Shown piece by piece: positions 1-64,000 of a stretch of 64,000 nucleotides of DNA. The stretch's first letter is position 1. Each line of letters begins with the position of its first letter. A program made the position numbers and the translations under genes. Source of the stretch: Gemmatimonadota bacterium (GTDB lineage Bacteria > Gemmatimonadota > Gemmatimonadetes > Gemmatimonadales > Gemmatimonadaceae); NCBI GenBank assembly GCA_016194585.1, contig JACQBG010000043.1, positions 1 to 64,000 on the forward strand, given 5' to 3'. The notes beneath the pieces were generated by a model that saw only the letters and a list, made by a program, of their open reading frames with translations, searched no databases and had not been told where the DNA came from.

Positions 1-2
1 TG

Positions 3-37
3 GATCAGATCTGATCCCCTCAAAAATTCGGCGAGCG
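3..37 (+). repeat. Interspersed GATC-rich repeat, copy 1
   Basis: This 35-base segment matches 6403-6437 at 31 of 35 positions in the same orientation. It begins inside a perfect 16-bp palindrome (2-17) that contains three GATC sites. The shared 3' part, CTGATCCCCTCAARAATTCG, is the best-conserved stretch. The element may extend left of the window. It does not look coding. Confidence 0.7.
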
Positions 38-157
38 GAAGCAAGAGCACCGCACGCCGTTCCGCCGCATTCGACGACTGAGTGCTGACTCGAGACGGGT
101 TTCGGTCGTCTATCGGGTGGCCCCCGCCACACCCCGAACCGACGGACGCGCCCTCCG

Positions 158-1363
158 ATGACACCCTCCGCCCGCACCTTCTTCGCCGCCGCCCTCTGTC
201 TCGCGGCGCCTTTCGCGCTCGGCGCGCAGGCACGCCGCCTCGAACTGGCCGACACGGCGCGCAACGCGCCCCGCAACGGCGCGACGAACGACGCGCGCAG
301 CGACGACCGTGCGACCCCGGTCGCGAAGCCCGACGCCGCGCCGCCGCACCGCGCCGCCACGGCCGGCGGCCGTTCCGAATCCGCCGCGCGTAGCGTGAAC
401 TTCCAGCGCGACCAGACCGTGCTGAGCGCGGTCCTTTATGCTCCAGCCTTCGCGTTGTCGGTCACGAAGGGCGGCGTACCGGCCATCGCCACCTATCTCG
501 TCGTCGCGACCGGCGGCTACTTCGCGTCGGCCGACTACACGCGGCATCACGCGATCACGGCCACAGAGAGCGACTTCGCCACCGGCGGCGCGCTCCGCGG
601 CGCGCTCGCCGGCTGGGCCATCGCGCAGTCATCGCACGCCGACTCGCACGGCACCGCCGGTGGGATCTTCATCGGCTCCTTCGCCGGGATGGCGAGCGGC
701 CTCGTCGCCGGAGGCCGGATGACGGACGGCGAGGCCGCCGCGACGCGGTTCGGCGGCGACCTGGCCGCCCTCATCGGCTACGGCTTCGGCGGCGCGGGAA
801 CCAGCGCGCACGCGTCGCGCGACGGCGGACTCGCCGCCGTCGGCGCCGCGATCGCCGGGCTGCCGCTCGGCTACTGGTATGCGCATCAGGCGTCGTATCG
901 CGTGACGGGGGGCGACGTCGCGGCGCTGTGGACGTCGGCTGGCATCGGTGCCGCCGCGGCCGGCACGTTCGTCGCCAATGGCTCGCCGAGCAAGGCGACC
1001 GTCGCATCGGCGCTCGCCGGCGGCGCGCTCGTCGGCGCGTTCGCCGGTGACCGTTTCCTCGTGCGCAGCTACGATCACAGTCTGGAGGAAGGACAAGTCG
1101 TGGCGCTGGGCGCCACCGCAGGGGGCGTGATGGGCGCCGGCATCGGCCTGCTGACGGCGGCGTCGCACGAGCGGGTGAGCGGCGTCACGGTGGGCTTCGG
1201 CGCGCTCGGCGCGACGGCGGGACTCGTGCTCGCCGAGCGCTATCTCGTGCCGCGCGCCGACGCCGGTCGCGCACTCGGACGGCTGGAGCTGAACCCCGCC
1301 GGCGTATTGGCCGCCGCGTCGCGGCAGCCCGGCGCCTACCCGATGGTGCGCTGGACCTTCTAG
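158..1363 (+). CDS. Exported small-residue-rich protein of unknown function
   Basis: 401 residues. An N-terminal Sec signal peptide ends near residue 23 (LALGAQA-like cleavage region). A charged, low-complexity stretch follows to about residue 75. The remainder alternates Gly/Ala-rich hydrophobic segments with short polar turns, resembling glycine-zipper or membrane-embedded proteins. I recognise no catalytic motif. The start at 158 puts the signal peptide at the very N terminus. The stop codon overlaps a TAGATT hexamer at 1361. It could be a phylum-restricted envelope protein; I do not assign a function. Confidence 0.6.
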   Translation: MTPSARTFFAAALCLAAPFALGAQARRLELADTARNAPRNGATNDARSDDRATPVAKPDAAPPHRAATAGGRSESAARSVNFQRDQTVLSAVLYAPAFALSVTKGGVPAIATYLVVATGGYFASADYTRHHAITATESDFATGGALRGALAGWAIAQSSHADSHGTAGGIFIGSFAGMASGLVAGGRMTDGEAAATRFGGDLAALIGYGFGGAGTSAHASRDGGLAAVGAAIAGLPLGYWYAHQASYRVTGGDVAALWTSAGIGAAAAGTFVANGSPSKATVASALAGGALVGAFAGDRFLVRSYDHSLEEGQVVALGATAGGVMGAGIGLLTAASHERVSGVTVGFGALGATAGLVLAERYLVPRADAGRALGRLELNPAGVLAAASRQPGAYPMVRWTF

Positions 1364-1394
1364 ATTTCACGGCACCTTCCCCTCGGGTGCCACC

Positions 1395-2174
1395 GTGAGT
1401 TTCCTCGACCGGCTCCAAACCAGTTTCGCGCAGCTCTGGGAGTTCGTCCCCGGGCTGCTCGGCGCGACCGTCGTCCTGTTCGCCGGGTATCTGCTCGCGA
1501 AGCTCGTGCAGCGGGGGGTGGCGCGCCTGCTGCGCCGCATGCGGCTCAACGAGATGCTGCGCAAGGGTGGGCTGTCGCAGGCGGTGGACCGTCCCGGGAC
1601 GCACCTCAATCCGCAGCGCCTGGGCGCGAACCTCGCGTTCTGGTTCGTGATGTTCACGGTCATGCTGGTCGCCGCGAACGCGCTCGGCCTCGACTCGCTC
1701 GGACAGGTCTTCTCGGAGCTGATGGGCTACATCCCGAGCGTGATCGCGGCGATCGTGATCGTGATCCTCGGCATCGTGCTCGGCGACTTCGTCGGCGGGC
1801 TGATCATGGCGAGCACGAGTTCGTTGCATGGCGGGCCGACGCTCGCGCGGGCCGGGAAGTCCGGCGTGGTGCTGCTGGCGATCTTCATGTCGTTGCAGGA
1901 ACTCGGCGTCGCGACGAACATCGTGACGACGGCGTTCGCGATCATCTTCGGCGCGATCGCGCTGGCGCTCTCGCTCTCGTTCGGTCTCGGCAATCGCGAA
2001 CTCGCGGGTGAGGTCACGCGCGCCTGGTATGAGCGCTACAAGGCGGAGCGCGAGGCGATCGACCGCGAAGTGAAGATCGAGGAGACGGAGGAAGGGATCG
2101 CCGACGACGACTCGCCGGCGGTCGTATCGCCGCGCGCCACGGAGCCTCCGCCGGCGCAGTCGAGCGCGGCGTAA
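1395..2174 (+). CDS. Conserved TM-helix-repeat (MscS/CmpX-like) membrane protein
   Basis: 259 residues from a GTG start. Four or five hydrophobic segments are visible: about residues 18-38, 78-98, 112-138, 156-172 and 176-196. The pattern of paired helices with the sequences VIVILGIVLGDFVGG and SLSFGLGNRELA matches the conserved TM-helix repeat of CmpX-type relatives of mechanosensitive channels. The canonical MscS beta and C-terminal cage domains are absent. The tail after residue 205 is charged and probably cytoplasmic. Family assignment is likely; channel activity is inference. A small GGCACC/GGTGCC hairpin sits directly before the GTG. Confidence 0.75.
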   Translation: MSFLDRLQTSFAQLWEFVPGLLGATVVLFAGYLLAKLVQRGVARLLRRMRLNEMLRKGGLSQAVDRPGTHLNPQRLGANLAFWFVMFTVMLVAANALGLDSLGQVFSELMGYIPSVIAAIVIVILGIVLGDFVGGLIMASTSSLHGGPTLARAGKSGVVLLAIFMSLQELGVATNIVTTAFAIIFGAIALALSLSFGLGNRELAGEVTRAWYERYKAEREAIDREVKIEETEEGIADDDSPAVVSPRATEPPPAQSSAA

Positions 2175-2336
2175 CCGCCTTTGATGGGGGCGGTGCCGAA
2201 CCTCTCCCGAACCGTCTCGGTAAGCATAGAGAATACAATGAGTTAGAGCGCGCGTCGGGCATTGCCCTCACGCGCGCGACTCATTAGATTCGACAGGTTC
2301 GAGTACGCGGCCAGGCCACCTCCTCACCCGCTCCCG

Positions 2337-4868
<2,532 letters not shown>

Positions 4869-4909
4869 GGGCGAACGACGGTGACCGGTTCTCGGTCGTC
4901 GTAGCTGGC

Positions 4910-4938
4910 GGGGGCGGGCGACATGGTCGCCCGCCCCC
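4910..4938. terminator. GC-rich hairpin after gyrA
   Basis: A perfect 13-bp stem (GGGGGCGGGCGAC and its complement) with a 3-base ATG loop lies 42 bases after the gyrA stop. It has no U-tract. It is followed at once by the TAGATT element of the next gene, so termination and re-initiation are packed into 50 bases. Confidence 0.6.
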
Positions 4939-4946
4939 GTCCCACA

Positions 4947-4952
4947 TAGATT
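4947..4952 (+). promoter_or_regulatory. Putative -10 element of a leaderless aminotransferase mRNA
   Basis: TAGATT ends exactly 7 bases before the ATG at 4960, so transcription would begin at or near the A of the start codon. The same hexamer and the same 7-base spacing occur before ctaG (28843-28848). There is no convincing -35 element and no Shine-Dalgarno sequence before the ATG. Confidence 0.5.
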
Positions 4953-4959
4953 CGAGACC

Positions 4960-6324
4960 ATGACCACCGCCACCCGCCCATCGCTCGGAGACCTCCTCCA
5001 CGCCCCGCTCGAGGCGCCGCCCTCGCTCGAGCCGCTGTGGATGCCCTTCACGAACAACCGTGCCTTCAAGAAGGCGCCGCGCATCCTCGTGAGTGCGAAG
5101 GACATGCACTACACCGACGCTGACGGCCGACTCGTGCTCGACGCGGTCGCCGGGCTGTGGTGCGTGAACGCGGGGCATTGCCGCGCCCCGATTTCCGACG
5201 CGATCGCGCAGGCGGCGCGCACGCTCGATTACGCGCCCCCCTTCCAGATGGGGCACGCCCTCTCGTTCGCGCTCGCCGAGCGCGTCGCGGCGATGGCGCC
5301 CGGCGACCTCGACCATGTGTTCTTCGTGAACTCGGGGAGCGAAGCGGTCGACACGGCGCTCAAGATCGCCCTCGCCTACCATCAGGCGCGCGGCGACGCC
5401 AAGCGCGTGCGCTTCGTGGGGCGGCTGCGCGGCTACCATGGCGTGGGCTTCGGCGGCATCTCGGTGGGCGGCATCCCCGGCAACCAGAAGCAGTTCGCGG
5501 CGCAGTTGCTCCCGCATGTCGACCACTTCGCGCACACGCACGACCTCGCGCGCAACGCGTTCTCGAAGGGGCAGCCGAAGCACGGCGCCGAACTCGCCGA
5601 CGACCTGCTGCGCGTCATCGCCGAGCGTGGAGGCGACACGATCGCGGCGGTCATCGTCGAGCCGGTGGCTGGCTCGACCGGCGTGCTCATCCCGCCGGTC
5701 GGCTATCTCGAGCGGCTGCGCGCCATCTGCGACGCGCACGGCATCCTGCTCATCTTCGACGAGGTGATCACGGGCTTCGGCCGCACCGGCGCGAGTTTCG
5801 GCGCGACGCGGTTCAACGTCGTCCCCGACATGATGACGGTCGCGAAGGGGATCACGAACGGCGCCGTGCCGCTCGGCGCGGTGCTCGCCCGGCACGCGAT
5901 CTACGACACGGTGGTCAATCAGGCCCCAGCCGGGATCGAGCTGTTCCACGGCTATACGTACTCCGGGCACCCGCTCGCCGCGGCCGCGGGGCTCGCGACG
6001 CTGGACCTGTACGAGTCGGAGGGGCTGTTCGAACGCGCCGCCTCGCTCGCTCCCTACTGGGAGGATGCCGTGCACTCGCTGCGCGCGCGTTGCCACGTCA
6101 TCGACGTGCGCAACATCGGGCTCGTCGGCGCCGTCGAGTTCGAGACGCGCGACGGCAAGTTGGGCGCCCGTGGCTACGACATCTTCGTCGAGTGCTTCAA
6201 GCGCGGCGTCCTCGTGCGGCAGACGGGGGACATCATCGCGCTGTCGCCGCCACTCATCGTCGAGAAGACGCACATCCACGAGATCATGGACGTGCTCGGC
6301 GCGGCGATCGACGCGACGGCGTGA
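4960..6324 (+). CDS. Class III PLP aminotransferase (omega-amino acid:pyruvate type)
   Basis: 454 residues, normal for class III fold-type I aminotransferases. It should move an amino group from an omega-amino acid or amine to a keto acid such as pyruvate. Visible motifs are the PLP phosphate-binding NSGSEAVDTALK, the cofactor Asp in LIFDEVITGFGRTG and the Schiff-base Lys in TVAKGITNG. The strong overall match is to beta-alanine/omega-amino acid:pyruvate aminotransferases. The convergent neighbour is a methylmalonate-semialdehyde dehydrogenase, which would oxidise the malonate semialdehyde made from beta-alanine. The substrate is inferred from context. The gene appears leaderless. Confidence 0.88.
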   Translation: MTTATRPSLGDLLHAPLEAPPSLEPLWMPFTNNRAFKKAPRILVSAKDMHYTDADGRLVLDAVAGLWCVNAGHCRAPISDAIAQAARTLDYAPPFQMGHALSFALAERVAAMAPGDLDHVFFVNSGSEAVDTALKIALAYHQARGDAKRVRFVGRLRGYHGVGFGGISVGGIPGNQKQFAAQLLPHVDHFAHTHDLARNAFSKGQPKHGAELADDLLRVIAERGGDTIAAVIVEPVAGSTGVLIPPVGYLERLRAICDAHGILLIFDEVITGFGRTGASFGATRFNVVPDMMTVAKGITNGAVPLGAVLARHAIYDTVVNQAPAGIELFHGYTYSGHPLAAAAGLATLDLYESEGLFERAASLAPYWEDAVHSLRARCHVIDVRNIGLVGAVEFETRDGKLGARGYDIFVECFKRGVLVRQTGDIIALSPPLIVEKTHIHEIMDVLGAAIDATA

Positions 6325-6378
6325 GCGGCCGGTAGCCGTGCCCGCGTAGGTACGGGCAGCTGTGCCGGCGAATGCCTG

Positions 6379-6420
6379 AGGGGATCAGATCTGATCATCA
6401 TTGATCAGGACTGATCCCCT
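6379..6420. terminator. GATC-rich hairpin between convergent genes
   Basis: Two 19-base arms (6379-6397 and 6402-6420) pair at 17 positions around a TCAT loop. The arms contain five GATC sites. The position between two convergent genes suits a bidirectional terminator. The right arm is also the start of the interspersed repeat, so the element may instead be a mobile or regulatory palindrome. Confidence 0.55.
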
Positions 6421-6437
6421 CAAGAATTCGGCGAACG
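6403..6437 (+). repeat. Interspersed GATC-rich repeat, copy 2
   Basis: It matches 3-37 at 31 of 35 positions in the same orientation, 6.4 kb away. Conservation continues past the hairpin into CAAGAATTCGGCGAACG, so this is more than a shared stem. No gene product explains it. Confidence 0.7.
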
Positions 6438-6483
6438 AACGCCTTGATCGCAGTCGGAGCCCCGGCTCGAGGATCCCCGGAGC

Positions 6484-7983
6484 TCACCGCCCGTGCAACG
6501 GCATCACGAACTCGCTCCCCTGCCGGATGCCGGCCGGCCAGCGCGAGGTGACGGTCTTCACCCGCGTGTAGAACCTCACGCCGTCCTCGCCGTGCTGGTT
6601 GTGGTCGCCGAACGCCGACTGCTTCCACCCCCCGAACGAGTAGAAGGCGAGCGGCACCGGGATGGGCACATTCACGCCGACCATCCCGACCTGCACGCGA
6701 TGCACGAACTCGCGCGCCACGTCGCCGTCGCGCGTGAACACCGACACGCCGTTGCCGAACGGATGGTCGTTGGCGAGCGTGAGCGCCTCCTCGAATGAGG
6801 CGGCGCGCACGATCACCAGCACCGGCCCGAAGATCTCCTCCTGATAGATGCACATCGACGGCGTGACGCGGTCGAACAGCGAGCCACCCAGGAAGAATCC
6901 CTGTTCGTGTCCCGCCACCATGTGGCCGCGGCCGTCCACGACCAGCTCGGCCCCCTCGTCGATGCCGGCGGCGATGTACCCCGCCACCTTGTCCCGGTGT
7001 TCGCGCGTGACGAGCGGACCCATCTCCGCCGCCGCATCGTCGCTCGCGCCGATTCGCAAGGCGCGCACGCGCGCGGCGAGGCGGTCGCGGAGCGCGTCGG
7101 CCGTCGCCTCGCCCACCACCACCGCGACCGAGATCGCCATGCATCGCTCGCCGGCCGATCCGTACGCCGCGCCGATGAGCGCGTCGGTCGCCTGATCGAG
7201 GTCCGCGTCGGGCATCACCACGAGATGGTTCTTCGCGCCCCCCATCGCCTGCACGCGCTTGCCGTGCGCCGCGGCCGTGGCATAGACGTAGCGCGCGATC
7301 GGCGTCGAGCCGACGAAGCTCACGGCCTGCACGCGCGGGTCCGTGAGCAGCGTGTCGACGGCCTCCTTGTCGCCCAGCACGACGTTCAGCACCCCCGGCG
7401 GCCCGCCGGCCTCCACGAACAGCTCGGCGAGCCGCACCGTGCAGCTCGGATCCTTCTCCGACGGCTTCAGCACGAAGCTGTTGCCGCAGGCGACCGCGGG
7501 CGCGCACATCCAGAGCGGCACCATCGCGGGGAAGTTGAACGGGGTGATGCCCGCGCACACGCCGAGCGGCTGCCGCAGCGAGTGCATGTCGATGCCGCGC
7601 GACACCTGGTCGGAGAAATCGCCCTTCAGCAGGTGCGTGATCCCGCAGGCGAAATCCACCACTTCGAGGCCGCGCTGGACGTCGCCACGGGCGTCGGCGA
7701 GCACCTTGCCGTGCTCGCTCGAGAGGAGGCGCGCCAACTCGTCCATGTGCCGCTCGATCAGTTCGCGCCAGCGGAACATCACCCGCGCACGGGCCGGCGA
7801 CGGCGTCTCGGCCCACGCGGGGAACGCGCGCTGTGCGTCGGCGATGGCGGCTTCCGTCTCGGCGCGCGACGCGAGCGGCACGCGCGCGGTGACGGCGCCG
7901 AGGGACGGATCGAAGACGTCGCCGAACCGGCCGCTGGCGCCGGCGACGCGTCGGCCGCCGATGAAGAATTCGAGTTGGTGCAT
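6484..7983 (-). CDS. mmsA: CoA-acylating methylmalonate-semialdehyde dehydrogenase
   Basis: 499 residues, typical for the family. It oxidises (methyl)malonate semialdehyde to propionyl- or acetyl-CoA with NAD and CoA and releases CO2, in valine, inositol or beta-alanine catabolism. The aldehyde dehydrogenase fold is evident: the [10 protein letters not shown] segment, the NAD site [10 protein letters not shown] and the catalytic Cys in GERCMAIS, the family-typical context. The start at 7983 ([10 protein letters not shown]) is chosen over an upstream in-frame ATG at 8073 because CGGAGAT precedes it at ribosome-binding distance. It faces an omega-aminotransferase that could supply its substrate. 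Confidence 0.93.
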
Positions 7984-8260
7984 GGGCGGATCTCCGTTGG
8001 GCTCTCTGCGCGGCACGGGTTCGCGCTCGACCGCTACCGACACAAGCTGCCGACATGGCATCGCCAGAGGCAACCGGGCGGACGATCGTCACTCCACGGG
8101 TCCGGACACTCACTAAGTGACGGTTCTTCACCATCGCTAACGTTTCTTCGCGCGCGGACGGCTTGACGGCCCCGGCGGCCGGACCGAACTTGCCGACGAG
8201 GAGTAACATCCGTCTCGCGAAGGCGTCTCACCTGTCAACCTCCCCCCGGACGGTGAACTG
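7984..8260. other. Divergent intergenic region, mmsA / DUF1800 gene
   Basis: 277 bases without a supportable gene. It must hold both promoters. An 11-base inverted repeat, TCACTAAGTGA, lies at 8110-8120 and could be an operator on the mmsA side. TTGACG at 8163-8168 followed 17 bases later by GAACTT is a weak candidate promoter for the rightward gene. Neither is certain. Confidence 0.3.
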
Positions 8261-9829
8261 GTGTCAGAGGATGTGGCGGTGACCTCGCGCGGCGAGGTCA
8301 CCCCGGACGATCGCTCTCGGCGGCAGGCGCTTTTCGCCGGGCTCGCGGCGCTGACGGCGCTCGTCGCGCCGTCGGCGGCCGGCGCGCAAGGTCGCGTGCG
8401 GGTTCCCGTGGGTCCGACCGAGCGCACGCCGCGCCATCCGACGACGCCCCTGAAGCCGGCGCTCGTCGATCCGGCCGCGACGTGGCTGACCCCCGAGTTG
8501 CGGCTCGCCCGTCGCGTCACGATGGGGCTCAACGACGCCGAGGCCGTCCGTGCGCGTCAGATGGGATACTCGGCGTATCTCGACTACCAGCTCGATGCCG
8601 AGTCGATCGACGACTCGGTCACCGATTCCTACGTCGCCGCCAGCTGGCCGACGACGACGCAGGACGCCTCGACCCTGTTCTCCGCGAATGCCGGCACGGT
8701 GCAGACGGAACTCACGCTCGCGTCGGTGTTCCGCGCGGCGTTCTCGGCCCGGCAGCTGAAGGAGCGGATGGTCGAATTCTGGAGCGACCATTTCAACATC
8801 TACTATCCGAAGGTCGCCTACCTCAAGGTCATCGACGACCGGGAGGTCATCCGCGCGAACGCGCTGACGACCTTCCCGCAGCTCCTGCGTGCGACGGCGC
8901 ACAGTCCCGCCATGCTCGTGTACCTCGACCAGAGTTCGAGCCGGAAGGGCGCGCCCAATCAGAACTACGCCCGCGAGATCATGGAGCTCCACACGCTCGG
9001 CGTGAACGGGGGGTACACCCAGACCGACGTCGCCGAGCTGTCGCGCGTGCTGACGGGATGGACGATCGCGGCGCGCGGCGCCGCTTTCACCTTCGACCCG
9101 AACCTCCACGACTTCGGCGCGAAGACGGTGCTCGGCGTGACGATCCCGGCCGCGGCGACGTCGGTGGGCGCGGCCGCCGTGAACGAAGGCGAGCAGATGC
9201 TCACGCTGCTCGTGAACCACCCCAGCACCGCGACGTTCATCGCCGCGAAGATGCTCCAGTACTTCCTTCGCTACGATCCCTCGCCCGGGCAGATCGCCGC
9301 GGTCGCGGCGGTCTACGCGAACACCGGCGGCGACATCAAGGCGATGATGCGCGCCGTCCTGTCGCCGGAGAACCTCCTCGCGGCACCGGCGAAGTTCAAG
9401 CGGCCCTACCACTTCATCCTCTCTGCCGTGCGCGCGCTCTCGCCCGTCGTCACGCCTGCGGGCGCGGCGGCGATCAATGCGCAGGTGAACGTCGCCGGGC
9501 AGGCGATGTTCAACTGGTTGACGCCCGACGGCTATCCGGACACCGCGCAGTACTGGGCGGGCAACTTCCTGCCGCGCTGGAACGCCGCCGCCTCGCTCGC
9601 CAACGCGAACAGCGCAACGTCGATCCTCTTCAACGTCGCGCCGTGGATGACGCCGGCGACGACGGCGAACGTCGTCGCGCAGATCGACCGGTACGTCTTC
9701 GCCGGCGAGATGCCCCCGCGGCTGCGCGACGAACTGAGCGCGTACATCGGCGCGAATCCGTCGTCGGCCGCCCGCGTGCGCGAGGCGGTCGGGCTGGCGA
9801 TGTCGTCGTCATCCTTCCAGTACTACTGA
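8261..9829 (+). CDS. DUF1800 family exported protein
   Basis: 522 residues from a GTG start. A twin-arginine-like signal (SRRQALFAGLAALTALV, then an AGAQ cleavage site near residue 45) suggests export. The family hallmarks WSDHFNIYY, NYAREIMELHTLGVNGGYTQ and the Cys-poor helical body are present. The function of DUF1800 is not established. These proteins are nearly always encoded beside a DUF1501 protein, as here with a 13-base gap, so the two are probably co-translated partners in the envelope. No substrate can be named from sequence. Confidence 0.85.
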   Translation: MSEDVAVTSRGEVTPDDRSRRQALFAGLAALTALVAPSAAGAQGRVRVPVGPTERTPRHPTTPLKPALVDPAATWLTPELRLARRVTMGLNDAEAVRARQMGYSAYLDYQLDAESIDDSVTDSYVAASWPTTTQDASTLFSANAGTVQTELTLASVFRAAFSARQLKERMVEFWSDHFNIYYPKVAYLKVIDDREVIRANALTTFPQLLRATAHSPAMLVYLDQSSSRKGAPNQNYAREIMELHTLGVNGGYTQTDVAELSRVLTGWTIAARGAAFTFDPNLHDFGAKTVLGVTIPAAATSVGAAAVNEGEQMLTLLVNHPSTATFIAAKMLQYFLRYDPSPGQIAAVAAVYANTGGDIKAMMRAVLSPENLLAAPAKFKRPYHFILSAVRALSPVVTPAGAAAINAQVNVAGQAMFNWLTPDGYPDTAQYWAGNFLPRWNAAASLANANSATSILFNVAPWMTPATTANVVAQIDRYVFAGEMPPRLRDELSAYIGANPSSAARVREAVGLAMSSSSFQYY

Positions 9830-9842
9830 GACGGAGCGCGCG

Positions 9843-11138
9843 ATGGACCAACACGACCTCGACTGCGCGTGCCGCGAGTATCGCGACCTCTCCCGGCGCC
9901 ATTTCATCCAGGGCACCGCGGGCGCGGCGTTGCTCGCCGCGTTCCGGCCCGATTGGTTGCCGCGGGTCGTGGTCGCCGACAGCGCGAACAGCACGCGCGA
10001 CGTGATCGTGAACATCTTCATGCGCGGGGGCGCCGATTCGCTGTCGCTCGTCGCGCCGTTCGCCGATACGAACTACTACGCGGGCCGCCCGACGCTCGCC
10101 ATCCCGCGCCCCGACGCGACCGTCGCCGGAAAGGGCACGGCGCTCGACAACACCTTCATGTTCTCGCCGGGCATGCTCGGTCTCTACCCGGCCTACCAGG
10201 CGGCGCAGCTGGCCGTCGTGCACGGCGCCGGTCTCACGTACAACTCGCGCTCGCATTTCGACGCCCAACGGTACATCGAGCGCGGCAAGGCGGCCGACAC
10301 CTCCGTCACCACCGGGTGGATCGGCCGGCACCTCGCGGCGAGCACACCCGCCCGCGCCGGCGCCGTGTTGCGCGCCCTCGCGATCTCCAGCGGGCTCCCC
10401 AACTCGTTCGACGGCGCGCCCAACGCGCTGCCCATCTCCGATCCGACGAACTTCCAGATCAGCGGCAGCGCCGCCACCGGCGCCGCGCGCGAGGCGTTCC
10501 TCACCGCCGACTTCTTCCTCGACCTGGAGCCGGCCCGATCGTCCGCGCTTGGCGTGACGGCGACCCTCAACCTGCTGCGGTCGCTGAACCTCGCCAGCTA
10601 CAAGCCGTCCAACGGCGCCGTCTATCCGGCCAGCAGTTTCGGTCGCGCCATGCGCTCGGCCGCGGCGATGATCAAGTCCGACGTCGGCGTCGAGGCGATC
10701 GAGGTCGACATCGGCGGCTGGGACACCCACGTCGCCGAGGACCCCAAGGCCGGCTCGCTCTTCAAGACCATGTCGGACTTCTCCGGCAGCATCGGCGCCT
10801 TCTGGGCCGATGTGATGCAGGGGAACGGCTCCTTCTCCGTGACGCTCGTCGCGATGAGCGAGTTCGGCCGCAACGTGCGCGAGAACGGCAACGCCGGCAC
10901 CGACCACGGACGAGGCGGCGCGATGTTCGTTATGGGCCGCTCCGTGAACGGCGGCAAGGTGTACACCAATTCCTGGAAGCCGCTCGCACGGGAGAACCTC
11001 GCCGACGGCCAGGACGTCCCCGTCACGATCGACCACCGTGACATCCTCGCCGAGATCGTGCAGAAGCGGCTGTCGAACCCGAACATCGGGGCGATCTTCC
11101 CCGGGTACACGCCGACGAACTACAACATCGCCACGTAG
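9843..11138 (+). CDS. DUF1501 family exported protein
   Basis: 431 residues. Residues 18-34 carry a Tat-type signal (SRRHFIQGTAGAALLAAF). The body shows the DUF1501 signatures GGADSLSLV, GGWDTH, MSEFGRNV and DHGRGGAMFVMG. These resemble the metal-binding layout of alkaline-phosphatase/sulfatase-superfamily proteins, but the activity is unknown. It starts 13 bases after the DUF1800 gene and is presumably one operon with it. It ends 13 bases before a convergent cupredoxin gene with no obvious terminator between. Confidence 0.87.
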   Translation: MDQHDLDCACREYRDLSRRHFIQGTAGAALLAAFRPDWLPRVVVADSANSTRDVIVNIFMRGGADSLSLVAPFADTNYYAGRPTLAIPRPDATVAGKGTALDNTFMFSPGMLGLYPAYQAAQLAVVHGAGLTYNSRSHFDAQRYIERGKAADTSVTTGWIGRHLAASTPARAGAVLRALAISSGLPNSFDGAPNALPISDPTNFQISGSAATGAAREAFLTADFFLDLEPARSSALGVTATLNLLRSLNLASYKPSNGAVYPASSFGRAMRSAAAMIKSDVGVEAIEVDIGGWDTHVAEDPKAGSLFKTMSDFSGSIGAFWADVMQGNGSFSVTLVAMSEFGRNVRENGNAGTDHGRGGAMFVMGRSVNGGKVYTNSWKPLARENLADGQDVPVTIDHRDILAEIVQKRLSNPNIGAIFPGYTPTNYNIAT

Positions 11139-11151
11139 GCGCGGGGCGCGC

Positions 11152-11808
11152 TCAGTGGACCACCACCACGCCGACCATGCCGGCGTGAACGGTGCACTGG
11201 TAGTTGAACGTCCCCTTCACGGCGAACGTCCGCGACACGTTCGCGTTCGACGTGATGACGATCCCCGCCGGCGCCCCCGCCGTGCCGTCGAACACGACGT
11301 TGTGGCCCACCGAGCCGAACTGCCACTGCACCGTTCCGCCGCTGGCGATGTCGACCTGGAACGGCGCGAACGCGTTGCCCGGCGTCGTCACGATCGCGCT
11401 CGCCGGAAACGTCGCGGCCGTGACGCTCACGCTCACGCTGTTCGAGACGCTCCCCGAGGCCGCGGTGATCAGCGCCGTGCCGGCCGCCACGCCGCTCACC
11501 AGCCCGCCCGTGCTCACCGTGGCGACGCCCGTCGCGCTCGACGCGTAGGTCACCGCCGCGGTCATGGCGTTGCCGTTCTGGTCCCGCGGCGTCGCGGTGA
11601 GCTGCGCCGTGCCCCCGACGCTGATCGAACTCGCCGTGATCGAGAGCGCGATGCTCGTCAGCGTCGGGGTGTTCGCCGGCGGCTTCGGCGCCGTCGCGGC
11701 GTCCCCGCCGCCTCCCCCGCCGCACGCGCCCAGCGCTGCCGCCACGGCCGCCAGCGGCAGCATCCGGACGCCGAGCAACCGGCCACGCTCCGTACTCGAT
11801 CGCATCAC
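11152..11808 (-). CDS. Big2-cupredoxin lipoprotein, paralogue 1
   Basis: 218 residues; a second in-frame Met at residue 16 may be the true start. A lipobox (ALGACGG) makes it a predicted lipoprotein. Residues 48-130 form a bacterial Ig-like (Big2) domain. Residues 135-218 look like a plastocyanin-type cupredoxin with candidate type 1 copper ligands: His in VGHNVVFD, then Cys, His and Met in YQCTVHAGM. It probably carries or senses an electron or copper at the cell surface. The next gene upstream on this strand is a close paralogue with the same domain order, so the two arose by tandem duplication. Confidence 0.8.
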   Translation of the reverse strand: MMRSSTERGRLLGVRMLPLAAVAAALGACGGGGGGDAATAPKPPANTPTLTSIALSITASSISVGGTAQLTATPRDQNGNAMTAAVTYASSATGVATVSTGGLVSGVAAGTALITAASGSVSNSVSVSVTAATFPASAIVTTPGNAFAPFQVDIASGGTVQWQFGSVGHNVVFDGTAGAPAGIVITSNANVSRTFAVKGTFNYQCTVHAGMVGVVVVH

Positions 11809-11916
11809 GCCTCGCTCCTCGTAAGACCTGGGGCGCCGACGGACGCCGGCGACACCATGTTCAACTCGGGAAGGGCCACGAACGTTCCGCCGCCGCCCTG
11901 CTCGCCTTGCTCGCCC

Positions 11917-12543
11917 TCACGCTGTCGGATGCACCACCACCACGCCCGTCATGCCCGCGTGGATGTTGCACTGATATCCGAACGTGCCCACCGACGAGAA
12001 CGTACGGGTCACGATCAGGTCGTGCGTCGTCGGGATGTTCTGCGGTGCGCCGGAGACCGCGTCGAAGATCACCGTGTGCGCGACGCTGTTGAACTGCCAG
12101 CTCACGGCGCCCCCGACGTGCACGTCCACCTGCGCGGGGGCGAAGCTGGCCGCGCCCGTCTCCACCGTCGCGGCGAGGGGATACTCGTAGAGCGTCACCA
12201 GCACCTGCACCCCGGACGACACGCTCCCCGACTTCGCGAGGATGGTGGCGGTCCCCGGATTCACGCCGTACACCTGGCCCGTCGCGTCCACCGACGCGGT
12301 GCTCGCGTCGCTCGAACTGAACGTGACCGGCGCGGCGATGGCGGCGCCGTTCTGGTCGCGCGGCGACGCCGTCACTTGCGTCGTCCGGTCCTTCAGGATG
12401 TGGTTCGACGCGATCGAGATGCTGATCGAGGTGAGCACGGGCGGTCCCACTGGCACGACGGGTGCCGCGACGTCCCGCGCCCCGCCACCACACGCGGCGA
12501 GGCCGACGACGAGCGCGAGTGCGCCCCCCGACGCGCCACGCAT
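11917..12543 (-). CDS. Big2-cupredoxin lipoprotein, paralogue 2
   Basis: 208 residues with lipobox VGLAACGGG, one Big2 domain and a C-terminal cupredoxin domain. The copper ligands are conserved: His in VAHTVIFD and the Cys/His/Met set in YQCNIHAGM. I took the ATG at 12543 because it shares its A with the stop of the creatininase gene (TGATG), which indicates translational coupling, and because the lipobox then falls near residue 18. The longer in-frame reading upstream is antisense noise. Sequence differs clearly from paralogue 1 in the Big2 part. Confidence 0.8.
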   Translation of the reverse strand: MRGASGGALALVVGLAACGGGARDVAAPVVPVGPPVLTSISISIASNHILKDRTTQVTASPRDQNGAAIAAPVTFSSSDASTASVDATGQVYGVNPGTATILAKSGSVSSGVQVLVTLYEYPLAATVETGAASFAPAQVDVHVGGAVSWQFNSVAHTVIFDAVSGAPQNIPTTHDLIVTRTFSSVGTFGYQCNIHAGMTGVVVVHPTA

Positions 12544-13394
12544 CACGGCACCGGCACGTGCCGCAACACCGCGATCTCGGCCAGCATGTCGGCCACCTGC
12601 GCCTCGACGAGCTGGCGTCCCTTGTCGCGCGTCGCCAGCGTGGCGTCGCCGAAGATCCCGGTGCGCGACCACACCTTGCGCTCGCGCACGGCCTTCGCCG
12701 AGTCGGGGGTGAGGCCGCCGGCGCCCGGGTGGTAATCCTTCGCCGCCCGTTCCATGTGCACCACCTCGGGATGCATGTACAGCATCATCGACGTCTCCAG
12801 CTCGTCGGCATGCGTGCCACCCTGCTGCTGCCGGACCCGGTCTTCGGCCGCCTTGCCGACGGTCAGGATGTCGGTGAAACGCATCACGATGCCGTGCGCC
12901 GCGAGGGTGTCGCTCGCCGGGGTGAGCGCGCGCACCGTGCTCACCCCCGTGTTCAGCACATAGAACCGCCTCGGCCCGTGCGCCGCGATCGTGCGGATGA
13001 TGTCGACGATCATGTCGCGCGCCGTCTCCAACCGCAGCGAGGTGCTGCCCGGGTATTCGACGAACGCCGGATAGAACGAGTAGTTCACGGTCGGGTACAC
13101 GACGACATCCGCCGCGCGCCGCACGCGCTCGGCGAAATACTCGGCGAGGAGCCAGTCGTTGCGCAGCGGGAGTTGAGGCCCGTGTTCCTTGGCCTCGGCG
13201 CCTAGCGGGATCACGACGACGGTGCCGGTGTCGAGCAACCGGGTGGCGGCGACCCACGTCGAATCGGCGATGCGGACGCCCGACGTCCGCGGGGCGCGAC
13301 CTTGCGCGTGCGCCGTGGCCGCGCCGAGGGAGAGGAGGATGGCGATGACGAGCGCGGCGCGGCGCCGCGCGGCAAGACGTCGGATCGGTGTCAT
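12543..13394 (-). CDS. Secreted creatininase-family amidohydrolase
   Basis: 283 residues. A signal peptide covers residues 1-31 (ends AHAQ). The creatininase fold is shown by the metal-site segment GAEAKEHGPQLPL and by GTHADELETSMML. Known members hydrolyse creatinine or formamide-type substrates using two metal ions, usually in the cytoplasm. A secreted form next to copper lipoproteins suggests another substrate. The start at 13394 gives the signal peptide; a longer in-frame extension to 13556 has no support. Its stop overlaps the start of the cupredoxin gene. Confidence 0.8.
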   Translation of the reverse strand: MTPIRRLAARRRAALVIAILLSLGAATAHAQGRAPRTSGVRIADSTWVAATRLLDTGTVVVIPLGAEAKEHGPQLPLRNDWLLAEYFAERVRRAADVVVYPTVNYSFYPAFVEYPGSTSLRLETARDMIVDIIRTIAAHGPRRFYVLNTGVSTVRALTPASDTLAAHGIVMRFTDILTVGKAAEDRVRQQQGGTHADELETSMMLYMHPEVVHMERAAKDYHPGAGGLTPDSAKAVRERKVWSRTGIFGDATLATRDKGRQLVEAQVADMLAEIAVLRHVPVP

Positions 13395-13710
13395 GACTTC
13401 GGGACTGGGGGTGCCGAAACGTACCGGAGGCTCGACGACGCGGTAAGCGCGCGCAAGGCGCGTGCGACGGCCGATCGCGCGCACGATCCGCGCCGTCTCC
13501 CGCCGCCGGCCGGTGACCCGTGCGCCGGCGCGGGTGAACGCCGGGGACCTCGGCAACCCGATGCACTGACGGCGCTTGCGCCGCTCTGCGAGCGTCGCCT
13601 CTAATGTTGCGAATCGGGGGTCCGCAGGGCAGATTTACCCCGTCATTTTCACTAGCACTTCCGCGGTCCGCCCCACCGGACCGTGTCCTGCCCGCCGGAG
13701 ATTCCGTCAG
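13395..13710. other. Divergent intergenic region without a gene
   Basis: 316 bases between the leftward creatininase gene and the rightward pilin-like gene. I see no RNA gene or repeat. CTAATG at 13601-13606 is the only -10-like candidate for the rightward gene and is weak. The GGAG at 13697-13700 is the ribosome-binding site of the rightward gene. Confidence 0.4.
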
Positions 13711-15045
13711 ATGGCGCCATCTCGAAATTCGGTCGTCCGTGTTCTCGCGGTGCTCGGCTTCGCCGTCGCCGTGCCCGCGCTGCGGGCCCAGGACCTTTCG
13801 GGAGAGCGCGCGCAGAAGGCCGACGCGGTGAAGGCGGACCTGCTCAAGCTCACCGAGCTCGAGCGTAACTACTACGCGCAACACAAGGAATTCACGGTCG
13901 ACACGAAGGCGCTCGGCTTCACGCCGACGAGTGGCGCCCAGGTGATGATGTCGTACGCGTCCGTCCGTGCGTGGGCCGCCAACGCCACGCATCCGCAGAT
14001 CGAGCCGTACGTGTGCGTGGTGATCGTGTCGTCGCCGAGCGGCTCGTCGGATGCGGAGAAGCCGTTCTGCACCGACATGCGTCGTGGTACGGCGGCCAGC
14101 GCGCTCGCCAAGGCGGGGCCGGCGCAGGTGCCCACGACCGCGCCGAAGGCGGCGGCACCGCAGGTGGCCGCCGTTCCGCAGGCGCCCGCGCCGGCGAAGC
14201 AGGCCCCGGTGCAGAAGAAGGCGCCGGCGAGGGCCGTGACGGGCGCTCCGCAGAAGACGGCGGCGGCTCCGCAGAAGGCCGACGCGGCCGCGCCCAAGCC
14301 GGTCGTGCCGCCGCAGGTCGCCAAGGCGCCCCCGACGCAGCGTCGCGCAGAGCCGCGTGTGCGCGGCCGGGCGCTGAATGTGCCGGCCCTCCCGTCGCAG
14401 GGCGACGTTGCGGCCGACGCGCGCGCGCAGACGCTCAACGCCTCGCCGGTGCGTGCGGCTGGCGCTCCCGAAGTGCTCAGTGCCTCAGCATTCAGCGAAC
14501 GTCTCTCCGCGATCGCCTCGGGCGCTCGCGAGGTGCTGGCCGCCAAGCCGCCCGAACTGGCGCGTGACCCGTACGAGAGCTCAGCCGAATATGCCGCGCG
14601 CCGCGCTCAGGCGATGGCGGTGTACGACCGTCGAGAGGACGACTATTTCGCGAAGAACTCGCACACGTTCGTCGTGCAGATCGCCGGCAAGGACGCCAAG
14701 TACGATCCCGACCGTGAGATCCTCGACATCGGACTCGACGCCGTCTCGCTCCCCGTCGCTCGCGACCTCGGCGCGCCGCAGCTGGGAGTGACGTGCTACA
14801 CGCGTCCGGTGTTCTGGTGCAGTCCTGACGCTGGAATGACGTACGAGGCGACGGGTCTCTGGCATGTCGCACGCGCCAAGGCGCGCGAGCTCGACGTGCT
14901 GCGGGCGCCGATCTCCGTGCAAGCGCGGTTCGTGGTGAACAAGCGCGATGATCAGCACGGCGCCGCGGTGACGCTCGTCAGTCTCGAATTGCAGGCGAAG
15001 GGGCAGTCCCTCGCCAAATGGGATGTAGCAGCGGAAACCCGCTAG
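13711..15045 (+). CDS. Exported protein with pilin-head-like module, unknown function
   Basis: 444 residues. A Sec signal peptide spans residues 1-26 (ends ALRAQ). Residues 35-135 resemble the globular head of type IV pilin-like proteins (LERNYYAQHKEFT, then KALGFTP, an ATHP strand and two Cys), but the hydrophobic pilin helix and prepilin cleavage site are missing. Residues 145-255 are a Pro/Ala/Lys/Gln-rich linker. Residues 280-444 form a separate domain with two Cys (VTCYTRPVFWC) that I do not recognise. GGAG before 13711 and the signal peptide decide the start. A strong terminator follows. Confidence 0.7.
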   Translation: MAPSRNSVVRVLAVLGFAVAVPALRAQDLSGERAQKADAVKADLLKLTELERNYYAQHKEFTVDTKALGFTPTSGAQVMMSYASVRAWAANATHPQIEPYVCVVIVSSPSGSSDAEKPFCTDMRRGTAASALAKAGPAQVPTTAPKAAAPQVAAVPQAPAPAKQAPVQKKAPARAVTGAPQKTAAAPQKADAAAPKPVVPPQVAKAPPTQRRAEPRVRGRALNVPALPSQGDVAADARAQTLNASPVRAAGAPEVLSASAFSERLSAIASGAREVLAAKPPELARDPYESSAEYAARRAQAMAVYDRREDDYFAKNSHTFVVQIAGKDAKYDPDREILDIGLDAVSLPVARDLGAPQLGVTCYTRPVFWCSPDAGMTYEATGLWHVARAKARELDVLRAPISVQARFVVNKRDDQHGAAVTLVSLELQAKGQSLAKWDVAAETR

Positions 15046-15061
15046 CCACAATGACTTAGGG

Positions 15062-15100
15062 GTCGGGGGACGGCATCGGGCCGTCCCCCGACTTCGTTTT
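15062..15100 (+). terminator. Rho-independent terminator
   Basis: A perfect 13-bp stem (GTCGGGGGACGGC and its complement), an ATCGG loop, then TTCGTTTT. It lies 17 bases after the stop at 15045 and is the clearest intrinsic terminator in the window. Confidence 0.88.
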
Positions 15101-15209
15101 ATGGACAGTGGCCACGTGCTTTACGGTCTAATGATTGAGCGGTAGCTTATGCCGCTGATTCTCACGCGTTTCCGTGGCTCCGCGTTCCAGGCAAGGACAC
15201 ATCGCTTCG

Positions 15210-16190
15210 ATGACGACTTCGATTCCGGACGCTTTGGTGGGTCTCGCGGACTTTCGGCGCGCGGCTGCTGGATTGCGTGGCGTCGCCCTGCGGACTCCGC
15301 TCGTCCCGTCCGATGCGCTCGGCGAACGTTTCGGCGTGCCGGTGTTCCTCAAGCCCGAGATGCTGCAGCGAGCCGGCGCGTTCAAGTTCCGCGGTGCGTA
15401 CTGGTTCGTCTCGCAGCTCGACGCCGCCGACCGCGCGCGGGGACTCGTCGCGCCGAGTTCGGGCAATCATGGACAAGCGGTGGCGCTCGCGGCGCGGTTG
15501 TTCGGCGCGCGCGCGACGATCGTGATGCCGGTGACGGCGCCCAAGGCGAAGGTCGCGGGCGCCGAGCGCTTCGGCGCCCGCGTGGTGCTCGAAGGCACGA
15601 CCACGGCCGAGCGGATGGCGAAGGCGACGGAGATCGTCGAGCGCGAGGGTGCGACGCTCGTGCCACCGTACGACCATCCGACGATCATCGCGGGCCAGGG
15701 GACGGTGGGATTGGAGATCGGCGAAGACCTGCCTGACGTCGGCATGGTGCTCGTGCCCGTGGGCGGTGGTGGGCTGTCGTCGGGCACGGCGGCCGCCGTG
15801 AAGGCACTCGCGCCGCGCGCGCGGGTGATCGGCGTCGAGCCCGCGGGCTCACCGAAGCTGTCGCGCGCCCGTGCCGCCGGCGCGCCCGTGACGATCCCGG
15901 CGAATCCGGAGGGGTTGGCCGACGGGTTGCTCGCCGTGAAGGTCGGCACGCTGCCGTTCGCGCACCACCAGCGCTACATCGACGACGTCGTGACCGTTCC
16001 CGACGCGGCGCTCCGCGGGGCGGTGCGATTCCTGCTCGACCGTCACAAGCTCGTGGCCGAGCCGAGCGGCGCGATCACGGTGGCGGCGCTCCTCGAGGGT
16101 CTCGTCGTGCCGGCGCCGAACACTGTCTGCGTGCTGAGCGGCGGCAACATCGAATGGGACGGCCTGCGGGGGCTGCTCGGCGATGCCTAG
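15210..16190 (+). CDS. Threonine/serine dehydratase, PLP fold type II
   Basis: 326 residues, the short catabolic (regulatory-domain-free) form. It should deaminate L-threonine or L-serine to 2-oxobutanoate or pyruvate; serine racemase activity is a known alternative in this family. Lys59 in AFKFRGAY forms the Schiff base, SSGNHGQA binds the substrate carboxylate and GGGGLSSG binds PLP phosphate. There is no C-terminal ACT domain, so isoleucine feedback is not expected. The ATG at 15210 fits the family N terminus. Its last 8 bases overlap the start of the diguanylate cyclase gene, so the two are coupled. Confidence 0.88.
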   Translation: MTTSIPDALVGLADFRRAAAGLRGVALRTPLVPSDALGERFGVPVFLKPEMLQRAGAFKFRGAYWFVSQLDAADRARGLVAPSSGNHGQAVALAARLFGARATIVMPVTAPKAKVAGAERFGARVVLEGTTTAERMAKATEIVEREGATLVPPYDHPTIIAGQGTVGLEIGEDLPDVGMVLVPVGGGGLSSGTAAAVKALAPRARVIGVEPAGSPKLSRARAAGAPVTIPANPEGLADGLLAVKVGTLPFAHHQRYIDDVVTVPDAALRGAVRFLLDRHKLVAEPSGAITVAALLEGLVVPAPNTVCVLSGGNIEWDGLRGLLGDA

Positions 16191-17652
16191 CGGCCGCGTG
16201 CTCGTCGCCGACGACGATCCCGTCGTCCTCGCATCGATGGCGACGGCGCTGCGCGACGCAGGGTTCGAGGTGGCGTTGGCCGATGGCCGCGAAGCGCTCT
16301 TCCGGTCGCTCGACACCGCGCCCGCGGACCTGCTCCTGCTCGACATGGCGATGCCGGGCGCCGACGGCGTGGCGGTGCTCAAGCAGCTGAAGGGCGACCG
16401 GCGCTGGAGCGACATGCCGGTGATGATGGTCTCGAGCCTTTCGCCCGACGATCTCACGGAGATGACGTTCGGGTTGGGCGCGGCGGACTTCATCCGCAAG
16501 CCGTTCCGGCCGCGCGAGCTCGTGGCGCGGGTGCAGGCGCAGCTGCGGCTGCACCGCATGCTCTCGTCGACGCGCCGTGCGCTGGCGAGCGTGGAAGAGG
16601 AGCTGACGCGGGCGCGGGAGGAGGCGGAGAGCCGGCGCAAGGTGGTCGACATCCTGCATGAGGTCACCGGCGACCTCTCGAGCGACGAGATCTATCACAT
16701 CCTGGCGCGTCGCGTGGCGCGCGCGCTGAGCCTCTCGCGCTGTTCGGTGATCCTCGCGAACCCCGGCGACACGGTCGGTATCGTGGCGACGGCGTTCGAC
16801 AACCCGGCGCTGCGCAACTTCGAGATCCATCTCGACCGCTATCCGGAGATCCGCTCGGCCCTGGAGCACGGGCATCCCGTGCTCGTCGAGGATCTGCAGA
16901 GCAACCCGCTCTACGCCGACATCCGGCGCGAGTGGCTGAGCAACGGCACGCAGGTGCCCGTGCGTTCGGTGATCGCCTTGCCTTTCTCGCTGGGGCTGAA
17001 GCAGGCCGGGGTGTTCTTCCTGCGGCGCCTCGTCGACGAGCCGCCGCTCACGAACGAGGACGTCGAGTTCGCCGACGCCGTGGTCAAGGCGGCGGTGGCG
17101 GCCATCCACCGCGCGCAGCTCATCGAGACGACGAAGGCCGACAACGCGCGGCTCGAGGTGCTCGCGCACACCGACCCGCTGACGCAGGTGCTGAACCGCC
17201 GGGCGCTGACGACGCGGCTCGCCTCGGAGCTCGAGCGGGCGCGGCGCTACGAATCGGTGATCACGCTCCTCATGGTCGACCTCGACCACTTCAAGCGGGT
17301 GAACGACACGATGGGGCACCTCGCGGGGGACGACCTCCTGCGCGAGATCGCGCACATGCTCGCGGAGTCGATCCGCAGCGTCGACGTCGTCGCGCGCTAC
17401 GGCGGCGAGGAGTTCGTGGTCGTGCTGCCGGAGACGCCCCGGGCGGGCGCGACGCGGTTCGCCGAGCGCCTGCGCGAGAAGATCGAGGGGACGGTGTTCA
17501 TCCCCGCGCACGGCGGGACCTCGGTGACGGCGAGCATCGGCGTGGCGACCTTCCCGGCGCCCGACATACATTCGGTGGACGACCTCTTTGCCCGGGCGGA
17601 CGAGGCACTGTACCGCGCCAAGGCCGACGGGCGCAACAAGGTATGCACATGA
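16183..17652 (+). CDS. Response regulator with GAF and GGDEF domains (diguanylate cyclase)
   Basis: 489 residues. Receiver domain 4-120 with phospho-acceptor Asp54 (LLLLDMAMPG) and the Lys in IRKPF. A helical linker (130-165) leads to a GAF domain at about 165-315, then a GGDEF domain at 325-489. The active site reads GGEEF (407-411). An RSVD I-site ends five residues before it, so cyclic di-GMP synthesis with product inhibition is expected. The stop is fused to the next start as ATGA, pointing to joint translation with the Ser/Thr kinase. No cognate histidine kinase is adjacent. Confidence 0.92.
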   Translation: MPSGRVLVADDDPVVLASMATALRDAGFEVALADGREALFRSLDTAPADLLLLDMAMPGADGVAVLKQLKGDRRWSDMPVMMVSSLSPDDLTEMTFGLGAADFIRKPFRPRELVARVQAQLRLHRMLSSTRRALASVEEELTRAREEAESRRKVVDILHEVTGDLSSDEIYHILARRVARALSLSRCSVILANPGDTVGIVATAFDNPALRNFEIHLDRYPEIRSALEHGHPVLVEDLQSNPLYADIRREWLSNGTQVPVRSVIALPFSLGLKQAGVFFLRRLVDEPPLTNEDVEFADAVVKAAVAAIHRAQLIETTKADNARLEVLAHTDPLTQVLNRRALTTRLASELERARRYESVITLLMVDLDHFKRVNDTMGHLAGDDLLREIAHMLAESIRSVDVVARYGGEEFVVVLPETPRAGATRFAERLREKIEGTVFIPAHGGTSVTASIGVATFPAPDIHSVDDLFARADEALYRAKADGRNKVCT

Positions 17653-18743
17653 GCCAACGCTGTCCCGCGTGCGGCACGATGTACGGCGACGACGCGAAGT
17701 TCTGCCCCAAGGACGGCACGCGCCTGATGCCGTTCGCGTCCGCCGGCGTGACCCCCATCGTCGAGTCGCCGTCGTCGCCCCGTTCGACGTCGGCCCGCGC
17801 GCCGACGCCGGAGCTCGGCCAGCGGCCGGTGATCAACCACGCGAACATGGCCGGACAGGTGCTCGACGGCCGCTACGCCATCGTCAAGAAGGTCGGCGAG
17901 GGCGGGATGTCGTACGTGTACCTCGCGCACGACGTGAGCACGAACGAACGGTACGCGATCAAGATCCTCTCGCCGGCGCTGTCGAAGGACGAGAACGCGA
18001 TGGCGCGCCTGCGCCGCGAGGCGGCGCTCGGCATCCGCCTCGCGCACCCCAACGTGTGCCACATCGTGCGGATGGGAGAGACGGAGGACGGGCTCGTCTA
18101 CGTCGTCATGCCGTTCGTCGAGGGGGAGATCCTCGCCGACCGGAACAACAAGACGGGGTTCCTTCCGCTGCCGATGGTGGTGCAGTTCATCTCGGAGATC
18201 GCGTCGGGACTCCACATCGCGCACGAGCTCAAGATCATCCATCGGGACCTGAAGCCCGAGAACATCATGATCTGCAAGCGCGCCGACGGCACCGAGTACG
18301 CGGTCGTCATGGACTTCGGCCTCGCCAAGGAGCGGAAGGCCGGCGGGGAGCTCGAGAAGCTCACCGCCACCGGGATCATCCTCGGCACGCCGGAGTTCAT
18401 GAGTCCCGAGCAGCTGCGCGGCAAGCCGCTCGACCCGCGCACCGACATCTACTCGCTGAGCCTCATGACCTACGAGATGCTCACGGGGAAGCTGCCGTTC
18501 GAAGGACGCACGCAGCAGGAGATGATGATCGCGCGCCTGCGCAACGAGCCGATCCCGCTGCGGCAGCGCCGGCCGGGGATGGACTTCCCCGAGGCGGTCG
18601 AGAAGGTGCTGTTGAAAGGGATGGCGCGCGCCGTCGACGACCGGTACGCGACGACGGTCGAGTTCGCCGAGGCGCTGCGGGCCGCCGCGGGCGGGAGCGG
18701 GAGCGCCGGGGGCGGCATGCTGGGGCGCCTCTTCTCGAAGTGA
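17649..18743 (+). CDS. Zinc-ribbon Ser/Thr protein kinase
   Basis: 364 residues. Residues 4-25 are a zinc ribbon (CPACG ... CPKDG). A Ser/Pro-rich linker precedes the kinase domain (about 70-345). Landmarks are the glycine loop GEGGMSYVY, Lys in YAIKIL, HRDLKPEN and DFGLA, so it should be active. There is no transmembrane segment or sensor tail, unlike many bacterial STPKs. ATGA overlap with the diguanylate cyclase decides the start; a second ATG lies two codons upstream. Its stop overlaps a possible GTG of the next gene. Coupling suggests it works with c-di-GMP signalling, which is inference. Confidence 0.88.
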   Translation: MSQRCPACGTMYGDDAKFCPKDGTRLMPFASAGVTPIVESPSSPRSTSARAPTPELGQRPVINHANMAGQVLDGRYAIVKKVGEGGMSYVYLAHDVSTNERYAIKILSPALSKDENAMARLRREAALGIRLAHPNVCHIVRMGETEDGLVYVVMPFVEGEILADRNNKTGFLPLPMVVQFISEIASGLHIAHELKIIHRDLKPENIMICKRADGTEYAVVMDFGLAKERKAGGELEKLTATGIILGTPEFMSPEQLRGKPLDPRTDIYSLSLMTYEMLTGKLPFEGRTQQEMMIARLRNEPIPLRQRRPGMDFPEAVEKVLLKGMARAVDDRYATTVEFAEALRAAAGGSGSAGGGMLGRLFSK

Positions 18744-18754
18744 CAGCCTCCGCC

Positions 18755-20386
18755 ATGCGCGCCGCGCTGATCGCCCTGTGCCTCCTGCTTGCCGCGCCCC
18801 TCGGCGCGCAGCAGAAGGCGTTCGACGTCCTCGACTACGACCTGACGCTCGACCTCCCCTCGGCGGGGAAGACCATCGACGGGGTGGCGGTGCTCACGGT
18901 GCGCCGCGTCGCGAGCGCCGACACGCTCGTCCTCGACCTGCTCGACATGCAGGCGTCGCGCGTGATGGTCGGCGCGGGCGCCGCGGCGTTCCGGCAGGGC
19001 GACGGACACGTGTACGTGCCGGTCGGCGGCGCGGTGGGCGACACGCTGCGCGTCGCGGTGACCTACCGCGGCGCGCCCCAGGACGGGCTCATCATCGGCG
19101 ACGACAGCCAGGGCCGGTGGATGGCGTTCGGCGACAACTGGCCGAATCGCGGACGGCACTGGATCCCTTCGGTCGACCACCCGTCGGACAAGGCCACCGT
19201 CACCTGGACGGTGCGCGCGCCATCGACGCTGCGCGTGGTGGCCAATGGGCGCCTCGTCGAGGAGACGCCGCTCGCCGTGCCGCGCGATCCCGATGGCGCG
19301 GCGGGGCGGAATGTGCCGCGGACGCTCACGCGGTGGCGGGAGTCGCGGCCGATCCCCGTCTACCTGATGGTGATCGCGGCGGCGCCCCTCGCGCGTTACG
19401 AGCTCGGGCCGACGGCGTGCGGGCTCACGGAGTTCGGCGGCTGCGTGGAACAGAGCGTGTACGCGATGCCGGAGTTTCGCGACCGGCTTCCCGGCGAGTT
19501 CGCGAACGCGGGCGACATGGTCGCGTATTTCGCCCGGCTCGTCGGGCCGTTCGGATACGAGAAGCTCGCCCACGTGCAAAGCCGCACGCGGTTCGGCGGG
19601 ATGGAGAACGCGAGCGCCATCTTCTACGCCTACGACCTCGTGCCGAAGTCCGGCCGCGACGTGGCCCAGGTGATCGCGCACGAGACGGCGCATCAGTGGT
19701 TCGGCGACCTCGTCACCGGGGCGCGCTGGCCCGACGTCTGGCTGTCCGAAGGGTTCGCCACCTACTTCGCGGCGAGCTGGCTGGGACATGCCTACGGACC
19801 CGCGGCGTTCACCGCCGAGATGCGGCGCGACCGCGCGCAGATCGTGGCGAGCGAGAAGGTGGCGCAGCGTCCCGTCATCGACACGATCGAGACGAACCTG
19901 CTCGCCTTGCTGAACGCGAACAGTTACGCGAAGGGCGGATTCGTGCTGCACATGCTCCAGCACGAGGTCGGCGACAGCGCGTTCTTCGGCGGACTGCGCG
20001 ATTACATCGCGGCGCACCGCCACGGCAACGCGCTCACCGACGACCTGCGGACGGCCATCGAGGGACGCGCCAAGCGGCCGCTCGGATGGTTCTTCGACCA
20101 GTGGCTCCGCCGGCCGGGTTTCGCGTCGCTCACGACGTCGTGGCACTTCGACGCGGCCGCCGGGCGTGTCGTGCTCGACGTGGAGCAGGGCGACCGGTTC
20201 GGCTACTTCCGCGCGCCACTCACGGTCGAGGTCACCGACGCCGCTGGCGCGGCGCACCGCGTGACGGTCGAGGTCGCCGCGGAGCGCACGTCGCGGTTCG
20301 TCCTTCCCCTGCCGCTGCGGCAGGCGCCGGCGAACGTGGTGGTCGATCCCGACGCCGAGCTCCTCGCCGAGCTGAGATCGCGCTGA
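18755..20386 (+). CDS. M1 family zinc metallopeptidase, secreted
   Basis: 543 residues with a signal peptide at 1-19. M1 aminopeptidases trim N-terminal residues from peptides. The signature is complete: GGMEN at 281-285, HETAH at 309-313 and, 18 residues later, Glu332 in WLSEGFA. The C-terminal third is shorter than in PepN-type enzymes and lacks the helical ERAP-like domain, as in the leukotriene-hydrolase-like bacterial subgroup. I chose the ATG at 18755; a GTG at 18740 overlaps the kinase stop (GTGA) and is a realistic alternative that adds five residues. Confidence 0.9.
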   Translation: MRAALIALCLLLAAPLGAQQKAFDVLDYDLTLDLPSAGKTIDGVAVLTVRRVASADTLVLDLLDMQASRVMVGAGAAAFRQGDGHVYVPVGGAVGDTLRVAVTYRGAPQDGLIIGDDSQGRWMAFGDNWPNRGRHWIPSVDHPSDKATVTWTVRAPSTLRVVANGRLVEETPLAVPRDPDGAAGRNVPRTLTRWRESRPIPVYLMVIAAAPLARYELGPTACGLTEFGGCVEQSVYAMPEFRDRLPGEFANAGDMVAYFARLVGPFGYEKLAHVQSRTRFGGMENASAIFYAYDLVPKSGRDVAQVIAHETAHQWFGDLVTGARWPDVWLSEGFATYFAASWLGHAYGPAAFTAEMRRDRAQIVASEKVAQRPVIDTIETNLLALLNANSYAKGGFVLHMLQHEVGDSAFFGGLRDYIAAHRHGNALTDDLRTAIEGRAKRPLGWFFDQWLRRPGFASLTTSWHFDAAAGRVVLDVEQGDRFGYFRAPLTVEVTDAAGAAHRVTVEVAAERTSRFVLPLPLRQAPANVVVDPDAELLAELRSR

Positions 20387-20396
20387 CGCGACGCGT

Positions 20397-20413
20397 CCCG
20401 CCCTCGTGGCGGG
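20397..20413. terminator. Short hairpin between convergent genes
   Basis: CCCGCC and GGCGGG pair around a 5-base loop, 11 bases after the M1 peptidase stop and 9 bases from the end of the convergent gene. Only 6 bp and no U-tract, so weak. Confidence 0.4.
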
Positions 20414-20422
20414 CGCCAGGGT

Positions 20423-20869
20423 TCAGCGGCCGCGCTTCTCGAGCTCGACCTTGAGACAGCGGTCCTGCACGACGTCGATCCCGGCGCGCGCGAGCCGCTC
20501 GGCGGCCTCATCGTTGCGGATGCCCAGCTGGAACCACACCGCCCCCGGACGGAGGGCGATGAGGTCGTCGACGTGCGCCGGCAGGTCGGCCGGCCGCCGG
20601 AAGACGTCGACGAGATCGACGGGGCCCTCGATCGCGCCGAGCGAACGAACGACCGGCTCTCCGAGGATCGTCTGCACGTCGGGATACCGGAGCGCCACGG
20701 GGACGATCCGCAGTCCCGCGCGCTGCGCGTAGTCGGGAACGAACCACGCCGGCTGCGCGGCGTGGTCATCGGGCTTGATGCCCAGCACGGCGACGCGGTG
20801 CACGCGCTCGAGCAGCGCGTCGATCCCCTCAGCTGTCTCGATCAGATGGCGCCGCCACTCTTCGGTCAT
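20423..20869 (-). CDS. CoA-binding domain protein (YccU-like)
   Basis: 148 residues, the length of single-domain CoA-binding (succinyl-CoA-ligase alpha N-domain-like) proteins. A Rossmann-type pattern is visible: VAVLGIKP near residue 28, VPVALRYP, PVDLVDVFRRP, AVWFQLGIRND and the closing QDRCLKVE. The family probably binds CoA or an acyl-CoA; its biological role is unsettled. The gene appears nearly leaderless: TAAATT (20876-20881, minus strand) ends six bases before the ATG. Confidence 0.82.
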   Translation of the reverse strand: MTEEWRRHLIETAEGIDALLERVHRVAVLGIKPDDHAAQPAWFVPDYAQRAGLRIVPVALRYPDVQTILGEPVVRSLGAIEGPVDLVDVFRRPADLPAHVDDLIALRPGAVWFQLGIRNDEAAERLARAGIDVVQDRCLKVELEKRGR

Positions 20870-20875
20870 GTCCGG

Positions 20876-20881
20876 AATTTA
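20876..20881 (-). promoter_or_regulatory. Putative -10 element, CoA-binding gene
   Basis: On the minus strand GGGTAAATT ends six bases before the ATG at 20869, implying a leaderless transcript. The same GGGTAAATT stands on the plus strand at 20976-20984, upstream of the divergent gene. Confidence 0.4.
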
Positions 20882-20975
20882 CCCGCCGGCACGCCCGACA
20901 CGGCCGGTCCCCATCCCGGACGGGGGTTACAGGGCCGAACTGCCGGGCGGCGGCGCGCCGCCTGGCGGTCCGAGT

Positions 20976-20984
20976 GGGTAAATT
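20976..20984 (+). promoter_or_regulatory. Putative -10 region, saccharopine-dehydrogenase-like gene
   Basis: GGGTAAATT here mirrors the copy on the other strand about 95 bases away. If TAAATT is the -10 element the leader would be about 55 bases. No clear -35 is seen. Confidence 0.35.
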
Positions 20985-21045
20985 GGACCGTGGCTCGCGC
21001 GTTCCGCGTCGGGCCCGACGCCCACCTTTCCGAACCGACCTCGCC

Positions 21046-22197
21046 ATGCGAATGCTCGTTCTTGGCGCGGGGCTCCAAGGCTCCGCCTGTGCTTTCGACC
21101 TGCTCCAGCAGCCGTCCGTCACCGAAGTCCGACTCGCCGACCGGCCCGGCACGCCGCTGCCGGAATTCCTCGCGCCACTGGCGGGAGACCCCCGTTTCAA
21201 GCGCATCGACATCGATGCCCGCGACGCCGCGGCGCTCCGCTCGGCGATGCGTGGCGCGACCGCCGCGATGTGCGCGCTCCCGTACTACTTCAATCTCGAG
21301 GCCTCGCGGGCGGCCATCGACGAGGGAGTGCACTTCAGCGACCTCGGCGGCAACACCGAGATCGTGAACCATCAGCGCACGCTCGACGCGCAGGCGAAGG
21401 CGAAGGGAGTGAGCGTGATCCCGGATTGCGGACTGGCGCCGGGGATGGTCAACATCCTCGCGCAGCTCGGCATCTCGCGGTGCGACAGCGTGAAGAGCGT
21501 GAAGATCTACGTGGGTGGCCTGCCGCAGAGCCCGGAGGGTCCGCTCAAGTACCAGATCGTGTATTCGCTCGAGGGGGTGCTCGACTACTACACGACGCTC
21601 TCCTGGGTGGTGCGCGACGGCAAACAGGTGCAGGTGAAGGCGCTCTCGGAGCGCGAGTCGGTCACCTTCGGCGCGCCGATCGGCGAGCTCGAAGCGTTCC
21701 ACACGGCGGGCGGCCTCTCCACGATGGCGCAGCGGTACGAAGGGAAGATCCCGACCATGGAGTACAAGACGCTCCGCTATCCGGGACACGCGCACATCAT
21801 GGAGGCGATCCGCGAGCTTGGGCTGCTCGAGCTCGAGCCCGTCGAGGTGAAGGGGCAGATGGTGTCGCCCCGCGACGTCGCCGTGGCGATGATGGGACCG
21901 CGGCTCAAGAAGCCGCGAGGGAAGGACCTCGTCGCGCTCCGCGTCGTCGTCGCCGGCACGAAGGCCGGCAAGCCGGTGACGCACGAGTGGGAACTCGTCG
22001 ACCGCTACGACGAATCGCGCGGCATCACGGCGATGGAACGCACGACGGGCTACTCCCTCGCCATCACCGGCCTGCTGCAGGCCGAAGGCGCCGCCGGGCC
22101 GGCGGGGGTCCACACGCCGGACGAGTGCATGCCGGGCGAGCGGTACATCGCCGAGCTCGCGAAGCGCGGGATCCACATCAAGGAGAGCGTGCGCTGA
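21046..22197 (+). CDS. Saccharopine dehydrogenase-like oxidoreductase
   Basis: 383 residues. The N terminus is a Rossmann fold starting MRMLVLGAGLQGSACAFDL, with GxGxxG at residues 7-12. The middle matches the saccharopine dehydrogenase superfamily (PDCGLAPGMVNILA, SLEGVLDYY). Members catalyse NAD(P)-linked oxidation at secondary amines, in lysine or carboxynorspermidine metabolism. The exact substrate cannot be read from sequence. The ATG at 21046 places the nucleotide-binding motif at the N terminus; the longer frame upstream has no family match. Confidence 0.8.
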   Translation: MRMLVLGAGLQGSACAFDLLQQPSVTEVRLADRPGTPLPEFLAPLAGDPRFKRIDIDARDAAALRSAMRGATAAMCALPYYFNLEASRAAIDEGVHFSDLGGNTEIVNHQRTLDAQAKAKGVSVIPDCGLAPGMVNILAQLGISRCDSVKSVKIYVGGLPQSPEGPLKYQIVYSLEGVLDYYTTLSWVVRDGKQVQVKALSERESVTFGAPIGELEAFHTAGGLSTMAQRYEGKIPTMEYKTLRYPGHAHIMEAIRELGLLELEPVEVKGQMVSPRDVAVAMMGPRLKKPRGKDLVALRVVVAGTKAGKPVTHEWELVDRYDESRGITAMERTTGYSLAITGLLQAEGAAGPAGVHTPDECMPGERYIAELAKRGIHIKESVR

Positions 22198-22251
22198 TCC
22201 GGCGCCGGGCGTGCGACGCCCGGCCTCATCGACGCGTTCCCCTCGGCATGC

Positions 22252-22290
22252 CGAACGCCGCGCCGCACGTTGTGTGCGGCGCGGCGTTCG
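22252..22290. terminator. Perfect 17-bp hairpin between convergent genes
   Basis: CGAACGCCGCGCCGCAC pairs with its exact complement around a GTTGT loop. It sits 55 bases after the saccharopine-type gene and 12 bases from the end of the convergent lipoprotein gene, so it can serve both. There is no U-tract. Confidence 0.7.
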
Positions 22291-22302
22291 CGATCAGGGC
22301 CG

Positions 22303-23058
22303 TCAGTCGCCTCGCGCGCCGAGCCGGACGTTGCCGGACGTCGAAGCGACGCTCGTCGCCGTGAACGTCACCGGCGCCAATCCCGCGACGTCGGCCGTCA
22401 CGTCGTACGTGGCGTCGGTGGCGGCCGCCTGCAGCACGTCCTGCGCCAGTCCGTTGGCGTCGGTCACCGCTGTCGGCGCGACCGGCGTGCCGTTGTCGGC
22501 GTTCCACGCGACGGTGACCCCGGCCACCGGATTTCCGTAGAGGTCGACCGCCTTCACGACGAACGGCGCGCTGAGGCTCCCATCGGCCATCACCTGCTGG
22601 TCGCCCTGCAACTTCACGAGCGCGGCGACCGATCCCGGGATGCCGTTGGCGCTGAACGACACCGACTGTCCATCCGGCGGCGTCGCCGTCACGCTGTTGG
22701 CGCCCACGACCGTGCCAAGCGTGAGCAGCGCTTCAGCATAACCCTGATCGTCCGTCGTGCTCGTGCTGGTGCTGAGCGAGCCGCCGCCCGTCGCGACCGT
22801 CCACGTGACGGCGACGCCCGCCACACCGGTGCCGTCGTCGAGCGTGACGCGCGCGATGAAGGGGCTCTGCAGCGGCAGCGCGACGAAGCCCGCCTGCGCG
22901 TCGCCGCCCAACTTCGCGAGCGTCTCGTGCGGCGTGCCAGGCGTCGCGACGGCCGTCACGAGCGTCGCGTCCTTGTGGCAGCCCGAGGCGAGGTTGAGCG
23001 CGACGGACAGCACGATGCCGGTGAGCGCGCGACGAACGGAGAAAAGGTGCGTGGCCAT
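22303..23058 (-). CDS. Big-domain lipoprotein
   Basis: 251 residues. The signal ends in lipobox LASGC, so it is a predicted lipoprotein. Two Ig-like Big1-type repeats follow, at about 50-145 and 150-245. Each contains the GxxVxGVxVxW strand motif and a TDxxGxA turn (TTDDQGYA, VTDANGLA). Such domains usually build stalks or adhesins; here nothing else is attached. The ATG at 23058 is preferred over one five codons upstream because it leaves a compact signal peptide. An 11-bp tandem repeat lies about 180 bases upstream. Confidence 0.75.
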   Translation of the reverse strand: MATHLFSVRRALTGIVLSVALNLASGCHKDATLVTAVATPGTPHETLAKLGGDAQAGFVALPLQSPFIARVTLDDGTGVAGVAVTWTVATGGGSLSTSTSTTDDQGYAEALLTLGTVVGANSVTATPPDGQSVSFSANGIPGSVAALVKLQGDQQVMADGSLSAPFVVKAVDLYGNPVAGVTVAWNADNGTPVAPTAVTDANGLAQDVLQAAATDATYDVTADVAGLAPVTFTATSVASTSGNVRLGARGD

Positions 23059-23239
23059 AGGAGAGTCCCCCACGGTGAAGCGGTGAAAAGGTGCGTGCGA
23101 TTTGGGAAGACGCCGCCGCGTCGCGGGCGTTCGTCTCTGCGCGTCCGCCCGGCGCGAGGCGCGAGGCGTGAGAGGCGTGTCGTACCCGGGAGACGTTCGA
23201 CGGGCGACGAACGTTAGGACGACGGTGCGCGCTTCGCGC

Positions 23240-23261
23240 TTCTTAGCGCGTTCTTAGCGCG
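23240..23261. repeat. Tandem 11-bp direct repeat, possible regulator site
   Basis: TTCTTAGCGCG occurs twice with no gap (23240-23250, 23251-23261). The 7+4 layout repeated every 11 bp, one helical turn, is the shape of OmpR/PhoB-family binding boxes. It lies between dacB and the Big-domain lipoprotein gene, upstream of the latter. Confidence 0.5.
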
Positions 23262-23279
23262 GTCCTCGCGCGCCGGGCG

Positions 23280-24839
23280 CTATCGCGAGAAGTTCGCCAG
23301 CGTCGCGCCCATCGCGTCCATCGCTTCCTTCGCGCGCCAGCGGTCGCGGCCGTTGTAGATGAACGAGAACGCGAGCTGCTCGCCGTTCTTCGCCGTCACG
23401 TAGCCACCGAGCGACGCCACGTCGTTGGTGGTGCCGGTCTTCGCGTGCAGGTTCCCCATCGCCGGCGTGTACTTCATGCGGCGCTTCAGCGTCTCGGTGC
23501 GTCCGGCGACGGGGAGTGACGCCTCGAACACCGGGCCCCAGCTCGTCCGCTTCGCGTACACCAGCAGGTGCACCATCGCGCGCGGCGTCACGCGATCGAG
23601 GGTCGAGAGGCCGCTCCCGTCGGCGGCGAACACATCCTCGGCCGGCACGTTCACCTTGTCGGTGAGGAAGCGGTGCAGGAGCACGTTGCCGCTCTCCGCG
23701 GAGCCGGCGGCGCCGCCACTGCGCGCGGCGTTCCGGAACAGCAGTTCGGCGAAGTGGTTGTTGCTCTCGCCGTTCATCTGCGTGACGATCTTGTCGAGCG
23801 TCGGCGAGGCCTGGGCGGCGATGCGCACGGCGCCCTGCGGCGCGACGCCGAGGCGCACGGGGCCGTCCACCGTGACGCCGGCGCCGGCGAGGGCGGCGCG
23901 CAGCGCGCCGGCGGCGAACAGTTCGGGCGCCTCGACGACGTACTGATAGTCGCGCGGAGCGCTCTGCGCGCCGATCCAGCCGACCACGGCGAAGCGGCCC
24001 GTCGAATCCTGCCGCACGCCGATGCGCCCGCCCCGGCTGCCGCTGACCACCTTCACCTCGTTGTTGAGCGGCACGCCGCTGATCGCCGGCTCGAAGCCGA
24101 TCGACGCGTGGCCGCCGTCGGGACGCACCACCATCGTGATCTTGTTCTCGTTGAACGAGAGCGCCGAGACGCGCGCCGCGTAGGCCGCGCCGAGGTAGCG
24201 CTTGCGCCACCCGTCGGGCACGTGGCGGTCGTCGAAGGCGGACGCGTCACCGACCACGCCGCCGCTCACGCGCTTCACGCCGCTCGCGGCGATCTGCCGG
24301 GCCAGCGCGACCATCGGCGGTTCCCCGCCGTTCTCCGCGCTCTTGCCGCCAAGGGTCGGGTCGCCGGCGCCGCGCAGCACGAGGTCGCCGCGCAGCACGC
24401 CGTCGGTGCCGAGCGCCCCGGCGCGCAACACCTCGGTCTCGAAGCGCCCCGAGGAGCCGAAACGGTCGAGCGCGAACGCCGAGGTGAACAACTTCATCGT
24501 CGAGGCGGGGAGGAGCGCCGCGTCGGGATTCCGGCCGAACAGCGTGTCGCCGTTGGTGAGCGACACCACCAGTACGCCCCAGTTCCCGCTCCGCATCGCC
24601 TTCCCGAGCATGTCGCCGAGGTCGTTGGCGAGATCCGTACGCGACCCGGGGGTGGCGTACCGGATGGCGCCGCCCGACGCCGGTGCGGCGCTCGCGCGGC
24701 GCGCGGCGGCACGCTTCTTCTTGGCGACCGGATGGCCGGCCGCCGTGGGCGCACGGAGCTCGGCGAACTGGGCGCGCGCGGCCTGTGCGTTGAGCGGCAA
24801 CATGGCGGCGACGAGGAGGGGAAGGAGCACGAGCCTCAT
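23280..24839 (-). CDS. dacB: D-alanyl-D-alanine carboxypeptidase/endopeptidase (PBP4, S13)
   Basis: 519 residues with a Sec signal peptide (1-23). This periplasmic enzyme removes terminal D-Ala from, or cleaves crosslinks in, peptidoglycan. All three penicillin-binding motifs are present: SxxK at Ser113-Lys116 (PASTMKL), SxN in GESNNHFAE, and KTG in HAKTGTTND near the C terminus. A basic, Ala-rich stretch (36-60) after the signal is unusual. Its ATG overlaps the stop of the acyltransferase gene (ATGA), so the two are translated together. Confidence 0.92.
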   Translation of the reverse strand: MRLVLLPLLVAAMLPLNAQAARAQFAELRAPTAAGHPVAKKKRAAARRASAAPASGGAIRYATPGSRTDLANDLGDMLGKAMRSGNWGVLVVSLTNGDTLFGRNPDAALLPASTMKLFTSAFALDRFGSSGRFETEVLRAGALGTDGVLRGDLVLRGAGDPTLGGKSAENGGEPPMVALARQIAASGVKRVSGGVVGDASAFDDRHVPDGWRKRYLGAAYAARVSALSFNENKITMVVRPDGGHASIGFEPAISGVPLNNEVKVVSGSRGGRIGVRQDSTGRFAVVGWIGAQSAPRDYQYVVEAPELFAAGALRAALAGAGVTVDGPVRLGVAPQGAVRIAAQASPTLDKIVTQMNGESNNHFAELLFRNAARSGGAAGSAESGNVLLHRFLTDKVNVPAEDVFAADGSGLSTLDRVTPRAMVHLLVYAKRTSWGPVFEASLPVAGRTETLKRRMKYTPAMGNLHAKTGTTNDVASLGGYVTAKNGEQLAFSFIYNGRDRWRAKEAMDAMGATLANFSR

Positions 24840-25981
24840 ACCTTGAAGATGATGTTCTTGCGCCAGAGCGCCCAGAGGATGGCGTACCAGAACAGGACGA
24901 ACGTGATCGCGAACGCCAGCGACGCGTCGCGCGGCTCGAGCCAGGAATGGAACAAGTTCTCATACACCACCGCCTGCACGGCGGTCGGCTTCCCCTGGAT
25001 ATCGACCTTCCAGAGCGTATAGATGAGCCGCGCCATCGCGCCCGAACCCACGAACGCGATGATCGGGTTCACCCCATATATGACGAACGGACGGGTCCAC
25101 CACGTCACACGCCGGACGTCGATGATCCAGCTGATCGTGGCGATGGCCACGCAGGCCATCCCCGCCGTGAAGACCACATAGGAGCTGGTCCAGAGGCTCT
25201 TGTTGATCGGGAACGACCAATGCCACATGAGCCCGGTCATCATCCCGAGTGCGCCGACTGCGAACAACCCGTTCAACCGTTCGTCGAGCGGGCGGTCGCT
25301 GCCGATCCACCGTCCGGCGAACACGCCGAGCATCGCCGTCCCGATCGCCGGGATGGTCGAGAGTGGTCCCTCGGGGTCCCAGGTCTTGCTTGAGATCCAG
25401 AGGTGCCCGCCGAGAAGGGTCCGGTCGAGCCACGCGGCCAAGGTGCGCGAAGGCGCGTCGAGGAGGTTCGCCCCGATGCCACCGTCCGCGCCGGGTACGG
25501 GGAGCAGTGTCATGGCGAACCAGTAACCGTACAGCAGGACTACGAGGACGATCACCTGCTGCTTGAGCGTGCCCCGCATCGTCAGCAGGGCGGCGCAGGC
25601 GTATGCCACGCCGATGCGCTGCAGGACCCCCGGGATGCGGATGTTCACCCAGCGGTCGAGCTGGTAGAAGGGGAAGGCCGCCAGCAGCAGGCCGAAGAGC
25701 ACGATCAGCGCGCCGCGCCGGAGGATCTGGTTGCGGATCGCGCGGTCGTCGGCGCCCTGCGCGCGGCGCGACGAGAGGGAGAGGTGCGTCGTGATCCCCG
25801 CGATGAAGAGGAAGAACGGGAAGATCACGTCGGTGGGGGTCCATCCGTTCCACGCCGCGTGCTCGAGGGGCGGATAGATCGCGCTCCAGGTCCCCGGGTT
25901 GTTCACGAGGAGCATCCCCGCGACCGTCATGCCGCGGAAGACGTCGAGCGCGACGAGGCGTTCGCGTCGCGCGACCGTCAC
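24836..25981 (-). CDS. NagX-like membrane acyltransferase (HGSNAT family)
   Basis: 381 residues with about ten hydrophobic segments. It begins [21 protein letters not shown], the signature of the heparan-alpha-glucosaminide N-acetyltransferase-like (DUF5009/NagX) family, which moves acetyl groups across membranes onto amino sugars. [10 protein letters not shown] and the late [12 protein letters not shown] segment agree. I chose the GTG at 25981 because it overlaps the kinase stop as GTGA; a GTG nine codons upstream would overlap the kinase by 31 bases. Being coupled to dacB, it may acetylate peptidoglycan or its fragments; that is inference. Confidence 0.8.
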
Positions 25982-27990
25982 GGCGTGCGGGGGTCGGCGG
26001 TTGCGCACCAGCGCCTGAGCGCCTGGCGAAGAGTGTCTGGCGTGAACGGCTTCGCGAGGTGGTCGTTCATCCCGGCCTCGATGGAGTGCGCCCGGTCGCT
26101 GGGCATGGCGTTCGCGGTCAGCGCGATGATCGGCGTGGAGGCGTTCGGGCCAGCGCCGCCGCGGATGGCCGCGGTGGCCCCGAAGCCGTCCATGACGGGC
26201 ATCTGGAGGTCCATGAAGATGGCATCATACTGTCGCGAGCGGGCCTTGGCCACCGCTTCGCTGCCGTCCCGGGCGAGGTCGACGACGTGTCCCATCGACT
26301 TCAGCATGGCCGTCGCGACCGTGAGGTTCACCGGATTGTCGTCCACGACGAGCAGCCGGCGGACGCCGGCGGCATGGAGGACGTCGCTCTCCCCGGCGAG
26401 CCCTGGCGGGGCGCCGGGGAAGGGTGCCGTGCGCTGCGGCGCAGTGCGGACCTTGGGTCCGCTCGGATCCTCCGGCGCGGCCTCGTCGTCGATCACCGGC
26501 ATGCGCACGTCGAAGAAGAAGGTCGAGCCCTTCCCCGGGGTGCTGCGCACGCCGAGGGTGCCCCCCATCAGCTCGACAAGGCTCCGGCTGATGGCGAGGC
26601 CGAGGCCGGTACCGCCGTAGCGGCGCGTGGTGGAGGCGTCGGCCTGCACGAATTTCTGGAACAGCCGCCGCTGCGTCTCCTCGTCGATCCCGATGCCGGT
26701 GTCGCTCACCTCGACGTGGACCACAACCGCGCCGTCGGCGCGAGACGCGACCGACGCGGAGATCGTCACCGTGCCACGCTCCGTGAACTTCACGGCGTTG
26801 CCGGCGAGGTTCAGCAGCACCTGCCGCAGCCGTCCCCCGTCGCCGTGGAGCCAGAGGGGCACGTCGGGGGCGATGTCGGACTTGAGGGTGATCTTCTTGT
26901 CGGTGGCGCGGTCGCCGAGGATCGCCAGCACGTCGTCGACGGTCCGGCGGAGGCGGAAGGGCGCCGGTGCGAGCTCGAACTTGCCGGCCTCGATCTTCGA
27001 GAAGTCGAGGATGTCGTTGATGATGACGAGCAGCGCGTCGGCGGAGTGCTTCGCGAGGCCGAGGAGCCGGCGCTGTTCCGCGTCGAGCGGCGTGTCGAGC
27101 GCGAGCGTCAGCGTGCCGAGGATGCCGTTCATCGGCGTGCGGATCTCGTGGCTCATCGTTGCCAGGAACTCGCTCTTCATCTGGTTCGCCGCCTCGGCCT
27201 GGGCCTTGGCGAACTCGAGCTCGCGCAGCGCCTCCAGCAACTCCGCGGTGCGCTGCTCGACCCGTTCCTCGAGCGTGGCGTTGGAGCGCTCGAGGGCGTC
27301 GTGGGCATGCTGGAGGCTGTCGACCATCACGTTGAACGCCCGGGCGAGCTCGGCCAGCTCCTCGTCGGAGGTGACTTCGGCGCGTTCGTGGAAGTTGCCC
27401 CCCGCGATGCGGCCGGCGGTCGCCGCGAGCACGGCGAGCTGGCTGGTGAAGAAGTTGCCGATCGCGAACGCCGAGGTGATGCCCCCGAGGAGCATGACGA
27501 CGGCCACGAGCAGGGCGAGGCGGCGATGCGCCTCCACCTCGGCACGGACGTCGTCGAGACTCAGGCCGAGCTGCACGGTGCCGATGCGCGACTGGCGGTG
27601 GACGACGGGCACGCGCATCTCGATCCATCGCTCGTCGGCCTGCGCCCTGGGGACGTTCTCGGGGGCGTCGGTGAGGGCGGTGCCCACGACGCGGGCGCGG
27701 ACCCTGCCCGACGTGTCGCTGACGATGACGAACGCGAAATCCGGGTTGTTCCTGGCGCCCCGCAGCGCTTCGACGACGGCCGCGGAATCGCCCGCGGCGA
27801 GGCCGTCGGCGACGGCATAGGCGCTCATGTAGGCGACGCTGCGCACCTTCTCGCGCAGCGCGCGCACCGCCTGCAGCTCGGCGCGCCGGGGGCCGACGAA
27901 CAGCACCGCGGCCGCGCCGACGGCGGACAGCACCGCGATCGCCATCACGAGCTTGGCGCGCAGCCCCCATCGGATGGGGAACGGGATCAT
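25978..27990 (-). CDS. Membrane hybrid sensor histidine kinase with receiver domain
   Basis: 670 residues. TM1 is at 12-33, a periplasmic sensor at about 34-156, TM2 at 157-180, then HAMP (180-235) and a coiled coil. The kinase core starts near 270 with phospho-acceptor His281 (MSHEIRTP). The ATP-binding motifs are NAVKF, DTGIGI and [12 protein letters not shown]-terminal receiver domain (about 545-665) has its Asp in [12 protein letters not shown]. No separate response regulator is nearby. ATGA overlap with ctaG upstream and GTGA overlap with the acyltransferase downstream place it inside a tightly coupled unit. Confidence 0.9.
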
Positions 27991-28835
27991 CGGCCCGCGC
28001 CGTCGTCGGCGGCGCCCGACGCCGACCACTTGAAGAAGACGACCGACGCGACGAGCAGGAAGAACAGCCCGCCCGGCACCCACATGATGAGCCCGCCGAG
28101 TTGCTGGTCGTTGAGCGGCGTGAGCCCCCAGACGCGCGGGGCGGCGCTGTAGGCCGGGTAGAGCACGTGGTCGGCCATCGTCACGTACACGGCGACGATC
28201 GACATCGGGATGGTCATCAGGAAGCAGTACAGCATCTGTCCCGGGTACGGGAGTCCCGGCAACTCGGGGAGCGAGCTCATCAGCGGCCAGAACATGATCG
28301 TCGCCGTGACGAGGAACATCACGTGCTGGGCGATGTGGATCGGGTGGTACGCCATCGCCAGGTTGTAGAGCGGCGGCAGATGCCAGGCGGCGACGGTGAC
28401 GTTGAAGATGAGGAAGGCCGCGCGGGCGCCGCTCACCCGCGTCGCGGCGGCCCGCACCCCGGGGAGGGCGAGCGCCGGGCGCAACATCCATCCCGGCGCG
28501 CCGAACAGCAGCATCGGCGGCACGGCCAGCGAGAGGATGAGGTGCTGCACCATGTGCGCGCTGAACAGGTAGTAGTCGCTCAAGTCGTGCAGCGGGCCGT
28601 TGAGCGTGACGAACATCACGAGGAGCGCGCCGGTGAACGACGCCCGCCGGGCCGGCGACGGCCCCGCGCGCTCCTCGGCCGACGCCCCGGTGGCGATATG
28701 CACCCGCACGCGCCACTCGTAGAGGGCCTGCAGGGCGGCGAGCCCGATCACGGTGCTCCAGTGCACGCTGAAGTACCCCCACCCCAGGCGGGCGGCGGGG
28801 TGGAGCAGGGCGTAGGCGGGGAGGAGGCCGGACAT
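27987..28835 (-). CDS. ctaG: Cytochrome c oxidase assembly factor CtaG (caa3 type)
   Basis: 282 residues with about seven membrane spans. The family (PF09678-type, Bacillus CtaG) is needed to mature caa3 oxidase, probably in copper insertion. Characteristic pieces are [29 protein letters not shown] and HIAQHVMFL, whose His residues may bind metal. It follows the oxidase operon but is separated from it by a terminator hairpin and has its own leaderless-type promoter. Its stop overlaps the start of the hybrid kinase (ATGA). Confidence 0.88.
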
Positions 28836-28842
28836 CAGTTGG

Positions 28843-28848
28843 AATCTA
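28843..28848 (-). promoter_or_regulatory. Putative -10 element of a leaderless ctaG mRNA
   Basis: On the minus strand TAGATT ends exactly 7 bases before the ctaG ATG. The preceding terminator hairpin ends five bases upstream, so any -35 element would lie inside the hairpin. The arrangement repeats that before the aminotransferase gene at 4960. Confidence 0.5.
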
Positions 28849-28853
28849 AGCGA

Positions 28854-28887
28854 AAACGGGCGCCGTCTCGTGAGACGGCGCCCGTTT
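28854..28887 (-). terminator. Terminator of the cytochrome oxidase operon
   Basis: AAACGGGCGCCGTCTC and its exact complement form a stem of up to 16 bp. Read on the minus strand it ends in GTTTTCG. It follows the ctaF stop by 24 bases and separates ctaCDEF from ctaG. Confidence 0.8.
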
Positions 28888-28911
28888 CGGACCGCTGGGA
28901 TCGGCTGGCCG

Positions 28912-29223
28912 TCAGGCCTTGAGCTTCGAGAAGAGGAACAGCAGCGCCGTGATGGTGCACATGGCGATGATGAGCGGGCCCGTGAAGAGGGCCTTGAACA
29001 GCTTGTGGTCGTACTTGAGGTGCATGTAGAAGAGCACCACGATCGCGAACTTCACGGCCGAGAGGATGAGCAGCAGCGGCACGAAGAACGGCGAATCCTT
29101 GAACGGCGTGTAGTAGATCCACACCTCGAACGCCGTGATGACGGTGAGGACGATCGCCACCCACTTGTACTGCGTCCACGTGGGGTGCTCGTGCGCGTGA
29201 TCGGCGTGCTGATGGTCGGTCAT
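28912..29223 (-). CDS. ctaF: Cytochrome c oxidase subunit IV
   Basis: 103 residues with three membrane spans (about 21-39, 46-68, 77-98), the normal size for the small prokaryotic subunit IV. The His-rich N terminus and the segment ILSAVKFAIVVLFYMHLKYDHK are typical. It stabilises the oxidase core and has no redox centre. It is the last gene of the ctaCDEF operon, 12 bases after ctaE. Confidence 0.88.
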   Translation of the reverse strand: MTDHQHADHAHEHPTWTQYKWVAIVLTVITAFEVWIYYTPFKDSPFFVPLLLILSAVKFAIVVLFYMHLKYDHKLFKALFTGPLIIAMCTITALLFLFSKLKA

Positions 29224-29235
29224 GTGGGCGCGCCC

Positions 29236-29892
29236 TTACTTGATGAGGTAGACGAGGGTGAAGATCGCGATCCAGACGACGTCGACGAAGTGCCAGTACA
29301 GGGCGCAGATGTCGACGATCAGCGAGTCCTTCGGGGTGAGGCCGCGCTTGAAATCGATGAAGAGCAGCGTCATCAGCCAGAGCACGCCGACGGTGACGTG
29401 GGCGCCGTGGAAGCCGGTGAGGGTGAAGAAGGACGATCCGAACAGGTTCGTCCGGATGGTCAGCCCCTCGTGCACGAACGACGTGAACTCGAACGCCTGG
29501 AACCCGAGGAACGTCGCGCCGAGCGCCGCCGTCGTGGCGAGCCAGAGCTTCGAGTTGCCGAGCGCGGTGCCCACGTAGCCCGGCTTGCCGCGGTTCTCGA
29601 CCGCGGCGAGCGCGAGCACCATCGCCAGCGACGACATGAGGAGCACGAAGGTCGAGACCGACGTCACCGGGATGTTCAGGATGGGCTTGAACACCTGCCC
29701 GGCGGGGCTGGTCCACGCTTCGTGCGGGAAGGGGCCGACGATGGAGCGCCCCTTGTAGATCAGGTAGGTCGAGATGAGCGAGGCGAACAGCATGCACTCG
29801 GACCCGATGAAGGCCCAGATCGCGATCTTCCGGTTGTCGAGACCGGTCGCGGTGTAGTGCACGTGCTCGTGCGTGTGTTCAGCGGTGGCCAC
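29236..29892 (-). CDS. ctaE: Cytochrome c oxidase subunit III
   Basis: 218 residues with five predicted membrane spans, the short form usual in caa3 oxidases. IGSECMLFASLISTYLIY, the conserved FHGAHVTVGV and YWHFVDVVWIAIF are subunit III hallmarks. The subunit helps deliver oxygen and protects the core from turnover inactivation. It lies between ctaD and ctaF with gaps of 15 and 12 bases. Confidence 0.93.
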   Translation of the reverse strand: MATAEHTHEHVHYTATGLDNRKIAIWAFIGSECMLFASLISTYLIYKGRSIVGPFPHEAWTSPAGQVFKPILNIPVTSVSTFVLLMSSLAMVLALAAVENRGKPGYVGTALGNSKLWLATTAALGATFLGFQAFEFTSFVHEGLTIRTNLFGSSFFTLTGFHGAHVTVGVLWLMTLLFIDFKRGLTPKDSLIVDICALYWHFVDVVWIAIFTLVYLIK

Positions 29893-29907
29893 TTGTCTGG
29901 TCTCCGG

Positions 29908-31824
29908 TTATTCGAGCGGGCTGGTGAGCCAGGCGTAGAGCGATCCCACGAGCAGCGTCGCGCCGCCGAGGGTGATCGTCATGGCCAGCGCGAACTTGTC
30001 GAGGTGCATGAACAGCAGGCCGCCGAACATGATCACGATGCCGAGCGCCGTGAACAGCGGCTTCACCGTCGGGAACGGCATCGGGATGCCGAGCTCGGCG
30101 GCGGTCTTGTGCCCGGTCTCCTCGTGCACCGGCGTGGCGTGCGCGTCGGTGATGGTCATCGCATCGGGGCCGGAGTGCGCGAGGTCGGCCGTCATCTCGG
30201 GGTGCTTCAGGTCCCAGAGCGGATAGCGCGACGTCACCACGGGGATCTCGGCGAAGTTGTAGTCGGGCGGCGGCGAGGGGATGGACCACTCGAGCGTCCC
30301 TGCGCCCCAGGCGTCGTTCGGCGCCGGGGCGCCGCCCTTGCGGCTCTTCAGGAAGTTGATGACGAAGACGAGCGTGGCGATGACGAGCAGCGCCGTGCCG
30401 ATCGTCGACGCCAGGTTGAACTTCTCCCAGCCCTGGCCGGCGTCGTACGTGTAGATGCGGCGCGGCATGCCGAGCAGGCCGCTGAAGTGCATCGGGAAGA
30501 ACGTGAGGTTCATGCCGACGAAGTTCAGCCAGAAGTGCCACGTGCCCAGCTTCTCGCTCATGTACCGGCCGAACATCTTCGGGAAGTAGTGATAGATGCC
30601 GCCGAAGATGCCCATGATCGAGCCGCCGAACAGCACGTAGTGGAAGTGCGCCACCACGAAGTACGTGTCGGTCTGCTGCGTGTCGGCCGGCGCCGAGCTG
30701 TGCATGACGCCCGAGATGCCGCCGATCGTGAACAGCGCCACGAGCCCGATCGCGAACTTCATCGGCGTGGTGAACGTGACTTCGCCGCCCCAGATCGTCG
30801 CGATCCAGTTGAAGATCTTCACGCCCGTCGGGATGGCGATGAGCATCGTCGCCATGGCGAAGATCGCGTCGGCCGTCGCGCCGAGCCCCACGGCGAACAT
30901 GTGGTGGGCCCACACGCCGAAGCCGAGGAAGCCGATCATGATGCCCGAGTACACCATCACGTGGTACCCGAACAGCGGCTTCTTCGAGAAGGTCGGGAGG
31001 ATCTCCGACACGAGCCCGAACGCCGGCAGGATCAGGATGTACACCTCGGGATGGCCGAACACCCAGAACAGGTGCTGCCAGAGGAGCGGGTCGGCGCCGG
31101 CGGCGATGGCGTAGAACTGCGTGCCGAAGAACCGATCGAACAGGAGGAAGACGAGCGCGATCGTGATCGGCGGGAACGCCAGCACGAGCAGGAACTGCAC
31201 GATGAACGACATCCAGGTGAACATCGGCATGCGCATCAGGGTCATCCCCGGGGCGCGCATGTTGATGATCGTCGTGATGAAGTTGAACGCCGCCGCCAGC
31301 GAGCTGATGCCGAGGATCTGGAGGCCCATCACCCAGAAGTCGATGTTCATCCCGCCGGAGAACTGGATCGTCGTGAGCGGCGCGTAGCCGAACCAGCCGC
31401 CGTTGGGCGCGACCTGGAAGAAGATCGGCACCGTGATGAAGATGCCGCCCAGCAGGTACACCCAGTAGCTGAACGCGTTGAGCCGCGGGAAGGCGACGTC
31501 GCGCGCGCCGATCTGGAGCGGGATCAGGTAGTTGAAGAACGCGGCCGAGAGCGGCATGACGGCGAGGAACACCATCGTCGTGCCGTGCATCGTGAACAGC
31601 TGGTTGTAGAACTCGGCCGAGACGAGGTGCTGGTTCGGCTGCGCGAGCTGGAGGCGGATGAGGAACGCCTCGAGCCCGCCGAACAGGAAGAAGAAGAGGG
31701 CCGTGAAGAGGTAGAGCGTGCCGATCCGCTTGTGATCGACGGTCGCGATCCAGCTCCAGAGGCCCGACTCGGACGAGGCGTCGTGCGCGGCGCCGGTCGC
31801 CGGAATGGCGGCAGTGGTTGCCAT
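29908..31824 (-). CDS. ctaD: Cytochrome c oxidase subunit I
   Basis: 638 residues, haem-copper oxidase catalytic subunit. It holds the low-spin haem and the binuclear haem/CuB centre that reduces O2 and pumps protons. Visible are the haem ligand His in LFTMHGTTMVF, the CuB ligand and cross-linked Tyr in GHPEVYILILP, the CuB pair in VWAHHMFAV and the haem ligands in AHFHYVLFGG. The Glu of GHPEV marks an A1-type oxidase. The extra C-terminal length (last two spans) is as in caa3 enzymes. It starts 19 bases after ctaC. Confidence 0.97.
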   Translation of the reverse strand: MATTAAIPATGAAHDASSESGLWSWIATVDHKRIGTLYLFTALFFFLFGGLEAFLIRLQLAQPNQHLVSAEFYNQLFTMHGTTMVFLAVMPLSAAFFNYLIPLQIGARDVAFPRLNAFSYWVYLLGGIFITVPIFFQVAPNGGWFGYAPLTTIQFSGGMNIDFWVMGLQILGISSLAAAFNFITTIINMRAPGMTLMRMPMFTWMSFIVQFLLVLAFPPITIALVFLLFDRFFGTQFYAIAAGADPLLWQHLFWVFGHPEVYILILPAFGLVSEILPTFSKKPLFGYHVMVYSGIMIGFLGFGVWAHHMFAVGLGATADAIFAMATMLIAIPTGVKIFNWIATIWGGEVTFTTPMKFAIGLVALFTIGGISGVMHSSAPADTQQTDTYFVVAHFHYVLFGGSIMGIFGGIYHYFPKMFGRYMSEKLGTWHFWLNFVGMNLTFFPMHFSGLLGMPRRIYTYDAGQGWEKFNLASTIGTALLVIATLVFVINFLKSRKGGAPAPNDAWGAGTLEWSIPSPPPDYNFAEIPVVTSRYPLWDLKHPEMTADLAHSGPDAMTITDAHATPVHEETGHKTAAELGIPMPFPTVKPLFTALGIVIMFGGLLFMHLDKFALAMTITLGGATLLVGSLYAWLTSPLE

Positions 31825-31843
31825 GGTGTGTTTTCCTCGGGCC

Positions 31844-33160
31844 TTACTTGAGCGACATCAGATAGGCGACGATGTCGGCGATCTGCCGGTCGTCGAGGCC
31901 GCTGGCCATCTTCTGCTTGGTCACCGGATTGAACTCGCCGGCGCCGAGCGTCGGCATGATCGAGCCCGGCTTCATATGCGGCGCGTTCTTGATCCAGCGG
32001 GCGAGCGTCGGCGCGTCGCTCTTGAAGAGCCCGCCGCCGAGCGTGTGGCGCGAACCGAAATGCGTGAGGTTCGGCCCGCGCGCGTTGTCGTTGTTCACCA
32101 TCGCCATCTCACCCTTCACGACGTGGCAGGTGAGGCAGGGCGCCTTCCCCAGGTTCGCCATGTTGGTGATGAGCTCGCGGCCGGCCGTCGCGCTCCCCTG
32201 CGCGAGCACCGACTCGTCGAACGCGATCGCCCGGTCGCCGCTCGGGAGCGGCGTCGCCGGCACCGTGTGGGCCGGCATCTTGTCGGCCGGGAACACGTAG
32301 CCCGGGTCCTCGACCGCGGCGGGCGCCGCCGTCACGTTCGCCGCGGCCACCACCGGCGCGGCGGGCTTCGCCGCCACCGAAGCGGCGGCGACCGGCACGC
32401 TCGCGGTCGCCGCGGCCGCCGGCGAACCGGCCGCGTCGGCCGCCTGGTGCTTCGCCCAGCTCGCGAACTGGTCGGCCGTCACCGTGTACACGCGGAACCG
32501 CATGTTCGCGTGCGACGACCCGCAGTACTCCACGCAGAAGCCGTTGAACACCTGGCCGGCGAGCGACGAATCCGGCGTGTACCAGAGCCAGTTCGTGCGG
32601 TTCGTGATGAGGTCGCGCTTGCCGCCCAGCTGCGGCGTCCAGAACGAGTGCAGCACGTCGCGCGTGTTGAGCTGGAAGTTCACCGTCCGTCCGGCCGGCA
32701 GATACAACTCGTTCGCCGTGACGACGCCGAGCTCGGGGTAGCGGAACTCCCACCACCACTGATGCCCGATGACCTCGACCTTGAGCGACCCGTCGGGGGC
32801 CTTGGCCTGGGTCTTGTAGATCGCGCGGACCGTCGGCACCGCGATCATCACGAGGATGAGCGCCGGGATGACGGTCCAGGTGATCTCGAGCGCGGCGTTG
32901 CCATGGATCTGGCGCGCCGGCGCGCCACCGGGACGCTTGCGGAACTTGATGATGGTGAAGATCAGCAGCGCCTCGACGAACACGAAGACGATCGTGCCGA
33001 AGAACACGAGGCGATCCCACAACGCACCGATGATCCGATTGTTGTCGGTGAAGTGCGTGAACGTGGAATTGGGGTACTGATCTCCGCACGCTGCGAGCGT
33101 CAGTGCGGCGGCCGCCACGATCAGGGCGGGCGCGAACCGGCGCAGACGGAAAAAGGACAT
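31844..33160 (-). CDS. ctaC: Cytochrome c oxidase subunit II fused to cytochrome c
   Basis: 438 residues. A lipobox (LTLAACG) makes it a predicted lipoprotein. Two membrane spans follow, then the cupredoxin domain with the CuA site (HSFW, and CVEYCGSSHANM). After an Ala/Val-rich linker (about 255-310) a class I cytochrome c domain carries CLTCH and a late Met in GSIMPTLG. This fusion defines a caa3-type oxidase that takes electrons from a soluble or membrane cytochrome. The ATG at 33160 gives the lipoprotein signal; a longer frame to 33292 is unsupported. Confidence 0.95.
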   Translation of the reverse strand: MSFFRLRRFAPALIVAAAALTLAACGDQYPNSTFTHFTDNNRIIGALWDRLVFFGTIVFVFVEALLIFTIIKFRKRPGGAPARQIHGNAALEITWTVIPALILVMIAVPTVRAIYKTQAKAPDGSLKVEVIGHQWWWEFRYPELGVVTANELYLPAGRTVNFQLNTRDVLHSFWTPQLGGKRDLITNRTNWLWYTPDSSLAGQVFNGFCVEYCGSSHANMRFRVYTVTADQFASWAKHQAADAAGSPAAAATASVPVAAASVAAKPAAPVVAAANVTAAPAAVEDPGYVFPADKMPAHTVPATPLPSGDRAIAFDESVLAQGSATAGRELITNMANLGKAPCLTCHVVKGEMAMVNNDNARGPNLTHFGSRHTLGGGLFKSDAPTLARWIKNAPHMKPGSIMPTLGAGEFNPVTKQKMASGLDDRQIADIVAYLMSLK

Positions 33161-33331
33161 CACGAGAATCCTTTTCAGATGAAGAGGAGCGGTGGGAGAG
33201 AGAGCGCGGAGGCTCGCCGCAGGGCAAGCACCTGACGGCCACGTAAGGTATTCGCCTACGGCGCTCCCAGCAACCCGAAAACACCGCGCCAAGAGTGAGA
33301 ATTCCTCTCGGCTAACCGCTTCACCGGCGAC

Positions 33332-33709
33332 TCAATCGCCCGATACTTCGATCGCGACCGAGTGCTGCTCCTTCACCTTGTTCGCCGCCAGCTCGATGGC
33401 CTGGCGCAGCATCGCCACGCCCTCGCGCATCGTCCGGATCTTGGTCTGGTCGCCACCACCGCCGCGCGTCGACGCCAGGATGAACGCGGCCACCTGGTCG
33501 GCGATCATCCCGAATTGCCCCTTCAACTGCCCCTGCAGGGGCACGGCGAGGCGCTTGATCTGCTGCGGGATGACCCCGATCGACTTCTGCGCCTTCACTT
33601 CGACGGCCGCGCGCTCCACCATGCCGTGCATCGTCTGGAGCGTGATCAGCGCTTCCTCGAGCGTCTTCATCTTCTGCGCACCGGCGCCGTCGAGCTTCGT
33701 TGCTGCCAT
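33332..33709 (-). CDS. Small helical protein of unknown function
   Basis: 125 residues, almost entirely predicted helix with no signal peptide, Cys or membrane span. The strong GGGAGGT seven bases before the ATG at 33709 decides the start and indicates good translation. The sequence is rich in Lys, Gln, Ala and Met (TLEEALITLQTMHGMVERA) with a short Gly-rich loop at about 89-92. I do not recognise a family. It stands alone, about 170 bases before ctaC in reading direction and divergent from the glycosyltransferase gene. Confidence 0.72.
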   Translation of the reverse strand: MAATKLDGAGAQKMKTLEEALITLQTMHGMVERAAVEVKAQKSIGVIPQQIKRLAVPLQGQLKGQFGMIADQVAAFILASTRGGGGDQTKIRTMREGVAMLRQAIELAANKVKEQHSVAIEVSGD

Positions 33710-33914
33710 GAGGACCTCCCCGCCGTCGTGGCAGGATCGCGTGCGCGGCACCACGCGTCGGGCACGTCCCGTCTCCGGGGTCCCCTGGCGACGCCCGGGC
33801 GGGCGCGCGTCGTCGTGGCTCCGGGAAAGTTACGGCCGGGGCAGGTCGCCGGGTAGCGAAAGCGATTCCACGGCGAGTAACCTTCGATGGCCGCCGCCAA
33901 CGCCGGCTTCCCGC

Positions 33915-35183
33915 GTGACCATCACCGCCTCCGTCTCCGACCGCATCTTCCTGTCCGACGCGACGCTGCGTGCGTCGCCGCTCGACCTCGGACAGACGAC
34001 GTTTCCCCCGCCGCTCCGGCCGGACGCGCGACTCGGCGTGCTCGACATCACCGAGTTCTACGGCGACACCACGGGCGGGATCCGCACCTACCTGCGGGAG
34101 AAGGCGCAGTACGTCGAGGCACACCCGGCCTACCGGCAGGTGCTCGTGCTGCCGGGGTCGCGCGACGCGCTGAGCGCGACCGAGGGCGTGCGCTGCTATC
34201 GGCTGCGCGGGCCCCGCGTGCCGAAGCAGGCGCCATACCGCTTCATGCTCGCGACGCGCACGAACCGGCGCATCGTGCTGCACGAGCGCCCCGACGTGAT
34301 CGAGGTGGGGAGTCCGGGACTCGTGCCCTGGATCGCCCGGCTCGCCTCCCGCGGGCTCGACATCCCGGCGGTCGCGTTCTACCACAGCAACTTCCCCCGC
34401 GTCTTCACGCCGTTCCCCGAGACGGCCGGCGGCGCGCGCCGCGCGATCGCCGACCTCGCCTGGCGCTACGCCCGTGCGATCGACAAGCACTTCGCGCACA
34501 CGATCGCCTGCTCGGAGTTCGCCGCCGCCGACCTGCGGCGCGCGGGGGTGGAGCGCGTGACGCGGATCCCGCTCGGCGTCGACCTCGCGCACTACCATCC
34601 CATGCGCCGCGCGCGGCGCGACGACGTGCGTGCGCGATATGCGCTGACGGCCGGGCCGCTGGCGGGGTTCGTCGGGCGTTTCGCGGTGGAGAAGGAGCTC
34701 GACGTGCTCCTCGACGCGTGGCCGCGCGTGCACGCACGCACCGGCGCGGAGCTGGTGCTCATCGGGGCGGGCCCGCTGCAGCCGCGGCTCGAGGCGCGGC
34801 TGCGGGACATGCCGTACGCGCGCATCCTGCCGTACGAGACCGACCGCGGCCGGCTCGCCGACCTGCTCGCCGCGCTCGACATCTGCGTGGCGCCCTGCTC
34901 GGTGGAGACCTTCGGCCTCTCGGCGCTCGAGGCCCTCTCGAGCGGTACGCCGGTGCTGAGCGCCGACCGCGGCGGCATCAGCGAGCAGGTCGAGACGAGC
35001 GGGGCGGGGCGCCGCTTCGCGTCGGGGAGCGCGGCGTCGCTCGCCGAAGAGGCGGTCGCGCTCCTCGCCGCCGACCTCGGCGCGCTCGGCGCGCTCGGCC
35101 GCCGGTACGCCGAGGACGACCATTCGTGGGAGAGCGTGTTCGACCGCGTGTTCGCGCTCTACGCGCGCGTGACGGGCGCGTGA
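33915..35183 (+). CDS. GT4-family glycosyltransferase
   Basis: 422 residues from a GTG. The two-Rossmann GT-B fold is visible: the N-terminal donor-side GDTTGGIRTYL loop, then GFVGRFAVEKELDVLLDAW, and the nucleotide-sugar motif CSVETFGLSALEALSSGTPVL with the E-x7-E pattern. It should transfer a sugar to a lipid, glycan or small acceptor in the cytoplasm. The true start is uncertain: an ATG in another frame at 33887 does not help, and no in-frame ATG lies nearby. Its stop overlaps the GTG of the deacetylase gene, so they form a pair. Confidence 0.87.
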   Translation: MTITASVSDRIFLSDATLRASPLDLGQTTFPPPLRPDARLGVLDITEFYGDTTGGIRTYLREKAQYVEAHPAYRQVLVLPGSRDALSATEGVRCYRLRGPRVPKQAPYRFMLATRTNRRIVLHERPDVIEVGSPGLVPWIARLASRGLDIPAVAFYHSNFPRVFTPFPETAGGARRAIADLAWRYARAIDKHFAHTIACSEFAAADLRRAGVERVTRIPLGVDLAHYHPMRRARRDDVRARYALTAGPLAGFVGRFAVEKELDVLLDAWPRVHARTGAELVLIGAGPLQPRLEARLRDMPYARILPYETDRGRLADLLAALDICVAPCSVETFGLSALEALSSGTPVLSADRGGISEQVETSGAGRRFASGSAASLAEEAVALLAADLGALGALGRRYAEDDHSWESVFDRVFALYARVTGA

Positions 35184-35896
35184 ACACGCTCCTCGTCACG
35201 ATCCACGACGTGACGCCGGCGCTGCAGCCGCGCGTCGAGACGCTCTGGCGCATGTGCGCGGCCCACGACGTGGTGCCGGGGCTGCTCGTGATCCCGGATT
35301 GGCACGGCGTCGCGCCCATCGAAGCGGATCCAGGCTTCCTCGAGTGGGTGCGCGCCCGCGCCGCCGAGGGCGCGGAGATCTTCCTGCACGGCGAGCGGCA
35401 CGACGAGGTGGGGCTCCCCCGCGGGTGGCGCGACGCGGTGCGCGCCTTCGGTCGCACGAACGGCGAAGGGGAGTTCCTCACGCTCGACTACGACGCCGCG
35501 CGCGAGCGCATCGATCGCGGCGTGGCGAGGCTGCGCGCCGCGGGACTCGCGCCGATCGGCTTCGTGCCCCCCGCCTGGCTCGCGAAGCCCGACACGCACG
35601 TGGCGGCGCGCAAGGCCGGGCTCGCCGTGAGCGAGGACGATGCGACGATCTTCGTGCACGGGCGGTCGCGCGCGTACGCGTCGCCCGTGCTGCGCTGGAG
35701 CGCGCGCGGCGCGTTCCGTTCGTGGGGTTCGGTGGCGCAGGAGCGGCTGCGCTGGCGGTGGCAGCGGAACGCGCCGGTGATGCGCGTCGCCCTGCATCCC
35801 GGCGACCTGGCGAGCGCAGCGGTCGAACGTTCCATCGAACGCGCGCTGGCCGCGTGGACCGCCGAGCGGACGCCGGGGCGCTACGCGGAGTTGTAG
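35180..35896 (+). CDS. DUF2334 polysaccharide deacetylase-like protein
   Basis: 238 residues. It starts VNTLLVTIHDVTP, the first metal-site motif of the DUF2334 branch of the NodB-like fold. The other motifs are HGERHDE and FVPPAWLAKP. Family members are thought to deacetylate N-acetyl sugars using a divalent metal. GTGA overlap with the glycosyltransferase implies the pair make and then trim one glycan or glycolipid. No signal peptide is seen, so it would act in the cytoplasm. Confidence 0.83.
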   Translation: MNTLLVTIHDVTPALQPRVETLWRMCAAHDVVPGLLVIPDWHGVAPIEADPGFLEWVRARAAEGAEIFLHGERHDEVGLPRGWRDAVRAFGRTNGEGEFLTLDYDAARERIDRGVARLRAAGLAPIGFVPPAWLAKPDTHVAARKAGLAVSEDDATIFVHGRSRAYASPVLRWSARGAFRSWGSVAQERLRWRWQRNAPVMRVALHPGDLASAAVERSIERALAAWTAERTPGRYAEL

Positions 35897-35952
35897 CGCC
35901 CGCCGGCATGGCGGCGGTTACGTCGTCTCTCGTCAGTGCGATGCCCGGATGG

Positions 35953-35958
35953 TACAAT
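35953..35958 (+). promoter_or_regulatory. Putative -10 element before the asparaginase-like gene
   Basis: TACAAT lies 42 bases before the ATG at 36001. No good -35 is visible. The same hexamer occurs at 2234-2239 upstream of gyrA. Confidence 0.35.
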
Positions 35959-36000
35959 AGGGCAACCGTTCGAATCCGCATCCTCACTGGAGAGCAGCGC

Positions 36001-37161
36001 ATGCGTCCCACCCGCCGCGACTTCCTCGAGAAGACCGCAACCCTGGCCGCCCTGGGCTTTCTGCCGCGACAGATCAGCGCCGAGGAATGGCTGGCCGAGC
36101 GTGAGGCGTCGCGTCGTCGCGCGCCGACGTCGTTCCGGGGCCGCCCGGTGGTGATCAGCTCGACGAACGGGTTCCACACGGACCGTCCGGCCGGCATCAA
36201 GATCGCGTTCGACAAGATCGTCGCCGGCGTGGACACGCTCGACGCGATCATCGCCGGGGTGAACACGCAGGAGCTCGACCCCGAGGATCAGTCGGTGGGA
36301 CTGGGGGGGCTGCCCAACGCCGACGGCGTCGTGCAGCTGGACGCGAGCTGCATGCACGGTCCGACGAAGCGTGCCGGTTCCGTCGCGGCGATCGAGGGGA
36401 TCGCCATGCCGTCGAACGTCGCGAAGGCGGTGATGGAGTACACCGAGCACATCATGCTGGCCGGGCAGGACGCGAAGCGGTTCGCGCTCGCGATGGGGTT
36501 CAAGGAGCAGAACCTCCTCACCGAGAAGTCGCGGCAGGACTGGCTCCGGTGGAAGGCGGCCGGGCGCAAGGACGGCTGGACGAACGAGGAGAAGCGGCAG
36601 GCGTGGATCCGGTGGAACGCCGCGCACGCGCCGAAGGGCGCGGCGGCGAAGCCGCTGAGCCCCGAGGATGGCGAGATCAACTATACGCACGGCACGATCA
36701 ACATGGACGCCGTGAACGCGGCGGGCGACATCAGTTCGGTGACGACGACCGCCGGCATCTCGTGGAAGGTGCCGGGGCGCGTCGGCGACTCGCCGATCAT
36801 CGGGGCGGGGCAATACTGCGACAACACGGTGGGCGCGGCGGGGAGCACGGGACGGGGCGAGTCGAACATCATGGTGTGCGGCGGGTTCCTGGCCGTGGAG
36901 TTCATGCGGCAGGGGCTCGACCCGCAGACGGCGCTCGTCAAGGTGATGGAGCGCGTGATCGCGATGAGCGAGAAGCGGCTCCTCGACGACAAGGGGCGCC
37001 CGTACTTCGACCTCAGCTTCTACGCGCTCTCGAAGGACGGGCGGTACGCCGGCGGGTGCGCGTACGAGGGCGGCACGTTCGCGGTGTGCGACGAGAAGGG
37101 GCCGCGCGTCGAGAAGGCGGTGTACCTGTTCAAGGGATCGGAGCGGCCGAAAGCGCGGTGA
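36001..37161 (+). CDS. Tat-exported N4-asparaginase family Ntn hydrolase
   Basis: 386 residues. A twin-arginine signal (TRRDFLEK at residues 4-11) is followed by the glycosylasparaginase/isoaspartyl-peptidase fold. The chain self-cleaves before a Thr that becomes the nucleophile; here Thr232 in THGTINMD. The substrate segment GRVGDSPIIGAG and the ending GCAYEGG agree. It should hydrolyse N4-glycosyl-asparagine or isoaspartyl bonds outside the cytoplasm. The 60 residues before Thr232 are Lys/Trp-rich and probably form the linker lost or displaced on processing. GGAGAG before the ATG supports the start. Confidence 0.87.
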   Translation: MRPTRRDFLEKTATLAALGFLPRQISAEEWLAEREASRRRAPTSFRGRPVVISSTNGFHTDRPAGIKIAFDKIVAGVDTLDAIIAGVNTQELDPEDQSVGLGGLPNADGVVQLDASCMHGPTKRAGSVAAIEGIAMPSNVAKAVMEYTEHIMLAGQDAKRFALAMGFKEQNLLTEKSRQDWLRWKAAGRKDGWTNEEKRQAWIRWNAAHAPKGAAAKPLSPEDGEINYTHGTINMDAVNAAGDISSVTTTAGISWKVPGRVGDSPIIGAGQYCDNTVGAAGSTGRGESNIMVCGGFLAVEFMRQGLDPQTALVKVMERVIAMSEKRLLDDKGRPYFDLSFYALSKDGRYAGGCAYEGGTFAVCDEKGPRVEKAVYLFKGSERPKAR

Positions 37162-37163
37162 CG

Positions 37164-38204
37164 ATGCGCGACGACGCGGAGTTCCAGTCGTTGCAACGCC
37201 GCGTACGGAACGCCGCGCTGCTGCTGCTCGTCGCGTTCGCGACCGGGGTCATCGGCTACCGCATCATCGGCGGCGCGGACCACGACTGGCTCGACGCCAC
37301 GTACATGGCGGTGATCATCCTCACGACGACGGGGCTTCGCGAGGTGATCCCCACGTCGACGCATGCCGCGGAGTTGTTCACCACCGTCTACATCATCTTC
37401 GGCGCGACGGCCGCCGTGTACACGCTGTCCACGATCACCGCCTTCATCGTCGAAGGCGACCTCACGCGTGGTTTCCGGAGAAGCCGGATGCAGAAGCAGA
37501 TCGACGCCCTGCGCGGGCATTACGTCGTGTGCGGCGCCGGCCAGACGGGCACGGCGGTGCTGCGCGAACTCGTCAGTACCGGCAACGCCTGCGTCGTCAT
37601 CGAGCACAACCACCAGAGTCTCGCCGCGTTCGAGCGGGAGCTGCCCGACGTGCTGGCGTTGCAGGGCGATTGCGCCGACGACGAGACGCTCATGCGCGCC
37701 GGGATCGCGAACGCGGCCGGGCTCGTCGTCTGCACCGATGACGACAAGAACGTGCTGGTGACGACGGTGCTCGGCCGGCAGCTCAACCCACGGCTGCGGG
37801 TCGTCGCGCGAGCGACCACCGAGAAGGCCGCGTCGCGCCTGCGTCAGGCGGGGGCCGACGCGGTCGTGTCGCCCGCGCAGATCGGTGGCATGCGGCTGGC
37901 GAGCGAACTGCTGCGACCGACGGTGGTGGGCTTCCTCGACCAGATGCTTCGCGATACGAACCGGAACCTGCGGATCGAGGAGGTGCTCGTGCCACACGCG
38001 AGCCCGCTGGCGAACCAGACGGTCGGCGGACTCGCCCTGCACGAGGCAGGCACGCCACTGCTGCTGCTCGCATTGCGGTCGCCGTCGGGAGAGTACCGGT
38101 TCAACCCGCCGGACGGCACCGTCGTGACACCTGGCACGAGGCTCATCACGATGGGTGAGCCGGCGTCGGTGCAGGCGCTGCGGGAACGCGCCGAGAGCGC
38201 CTAG
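37164..38204 (+). CDS. TrkA-N domain potassium channel-like protein with altered filter
   Basis: 346 residues. Two membrane spans (16-36 and 72-96) flank a pore loop whose filter reads TTTGLREV at 54-61 where K+ channels have TVGYGD. The cytoplasmic part is a TrkA-N (RCK) Rossmann domain, VVCGAGQTGTAVL at 121-133 with an acidic VIEHN strand, then a TrkA-C domain to 346. It is built like MthK or Kch. Ion selectivity may differ from K+. The ATG at 37164 follows the previous stop by two bases; a GTG at 37158 would give an overlap. Confidence 0.82.
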   Translation: MRDDAEFQSLQRRVRNAALLLLVAFATGVIGYRIIGGADHDWLDATYMAVIILTTTGLREVIPTSTHAAELFTTVYIIFGATAAVYTLSTITAFIVEGDLTRGFRRSRMQKQIDALRGHYVVCGAGQTGTAVLRELVSTGNACVVIEHNHQSLAAFERELPDVLALQGDCADDETLMRAGIANAAGLVVCTDDDKNVLVTTVLGRQLNPRLRVVARATTEKAASRLRQAGADAVVSPAQIGGMRLASELLRPTVVGFLDQMLRDTNRNLRIEEVLVPHASPLANQTVGGLALHEAGTPLLLLALRSPSGEYRFNPPDGTVVTPGTRLITMGEPASVQALRERAESA

Positions 38205-38212
38205 GCGCTCTC
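38193..38212. terminator. Perfect palindrome spanning a stop codon
   Basis: GAGAGCGCC-TA-GGCGCTCTC is a perfect 20-bp palindrome that includes the TAG of the channel gene. It ends seven bases before the end of the convergent kinase gene. A bidirectional terminator is likely, though without a U-tract. Confidence 0.55.
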
Positions 38213-38218
38213 CGCCGG

Positions 38219-40093
38219 TCAGGGCTTCCTCGCGGGTGGCGTCGGGAGCGCCGGCGGCGCCGTGCCGTCGGGCGGCGGTGGAGCGGCGGCGGCTCCCGTG
38301 TGGGTGCTGTCGGCGCGCGGCGAACGACTGAGCGAGAGCAGGTCGCCGACGGCCGGCGCGAGCAGTCGCTCGATACCCGTCAGCGGCTGCGCGATGCTCA
38401 CTGCCGGCATCGTGACGGCGCGGCGCGTCTCGGTCGCCGCGCCGAGGTCGCGCAGGATCACGACGAACGACACGGAGTCCTGCCCGACGCGCCGCATGCC
38501 GACCGACGCGAACAGCTGCGCGTGGAGCGCGGCGCCCACGTCCTGCGCGACGCGCGACTTGGCGAGTTCCGCGCGCACCGAGTCGGCGGGGACGACGGTG
38601 AAGGCGCGGATGCGCGACAGCAGGTGCGTGAGCGAGTCGGCGACGAGGTGCAGCGACCCGGGCGACGCGGTGGAGTCGCGACTCGGCAGTTCGGTGACGA
38701 TCACGCGCCGGCGCTCGAAGCCGCCGGGGAACGGGAAGCGCCCGTCGCGGCCACCGCGCGGGCGGCGGAGCGAGTCGGGGCCGCGCGCGTCGACGAAGTT
38801 CCGTTGCGTGTACAACCGCATCGAGTCCATCGGGATCAGCGCGCCGCGGATCGACCGCATCGGGTCGCTCCCCGTGTCCTGGCGGGCATTGCGGGCGAGC
38901 GAATCGATGAGGCGGCGCTCGCTCTCCTTCACGAGCGAATCGATCAGCCGCGCCATCTCGGCCGTCGACGCGGCCGATGGCGTGGATGCCGCCTGCGTTG
39001 GAGCGAGCCGCTTCTGCACCGCCGCGGCGATGGCGAGTGATTCCTCGCGCGTCAGCAAGGCCCTGCCGGTGCGCGGCGAAGGCGCCAACGGCGAGACCTT
39101 GGCGCTGCCGGCCGCAGCCGGAGCCGGCGGCGCGGGGGGATTGCCGCGCCGCGAGAACACCACCGCCGCGCCGATGAGCACCACCACGGCGGCCGCTCGC
39201 GCGGCGCGCCGGCGCGGTCGCTGCGGCGGGTCGTCGCCGGACGACATCGACATCTCGTCGAGCGCGGCGGCGAGCTCGGCGGCGCTCTGCGGACGCGCCT
39301 CCGGCGCCTTGGCGAGGCAGTGCATCACGAGCGACGCGAGTGGCGCGGGCACGTCCGGGCGGTGGCGGTCGATCGCTTCGGGCCGCTTGGTGAGCTGCGC
39401 TGCCATCACCGCCTGTGGCGACGCGCCCGTGAAGGGCGCGACGCCGGTGAGCAGCTCGTACGCGAGGAGCCCGACCGCGTACAGGTCGACGCGATGATCC
39501 GCGGCCGGGTCGCCGGCGAGCTGCTCCGGCGCCATGTATGCCGGCGTGCCGATCGCCATGCCGCTCGCCGTCGCGCCGACCGCCGGCAGCGACGCCGAGA
39601 TGGCCTTCGCGACGCCGAAGTCGGTGACGACGGCGTGTGCGCCGCTGCGCAGCACGTTGCCCGGCTTTATGTCGCGGTGGATCACGCCGCGCGCGTGGGC
39701 GTACGCGAGCGCGTCGACGACGTCGTGGAGGATGCGGATGACGTCGCGAGGCGAGAATCGGGTGCCCGCCTGCACGGCGTGCTTGAGCGACTCGCCTTCG
39801 ATGAACGGCATCGTGTAGTACAGCAGGTCGCCCTGCTCGCCGGCGGTGTACAGCGGCACGATGTGCGGGTGCTGGAGCTGAGCCGCGAGCTGGATCTCGC
39901 GCCGGAACCGCTCGCGGTTCACGCCCGCGGCGAGCTCCGGGGGGAGCACCTTGATGACCACCTTCCGGTTGAGTGACCGCTCCGTCGCGAGGAACACGCG
40001 GCTCATCCCTCCGCCGGCGAGCTCGCGCTCGACGTCGTACGACGCCGCGAGGGCCGTGCGCAGGGATCGGTCGAACTCGGAGTGGTCAGCCAT
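38219..40093 (-). CDS. Membrane Ser/Thr protein kinase with extracytoplasmic domain
   Basis: 624 residues. The kinase domain (about 18-285) has GGGMSRVF, Lys in VVIKVL, HRDIKPGN and DFGVA, so catalysis is expected. A single membrane span at about 300-318 follows a basic RPRRRAARA stretch. Outside lies a Pro/Ala-rich linker, a variable segment and, from about 455, a compact domain (SLTHLLSRIRAFTVV ... SFVVILRDL) resembling TolB/FlgO-type lipoprotein modules often appended to adenylate cyclases and kinases. The tail is Pro-rich. It probably senses an envelope signal. No substrate is identifiable. Confidence 0.88.
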   Translation of the reverse strand: MADHSEFDRSLRTALAASYDVERELAGGGMSRVFLATERSLNRKVVIKVLPPELAAGVNRERFRREIQLAAQLQHPHIVPLYTAGEQGDLLYYTMPFIEGESLKHAVQAGTRFSPRDVIRILHDVVDALAYAHARGVIHRDIKPGNVLRSGAHAVVTDFGVAKAISASLPAVGATASGMAIGTPAYMAPEQLAGDPAADHRVDLYAVGLLAYELLTGVAPFTGASPQAVMAAQLTKRPEAIDRHRPDVPAPLASLVMHCLAKAPEARPQSAAELAAALDEMSMSSGDDPPQRPRRRAARAAAVVVLIGAAVVFSRRGNPPAPPAPAAAGSAKVSPLAPSPRTGRALLTREESLAIAAAVQKRLAPTQAASTPSAASTAEMARLIDSLVKESERRLIDSLARNARQDTGSDPMRSIRGALIPMDSMRLYTQRNFVDARGPDSLRRPRGGRDGRFPFPGGFERRRVIVTELPSRDSTASPGSLHLVADSLTHLLSRIRAFTVVPADSVRAELAKSRVAQDVGAALHAQLFASVGMRRVGQDSVSFVVILRDLGAATETRRAVTMPAVSIAQPLTGIERLLAPAVGDLLSLSRSPRADSTHTGAAAAPPPPDGTAPPALPTPPARKP

Positions 40094-40219
40094 CAGCGGC
40101 GGAAGGGTCGGGGTCGGTCGTCACGCGTCGCACGGCACCGCCCACGGGCGCACGCGCTCACTCGATCGGTCACCCTTAAGACTCCCCGGGATGCCCTGAC
40201 GTTCCGCATTCGCCGTCAC

Positions 40220-41581
40220 TCAGCGCCGGAAGGCGCGGGCCGCCTTCGTAACCCGCTCGGCGGCCTGTGTGAGGTGGGTGGCGGCGGCGGCGATCTGCTC
40301 GGTGCTCGCGCTCTGCTCCTCGCTGGCGGCGGCGACGTCGGCCATCGCGCCGGCGAACGCCTGCGTCCCCGCGGCGAGCGCATCGAGGCGCCCGGTGATC
40401 TCCTGGGCGAGCGCGCTCCCGGCGCTCGCCGTGTCGGCCATCGCCGTGGTCCACGCCTCGGTCTCGACGACAGCCGACTCGACCTGGGTGAACGAGGTGC
40501 GCCCGTGCTCGGTCGCGGACTGCACCGTGTCGACGGCGGCGAGCGTGCGGGCGGTGATGGCGCGCGCGGCCTGCATGTGGCCGAGCACCTCCTTCACGAG
40601 CACGTCGGTCTGCGTCGCCGCGTCGGCCGTCGAGGCGGCGAGCCGCCGCACTTCGTTGGCGACGACGGCGAATCCCTCGCCATGCTCGCCGGCCCGGGCG
40701 GCCTCCATCGCCGCGTTGAGCGCGAGCAGCTTCGACTGGCGGGCGATCTTCTGCACGAGCGTCACGAACGCGCGGATCTGCTCGGTGGCCCGCGCGAGCT
40801 GCTCCGTCGCCTGCGCGCTCTCGCGGACGTCGAGCGCGAGTTCGGCCAGCGACCGCGTGCTCTCCTCGAGGCGGTCGTGGTTCTCGCTCGCGAGGGCGCG
40901 CAACTGCTGGTTGCGCGCGATGCCTCCCTGCGCGCCCTCGGTCACCGATCCGGCGAGGGTGGTGAGCCGGTTGGCGTCGGTCGTGAGCTGCTGGATGGTC
41001 GTCGCCATCGAGTCGGCCTGTTCGCTGAGCGTGCTCGCCGTTCCCGCGATCCCGGAGGCCGCTTGCGCCATGTGCTCGGTGCCGCTGGTGATCTCCTCGG
41101 CGAGGCGGTTCGACTCGTCGGCCGATTCCGAGAGCAGCGCCGAGAGCTCGCGCAGTTCGCGCGTCATCTCGGTCATGGCGCGGGCGAGGCGTCCCATCTG
41201 TCCGCCTTCGTTCACCGCGGCGGACGCCTTGGTCAGGTCCCCGGCGGCGACCGCCTCGGCGACGGTGGCGAGGTCGGCGATCTGCGCGCCGACCAGCGGG
41301 GAGATGACGAACCGGAACACGAGGGCGCCGGACTGCACGACGAGCGCGACGGCGAGGCCGCCCCAGAGCCACATCTCGCTGCCGTGCAGGTGCTCGGCCA
41401 GGATGCCCCGGCCGAGGTAGAGGAGCACGACGAAGGCCAGCGCCGAGAGCGCCCCGCTCCACACGGCGAGCCGGTCGATGATGTGGGTGCGTCGCGGCGG
41501 GCCGCCCCCCGGGGCGCCAGGCGCGCGCGAGTTTGTCCCGGCGAACGGCACCGCTAGATTTCGTTCTCTCGTATCGCTCAT
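40220..41581 (-). CDS. Methyl-accepting chemotaxis-like transducer lacking a periplasmic sensor
   Basis: 453 residues. Two hydrophobic segments near 38-55 and 65-90 are separated by only about ten residues, so there is no large ligand-binding domain. A HAMP-like stretch ([14 protein letters not shown]) leads to a long coiled coil. The signalling tip is intact: [31 protein letters not shown]. No CheA, CheW or flagellar gene is nearby. Start 41581 (MSDTRERN) leaves 13 bases to the divergent leuS ATG; in-frame ATGs at 41596 and 41614 would overlap leuS. Confidence 0.85.
41531..41558 (+). promoter_or_regulatory. Putative leuS promoter
   Basis: TTGTCC, 16 bases, then TAGATT, ending 36 bases before the leuS ATG. 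It is the best two-part sigma70-like match among the TAGATT sites in the window. It lies within the 5' end of the divergent methyl-accepting gene. Confidence 0.5.
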
Positions 41582-41594
41582 CCCGGCACCCGAC

Positions 41595-44102
41595 ATGACC
41601 GACTCCGTTCCCACCCCGGCCGGCGTTCCCGGCGAACCGGCGGGCTATCTGCCCGCGGCCGTCGAAGCGAAATGGCGCGCGCGCTGGGCCGACCGCCGTG
41701 ACAACGTCACGGACATCGCCGGCGCCAAGCGCCCCTTCTACGCGCTGATGATGTTCCCGTATCCGTCCGCGGAGGGGCTGCACGTCGGGAACCTGTTCGC
41801 CTTCACCGGGAATGATATCTTCGCGCGCTTCCAGCGGCTACAAGGCTACGACGTGTTCGAGCCGATCGGCTTCGACGCGTTCGGCATCCACTCCGAGAAC
41901 TTCGCGCTGAAGATCGGCACCCATCCGATGGAGCTGATCCCGAGCAACGTCGCCAACTTCACGCGGCAGCTCGAGCGGGCCGGGCTGATGGTCGACTGGA
42001 CGCGCACCGTCGACACGACGCAGCCGGACTACTACAAGTGGACCCAGTGGGTCTTCCTGCAGCTGCACCAGCGCGGCCTGGCGTACAAGCGCAAGGCGGC
42101 CGTGAACTGGTGCCCGAGCTGCAAGACGGTGCTCGCGAACGAGCAGGTCGAAGGCGGCACCTGCGAGCGGTGCGGCACGGTGGTCGAGCAGCGCTTCCTC
42201 GAGCAGTGGTTCTTCCGCATCACGGACTACGCCGAGCGGCTGCTCGGGAACCTCGACACGCTCGATTGGTCGAACACCACCAAGACGGCGCAGCGCGGCT
42301 GGATCGGGCGCTCCGAAGGCGCCGAGATCCGCTTCCGCGTGCTCAACGCCATGGAGGACGCGGGGTCGGCCGCCGTGCACGTCACGGCCGAGATCTCCAG
42401 CGGCATCCACGAGATCGCGGTCTTCACGACGCGCCCGGACACGATCTTCGGAGCGACCTATCTCGTCCTCTCGCCGGAGCATCCGCTCCTCGACGATGTC
42501 ACGACGGCGGACCAGCAGGACGCCGTCGCCGCCTACCGCGAGCAGGCGGGGCGCCAGGACATCATCTCGCGCAAGACGAACAAGGAGAAGACCGGCGTCT
42601 TCACCGGCGCGTACGCGCGCAATCCCGCCACGGGCGAGCTGATCCCGGTCTGGTGCGCGGACTACGTCCTCATGGAGTACGGCACGGGCGCGATCATGGC
42701 CGTGCCCGGGCACGATGAGCGCGACTTCGAATTCGCGACGAAATTCGCGCTCCCGATCGTCCGCGTCGTGGCCGGCCCCGGCCAGGACGCGCACACGCCG
42801 CTCCACGAAGCGTACACCGACGACGCCGACGCGCGTCTCTGCAACAGCGAGCACTTCGACGGCTATCCGGTCGACGAGGGGAAGCGGCAGCTCACGGCGT
42901 GGCTCGAGTCGAAGGGGCACGCGAAGGCCGTCGTGAACTTCCGGCTTCACGATTGGTGCATCTCGCGCCAGCGCTATTGGGGACCGCCGATCCCCATCAT
43001 CTACTGCGACGCCTGCGGCACGGTGCCGGTGCCGGAGAAGGACCTGCCGGTCATCCTGCCGAACATCGCCGACTACCGGCCCGACGACTCGGGCGTGTCG
43101 CCGCTCGCCCGCCACGAGGAGTGGTACCGCGTGGCGTGCCCGCAGTGCGGCGCGAAGGCCCGCCGCGAGACCGACGTGAGCGACACCTTCCTCGACAGCG
43201 GCTGGTACTTCCTCCGCTACCCGAGCGTCGGCGACGATTCCGTGCCGTTCGACCGCGAGATCACGCGGCGGTGGCTCCCCGTCGACTCGTACATCGGCGG
43301 CAACGAGCACGCGGTGCTGCACCTGCTCTACGCCCGGTTCCTCACGATGGTGCTGAAGGACGCGGGGCACGTCGACTTCGACGAGCCGTTCACGAAGTTC
43401 CGCGCCCACGGCCTGATCATCCGCGACGGCGCGAAGATGTCGAAGTCGAGGGGGAACGTCGTGAACCCCGACGAGTACATCGACAAGTGGGGCGCCGACA
43501 CCTTCCGCACGTACCTGATGTTCCTCGGCCCCTTCGAGGAGGGCGGCGACTTCCGCGACGCGGGGATCAGCGGCGTGAAGCGCTTCCTTGACCGCCTCTG
43601 GGCGTCGGTGCACGCGGCGCGCGCCGAGGGCGAGCCCGACCGCGAGGTGATGCAGAAGCTCCACCAGACCATCAAGAAGGTCGGCGAGGACGTGCCGCGC
43701 CTGTCGTACAACACGGCCATCGCGGCGATGATGGAGTACATGAACGTGCTGCGTCGCGGCGAACGCGCGCCGCACCGCGCGGAAGTCGAGCCGCTCGTGT
43801 CGCTCGTCTCGCCGTTCGCGCCGCACGTCGCCGAGGAGCTCTGGGAGGCCCTCGGCCACACGCGGAGCGTGTTCGACTCCGGATGGCCGTCGTTCGACGC
43901 CGCGCTCGCCGGCGGCGAGACGATGACCATCGCCGTGCAGATCGGCGGCAAGACTCGCGGCAGCGTCGTCGTGGCGAAGGAGGCCACGCAGGAGGCGGTG
44001 CTCGCGGCGGCCATGGCCGACCCGTCGGTCGCGAAGTTCGTGACCGGCACGCCGAAGAAGGTGATCTACGTGCCCGGGCGGCTCCTCAGCCTCGTGCTGT
44101 AG
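41595..44102 (+). CDS. leuS: Leucyl-tRNA synthetase
   Basis: 835 residues, class Ia synthetase charging tRNA-Leu. The HIGH motif is HVGN at 63-66 ([12 protein letters not shown]) and KMSKS is at 614-618. A four-Cys zinc knuckle (CPSCK ... CERCG) lies near 171-196. A second one (CDACG ... CPQCG) lies near 473-520. The CP1 editing domain contains [15 protein letters not shown]. The end, [15 protein letters not shown], is the standard C-terminal domain. The ATG at 41595 is the first fitting start. Its last 17 bases overlap the convergent cysteine-synthase-like gene. Confidence 0.97.
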
Positions 44103-45195
44103 CGCCCACGCCATGGCGCGTGGCGGTGAAGAGCCCCGCCGGCGCCGACGTGGGGTCGTTGGGATCGACGCAGATCTCGCACACCCGGTTGAACGCGCGC
44201 ACGCCGGTCAGCGTCACGTGCGGGGCGCGGTGCCCGGGCTTCACCGGCTCCTCGTGCATGAGGTCGGTGCTCAGGTACTTCTTGTTCGAGTCGGCGAACA
44301 CCGTCGCGACCACGGCGCCGGCGCCGAGTTCGTCCTGTACGGCCATCGCCGCGAGGAAGTTCGCGCCGCTCGAGATCCCGACGCCGAGCCCGAGTTGCGC
44401 GGCGAGCCGCTGCGCCATCAGGATCGCGTCGCCGTCGTCGACCGCGACCACGCGGTCGAGCTCGTCGAGGTACACGATCGGCGGGATGAACTCGTCGCTG
44501 ATCCCCTGGATGCGATGCTTGCCCACCTTGTGCCCGGTGCTGAGCGTCGGTGAGTTCGCCGGCTCCACGGCGTGCAGCCGTACGCCGGGATGCGCGTGCC
44601 GGAGCGCGCGCCCCACGCCCATGATCGTCCCTCCCGTGCCGACGCCGGCGACGAACGCCCCCGGCACCAACCCCATCGCACGCAATTGCGCGAGGAGCTC
44701 CGGCCCCGTCGTGAGCACGTGCGCCTCGGTGTTCAGTTCATTCGCGAACTGGCGCGGCAGGAACGCGCCGGGCGTGCGCGCGGCGAGCTCCTCGGCGAGC
44801 CGGATCGAGCCGAGGAAGCCACCTTCCTCCTTGGAGACGAGGCGGATCTCCGCGCCGAACGAGCGGATGAGCGCCTTCCGCTCCGCGCTCATCCAGTCGG
44901 GCATGTAGATCACCACCGGATGGCCCAGCGCGCGCCCGACGGCGGCGAACGAGATCCCGGTGTTCCCGCTCGTCGCCTCGATGATCACGGCACCGGGGAT
45001 CAGCGCACCGGATTCATACCCTCGCCGCAGCACGTGCAGCGCCATCCGGTCCTTGATGCTGCCGGTGAGATTGAGGTGCTCGGCCTTCGCGAACAGGCGG
45101 CGCGTCGGGCCGTCGTCGACCTGGAAGTCGATGGCCAGCAGCGGCGTGTTGCCGACGAGCACGCGCAGGCCGCGCACACGCTCGGCCTGCGTCAT
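44086..45195 (-). CDS. Cysteine synthase family PLP enzyme
   Basis: 369 residues. Fold-type II PLP enzyme with the Schiff-base Lys48 ([11 protein letters not shown]), SGNTGIS for the substrate carboxylate and [10 protein letters not shown] for PLP phosphate. O-acetylserine sulfhydrylase or cystathionine beta-synthase-like activity is expected. About 50 extra residues at the C terminus end in [10 protein letters not shown], with two Cys; plain cysteine synthases lack this. Start uncertain: ATG 45195 fits the family N terminus, an ATG at 45252 is possible. The 3' end overlaps leuS by 17 bases. Confidence 0.85.
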
Positions 45196-45463
45196 GGGCG
45201 TCACGGGAATCTGCTTTAGCACACGTGCAGCATGGGCCGGCGCGACGGGCATCGCCAGCAGGAGGCACCCGACAGCCGTGTGAGGAAAATCCGCCGGCGC
45301 TGGCGTCCCGCGTCGGCGGCCCCCGTGGTCCAGGCCGGCGCATCGGCCGAGCGACGACAGCGGTCGCGGTCCCACCGGAACCGCCGGCGGGAGTCGGTGG
45401 TCGGGGTCGCGTGCAGAACCGCGGAGCTCCTCGCCGTCGCTAACGGCCAGTCGGCGGTTGGAG

Positions 45464-45469
45464 TATACT
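45464..45469 (+). promoter_or_regulatory. Putative -10 element before leader ORF and PAS kinase
   Basis: TATACT sits inside the 10-base palindrome GAGTATACTC (45461-45470). A start about seven bases later would leave a leader of about 18 bases to the GTG at 45494. No clear -35. The palindrome could also be a regulator site. Confidence 0.4.
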
Positions 45470-45493
45470 CGTTGCCATCCAGAGGAGTCCAAG

Positions 45494-45616
45494 GTGTTCG
45501 TTCAGGGCACGACCATGCGGGCGGTCGACGATTCTCAGTTGACGAGGGCCGGCGAGCCGATGCAGACGCGACTGGAGAACCTCGGCGAAGTGTCGCGCGT
45601 CGAAGTGGCGTCGTGA
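45494..45616 (+). CDS. Short leader ORF overlapping the PAS kinase start
   Basis: 40 codons from a GTG, with AGAGGAG (45481-45487) six bases before it, one of the best ribosome-binding sites in the window. An ATG seven codons in (45515) is an alternative. The product is polar ([22 protein letters not shown]) with no signal or membrane span. Its TGA shares bases with the GTG start of the kinase (GTGA), so translating it would deliver ribosomes to the kinase, which has no good site of its own. It may be a true small protein or only a coupling device. Confidence 0.5.
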
Positions 45617-48600
45617 CCCGGACCGAGTCCGATCCCGGGCAACCGGCCGACACTTCCGGCCCCGAAGCGCCTCGTCCCCCTGCGCTGTCGGCGCTCATCG
45701 GCGGCGCGGCGCTCGCGTGCATAGCCCTTGGTGCGCTCGTGCTCGCCGGATGGACGCTGAACATCTCGGCGCTGAAGAGCGTCTGGCCGGGGTTCGCCTC
45801 TGTAAAGGCCAATACCGCGTTGACGTTCGTCCTCTGCGGAGCCGCGCTCCGGGTGCTCCGGCTCCCTTCGTCCGATGTGCGCCGCGCTGCGCGCGTCGCC
45901 GGGCAAATCTGTGCCGCCGCCGCGGTCGTGATCGCGGCGCTGACCCTGGGTGAACACTTCTTCTCGTGGAACGCGGGCATCGACCAACTGCTGTTTCATG
46001 AGAGCCCGGCCGGCAACGGCACACTCGTGCCCGGACGGATGGCGCCGCTCACGGCGCTTGCATTCGCTGCCGTCGGCGCGGCGCTCTACCTCCTGCTGCG
46101 CAACTCGCCCCGTGGTCAATCCACCGCCGTTCGACCATTCGCCGAGGGAACCGCCGGAATTGTCACCTTCCTCGGCCTCACCGCACTCGGCGGGCACGCC
46201 GCCAACGCGCACATGTTGTTCGGATGGGGGCGCTTCACGGAAGGCTCCATCCTTGCGTCGGCGGGGTTCGTGGTGCTGGGCACGGGACTGTTCGCCGTCG
46301 CCTGGAGGGAACGGCGACTGCGCTGGGCCATCGGCACGTGGCCGACGGCGGGCTTCCTGAGCGGCCTGGTTGCACTCGTCGTCCTCATCGGGGCCGCGCA
46401 GCTCTCCATCGAGCACATGCGGCAAGGCACTCAGCTCGTCGCCCAGTCGACGGGCGTGCGATTCCGAATCGCCATGCTGCTGGACGCCGTCGGGGACCTG
46501 GAGACCGCAGCCCTGGGCGATGCCGCCTCGGCGGACGAATCCGGTGTGGCGATGCGACGAGCCCAACTCCAGGATATCGCTGGCGAGATGGACTCGCTGC
46601 GCCGAGTAGCGGCGGGCGATCCCGAGCAACGGCAACTCCTGTCGGCAGTCGAGCCGATCATTGTCGCACGAGTGGACGATGTACGCGAGATCGTGGAGCG
46701 CCGGCGTGCCCAACGGGAAGCGTCGGTTGCGGCCGCGGCTCGTTCCCGCCGTGTAAGAGCGGACATGGACAGCATTCATCGCGCGATCGAGCGCCTTGAG
46801 CGTCAAACCGCACGGCTCGCCCAGGCACGTCAGGACGCGTCCGATGTGACCACGCGCGGCATGTTCCTCACCGTCCAACTGGGTGGCGTCGTCAGCCTCC
46901 TGCTGCTCGCGGTAGTGATGCTGCGAACGAACAGCGAGATCGTCGCTGGCGAGCGCGCCGCCGCGGTCATCCGGGAGAGCGAGGAGAGGTTCCGCAGCGT
47001 GTTCGAGCAGAACGCCGTCGGCCTCGCCCTCGTCACGCCCGACCGCCGCTACCTGCGCGTCAACGAGAGGTTCTGCGAGATCACCGGTTATCGACGCGAC
47101 GAATTGGAGGGCAATTCGTTCTCCTCGTTCACCCATCCCGACGACCGCGCCGGCGACGTGCAGCTCACCGAGGAGTTGCGTGCGGGCGAGCGCCACAGGT
47201 ACGCCCGCGAAAAGCGCTACGTTCGCAAGGATGGATCCATCGCCTGGGTGACGGCGAGCGCCGCCTTCGTTCAGCCCACGGCGACGGAGCCGGGCTACTT
47301 CATCGGAGCCATCAACGACATCACCGAGCGCATCGAAGCCGAACGTTCACGGCGTCAGAGCGAGGAGCGCCTGCGGCTGGTGACAGGGGAGGGAGGGGTC
47401 GCCGTCTGGGAGTACGATTTCGCCACCGATATCATGGAGCGTTCGGGCAACCACGACGCACTGTATGGGCTCGAGCGACAGGACACGTGGCACCTCGCCA
47501 CGTTCCTGAACGCCACGCATCCGGACGACCGCGAGCTGTCGAACCGCGCCATTCAATCATCCGTGGCTCCCGGTGGGAGCGACGACTACGAATTCGACTT
47601 CCGGGTCGTGCATCCCGACGGATCCGTGCGTTGGCTGTCGGTCGTTGGCCACGTCGCCGTGCGGAACGCGCAAGGGCAGGGAACCGTCGCGCGCGGGATC
47701 CTCATCGACATCACCGACCGCAAGCTGGCCGAGGAGCAACTCCGCCGAACGGCAGCCGACCTGCGCCTGCAAGGAGCGGCCCTGAATGCCGCCGCCAACG
47801 CCATCATGGTCACCGACCGCGGCGGAACGATCCAGTGGGTGAATCCCGCCTTCACCGACATGACGGGCTACGGCGCGGACGAGGCCATCGGCAGGAACCC
47901 GCGTGACATCGTCAAGTCCGGCCGGCACGAGCGCCCGTTCTACGAGGCCATGTGGCGCGTCCTGCTGACCGAGGGGGTGTGGCGCGGCGAGATCACGAAC
48001 CGGCGCAAAGACGGCACGCAGTATCCCGAGTTCATGACGATGACGACGGTGCGGGACGCCAGCGGCGACATCACGAACTTCATCGCGATCAAGGAGGACC
48101 TGACCGAACGGCGCCGGTTGGAGGCCACCCTCGCGCAATCCCAGCGGCTGGAGACCGTCGGAAGCCTCGCGGGGGGCATCGCCCACGATTTCAACAACCT
48201 GCTCACCGTCATCAATGGCGCCTCCGAACTCGCCCAGCACGACCTGTCCAAAACAAGCCCTCTGTACGAGGCCACCACGACCATCCGTTCCGCGGCCGAC
48301 CGTGCCGCCGCGCTCACCCGGCAGCTGCTTGCGTTCAGCCGCAAGCAGTTCCTGCAGCCGGCGGTCGCGGAGCTCAATACCCTCGTGAAGAACGTCCAGC
48401 CGATGGTGCGGCGCCTGATTCGCGAGGACATCGAGATCCACGTCGAACTTTCCCGGGATGCCGGCAACGTGCGTGTCGACGTCGCCCAGTTCGATCAGGT
48501 GCTGCTGAACCTCGTCGTCAACAGTCGCGATGCCATGCCGAATGGTGGCACGTTGACGATCGAGACCGGCCTGGTCGTGCTCGATCCGTCCGACGCGCGG

Positions 48601-49275
48601 ATCCACCCCGGCATGACTCCGGGGCCGCACGCGATGCTGGCCGTCACCGACACGGGCACCGGCATGGACGAGGCCACCCAGCGACGCATGTTCGATCCCT
48701 TTTTCACAACCAAGGAGCCCGGCAAGGGCACGGGACTCGGCATGGCGACCGTTTATGGTATCGTCAAGCAGAGCGGCGGCGGCATCTGGGCCTACAGTGA
48801 AGTGGGTCGGGGCACGACGATCAAGGTCTATCTGCCCCAGGTTGCGGAAGAAGCCGCGGCCGCGACGGTGGGCGAAGTCGCCGGACGCGCTCGAGGGGCA
48901 GAGACGATCCTCGTCGTCGATGACGATGTGGCGGTACGCAACATGGCGGCACGTTTCCTCGAGACGAGCGGCTATCGGGTACGACTCGCTTCCGACGCCG
49001 CCGTCGCCGTGCAGCTTCTGGAGGCCGAGGGCGAAGTGGTCCACTTGCTGATGACGGATCTCGTGATGCCCGGCATGAACGGGTTGGAGTTGGCCAAACG
49101 GGCGGTCAGCCTGCGACCCGAGCTGAAGATCCTCGTCACATCGGGATACCTGCCGGACGGCGCCGAGCTCCGCGACGCCATCGCGGCTGGAGCGCACTTC
49201 ATCTCCAAGCCCTATTCGCTGTCTGAGCTGACCAACAAAGTGAGAGAGGTGATCGATGCGCCGCCGACCCGTTGA
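45613..49275 (+). CDS. Large membrane PAS hybrid histidine kinase
   Basis: 1220 residues from a GTG. Six membrane spans (about 26-50, 93-113, 143-162, 180-200, 212-231, 246-264) form an integral sensor. A mostly helical extracytoplasmic region follows, then a seventh span at 417-440. PAS domains start near 455, 582 and 716. The dimerisation His is near 859 (GGIAHDFNNLL) and the ATPase domain lies at 960-1080. A receiver domain (1096-1215) has its Asp in LLMTDLVMPGMNG. In-frame sequence upstream of 45613 is antisense-like, so I start at the GTG that overlaps the leader ORF stop. The 3' end overlaps the DUF1080 gene by 20 bases. Confidence 0.88.
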   Translation: MTRTESDPGQPADTSGPEAPRPPALSALIGGAALACIALGALVLAGWTLNISALKSVWPGFASVKANTALTFVLCGAALRVLRLPSSDVRRAARVAGQICAAAAVVIAALTLGEHFFSWNAGIDQLLFHESPAGNGTLVPGRMAPLTALAFAAVGAALYLLLRNSPRGQSTAVRPFAEGTAGIVTFLGLTALGGHAANAHMLFGWGRFTEGSILASAGFVVLGTGLFAVAWRERRLRWAIGTWPTAGFLSGLVALVVLIGAAQLSIEHMRQGTQLVAQSTGVRFRIAMLLDAVGDLETAALGDAASADESGVAMRRAQLQDIAGEMDSLRRVAAGDPEQRQLLSAVEPIIVARVDDVREIVERRRAQREASVAAAARSRRVRADMDSIHRAIERLERQTARLAQARQDASDVTTRGMFLTVQLGGVVSLLLLAVVMLRTNSEIVAGERAAAVIRESEERFRSVFEQNAVGLALVTPDRRYLRVNERFCEITGYRRDELEGNSFSSFTHPDDRAGDVQLTEELRAGERHRYAREKRYVRKDGSIAWVTASAAFVQPTATEPGYFIGAINDITERIEAERSRRQSEERLRLVTGEGGVAVWEYDFATDIMERSGNHDALYGLERQDTWHLATFLNATHPDDRELSNRAIQSSVAPGGSDDYEFDFRVVHPDGSVRWLSVVGHVAVRNAQGQGTVARGILIDITDRKLAEEQLRRTAADLRLQGAALNAAANAIMVTDRGGTIQWVNPAFTDMTGYGADEAIGRNPRDIVKSGRHERPFYEAMWRVLLTEGVWRGEITNRRKDGTQYPEFMTMTTVRDASGDITNFIAIKEDLTERRRLEATLAQSQRLETVGSLAGGIAHDFNNLLTVINGASELAQHDLSKTSPLYEATTTIRSAADRAAALTRQLLAFSRKQFLQPAVAELNTLVKNVQPMVRRLIREDIEIHVELSRDAGNVRVDVAQFDQVLLNLVVNSRDAMPNGGTLTIETGLVVLDPSDARIHPGMTPGPHAMLAVTDTGTGMDEATQRRMFDPFFTTKEPGKGTGLGMATVYGIVKQSGGGIWAYSEVGRGTTIKVYLPQVAEEAAAATVGEVAGRARGAETILVVDDDVAVRNMAARFLETSGYRVRLASDAAVAVQLLEAEGEVVHLLMTDLVMPGMNGLELAKRAVSLRPELKILVTSGYLPDGAELRDAIAAGAHFISKPYSLSELTNKVREVIDAPPTR

Positions 49276-50050
49276 TCGTGTGGAGGCAGGACGTTGCCGC
49301 GCCGCCCTCACCCTGGCGGTGCTTCTCGCGCTCCCGCTCGGCGCGCGAGCGCAGGGCGCGACCTGGCCCCAGCACTCGCGCGAGCGGCCGCTCCCCCGTG
49401 TCGTCGACCCGGGGCGCGGCGCCCTTCCCGTGCCCCCTCCCGCCGACGCGATCGTCCTGTTCGACGGGCACGACCTCGCGCACTGGGTGACCGACTCCGG
49501 TGCACCGGCCACGTGGCACCTCGTGCCGGGGCAGGCCATGGAGGTCGCGCCAGGCACCGGCGAGATCCGTTCGAAAGACACCTTCGGCGACGTGCAGTTG
49601 CACGTGGAATGGGCGTCGCCCAAGCCGGCGCGCGGCAAGGACCAGGATCGCGGCAACAGCGGCGTGTTCCTGATGGGGAAGTACGAGGTGCAGGTGCTCG
49701 ATTCGTACGACAACGTCACGTACGCCGACGGCCAGGCCGGCGCGGTGTACGGGCAGTATCCGCCGCTCGTGAACGTGAGCCGGCCGCCCGGCGAGTGGCA
49801 GAGCTACGACATCGTCTTCCACCGGCCGCACTTCGACGCGGCGGGGAAGGTCACCGCGCCGGGACGTTTCACCGTCTTCCACAACGGCGTGCTCGTGCAG
49901 GACGACGTCTCGCTCCTCGGTCCCACCTCGCACATGGTACGCGAGCCGTACACGGCGCACGCCGACCGCTTGCCCATCGCCCTGCAGGACCACGGGCATC
50001 CCGTGCGCTACAGAAACATCTGGGCGCGCGACCTCGAGCCGAAGCGCTGA
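49256..50050 (+). CDS. DUF1080 (3-keto-disaccharide hydrolase-like) secreted protein
   Basis: 264 residues with a signal peptide ending near residue 33 (GARAQ). The DUF1080 beta-sandwich is clear: AIVLFDGHDLAHWV, FGDVQLHVEW, RGNSGVFLMGKYEVQVLDSY and WQSYDIVFHRP. The family includes hydrolases acting on 3-keto-glycosides and concanavalin-like carbohydrate-binding proteins. It overlaps the hybrid kinase by 20 bases, suggesting co-expression. The start gives the best signal peptide. Confidence 0.85.
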   Translation: MRRRPVDRVEAGRCRAALTLAVLLALPLGARAQGATWPQHSRERPLPRVVDPGRGALPVPPPADAIVLFDGHDLAHWVTDSGAPATWHLVPGQAMEVAPGTGEIRSKDTFGDVQLHVEWASPKPARGKDQDRGNSGVFLMGKYEVQVLDSYDNVTYADGQAGAVYGQYPPLVNVSRPPGEWQSYDIVFHRPHFDAAGKVTAPGRFTVFHNGVLVQDDVSLLGPTSHMVREPYTAHADRLPIALQDHGHPVRYRNIWARDLEPKR

Positions 50051-50059
50051 CTCGTCGAT

Positions 50060-50100
50060 GTGCGAAGGGCGCCGGGCGAACCGCCCGGCGCCCTTCGCAC
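50060..50100. terminator. Perfect 19-bp hairpin between convergent genes
   Basis: GTGCGAAGGGCGCCGGGCG pairs exactly with 50082-50100 around an AAC loop. It starts nine bases after the DUF1080 stop and faces the end of the convergent iron-transport gene. No U-tract on either strand. Confidence 0.75.
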
Positions 50101-50122
50101 GTCATCCGTCAGGCGCGGCGAC

Positions 50123-51238
50123 TCACGCGAAGAACCGCGCCACCCACTCGCCCACGTAGTAGCCCGCCACGGCGACGCCGAGCCCCACGACGAACATGTC
50201 GAGGCCACTCCGGAACACGCCGCGTCCGGTGAACACGCTGCGCGCGCCTCCCACCGCGAAATGACTGGCCATCGCGAGCGTGAAGCTGACCGCGATCGCG
50301 GTGGTCCCCTGGAACACGAGGAACGGGAACACCGGGATCAGCGCGCCGACCGCCGTCGCCGTGCCCGTGATCCACGCTTCGCGCCACGGCGACGTCTCGT
50401 GCCCGCCGATCTTCAACTCCTCCTGCACCTGCTCGGCGAGCATGCGCTCCGGGTCGCCCATCACCTCGGTGGCGAGCGCGTGCGCCGCCGCGCGCTCCAT
50501 CCCCTTGGCCTCGTAGATGAGCGCCAATTCGTCGCGCTCCACCTCGGGCATGAGCGCGATCTCGTCGCGCTCCATCGCGATCTCGTTCTCGTACACTTCC
50601 TGTTCGCTCTTCGCCGCGAGGTAGCCGCTCGACCCCATCGAGAGCGCGTCGGCGATGAGCCCCGCCACGCCGGCCACGATCACGGCGTGGTGCTGCTGCG
50701 CCGCCGTCGCGCCGATGACGCCGGCGACGAGTCCGAAGTTCGCCGTCAGCCCGTCGTTGAACCCGTAGACGACGTTGCGCAGCAGGCCGCCCGATTCCGC
50801 CTGGTGCCACGGCTCGCCCTCGCGTCCGACGAGATGGCCGATCTCGTGCGCGTGCTCCTTCGATTCGCGTGCGAGGAGCAGCGCCGCGGCGTTCCCCGGC
50901 GCGCCCTGCGGCGTGGCGCGGTGCATCTGCAGGTAGCTCTTCACTTCGCGCCCTTCCTCGGCGAGCAACATCGGCAACAGGAAGCCCGGACCGAACCAGC
51001 CGCCGAGGAGTTCGAGCAGTCGCGTGCGCGCGGTCGGCCGGAACGTGCCGACCGTGCCGCCGTTCTGCCGGATGAGGTCGGCCCAGATCACGACGTGGCG
51101 ATCCTCGACCGCGGCGAGCCGCTCGAACACGTCGCGCCGGTGCGCGTCCTTCTCGAGCGTCGCGAGCACGCGATAGAGGTGCGCGGCGTCGGCTTCGTCC
51201 TGCCAATGATGCTGGAAGGCGTGGAGGTCGGCGGTCAC
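50123..51238 (-). CDS. MbfA-like ferritin-VIT1 fusion iron exporter
   Basis: 371 residues. The N-terminal 145 residues are a ferritin/rubrerythrin-type four-helix domain with di-iron ligands (E-x2-H in AVEDRHV and the later ESKEHAHEIGH). The rest is a VIT1/CCC1 membrane domain with about five spans (YGFNDGLTANFGLVAGV, ALSMGSSGYLAAKSE). The same fusion in alphaproteobacterial MbfA exports iron and protects against iron and peroxide stress. The start gives the intact ferritin helix. It is divergent from the PDZ gene. No Fur or Irr site was recognised upstream. Confidence 0.9.
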   Translation of the reverse strand: MTADLHAFQHHWQDEADAAHLYRVLATLEKDAHRRDVFERLAAVEDRHVVIWADLIRQNGGTVGTFRPTARTRLLELLGGWFGPGFLLPMLLAEEGREVKSYLQMHRATPQGAPGNAAALLLARESKEHAHEIGHLVGREGEPWHQAESGGLLRNVVYGFNDGLTANFGLVAGVIGATAAQQHHAVIVAGVAGLIADALSMGSSGYLAAKSEQEVYENEIAMERDEIALMPEVERDELALIYEAKGMERAAAHALATEVMGDPERMLAEQVQEELKIGGHETSPWREAWITGTATAVGALIPVFPFLVFQGTTAIAVSFTLAMASHFAVGGARSVFTGRGVFRSGLDMFVVGLGVAVAGYYVGEWVARFFA

Positions 51239-51411
51239 AAGCGGTGGGGGGCGGAGGGTGGGGAAGGCGGCGCCGGTCGGCGCCGCTGGAGGGCGTGGCG
51301 CCCTCTCAATTATGGCACGGCGCCGTCCGCGGACCTACCCGTCCGGCAGGCCAGGCAACCCTCCGCATGGGGGGCGTGACTGAGGAGGTGAACCGCCTCA
51401 CCGAGGAATCG

Positions 51412-52509
51412 ATGCGAATCCTGTCAATCGCCACGCTCATGGTGGCCGCGGCGCCGGCCGCGTGGGCCCAGACCCGCACGCCGGCACCGCGCGCTCCCCG
51501 CACGTTCGTCTACAGCACGTCGCGCGACGACGCCGACCGCCCGATGCTCGGCGTCACGACCTCCGCCGGCGACAAGCGCGACACGCTCGGCCTGCTCGTC
51601 GTCGGCGTGACGACCGGCAGTCCCGCCGAGAAGGCCGGCATCGAGGAAGGGAACCGGCTCGTCGCGATCGACGGCGTGAGCCTCAAGGTCGCGCGCGAGG
51701 ACGCCGGTGATCCGGAGATGGCGAACGCGATGAGCAACCGGTTGCGCCGCGAGGTGGGCAAGCACAAGGCGGGCGAGGAAGTCTCGCTCGAGGTGTACGC
51801 CGGCGGGCGCACGAAGACGCTGAAGGCGAAGCTCGCCACGTCGAACGACATCGAGCACTGGTCGAACGCCGACGACGAGGAGCGTGCGGCGCTTGGCGTC
51901 TCGCTCACGATCTCGGGCAGCAAGCGCGATACCGCGGGGATCTTCATCTCGGGCATCTCCGACGGTGGACCCGCCGACAAGGCCGGTATCGCCGAGGGCG
52001 ACCGCATCGCGAGCATCAACGGCGTCGACCTCCGCGTGCCGAAGGAGGACGCCGGCGACGCTTCCGTGTCGTCGGCACGGTTCCAGCGCCTGCAGCGTGA
52101 ACTGCGCAAGGTGAAGCCGGGACAGGCCGTCGACCTCGTCGTGGTCTCGGGCGGCACGTCGCGAACCGTGAAGGCGACGACGGTGAAGTCGAGCGACCTG
52201 CGTGACGGCGGTGGCGTGCGGATCCGCATCGGCGACGGAATGGGGCTGCAGCGGATGCGGATGTTCGACGGGCACGTGCCGGAGCCGCCGCCGCCGCCCG
52301 ACGCACCGCTGCCGCCAAGGGTGAGGTTCTTCAGGAACGACGGGCCCGACGGCCTGTCGTTCGACTTCGACGGCATCGGCCCCGAGGTCCGGCGGCAGAT
52401 CGAGATCGAGGTGCCGCGGGCGATGGACCGCGTACGCGAACAGATGGACGCGCTCAAGCTGGAACTGCCCGCGCTCCGCTCGCGGATCATCCGCAAGGTC
52501 GTGATCTGA
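51412..52509 (+). CDS. Exported protein with two PDZ domains
   Basis: 365 residues with a signal peptide at 1-21 (ends AWAQ). Two PDZ domains lie at about 45-150 (TTGSPAEKAGIEEGNRLVAIDG) and 160-265 (GGPADKAGIAEGDRIASING). Their near-identical layout implies internal duplication. A Pro-rich stretch near 285-300 precedes a short C-terminal helical part. There is no protease domain, so it is not a DegP or CtpA enzyme. It may be a periplasmic adaptor for a protease. GAGGA before the ATG at 51412 and the signal peptide decide the start. Confidence 0.82.
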   Translation: MRILSIATLMVAAAPAAWAQTRTPAPRAPRTFVYSTSRDDADRPMLGVTTSAGDKRDTLGLLVVGVTTGSPAEKAGIEEGNRLVAIDGVSLKVAREDAGDPEMANAMSNRLRREVGKHKAGEEVSLEVYAGGRTKTLKAKLATSNDIEHWSNADDEERAALGVSLTISGSKRDTAGIFISGISDGGPADKAGIAEGDRIASINGVDLRVPKEDAGDASVSSARFQRLQRELRKVKPGQAVDLVVVSGGTSRTVKATTVKSSDLRDGGGVRIRIGDGMGLQRMRMFDGHVPEPPPPPDAPLPPRVRFFRNDGPDGLSFDFDGIGPEVRRQIEIEVPRAMDRVREQMDALKLELPALRSRIIRKVVI

Positions 52510-52530
52510 GCACGATGCGGCTCCGACACA

Positions 52531-52567
52531 CGAGGGGGAGGGCCGCGACGAGCGGACCTCCCCCTCG
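52531..52567. terminator. Hairpin between convergent PDZ and padR genes
   Basis: CGAGGGGGAGG pairs with CCTCCCCCTCG (11 bp). After one mismatch four further pairs close a GACGA loop. It lies 22 bases from each flanking stop codon. Confidence 0.65.
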
Positions 52568-52588
52568 GCGCATCGATGCGCCGACGCG

Positions 52589-53206
52589 CTAGGGCTTCGC
52601 GCCCAGGTCGGCGAGTTCGCGCGCGGCGCGCTGCAACACCTCGGCGACCTTCGTCGCGAGTTCGCTATCGGGGCTGCGCCGCCAGATGAGTCGCGCGTAT
52701 TCGCGGCCGAGCGCGCCCATCGCTTCGTGCGCCGGGCGCACCGCGTCACCGAAGATCGACGCGCCGAGTTCCGAGAGCCGGTCGAGCACTTCGTCCACGG
52801 TCGAGCGGTTGGCCTCGAGGTACGCCCGTCCTTCGTCGGTGATGGCGTAGACGCGCTTGCCGCCCTCTTCGGCGGTGGCGACGGCGAACCCCATCTCCTC
52901 GAGCAACGTCAGCGTCGGATAGACGGTGCCCGGACTCGGGGCGTATCGTCCGCCGCTCCGTTCCTCGAGCGCCTTGATGACGTCGTAGCCGTGGCGCGGC
53001 TTCTCGGCGAGGAGCTGCAGGATGACGAACTTGAGGTCGCCTTGCTCGAACATCCTCCCCGCGCGCCACGGCCCGCCACGGCCGCGGCCGCCCCCGAAGA
53101 AGAAGGCGCCGAAGTTCTGCTCGCCACGCCAATCGAAGCCGCGACCCGCCCACATGCGCCAGCGCGGGCCATCGCCGCCGAAGGCTCTGCAATCCCGATG
53201 TCTCAT
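52589..53206 (-). CDS. PadR-family transcriptional regulator
   Basis: 205 residues. After a Gly/Trp/Phe-rich N-terminal arm of about 50 residues, the winged helix runs from KFVILQLLAEKPRHGYDVIKAL to TVYPTLTLLEEMG and KRVYAITDEG, the PadR core. A C-terminal helical dimerisation part follows (Vtr family). PadR proteins are repressors that release DNA on binding a small ligand. GGAGGG precedes the ATG at 53206. The inverted repeat at 53283-53304 is the obvious candidate operator, so autorepression is likely. Confidence 0.88.
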   Translation of the reverse strand: MRHRDCRAFGGDGPRWRMWAGRGFDWRGEQNFGAFFFGGGRGRGGPWRAGRMFEQGDLKFVILQLLAEKPRHGYDVIKALEERSGGRYAPSPGTVYPTLTLLEEMGFAVATAEEGGKRVYAITDEGRAYLEANRSTVDEVLDRLSELGASIFGDAVRPAHEAMGALGREYARLIWRRSPDSELATKVAEVLQRAARELADLGAKP

Positions 53207-53282
53207 TCGTCCCTCCGGAAAGAGGTACTGCTTCACGAGCGCCGGTAACCCAGCGCCCCGAGCACAGTAACGTAGTATCCAA

Positions 53283-53304
53283 GATATATCGTTAGCGATA
53301 TATC
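53283..53304. promoter_or_regulatory. Inverted-repeat operator, probably for PadR
   Basis: GATATATCG-TTAG-CGATATATC is a perfect 9-bp inverted repeat in an AT-rich island of a very GC-rich region. It lies 77 bases before the padR start and 108 bases before the divergent TonB-like gene, so one site could control both. Confidence 0.72.
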
Positions 53305-53412
53305 GCGCAAGGCCCTTGTCACAGGCTCCAACGGTCCTATGGTAATCCCAGTGGGCCGTGCAGCGGTCCAACCGACAGGACTCTCCTCTCGTCGCTCTTC
53401 CCCCGGGGAACG

Positions 53413-54120
53413 ATGCATCTCCTGCTCGACGATCAGCTCAAGGCGCCACGACCCGTCCTCGGGACGGTGGTGAGCGCGGTGGCGCACGTCGCGCTCTTCC
53501 TCGCCGTCATCCTGAGTGGCGGTCGCGTCGTCGATGAGCTCGCCGATGTGATGCAGCAGACGGTGCGCTTCCTGATCCCGCCGGATCGCGTCTCGCGACC
53601 GACCGAGACTCGGGTCGCGTATGTGGCGACGACGGGCGACGGCACGTCGTCGGGGCCGAGCACGGAGGCGCGCGGCACGGGAGGCCAGAAACGATTCGCG
53701 CGGGCCACGGCGGCGAGCGCGGGAGAGCAGCAGCGCGTGCAGCCTTCCGTCGCCGAACCGACCGAGGCGGAACACGCGTACAGCATCCTCGAGGTCGATT
53801 CGGCCGCGGTGCGCGATCCCACCAGCGCGGCGCCGTCGTACCCGGCGGCGCTCGAGGAGAAGGGCGTGGAGGGGTCGGCGCTCCTCCGATTCGTCGTGGA
53901 TTCCACCGGCTTGGTCGACCTCTCCACGGTGCAGGTCCGCCGTTCGACGCATCCGCTGTTCTCCTCGGCGGTGACGTCGGTGTTGCCGGACATGCGCTTC
54001 CGTCCCGCGATGGCCGGCAACAAGCCGGTGCGGCAGCTCGTGGAGCAGGAATTCAAGTTCCGGTTGAATCGCCCGCCTGAGCCCCCCGCGCCCCCGGCGA
54101 CGAAGAAGCCCCGGGCCTGA
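53413..54120 (+). CDS. TonB-like energy-transducing protein
   Basis: 235 residues. One membrane anchor lies at 16-35 near the N terminus. A low-complexity periplasmic linker is followed by a TonB C-terminal domain (about 140-220: PSYPAALEEKGVEGSALLRFVVD, then MRFRPAMAGNKPVRQ). TonB links the proton-motive force to outer-membrane receptors. No ExbB, ExbD or receptor gene is nearby and the linker is not Pro/Lys repeat-like, so it may be a specialised TonB. It is divergent from padR. Confidence 0.83.
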   Translation: MHLLLDDQLKAPRPVLGTVVSAVAHVALFLAVILSGGRVVDELADVMQQTVRFLIPPDRVSRPTETRVAYVATTGDGTSSGPSTEARGTGGQKRFARATAASAGEQQRVQPSVAEPTEAEHAYSILEVDSAAVRDPTSAAPSYPAALEEKGVEGSALLRFVVDSTGLVDLSTVQVRRSTHPLFSSAVTSVLPDMRFRPAMAGNKPVRQLVEQEFKFRLNRPPEPPAPPATKKPRA

Positions 54121-54148
54121 CGCGCGGGACGCGTCCACCGAAGACGGG

Positions 54149-54182
54149 AAGAGGCGGCGTGCCACTCGGCACGCCGCCTCTT
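54149..54182. terminator. Terminator between convergent genes
   Basis: AAGAGGCGGCGTGCC and its exact complement form a 15-bp stem with an ACTC loop. On the plus strand it ends CTCTTTCGTT, giving a short T run. It lies 28 bases after the TonB-like stop and 23 bases from the end of the permease gene. Confidence 0.8.
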
Positions 54183-54205
54183 TCGTTCCCGCGATCGTGC
54201 GGTCG

Positions 54206-55426
54206 CTACTCGTAGCGGAGCGCGACGATCGGATCCATGCCCGCGGCGCGGCGCGCCGGGTACACACCGAAGACGACGCCGACGAATGCCGAGAATCCGA
54301 ACGCGATGGCGACCGATGACGCGCCGACCTCGGTGTTCCATCCCATCGTCTTCGTGAAGACCATCGCGCCGCCCGCACCGACGATGATGCCCAGCATGCC
54401 GCCGAGGAGGCAGAGCACGACGGCCTCGATGAGGAACTGGAAGAGGATGTTGAGCTTCGTCGCGCCGAGCGCCTTGCGGATGCCGATCTCCCGCGTGCGC
54501 TCGGTGACGGAGACGAGCATGATGTTCATGATGCCGATGCCGCCGACGAGGAGCGACACGGCGGCGATGCCGGCGAGCAGGAGGCTGAACACCTGCGTCG
54601 TCTCGCCGAGCGTGTTCAGGAAATCGGCCTGGTTGCGGATCTGGAAGTCATCGTCCTTGCCGGGGCGCAGGCGATGCTCGCGGCGCAGGATCTTCTGGAT
54701 GTCGGCCATCGTCTCGGGGATCTCCTCCTCCGACGGCGCGAGCACACTGATGGCGCGGATGCGGTTGTTGCCGAGCACGCGGAAGCGCGCCGTGGTGATC
54801 GGGATCAGGATCTGGTCGTCGGGGTTCTGGAACGCGTTCGTCTGTCCCTTCGACTTGTAGACCCCGACGACGGTGAACTGGATGCCGCGGATGCGGATCG
54901 TCTCGCCGAGCATGGCTTCGGGCGTCTGGAGTCCGAGGTTCTCGACGACGGCCGGTCCGACGACGGCGACCCGCTGCCGCGTCTGGTCCTCGGCGTTGGT
55001 GAAGAATCGCCCGACCTGCATCTCGTACTTGCGGACCTCGGGGTAGTTCGACGTGACGCCGACGATCTGCGTGCTCGTGTTCTTGTTGAGGTACTGCACC
55101 TGCAGCTGTCCCGACATCTCCGGCTGCACGGCGGCGATGTGCTCGCCGCGATCCTTGAGGGCGGTGGCATCGTCGATGATCAGTCGTGCGCCGCCGCCGC
55201 CGGTGCGCACGCCGCCGAACATGGCCTGGCCGGGCATGACGGTCAGCAACGTCGTGCCGAGGGCGGCGATGCGATCGTTCACCTGTTTCTGTGCGCCCTT
55301 GCCGAGGGCGACCACGGCGATGACCGCCGCCACGCCGATGACGATGCCGAGCATCGTGAGCAGCGAGCGCAGCTTGTTCGCGCGGAGGGCGCCGAGCGCG
55401 ACGCGGATCGTCTCGCCGAACAGCAT
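54206..55426 (-). CDS. MacB-type ABC transporter permease (no ATPase domain)
   Basis: 406 residues. TM1 is at about 20-40, then a large periplasmic MacB core domain (45-265) and three C-terminal spans (about 283-310, 335-360, 370-393). The FtsX/MacB signature SVTERTREIGIRKALGA is present. MacB-family proteins are mechanotransmitters that push substrates out through an adaptor and TolC. The ATP-binding half found fused or adjacent in typical systems is not encoded here. The start lies four bases after the adaptor stop. It is the last gene of a unit led by an ECF sigma factor. Confidence 0.88.
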   Translation of the reverse strand: MLFGETIRVALGALRANKLRSLLTMLGIVIGVAAVIAVVALGKGAQKQVNDRIAALGTTLLTVMPGQAMFGGVRTGGGGARLIIDDATALKDRGEHIAAVQPEMSGQLQVQYLNKNTSTQIVGVTSNYPEVRKYEMQVGRFFTNAEDQTRQRVAVVGPAVVENLGLQTPEAMLGETIRIRGIQFTVVGVYKSKGQTNAFQNPDDQILIPITTARFRVLGNNRIRAISVLAPSEEEIPETMADIQKILRREHRLRPGKDDDFQIRNQADFLNTLGETTQVFSLLLAGIAAVSLLVGGIGIMNIMLVSVTERTREIGIRKALGATKLNILFQFLIEAVVLCLLGGMLGIIVGAGGAMVFTKTMGWNTEVGASSVAIAFGFSAFVGVVFGVYPARRAAGMDPIVALRYE

Positions 55427-55429
55427 GCC

Positions 55430-57220
55430 TCAGCCCCCTCGTCCGCCGCGCCCGCCGCCGGGGCCGCCGAGCGGGCTTCCGGTCATCGACTTCATGCGGT
55501 CCTGCATCTCCTGTCGCTTGGCCTGCAGCGCGGCGGCGCTCATCATGGCGACCTTGTCGCCTTCGACGAGGCCGTCGAGCACTTCGGTGTAGTCGTAGTT
55601 CGCGACGCCGAGCCGGATGACCCTCGGCTCCCACGTGGTGCCCTTCTGCACGAACACGAGGCCGGTGCGGGTGCGCTGCCGTCCGCCGCCGCCCATGCCG
55701 CCAGCGCCCATCCCGCCGCCCTGCGTGCTGTTCTTGCTGGCCGGGAAGTTCGACATGCCCGCGCCACCGCGGCTCGCGCCCTGCGTGGCGCCACCGCGCG
55801 CGGCCATCGCGCCCTGCGCGCCCGCCGGCGCAGTCTGGCCGCCCATCCCGCCCCGCCCACCGCCGTTGCGGAAGCGGCAGGCCCGCGCGACCTGCGGATC
55901 GAGACCGAGCTCCTTGTACACGGCCTCGCTCTCGGCGCGCACCGCCTGACGGTCGGCGTTCGGGTCGCGCATCTTCGCCGAGATCTCCTCGAGCTTCTTC
56001 GCGGCCGCCGGCTTCTGCTTCATCGCGTCGTCGACCTTCTTGCAGTCGGCGTCGGTGACCTGCGGCATGTTGAAGCCGCCGCGCCCGCCGAAACCGCCGC
56101 GCTGCTGCGGGTCACCGCCCCCCTGGAACGCGAAGTCGAGCTCGCCACGCGATTGCTGTGTCGCGCCGCCGGGACCTCCCGGTCCGCCGGGGCCGGCCTG
56201 CGTCGATCCGCCGGCGCCGCCCTGCCCACCGCGGCCGTTGCCGCCACCCATCGCGGCGCGCAGCTGCGCCTGCACGCTGTCGGGGTTGAGCCCGAGCAGC
56301 GCCGCCGCCTGCCGCGCCTCGCGCGTGGAGCGGATCGCGTCGTTCGGCACCGCGATGGCACCCAGCCGTTCGTCGGTGAGCACCTGCACCTCGCCGTTCA
56401 TGCCGGGCTTCAGGAGGCCGTCGCTGTTGTCGAGCGAGACGAGCACCGGGAACATCGTGACGTTCTGCTGCACGGTCGCCTGCGGCTCGATCTTCTCGAC
56501 CGTGCCGCGGAAGGGACGGTCGGGGAACGCGTCGACGGTGACCTGCGACTGCTGCCCCGCCTGCACCATGCCGATGTCGGTCTCGTTCACGAGGGCGCGC
56601 GATCGGACCTTCGTGAGGTCGGCCATCGTGACGATCACCGTGCCGCCGTTCACCGACGTGCCGCCGGCCTGGATGACCTGGCCGAGCGAGACGGGCTTCG
56701 TGATGACGGTGCCCTCGGTGGTGGCGACGACCTTGGCGTCGATGAGCGCCTGCTTGGCGAGGTCGAGGTTCTGCTGGTTGCGCTGCAGCGACGCGTTGGC
56801 GTTCGCGAACGCCGTCTGCGCCGACTCGAGGTCGGGACGCGTGATGATGCGCTCGGCGAACAGCTGTTCCTGGCGCTTGAGCGCGGCCTGCGCGACGTCG
56901 AAGTTCGACTTCGACGCGGCGAGGTCGGCGGCGGCCTGCTTGTACTGGATCGTGATGTTCGTGGTGTCGATCTGCACGATGAGGTCGCCGGGGCGCACGT
57001 AGGTGCCGATCTCGACCGGCATCTTCATGACCTGGCCCGACGCGGTCTTCGACTTCACCTCGATGATGTTGATCGGCTCGATGATCCCCGTCGCCTCGGC
57101 CGTGACGATGATGTCGCGCCGTTGGATGGTGGCCGTCGGGATCACGGCGGCCTTCGTGTCGGCCTTGCCGCAGGCCGCGGCCACGGTGGCAAGGGCAACG
57201 AGCAGGAACGTGCGGTTCAC
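55430..57220 (-). CDS. MacA-like periplasmic adaptor with a large inserted domain
   Basis: 596 residues. GTG at 57220 with GGAGT upstream gives a lipoprotein signal (VAAACG, Cys17). Beta-barrel, lipoyl (SGQVMKMPVEIGTYVRPGD) and helical hairpin (90-165) regions are those of membrane fusion proteins. Between VPNDAIR (291-297) and GLVFVQKG (520-527) the usual short turn is replaced by about 220 residues. These comprise Gly/Gln-rich flanks around a helical part (385-450) holding two Cys (393 and 448). The tail is also Gly-rich. A GTG at 57277 overlapping the tolC-like stop is an alternative start. Confidence 0.85.
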   Translation of the reverse strand: MNRTFLLVALATVAAACGKADTKAAVIPTATIQRRDIIVTAEATGIIEPINIIEVKSKTASGQVMKMPVEIGTYVRPGDLIVQIDTTNITIQYKQAAADLAASKSNFDVAQAALKRQEQLFAERIITRPDLESAQTAFANANASLQRNQQNLDLAKQALIDAKVVATTEGTVITKPVSLGQVIQAGGTSVNGGTVIVTMADLTKVRSRALVNETDIGMVQAGQQSQVTVDAFPDRPFRGTVEKIEPQATVQQNVTMFPVLVSLDNSDGLLKPGMNGEVQVLTDERLGAIAVPNDAIRSTREARQAAALLGLNPDSVQAQLRAAMGGGNGRGGQGGAGGSTQAGPGGPGGPGGATQQSRGELDFAFQGGGDPQQRGGFGGRGGFNMPQVTDADCKKVDDAMKQKPAAAKKLEEISAKMRDPNADRQAVRAESEAVYKELGLDPQVARACRFRNGGGRGGMGGQTAPAGAQGAMAARGGATQGASRGGAGMSNFPASKNSTQGGGMGAGGMGGGGRQRTRTGLVFVQKGTTWEPRVIRLGVANYDYTEVLDGLVEGDKVAMMSAAALQAKRQEMQDRMKSMTGSPLGGPGGGRGGRGG

Positions 57221-57273
57221 GGCGGACTCCGTCAGGAGGCGAGAGATCGAGTGCGGGTGCGTCGTCACGGAGG

Positions 57274-58581
57274 TCACCGCAGGTCGCGGCCGACGAGGGC
57301 CTCGACCTGGGCCTTCGCGGTGCGTGCGTCGAAGCGCGCCTGGATGAGCGCGGCGCGGGCGGCGTCGAGCGTCGACTCCGACGTGAGCACGTCGAGCAAC
57401 GTCGAGGCACCGAGGTTGTAGCGCTGCTTCTGCACGCGGAGGTCCTCGTCGGCCGAGGCGATCGTGACGAGCTGGATCGCGACGCGCTCCTGCGCGGTGC
57501 GCAGCGTGCCGATGAGTTGGGTGAGCTGCTGCTGCTGGCCGAGGCGCACGTCCTTGTACGTCGCTTCGGCGTTGTCCTCGTTCACCCGCGCGACGGTGAG
57601 GTTCTGCTCACGCGAGTAGTTGTTGAAGAGCGGGTACGAGAAGTTGAAGCTCAGGTTGGTGCTCGACGAGGTCGGACCGCCGCCCCACGTGAAGCGGTCG
57701 TTCGAGTTGTTCAGGTTGTCGCGGAACGCGGCCGTGAGGGTCGGCAGGTAGGGCGTGCTCGCGGCCTGGTGGGCCGATCGCGCGGCGGCCAACTGGGCCG
57801 CGGCCTGGCGCACGGAGGGCCCCTCGTCGGCGTAACGCGCGAGCGCCACGCTGTCGATGACGACGTTGCCGATGTCGGCCGTGTCGGCGGCGACGGCGGT
57901 GACCTGCGTCGTGGAACCGATGAGGCGCGTCAGCGAGGCGTTGGCGACGCGGACGTTGTTCTGCGCCGTGAGGATCGAGAGGCGGGCGTTGGCGACCTGG
58001 ATGGCGGCGCGGAGCGAATCCGACCGCGTCGCCGTGCCGGCGACCACCTTGAGCTGCGCGACCTTGAGATTCTCCACCGCCTGCTCGAGCTGGCGGTTGG
58101 CGGCCGACTCCGACTCGCGCGCGGCGAGCACGGCGTAGTACTGCTGCTTGACGTTGAGGGCGACGTTGTAGCGCGCGTTCACCTCGTTGGCGACGAACGC
58201 GTCGACGTTGGCGTTGGCGGCCTTGTAGTTGTACCAGCGCTGCCCGCCGTCGAAGAGCTGCAGGTTCATGCTGTAGCCCTTCGAGTAGTTCCAGGCGTCG
58301 CCCTTGAACGGCACGAGAGCGCCCTGGAAGAACGTCGTGCCCCCCGACTGGGCCGCCGTGCCGGTGAGGTTGAGGCTTGGGATGTATTGCGAGAGCGCGA
58401 AGCGCACCCCGGCGTCGCCCGTGCGGAGCGCGTTGCGCGCCTGCACCGTCGACGGGGCATTCTGCTGCGCGAGCCGCACCGCTTCGTCGAGCGAGACCGC
58501 GCGCGGCTCGCCCGTCTGGGCCACGGCGAGGGCCGGAACGAGCGCGAGCCCGGCGGAAAGACGGCGGAAACCAACCTTCAT
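57274..58581 (-). CDS. TolC-family outer membrane efflux protein
   Basis: 435 residues with a signal peptide (1-22). The OEP domain repeats are visible as two halves of long helices (LNVKQQYYAVLAARESESAAN; QKQRYNLGASTLLDVLTSES) with the beta segments LSFNFSYPLFNN and MNLQLFDGGQ. It would form the outer-membrane channel for the adaptor and permease downstream. GGAGAAGAA precedes the ATG, which overlaps the stop of the Spy-like gene (ATGA). Confidence 0.9.
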   Translation of the reverse strand: MKVGFRRLSAGLALVPALAVAQTGEPRAVSLDEAVRLAQQNAPSTVQARNALRTGDAGVRFALSQYIPSLNLTGTAAQSGGTTFFQGALVPFKGDAWNYSKGYSMNLQLFDGGQRWYNYKAANANVDAFVANEVNARYNVALNVKQQYYAVLAARESESAANRQLEQAVENLKVAQLKVVAGTATRSDSLRAAIQVANARLSILTAQNNVRVANASLTRLIGSTTQVTAVAADTADIGNVVIDSVALARYADEGPSVRQAAAQLAAARSAHQAASTPYLPTLTAAFRDNLNNSNDRFTWGGGPTSSSTNLSFNFSYPLFNNYSREQNLTVARVNEDNAEATYKDVRLGQQQQLTQLIGTLRTAQERVAIQLVTIASADEDLRVQKQRYNLGASTLLDVLTSESTLDAARAALIQARFDARTAKAQVEALVGRDLR

Positions 58582-58946
58582 TTCTTCTCCTGGCGCAGCG
58601 CCTGCTGGCGCTCGCGCTGCATCTGGTCGTAGATGGCCTGCTGCTGCGGCGTCAACAACTTCGCGATCCGCTGCCGCGCTTCGCTGCTCACGGAATCGAG
58701 CGCGGGGCGGAGCGGCGCGAGGATCGAGTCCTGCCGGTGGTTGCGGTCGTCGTAGATGCGCGACGCCGAGTCGCGCTGCGCGGGCGAGAGGCCGAGCCGG
58801 TCGAACACGCGCTTGCGCATCGCCATCTGGTCCCACCACGCCGGCTGGGCGCGCACCACCAGGCGGTCGATGGAGATGCCGATCGCGGCGCCGGCGAGCG
58901 CCGCGCCCAAGTAGAATGCGAGCGCGAGGCTCTTCGTCCGGGACAT
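58578..58946 (-). CDS. Spy/CpxP-like periplasmic protein
   Basis: 122 residues. One N-terminal hydrophobic anchor or signal (7-27) is followed by a helical, charged body with RLGLSPAQRDSASRIYDDRN and KLLTPQQQAIYDQMQRER. The LTPxQ-type repeats and size match Spy/CpxP/CnrX-like proteins that bind unfolded proteins or metals in the periplasm and often modulate stress sensors. It lies between the anti-sigma gene and the TolC-like gene and so may report envelope damage to the sigma system. Confidence 0.75.
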   Translation of the reverse strand: MSRTKSLALAFYLGAALAGAAIGISIDRLVVRAQPAWWDQMAMRKRVFDRLGLSPAQRDSASRIYDDRNHRQDSILAPLRPALDSVSSEARQRIAKLLTPQQQAIYDQMQRERQQALRQEKK

Positions 58947-58958
58947 GGCGTGCCTGGG

Positions 58959-59330
58959 CTAGTGGCCGGTGAGGATGCGGACGTTCGTCTGCTGCTCGGT
59001 CAACCGCTCGCGCGCGGCAAGCGTCGGCGCGTCGATCGTCGTCGGGTCGACCACCGTCTCGTACTCGGCGCGCGCCATCTGCGTCTGCGTACGGAGCAAC
59101 AGCGTACCGGCGACGATCACGGCGATGCCCGCGGCGACGAGGCCCACGCGCAGCCATGCGGCCGGCACGGCCCACCACGCGTCCCCGTCCTCCGACGCCA
59201 ACCGGTCGAGGATCCGGCGCTCGAGGAAGCTCCAATACGCCGTATCCGACGGTGGCGCGTAGATCGCGCGCAGCGTCTGGGTCAGCTCGTCGTCGCGCAC
59301 GAGCTCGAGGTTGCGGATGTCGTCCGTCAT
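58959..59330 (-). CDS. Probable anti-sigma factor, single membrane span
   Basis: 123 residues. A cytoplasmic N-terminal part (1-58, with the helix ELTQTLRAIYAPPSDTAYWSFL) is followed by one membrane span at 63-79 and a short outer part. No zinc HxxxCxxC motif is present. The position directly after an ECF sigma gene, with ATGA overlap, and the topology make an anti-sigma role likely. I infer this from context rather than from a recognised family. Confidence 0.65.
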   Translation of the reverse strand: MTDDIRNLELVRDDELTQTLRAIYAPPSDTAYWSFLERRILDRLASEDGDAWWAVPAAWLRVGLVAAGIAVIVAGTLLLRTQTQMARAEYETVVDPTTIDAPTLAARERLTEQQTNVRILTGH

Positions 59331-59932
59331 AGTTCGCTCCTCACTGATCCGAGCACGGCACGCAGGGCCGAGCGCGCGTAATGCAGGTCCGACCGGGCCG
59401 TCCCCTCGGGAATTCCGAGCATCCGGCCGATCTCCGCGTGCCGAAAACCTTCCACGTCATGCAACACGATCACGGCGCGCTGCCGCGCCGGCAGCTGCCC
59501 CAGCGCCGCCTCCAACCGGTGGCGCAGTTCGCTGCTCTCCGCCGGATCGCGGAACGGCGAAGCCACCGTCTCCGGCAACTCGTCCGCGTCGCGTACCTTG
59601 CGCCGCCGCGTGATGTCGAGCGCCGCGTTCGCGACGATCCGATGCAACCACGCGCCGAACGCCTGGTCCGGCAGGAACCGGTGGAGGGCACGGTACGCGT
59701 GCAGGAATGCTTCCTGCACCGCGTCCTCCGCGTCCTCGTGGTTCACGACGATGGCGCGAGCCACCGCGTACGCGCGTCGCTGGTGCGTGCGCACCAACTG
59801 GGAGAACGCCTCGCGTTCTCCCCGCTGGGCTGCCAGCACCAGCGCCCGTTCGTCGGACGGCAGGTCAGCCACGGCCGGAGCCATCGCTGCCTGCCACCGG
59901 CGATCCCTCTGCGGACGCGCCACGGCGGTCAT
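59327..59932 (-). CDS. ECF-type RNA polymerase sigma factor
   Basis: 201 residues with sigma regions 2 (EDAEDAVQEAFLHAYRALHRF, about 65-90) and 4 (LPARQRAVIVLHDVEGFRHAEIGRMLGIPEGTARS, about 143-178). Region 3 is absent, as in ECF factors. It presumably directs transcription of its own operon down to the permease gene. GTGAGG upstream of the ATG at 59932 supports the start; a second Met at residue 17 is possible. Its stop overlaps the anti-sigma start. Confidence 0.92.
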   Translation of the reverse strand: MTAVARPQRDRRWQAAMAPAVADLPSDERALVLAAQRGEREAFSQLVRTHQRRAYAVARAIVVNHEDAEDAVQEAFLHAYRALHRFLPDQAFGAWLHRIVANAALDITRRRKVRDADELPETVASPFRDPAESSELRHRLEAALGQLPARQRAVIVLHDVEGFRHAEIGRMLGIPEGTARSDLHYARSALRAVLGSVRSEL

Positions 59933-60006
59933 GCCATTGCCTCACCAGTCACACTCCAAGTACGCGGTCTCGGGTCCGACCGTTGGGCATCGCGCCGAGG
60001 GGGGCG

Positions 60007-60606
60007 TCACGGCGCGACGGGGCCCGCGAGTCCCAACAGCGCCGCGCGCGCGCGCATCGCCTCGATCACGAAGGTGATGTGCGCGTCCAGATCGACCTCG
60101 AGTTCCGCGGCGCCGAGGAGCACGTCCTCCCGGTTCACGCCGCGCGCGAAGGCCTTGTCCTTCATCTTCTTCTTGACACTCGAGACCTCGAGATCGTTCA
60201 CGCTCCGGGAGGGACGGACCAGCGCGCAGGCCGTCACCATGCCGCACAGCTCGTCGACGGCGAACAGCGCGCGCGCCATCCGCGTCGTCCGCGCCACGCC
60301 GGTGTAGTCGGCGTGCCCGAGGATCGCGTCGAGCACGTCCTCCGGGTAGCCGAGCGACCGGAGCAGGCGCACCCCCTCGGCCGGGTGCTCGGCATCGGCC
60401 GCGCGCTCCGCGTTCGGGAACCGCTCGTAGTCGAAGTCGTGCATCAACCCGGCGAGCCCCCAGCGCTCCACGTCCTCGCCGAACCGCTCGGCGTAGGCGC
60501 GCATGGCGCCCTCGACGGCGAGCATGTGCTTCCGCAGTGAATCGCTGGCGGTCCACTCTTCCATGAGGGCGAGCGCGTCGGCCCGCGTCGGGAGCGCGTG
60601 GGGCAT
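60007..60606 (-). CDS. HD-domain phosphohydrolase
   Basis: 199 residues. The metal-binding H...HD...D set is visible: His in LRKHMLAVEGAM, HD in GLMHDFDYERFP, further His in EHPAEG and GHADY, and Asp in FAVDELCG. Small HD proteins of this kind hydrolyse nucleotides or phosphate esters; the substrate is unknown. The start MPHALPTRADAL at 60606 is preferred over one 14 codons upstream. A TAGATT at 60715-60720 (minus strand) may be its promoter, giving a leader of about 100 bases. Confidence 0.8.
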   Translation of the reverse strand: MPHALPTRADALALMEEWTASDSLRKHMLAVEGAMRAYAERFGEDVERWGLAGLMHDFDYERFPNAERAADAEHPAEGVRLLRSLGYPEDVLDAILGHADYTGVARTTRMARALFAVDELCGMVTACALVRPSRSVNDLEVSSVKKKMKDKAFARGVNREDVLLGAAELEVDLDAHITFVIEAMRARAALLGLAGPVAP

Positions 60607-60732
60607 GGGGACCGGGGAAAGGCGTGGATGGACCGGGCCGCTCCGCACCAGATCATCCGTCCGTGGTTCGCGACAGCAGCGGTCGGCGTCGTGGAGCGGC
60701 CGGCGGGAACCGGGAATCTAGCGCCGGCCCGT

Positions 60733-62331
60733 TCAGTGCGCGTCGGCCTGGGCCGTGATGCGGCCGCGGCCGGTGCGCCACAGCGCCATCAACGGGATCG
60801 CCGCCAGCAGGGCGAGCCCGCTGAGCAGGTAGATCCGCGAGAAGGCGAGGACGCTCGCCTGCGCGCCGATCGTGCGGTCGAGGATCGCGTACGCACCTTG
60901 CTTCGCGACGAACGGGTTCATGCCGTGCGCGGCGAGTCCGCGGCGGAACGTCTCGAGACGGGCGAGCGCGTCGGGGGTCGTCACCGAGAGATGCTCGGTG
61001 AGCACGGCCTTCTTCTCCTTGGTGAACCGCGAGAGCATCGTCGCCATCACGGCGATCCCCACCGAACCGCCGAGCTGCCGCATCAGGTTGAACAGTCCAG
61101 TCCCCTGCGCGAGGTCGCGCGGCGCCACCTCGGCGAGCGCGATGCTGTTGAGCGGGATGAAGATCAGCCCGAGCGCGACCCCGCGGATGACGAGCGGCCA
61201 GAACACGTCGTCCTTCCCGCTGTCGAGCGAGAGTCCGGCGAGCTGCCACATGCACACGGCGAAGAGCACGGCGCCGACCACGATCACCGGGCGCCCGTCG
61301 GGGATGACGCGCAGCTTGCGCCCGAGGATCGCCATCGTGAACGCCGAGGCGATGGCGCCCGGGAGGATCACCATGCCGGTCTGGTTCGCGGTGAAGTTGT
61401 GCAGCTGCTGCAGGAACACCGGCAGCACGAACACGCTGCCGAAGAGCGCGAAGCCGAGCAGCGCGCCCATCACCACGCCGGTCGCGAGTTGCCGGTCGCG
61501 CAGGATGTGGAAGTCGATCACCGGCTCGTCGGTGCTCAATTCGTGCAGCACGAGCCAGACGAACGAGACGAGCGAGACGATGCCGAGCGACGTCACGAAC
61601 GGCGACTCGAACCAGTCGTACCGCTCACCGCGTTCGAGCATCCACTGCAGCGAGCCGACGGCCACCGTCATGAGGCCGATGCCGAGCCAGTCGACCTTCT
61701 CGGCGCGCTCCTGGTGGATGGAATCGCGCACGTACGACCAGGTGAGCACGGCCGCGACGATGCCGAGGGGCAGGTTGATGTAGAAGATCCAGGGCCAGTT
61801 CCAGTTGTCGACGATGAAGCCGCCGAGCGTGGGGCCGAGCGTCGGGCCGACCATCACCCCCACGCCGAACATCGCCTGCCCGATGCCCACCTCGTGGGGC
61901 GGGAACGCCTCCCACAACGTGGACTGCGCGGTGGAGAGCAGGGCGCCGCCGCCGATCCCCTGCACGACGCGCCACAGCACGAGTCCCTGGAGCGTCGTCG
62001 CGGCGCCGCAGAACATCGAGGCGACGATGAACAGCAGGATCGACCCCGTGAGGTAGCGGCGCCGGCCGAAATAGGCCGACAGCCACGACGACATCGGGAT
62101 GACGATGACGTTCGCGATGATGTACCCGACGCTCACCCACGAGATCTCGTCGAGCGTCGCGCCGAGGTTCCCCATCATGTGCGGGATGGCGACGTTCACG
62201 ATCGACGTGTCGACGAGCTCGAGCGTCGCCGCGAGTGTCACGGCGATGGCGATGAGGTACTTGTAGCGGTATCGGTCGGCGTCGTCGACCGCCGCCGCGG
62301 TCGACGCGGCGGAAAGCACGGCGGTGGCCAT
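60733..62331 (-). CDS. DHA2-family MFS multidrug efflux pump (EmrB-like)
   Basis: 532 residues with 14 predicted membrane spans. Motif D1 appears as LELVDTSIVNVAIPHM and the A-motif region as SSWLSAYFGRRRY. It exports lipophilic compounds by proton antiport through a tripartite EmrA-TolC-type channel. The HlyD-like gene ends seven bases upstream. No regulator gene is seen within the window, so control may lie beyond the right end. Confidence 0.92.
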   Translation of the reverse strand: MATAVLSAASTAAAVDDADRYRYKYLIAIAVTLAATLELVDTSIVNVAIPHMMGNLGATLDEISWVSVGYIIANVIVIPMSSWLSAYFGRRRYLTGSILLFIVASMFCGAATTLQGLVLWRVVQGIGGGALLSTAQSTLWEAFPPHEVGIGQAMFGVGVMVGPTLGPTLGGFIVDNWNWPWIFYINLPLGIVAAVLTWSYVRDSIHQERAEKVDWLGIGLMTVAVGSLQWMLERGERYDWFESPFVTSLGIVSLVSFVWLVLHELSTDEPVIDFHILRDRQLATGVVMGALLGFALFGSVFVLPVFLQQLHNFTANQTGMVILPGAIASAFTMAILGRKLRVIPDGRPVIVVGAVLFAVCMWQLAGLSLDSGKDDVFWPLVIRGVALGLIFIPLNSIALAEVAPRDLAQGTGLFNLMRQLGGSVGIAVMATMLSRFTKEKKAVLTEHLSVTTPDALARLETFRRGLAAHGMNPFVAKQGAYAILDRTIGAQASVLAFSRIYLLSGLALLAAIPLMALWRTGRGRITAQADAH

Positions 62332-62338
62332 CAGCGGA

Positions 62339-63415
62339 TCACTGCGTGGCGATGTGCACGGTGACGCTCATCCCCGGACGCAGCGGACGCCCGGCGCCGC
62401 ACCCCTTCGTCACCTGCACCCGCACCGGCACGCGCTGCACGACCTTCGTGAAGTTGCCGGTCGAGTTGTCGGGGGGCAGCAGCGCGAACCGCGCGCCCGT
62501 CGCCGCGCTCAGGCTCTCCACCTTCCCCTCGGCGTCGCAGCCGGGGTAGGAATCGACCTCGATCGCCGCGATCTGGCCGACCTTCACGTCGGCGAGCTGC
62601 GTCTCCTTCAGGTTGGCGCTGATGTACACGCTCGTGTCGGCGACGATCGTGAGCAGCGGCTGTCCCGGCTGCACGAGTTGCCCGACCTCGACCTGCTTGC
62701 GGCTCACCGACCCGGTCACCGGCGCCACGACGTGCGTGTACGAGAGCTGCAGCGCGGCGTTCTCCCTGGCGGCGCGGGCGCCGGCGAGGCGCGCCTGCGC
62801 GAGCTTCTCCCCGGCCTGCGCGCCGGCGAGCTGCGCCGTCGCGGCGGCGGCCTGCCGCTCCGCGGCCACGAGCGCGGCGTTCGCCTGGTCGAACGCCGCC
62901 TGCGACGCGTCGAGCTGCTGCCGCGACACGATCTGCTTCGCCACGAGTTCCTTCATGCGGGCGAGGTCGGCCGACGCCTTCGCCTGCGCGGCCCGCGCCG
63001 ACTGGATCTGCGCGTCGATCACGAGCCGCTGGCTCTGCGCGCCGCTCACCGCGGCCTGCGCCTGGCCGGCGCCGCCCTTGTCGCCCGCCGCCGCGGCCGC
63101 CGCGGCGAGCTCCGCCTCGGCCTGCGCGAGACGCACCTGGTACTCGCTGCTGTCGATCTGCACGAGCAGGTCGCCGCTCTTCACGAGCTGGTTCTCGACG
63201 GGACGCACCGCCGTCACGAAGCCGCCGACCTTGGCGAGCACGGGCACGATCGTGCCGTCGACCTGCGCGTTGTCGGTGGTGACGTGCACCCGGTTGTAGA
63301 GGATCGTCTTGCCGCCCCAGAGGAGGGCGGCGATGGCCGCGACGGCGAGCACGGGAAGCGCCTTGTTGCGCGAGCCGCCGGCGGCGGGCGTATCGGGATT
63401 CATCGGGGAAGCCAT
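62339..63415 (-). CDS. HlyD/EmrA-family membrane fusion protein
   Basis: 358 residues with one N-terminal membrane span at about 18-36. The lipoyl half-motif VENQLVKSGDLLVQID, a long Ala/Gln-rich helical hairpin (about 85-190) and VTGSVSRKQVEVGQLVQPG give the EmrA-type adaptor layout. It links the EmrB-like pump to a TolC-type channel, whose gene is directly upstream (35-base gap). Confidence 0.92.
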   Translation of the reverse strand: MASPMNPDTPAAGGSRNKALPVLAVAAIAALLWGGKTILYNRVHVTTDNAQVDGTIVPVLAKVGGFVTAVRPVENQLVKSGDLLVQIDSSEYQVRLAQAEAELAAAAAAAGDKGGAGQAQAAVSGAQSQRLVIDAQIQSARAAQAKASADLARMKELVAKQIVSRQQLDASQAAFDQANAALVAAERQAAAATAQLAGAQAGEKLAQARLAGARAARENAALQLSYTHVVAPVTGSVSRKQVEVGQLVQPGQPLLTIVADTSVYISANLKETQLADVKVGQIAAIEVDSYPGCDAEGKVESLSAATGARFALLPPDNSTGNFTKVVQRVPVRVQVTKGCGAGRPLRPGMSVTVHIATQ

Positions 63416-63449
63416 GGGGTCTATGGTCTCAGCGAAGGGAGGAGTCGGG

Positions 63450-64000
63450 TCAGGGAAGTTCGGTGACGGTGCCCTGCGCGCGGCCGAGCGAGACCCGCGC
63501 GGCCTGCAACGCGGCGCGGGCGTCCACGACCTGCGCGCGCGCGGCGTTCAGCGCGAGTGACGCGGTGATCGCGTCGGCGTTGCCCGACACGCCCGCGCGG
63601 AAGCGGTCGCGGGCCTGCGCCAGTTCCTGCTCGGCGAGCGTGAAGCGCTCGTCGGCCGCCGCGAGTTGCTCGCGCGCGGCGTCGAGGTCGAGCAGCGCGG
63701 CGCGCACGTCGGCCGCCGCCTGCTGCGCGAGGTCGCGACGACGCACGTCGAGCTCGCGCAGCGCGGCACGCTGTTCGTCCATGCGCCCGTCGCGGCGGAA
63801 GCCGTCGAACACCGGCACGCTCAGCTCGATGCCCCAGTTGTACGTGCTCAACAAGTGCTGCGTCGCCTTGCCCGTCGAACCCTGGTCGGCGAACAGCGAG
63901 AGCGCGGGGAGCACCTCGGCGCGGATCGCGTCGAGCTGCCGCTCCGCGGCCGTCGTCTGGTCGCCGATCGCGAGCAGGTCGCTCCGCGTGCGCGTCGCGC
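63450..64000 (-). CDS. TolC-family outer membrane protein, partial (5' end beyond window)
   Basis: The last 182 codons of a TolC-like gene; the frame is open to base 64000 with no stop. The visible part is one OEP repeat: TTAAERQLDAIRAEVLPALSLFADQG, then a beta segment (WGIELSVPVFDGF) and a long helical hairpin with ERFTLAEQELAQARDRF. It is the outer-membrane partner of the EmrAB-like genes downstream in the same operon. Confidence 0.85.
   Translation of the reverse strand, partial: ATRTRSDLLAIGDQTTAAERQLDAIRAEVLPALSLFADQGSTGKATQHLLSTYNWGIELSVPVFDGFRRDGRMDEQRAALRELDVRRRDLAQQAAADVRAALLDLDAAREQLAAADERFTLAEQELAQARDRFRAGVSGNADAITASLALNAARAQVVDARAALQAARVSLGRAQGTVTELP

Follow-up and report, generated by a model that had tools for sequence, protein, structure and literature searches.

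The six genes at positions 54206–59932 of the window, which is the whole stretch of 64,000 nucleotides that was analysed, would code for an ECF-sigma-regulated, MacAB–TolC-like tripartite export machine that relies in trans on a motor ATPase, the gene of which is located on another contig of the same genome (C15:55585–56382). We give this reading a probability of about two in three. A wider proposal, which we favour with slightly less assurance, is that throughout the class a single MacB-clade ATPase serves as an interchangeable motor to two tripartite export loci that are regulated separately (the clusters have up to eight tandem permeases), its gene being retained in either locus and not lost from both. 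What we infer from the sequences is that the ATPase is physically shared, how the signal is relayed, and that the machine serves for export.

The window is part of contig C50 of an assembly of 3.34 Mb in 50 contigs (G000). The host is a soil-type bacterium of the Gemmatimonadaceae, and the best named match of the permease, L114, comes from the same family (81% identity).

A sigma-led operon without an ATPase gene

The features of the locus are the following.

54150–54181, strand not given: perfect 14-bp hairpin between convergent genes (−40.8 kcal/mol, z = −5.8)
54206–55426, minus strand: MacB-type permease (type VII ABC TMD) with no ATPase domain; Pfam MacB_PCD and FtsX
55430–57277, minus strand: MacA-like periplasmic adaptor, lipoprotein; Pfam HlyD_D23 and HlyD_3, NCBIfam RND_mfp and MacA
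57274–58581, minus strand: TolC-like outer membrane efflux protein; Pfam OEP, E = 1.2e-48
58578–58946, minus strand: candidate periplasmic sensor, Spy/CpxP/CnrX-like, membrane-anchored; profile match, LTXXQ/Metal_resist in orthologues, model
58959–59330, minus strand: candidate anti-sigma factor, single-pass membrane protein; position, one TM segment, conserved N-terminal motif (24 orthologues)
59327–59932, minus strand: ECF sigma factor; Pfam Sigma70_r2 and Sigma70_r4_2, conserved synteny
59961–59986, minus strand: ECF-type promoter ahead of the sigma gene, CCAACG-N16-CGTA; conserved, sole exact match in the window
60007–60648, minus strand: HD-domain protein gene; Pfam HD, upstream neighbour, outside the sigma promoter

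The first-pass annotation had described six tightly spaced genes on one strand, and this is indeed what is observed: gaps and overlaps do not exceed about 55 bases, the sigma and anti-sigma genes overlap by 4 bases, and the TolC gene overlaps the stop of the Spy-like gene. The identities that had been proposed for the sigma factor, the TolC-like protein, the adaptor and the permease are upheld by Pfam matches. The anti-sigma factor is a candidate: its position, its single TM segment and its conservation agree with the earlier call, but the protein matches no Pfam family. Similarly, the Spy-like call fails on the window sequence taken alone, which has no Pfam match, but it stands on a profile of 28 sequences, which matches Spy (3oeo, E = 1.1e-5) and CpxP (3itf, E = 0.0022); LTXXQ is detected in 19 of these 28 orthologues and Metal_resist in 10. 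The predicted model consists of a TM helix and three helices (pTM 0.50), and a Foldseek search with this helical model returned three hits, weak and unrelated.

The adaptor probably starts near 57220, at the lipoprotein start, the alternative being 57277. Ahead of its last domain it carries a Gly-rich insert some 200 residues long (window 55640–56320, minus strand), with a helical core containing two cysteines (DADCKK...ACRFR) that is conserved in most Gemmatimonadaceae; the inserts found in the adaptors of other families differ from it.

The terminator that had been placed at 54149 corresponds to the hairpin at 54150–54181, which is likely to mark the end of the operon; its U-tract is poor, which explains its absence from the output of a consensus terminator scan. 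The operon has no gene for an ABC ATPase, and no PF00005 match is listed on contig C50. Taken together, the gene spacing, the family matches, the features of the anti-sigma candidate and the hairpin confirm the original observation of an operon that lacks an ATPase.

The operon is probably driven by its own sigma factor, since the motif upstream of the sigma gene has the form of an ECF promoter. The motif, YCAAC[GA]-N16-CGTW, is conserved in 25 intergenic regions between the HD-domain and sigma genes of Gemmatimonadaceae, and its exact form occurs once in the window, for 0.40 occurrences expected. Conserved synteny and this conserved promoter thus support the idea, already put forward from the window alone, of a sigma-led tripartite unit without ATPase. 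As for the inducer, envelope damage is suggested by membership of the Spy/CnrX-like family only, and a metal or a drug signal would be equally possible.

The HD-domain gene is the immediate upstream neighbour of the sigma gene in almost every sigma-bearing locus of Gemmatimonadaceae and in the families f2 and f3. The promoter stands between this putative hydrolase gene and the sigma gene despite their conserved adjacency. Just upstream (60733–63415 and beyond, minus strand), the window encodes an EmrB-like MFS transporter and an EmrA-like adaptor; a TolC-like gene located past the end of the window (L081) lies beside these genes, so that a second tripartite exporter appears to be encoded next door.

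Placement of the ATPase gene in relatives

The same gene order, which the first-pass annotation had proposed to look for in related genomes, is found across the Gemmatimonadaceae, both within the genus and beyond it, and the ATPase is missing from every intact operon examined in this family (20+ genomes). Likewise, it is present in none of the f1 operons that could be mapped with their upstream sequence. Three loci (L060, L217 and L223) consist of TolC, MacA and permease only, with no sigma module detected. A random gene loss in this particular strain was considered and rejected, the whole family being devoid of the gene.

An ATPase gene at the same place in close relatives, which had been named as the sign of a loss here, does exist in the sister families f2 and f3, which belong to the same order, and also in f7, from another order; in all three its position is between TolC and MacA. 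The intact Gemmatimonadaceae operons examined have no such gene. Its presence in the sister families makes the lack of ATPase a lineage-specific state. The gene is also missing from the operons of f4, f10 and one of the two f5 genomes. Judging by this distribution, the ATPase-less state is old, stably inherited across the family and recurring in other orders, and is not the result of decay. In one f4 genome (G090, L294 749–2708), an ATPase gene is found downstream of the operon permease.

Most homologous permeases of other phyla are adjacent to an ATPase, and the usual order in these outgroups is MacA–ATPase–permease, from which the position in f2, f3 and f7 differs. A contig labelled Candidatus Eisenbacteria (L115 2385–7275) carries a TolC–MacA–permease set of Gemmatimonadaceae type (67% identity for the permease) with an ATPase upstream of TolC, which may reflect either transfer or misbinning.

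These genomes contain a second locus, in which TolC, MacA and ATPase genes are followed by a permease gene repeated two to eight times. In the genome under study it lies at C15:52.8–63.99 kb (L013) and comprises TolC, MacA, the ATPase and, in tandem, six or more genes for MacB-type permeases, the contig ending in the sixth; the cluster itself thus has one ATPase for many permeases. The ATPase at C15:55585–56382 shares 70% identity with the operonic ATPase of f2, and among the matches listed it is the only close MacB-clade ATPase of its own genome, the next one being at 48%. The suggestion that an orphan MacB-type ATPase might be found elsewhere in the genome was therefore right as to its existence, but the gene is not an orphan: it belongs to this second tripartite locus.

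The arrangement is reversed in f7: its sigma operon contains the ATPase gene, and its tandem clusters consist of TolC, MacA and two permeases, with no ATPase. This was checked in five full neighbourhoods (L258–L262), three of which come from single-contig genomes. In the f2 genome G031 (5 contigs, 99% complete), the ATPase is likewise located in the sigma operon only, and the four-permease cluster has none. In G035, the tandem ATPase is split by a frameshift (L195 8617–9284) and the ATPase of the sigma operon is intact; it may be a loss in progress or an assembly error.

We surveyed 149 genomes of the class, joining the loci by their coordinates and reading the ambiguous cases one by one. Both permease loci are visible in 103 genomes: the ATPase is in the tandem locus only in 49, in the operon only in 36, in both in 16, and 2 could not be assigned, one having an operonic ATPase fragment beside a run of Ns (G085) and the other being cut by a contig end. 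None of the 103 genomes was shown to have the ATPase at neither locus, and all 101 assigned genomes have it in at least one. As regards individual assemblies, G125 and G127 have split contigs and an operonic ATPase; in G152 the two loci both contain pieces of the ATPase gene, each interrupted where a contig ends, and the tandem cluster of G042 is also cut by a contig end.

On the permease tree, the state of the operon changes five times and that of the tandem locus three times, and the states cluster by family. Since placement follows family lines in this manner, the absence of genomes with neither gene is formally weak evidence, and an independent-pairs (phylogenetic sign) test on placement has no power.

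It may be asked whether the operon of this lineage ever had an ATPase, f2, f3 and f7 having gained theirs from the tandem cluster. Such a history, which would be compatible with sharing in trans, is a serious contender but in our opinion the less probable one. It accords with the position of the gene in these three families, which is unlike that of the outgroups, and the deep branching between operonic and tandem ATPases does not contradict it, since no order is preferred (AU p 0.17 and 0.14). However, the operonic ATPases of f2, f3 and f7, which occupy the same position, form one group on the ATPase tree (91/93), which favours an old duplicate followed by reciprocal loss in the other lineages.

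The permease and the probable source of its motor

The permease combines a periplasmic core of the MacB_PCD type (PF12704) with an FtsX-type TMD (PF02687) and has four TM helices. Its model can be superimposed on residues 266–664 of MacB from A. baumannii (5gko; Z 23.0, rmsd 3.8, 390 residues aligned), and it aligns over its length to LolCDE, MacB and related structures.

In MacB, the NBD is contacted by two coupling helices, of which the major lies between TM2 and TM3 and the minor is C-terminal (PMC5985334). Both are present in the window permease, where MNIMLVSVTERTREIGIRKALGAT and the C-terminal DPI-LR-E are conserved. Invariant columns of the major coupling region amount to 18 out of 26 in the 31 permeases that have no operonic ATPase, compared to 20 out of 26 in the 18 that have one; the minor coupling helix is likewise retained in the former, and most permeases of the tandem clusters that lack an ATPase have the same coupling motif. 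The conservation of these helices in the absence of an operonic ATPase indicates that selection has kept the NBD-docking surface. The motif is that of MacB proteins in general and does not identify the ATPase that docks.

This last point leaves room for another ABC ATPase of the genome, for example a promiscuous NBD of the LolD or YbbA type, to power the permease: the whole family has this type of coupling motif, and the genome has 48 PF00005 matches. We consider this improbable. The next ATPases are only about 48% identical, and those that were checked, on C37 and C16, adjoin their own permeases; moreover, this explanation does not account for the fact that a close-clade ATPase is kept in one locus whenever it is absent from the other.

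Even less probable, in our view, is an ATP-free unit in which the permease-like protein serves as a scaffold or a sensor for the MacA–TolC conduit. Operons devoid of ATPase in the whole family and in f4 and f10 are what it would predict, but the coupling helices, which are cytoplasmic and contact the NBD, are as conserved there as in the operons that have an ATPase. That the operon is a non-functional remnant left by the loss of the ATPase is very hard to maintain: some paralogous fragments are broken (C5 and L286), but the operon has intact reading frames, conserved synteny and promoter, and a permease whose identity is maintained at 60–95% across many genera.

Regarding paralogues, a second orphan MacB-type permease, 54% identical, is encoded at C18:92560–93774 (L011 6561–7775), and neither an adaptor nor an ATPase was detected near it; its counterparts in sister genomes are alone or accompanied by MacA only. 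At C5:64479–65212 (L012), a MacB-type permease is represented by fragments spread over several frames, which may be a pseudogene or result from sequencing errors.

We therefore return to an ATPase supplied in trans. The membrane-anchored Spy/CnrX-like protein would sense a periplasmic signal, upon which the anti-sigma factor would release the sigma factor, and the latter would activate the operon to which it belongs through the CAACG-N16-CGT promoter. The C15 ATPase, made from the tandem cluster, would dock on the permeases of that cluster and also on the permease of the sigma operon, by means of the intact major and minor coupling helices of the latter, and the resulting MacB-like machine would drive the MacA–TolC conduit of the sigma operon. 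A search for the sigma promoter motif ahead of the tandem ATPase cluster, where it would have linked the two regulons, did not find it, so that the supply of the motor would be constitutive or otherwise controlled.

Significance and comparison with known systems

Machines of the MacB family are usually considered to have a dedicated ATPase, either fused to the permease or encoded next door. Our literature search found no report of a shared ATPase in tripartite systems of the MacB fold, nor of this operon in Gemmatimonadota, which does not prove that none exists. If the motor is shared, the substrate range in the phylum can grow by the addition of permeases alone, pump units that lack an ATPase should not be annotated as broken, and the deletion of one gene could disarm several exporters. 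The lineages that are mirror images of each other offer a ready genetic test of this sharing.

Compared to MacAB–TolC, a type VII ABC system, the operon has the same components, namely an adaptor (HlyD_D23) and an outer-membrane channel (OEP) encoded alongside a MacB-fold permease with the PF12704 core and the coupling helices (PMC5985334). It differs in that the NBD is neither fused to the permease nor encoded in the same operon, as it is in MacAB–TolC, in that an ECF sigma factor is in control, and in the long Gly-rich insert of the adaptor.

The CnrYXH–CnrCBA system of Cupriavidus metallidurans comprises an ECF sigma factor, a membrane anti-sigma factor and a membrane-anchored periplasmic sensor of the Metal_resist/LTXXQ type, and these regulatory parts precede an outer-membrane protein, an adaptor and an RND pump. 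The putative regulatory parts of the sigma operon resemble these, a resemblance that is supported by the Metal_resist matches of the orthologues. Its pump, however, is of the MacB type and not RND, and the gene order is different.

The duplicated orphan permeases called ADOP (TIGR03434) are also MacB-like and not paired with a local ATPase. The permease of the sigma operon shares this trait, but it is a single permease of 406 residues, whereas the ADOP model is that of a duplicated permease and has 803 positions; membership was rejected on the score, 122.3 bits for an NCBIfam cut-off of 622.3.

Last, a single ATPase, MsmK, energises several ABC systems encoded elsewhere in streptococci (PMC4519317). 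MsmK serves carbohydrate importers and not a tripartite system of the MacB fold (PMC4519317), but the principle of one ATPase for several loci would be the same, although in our case the sharing is deduced from genomics only.
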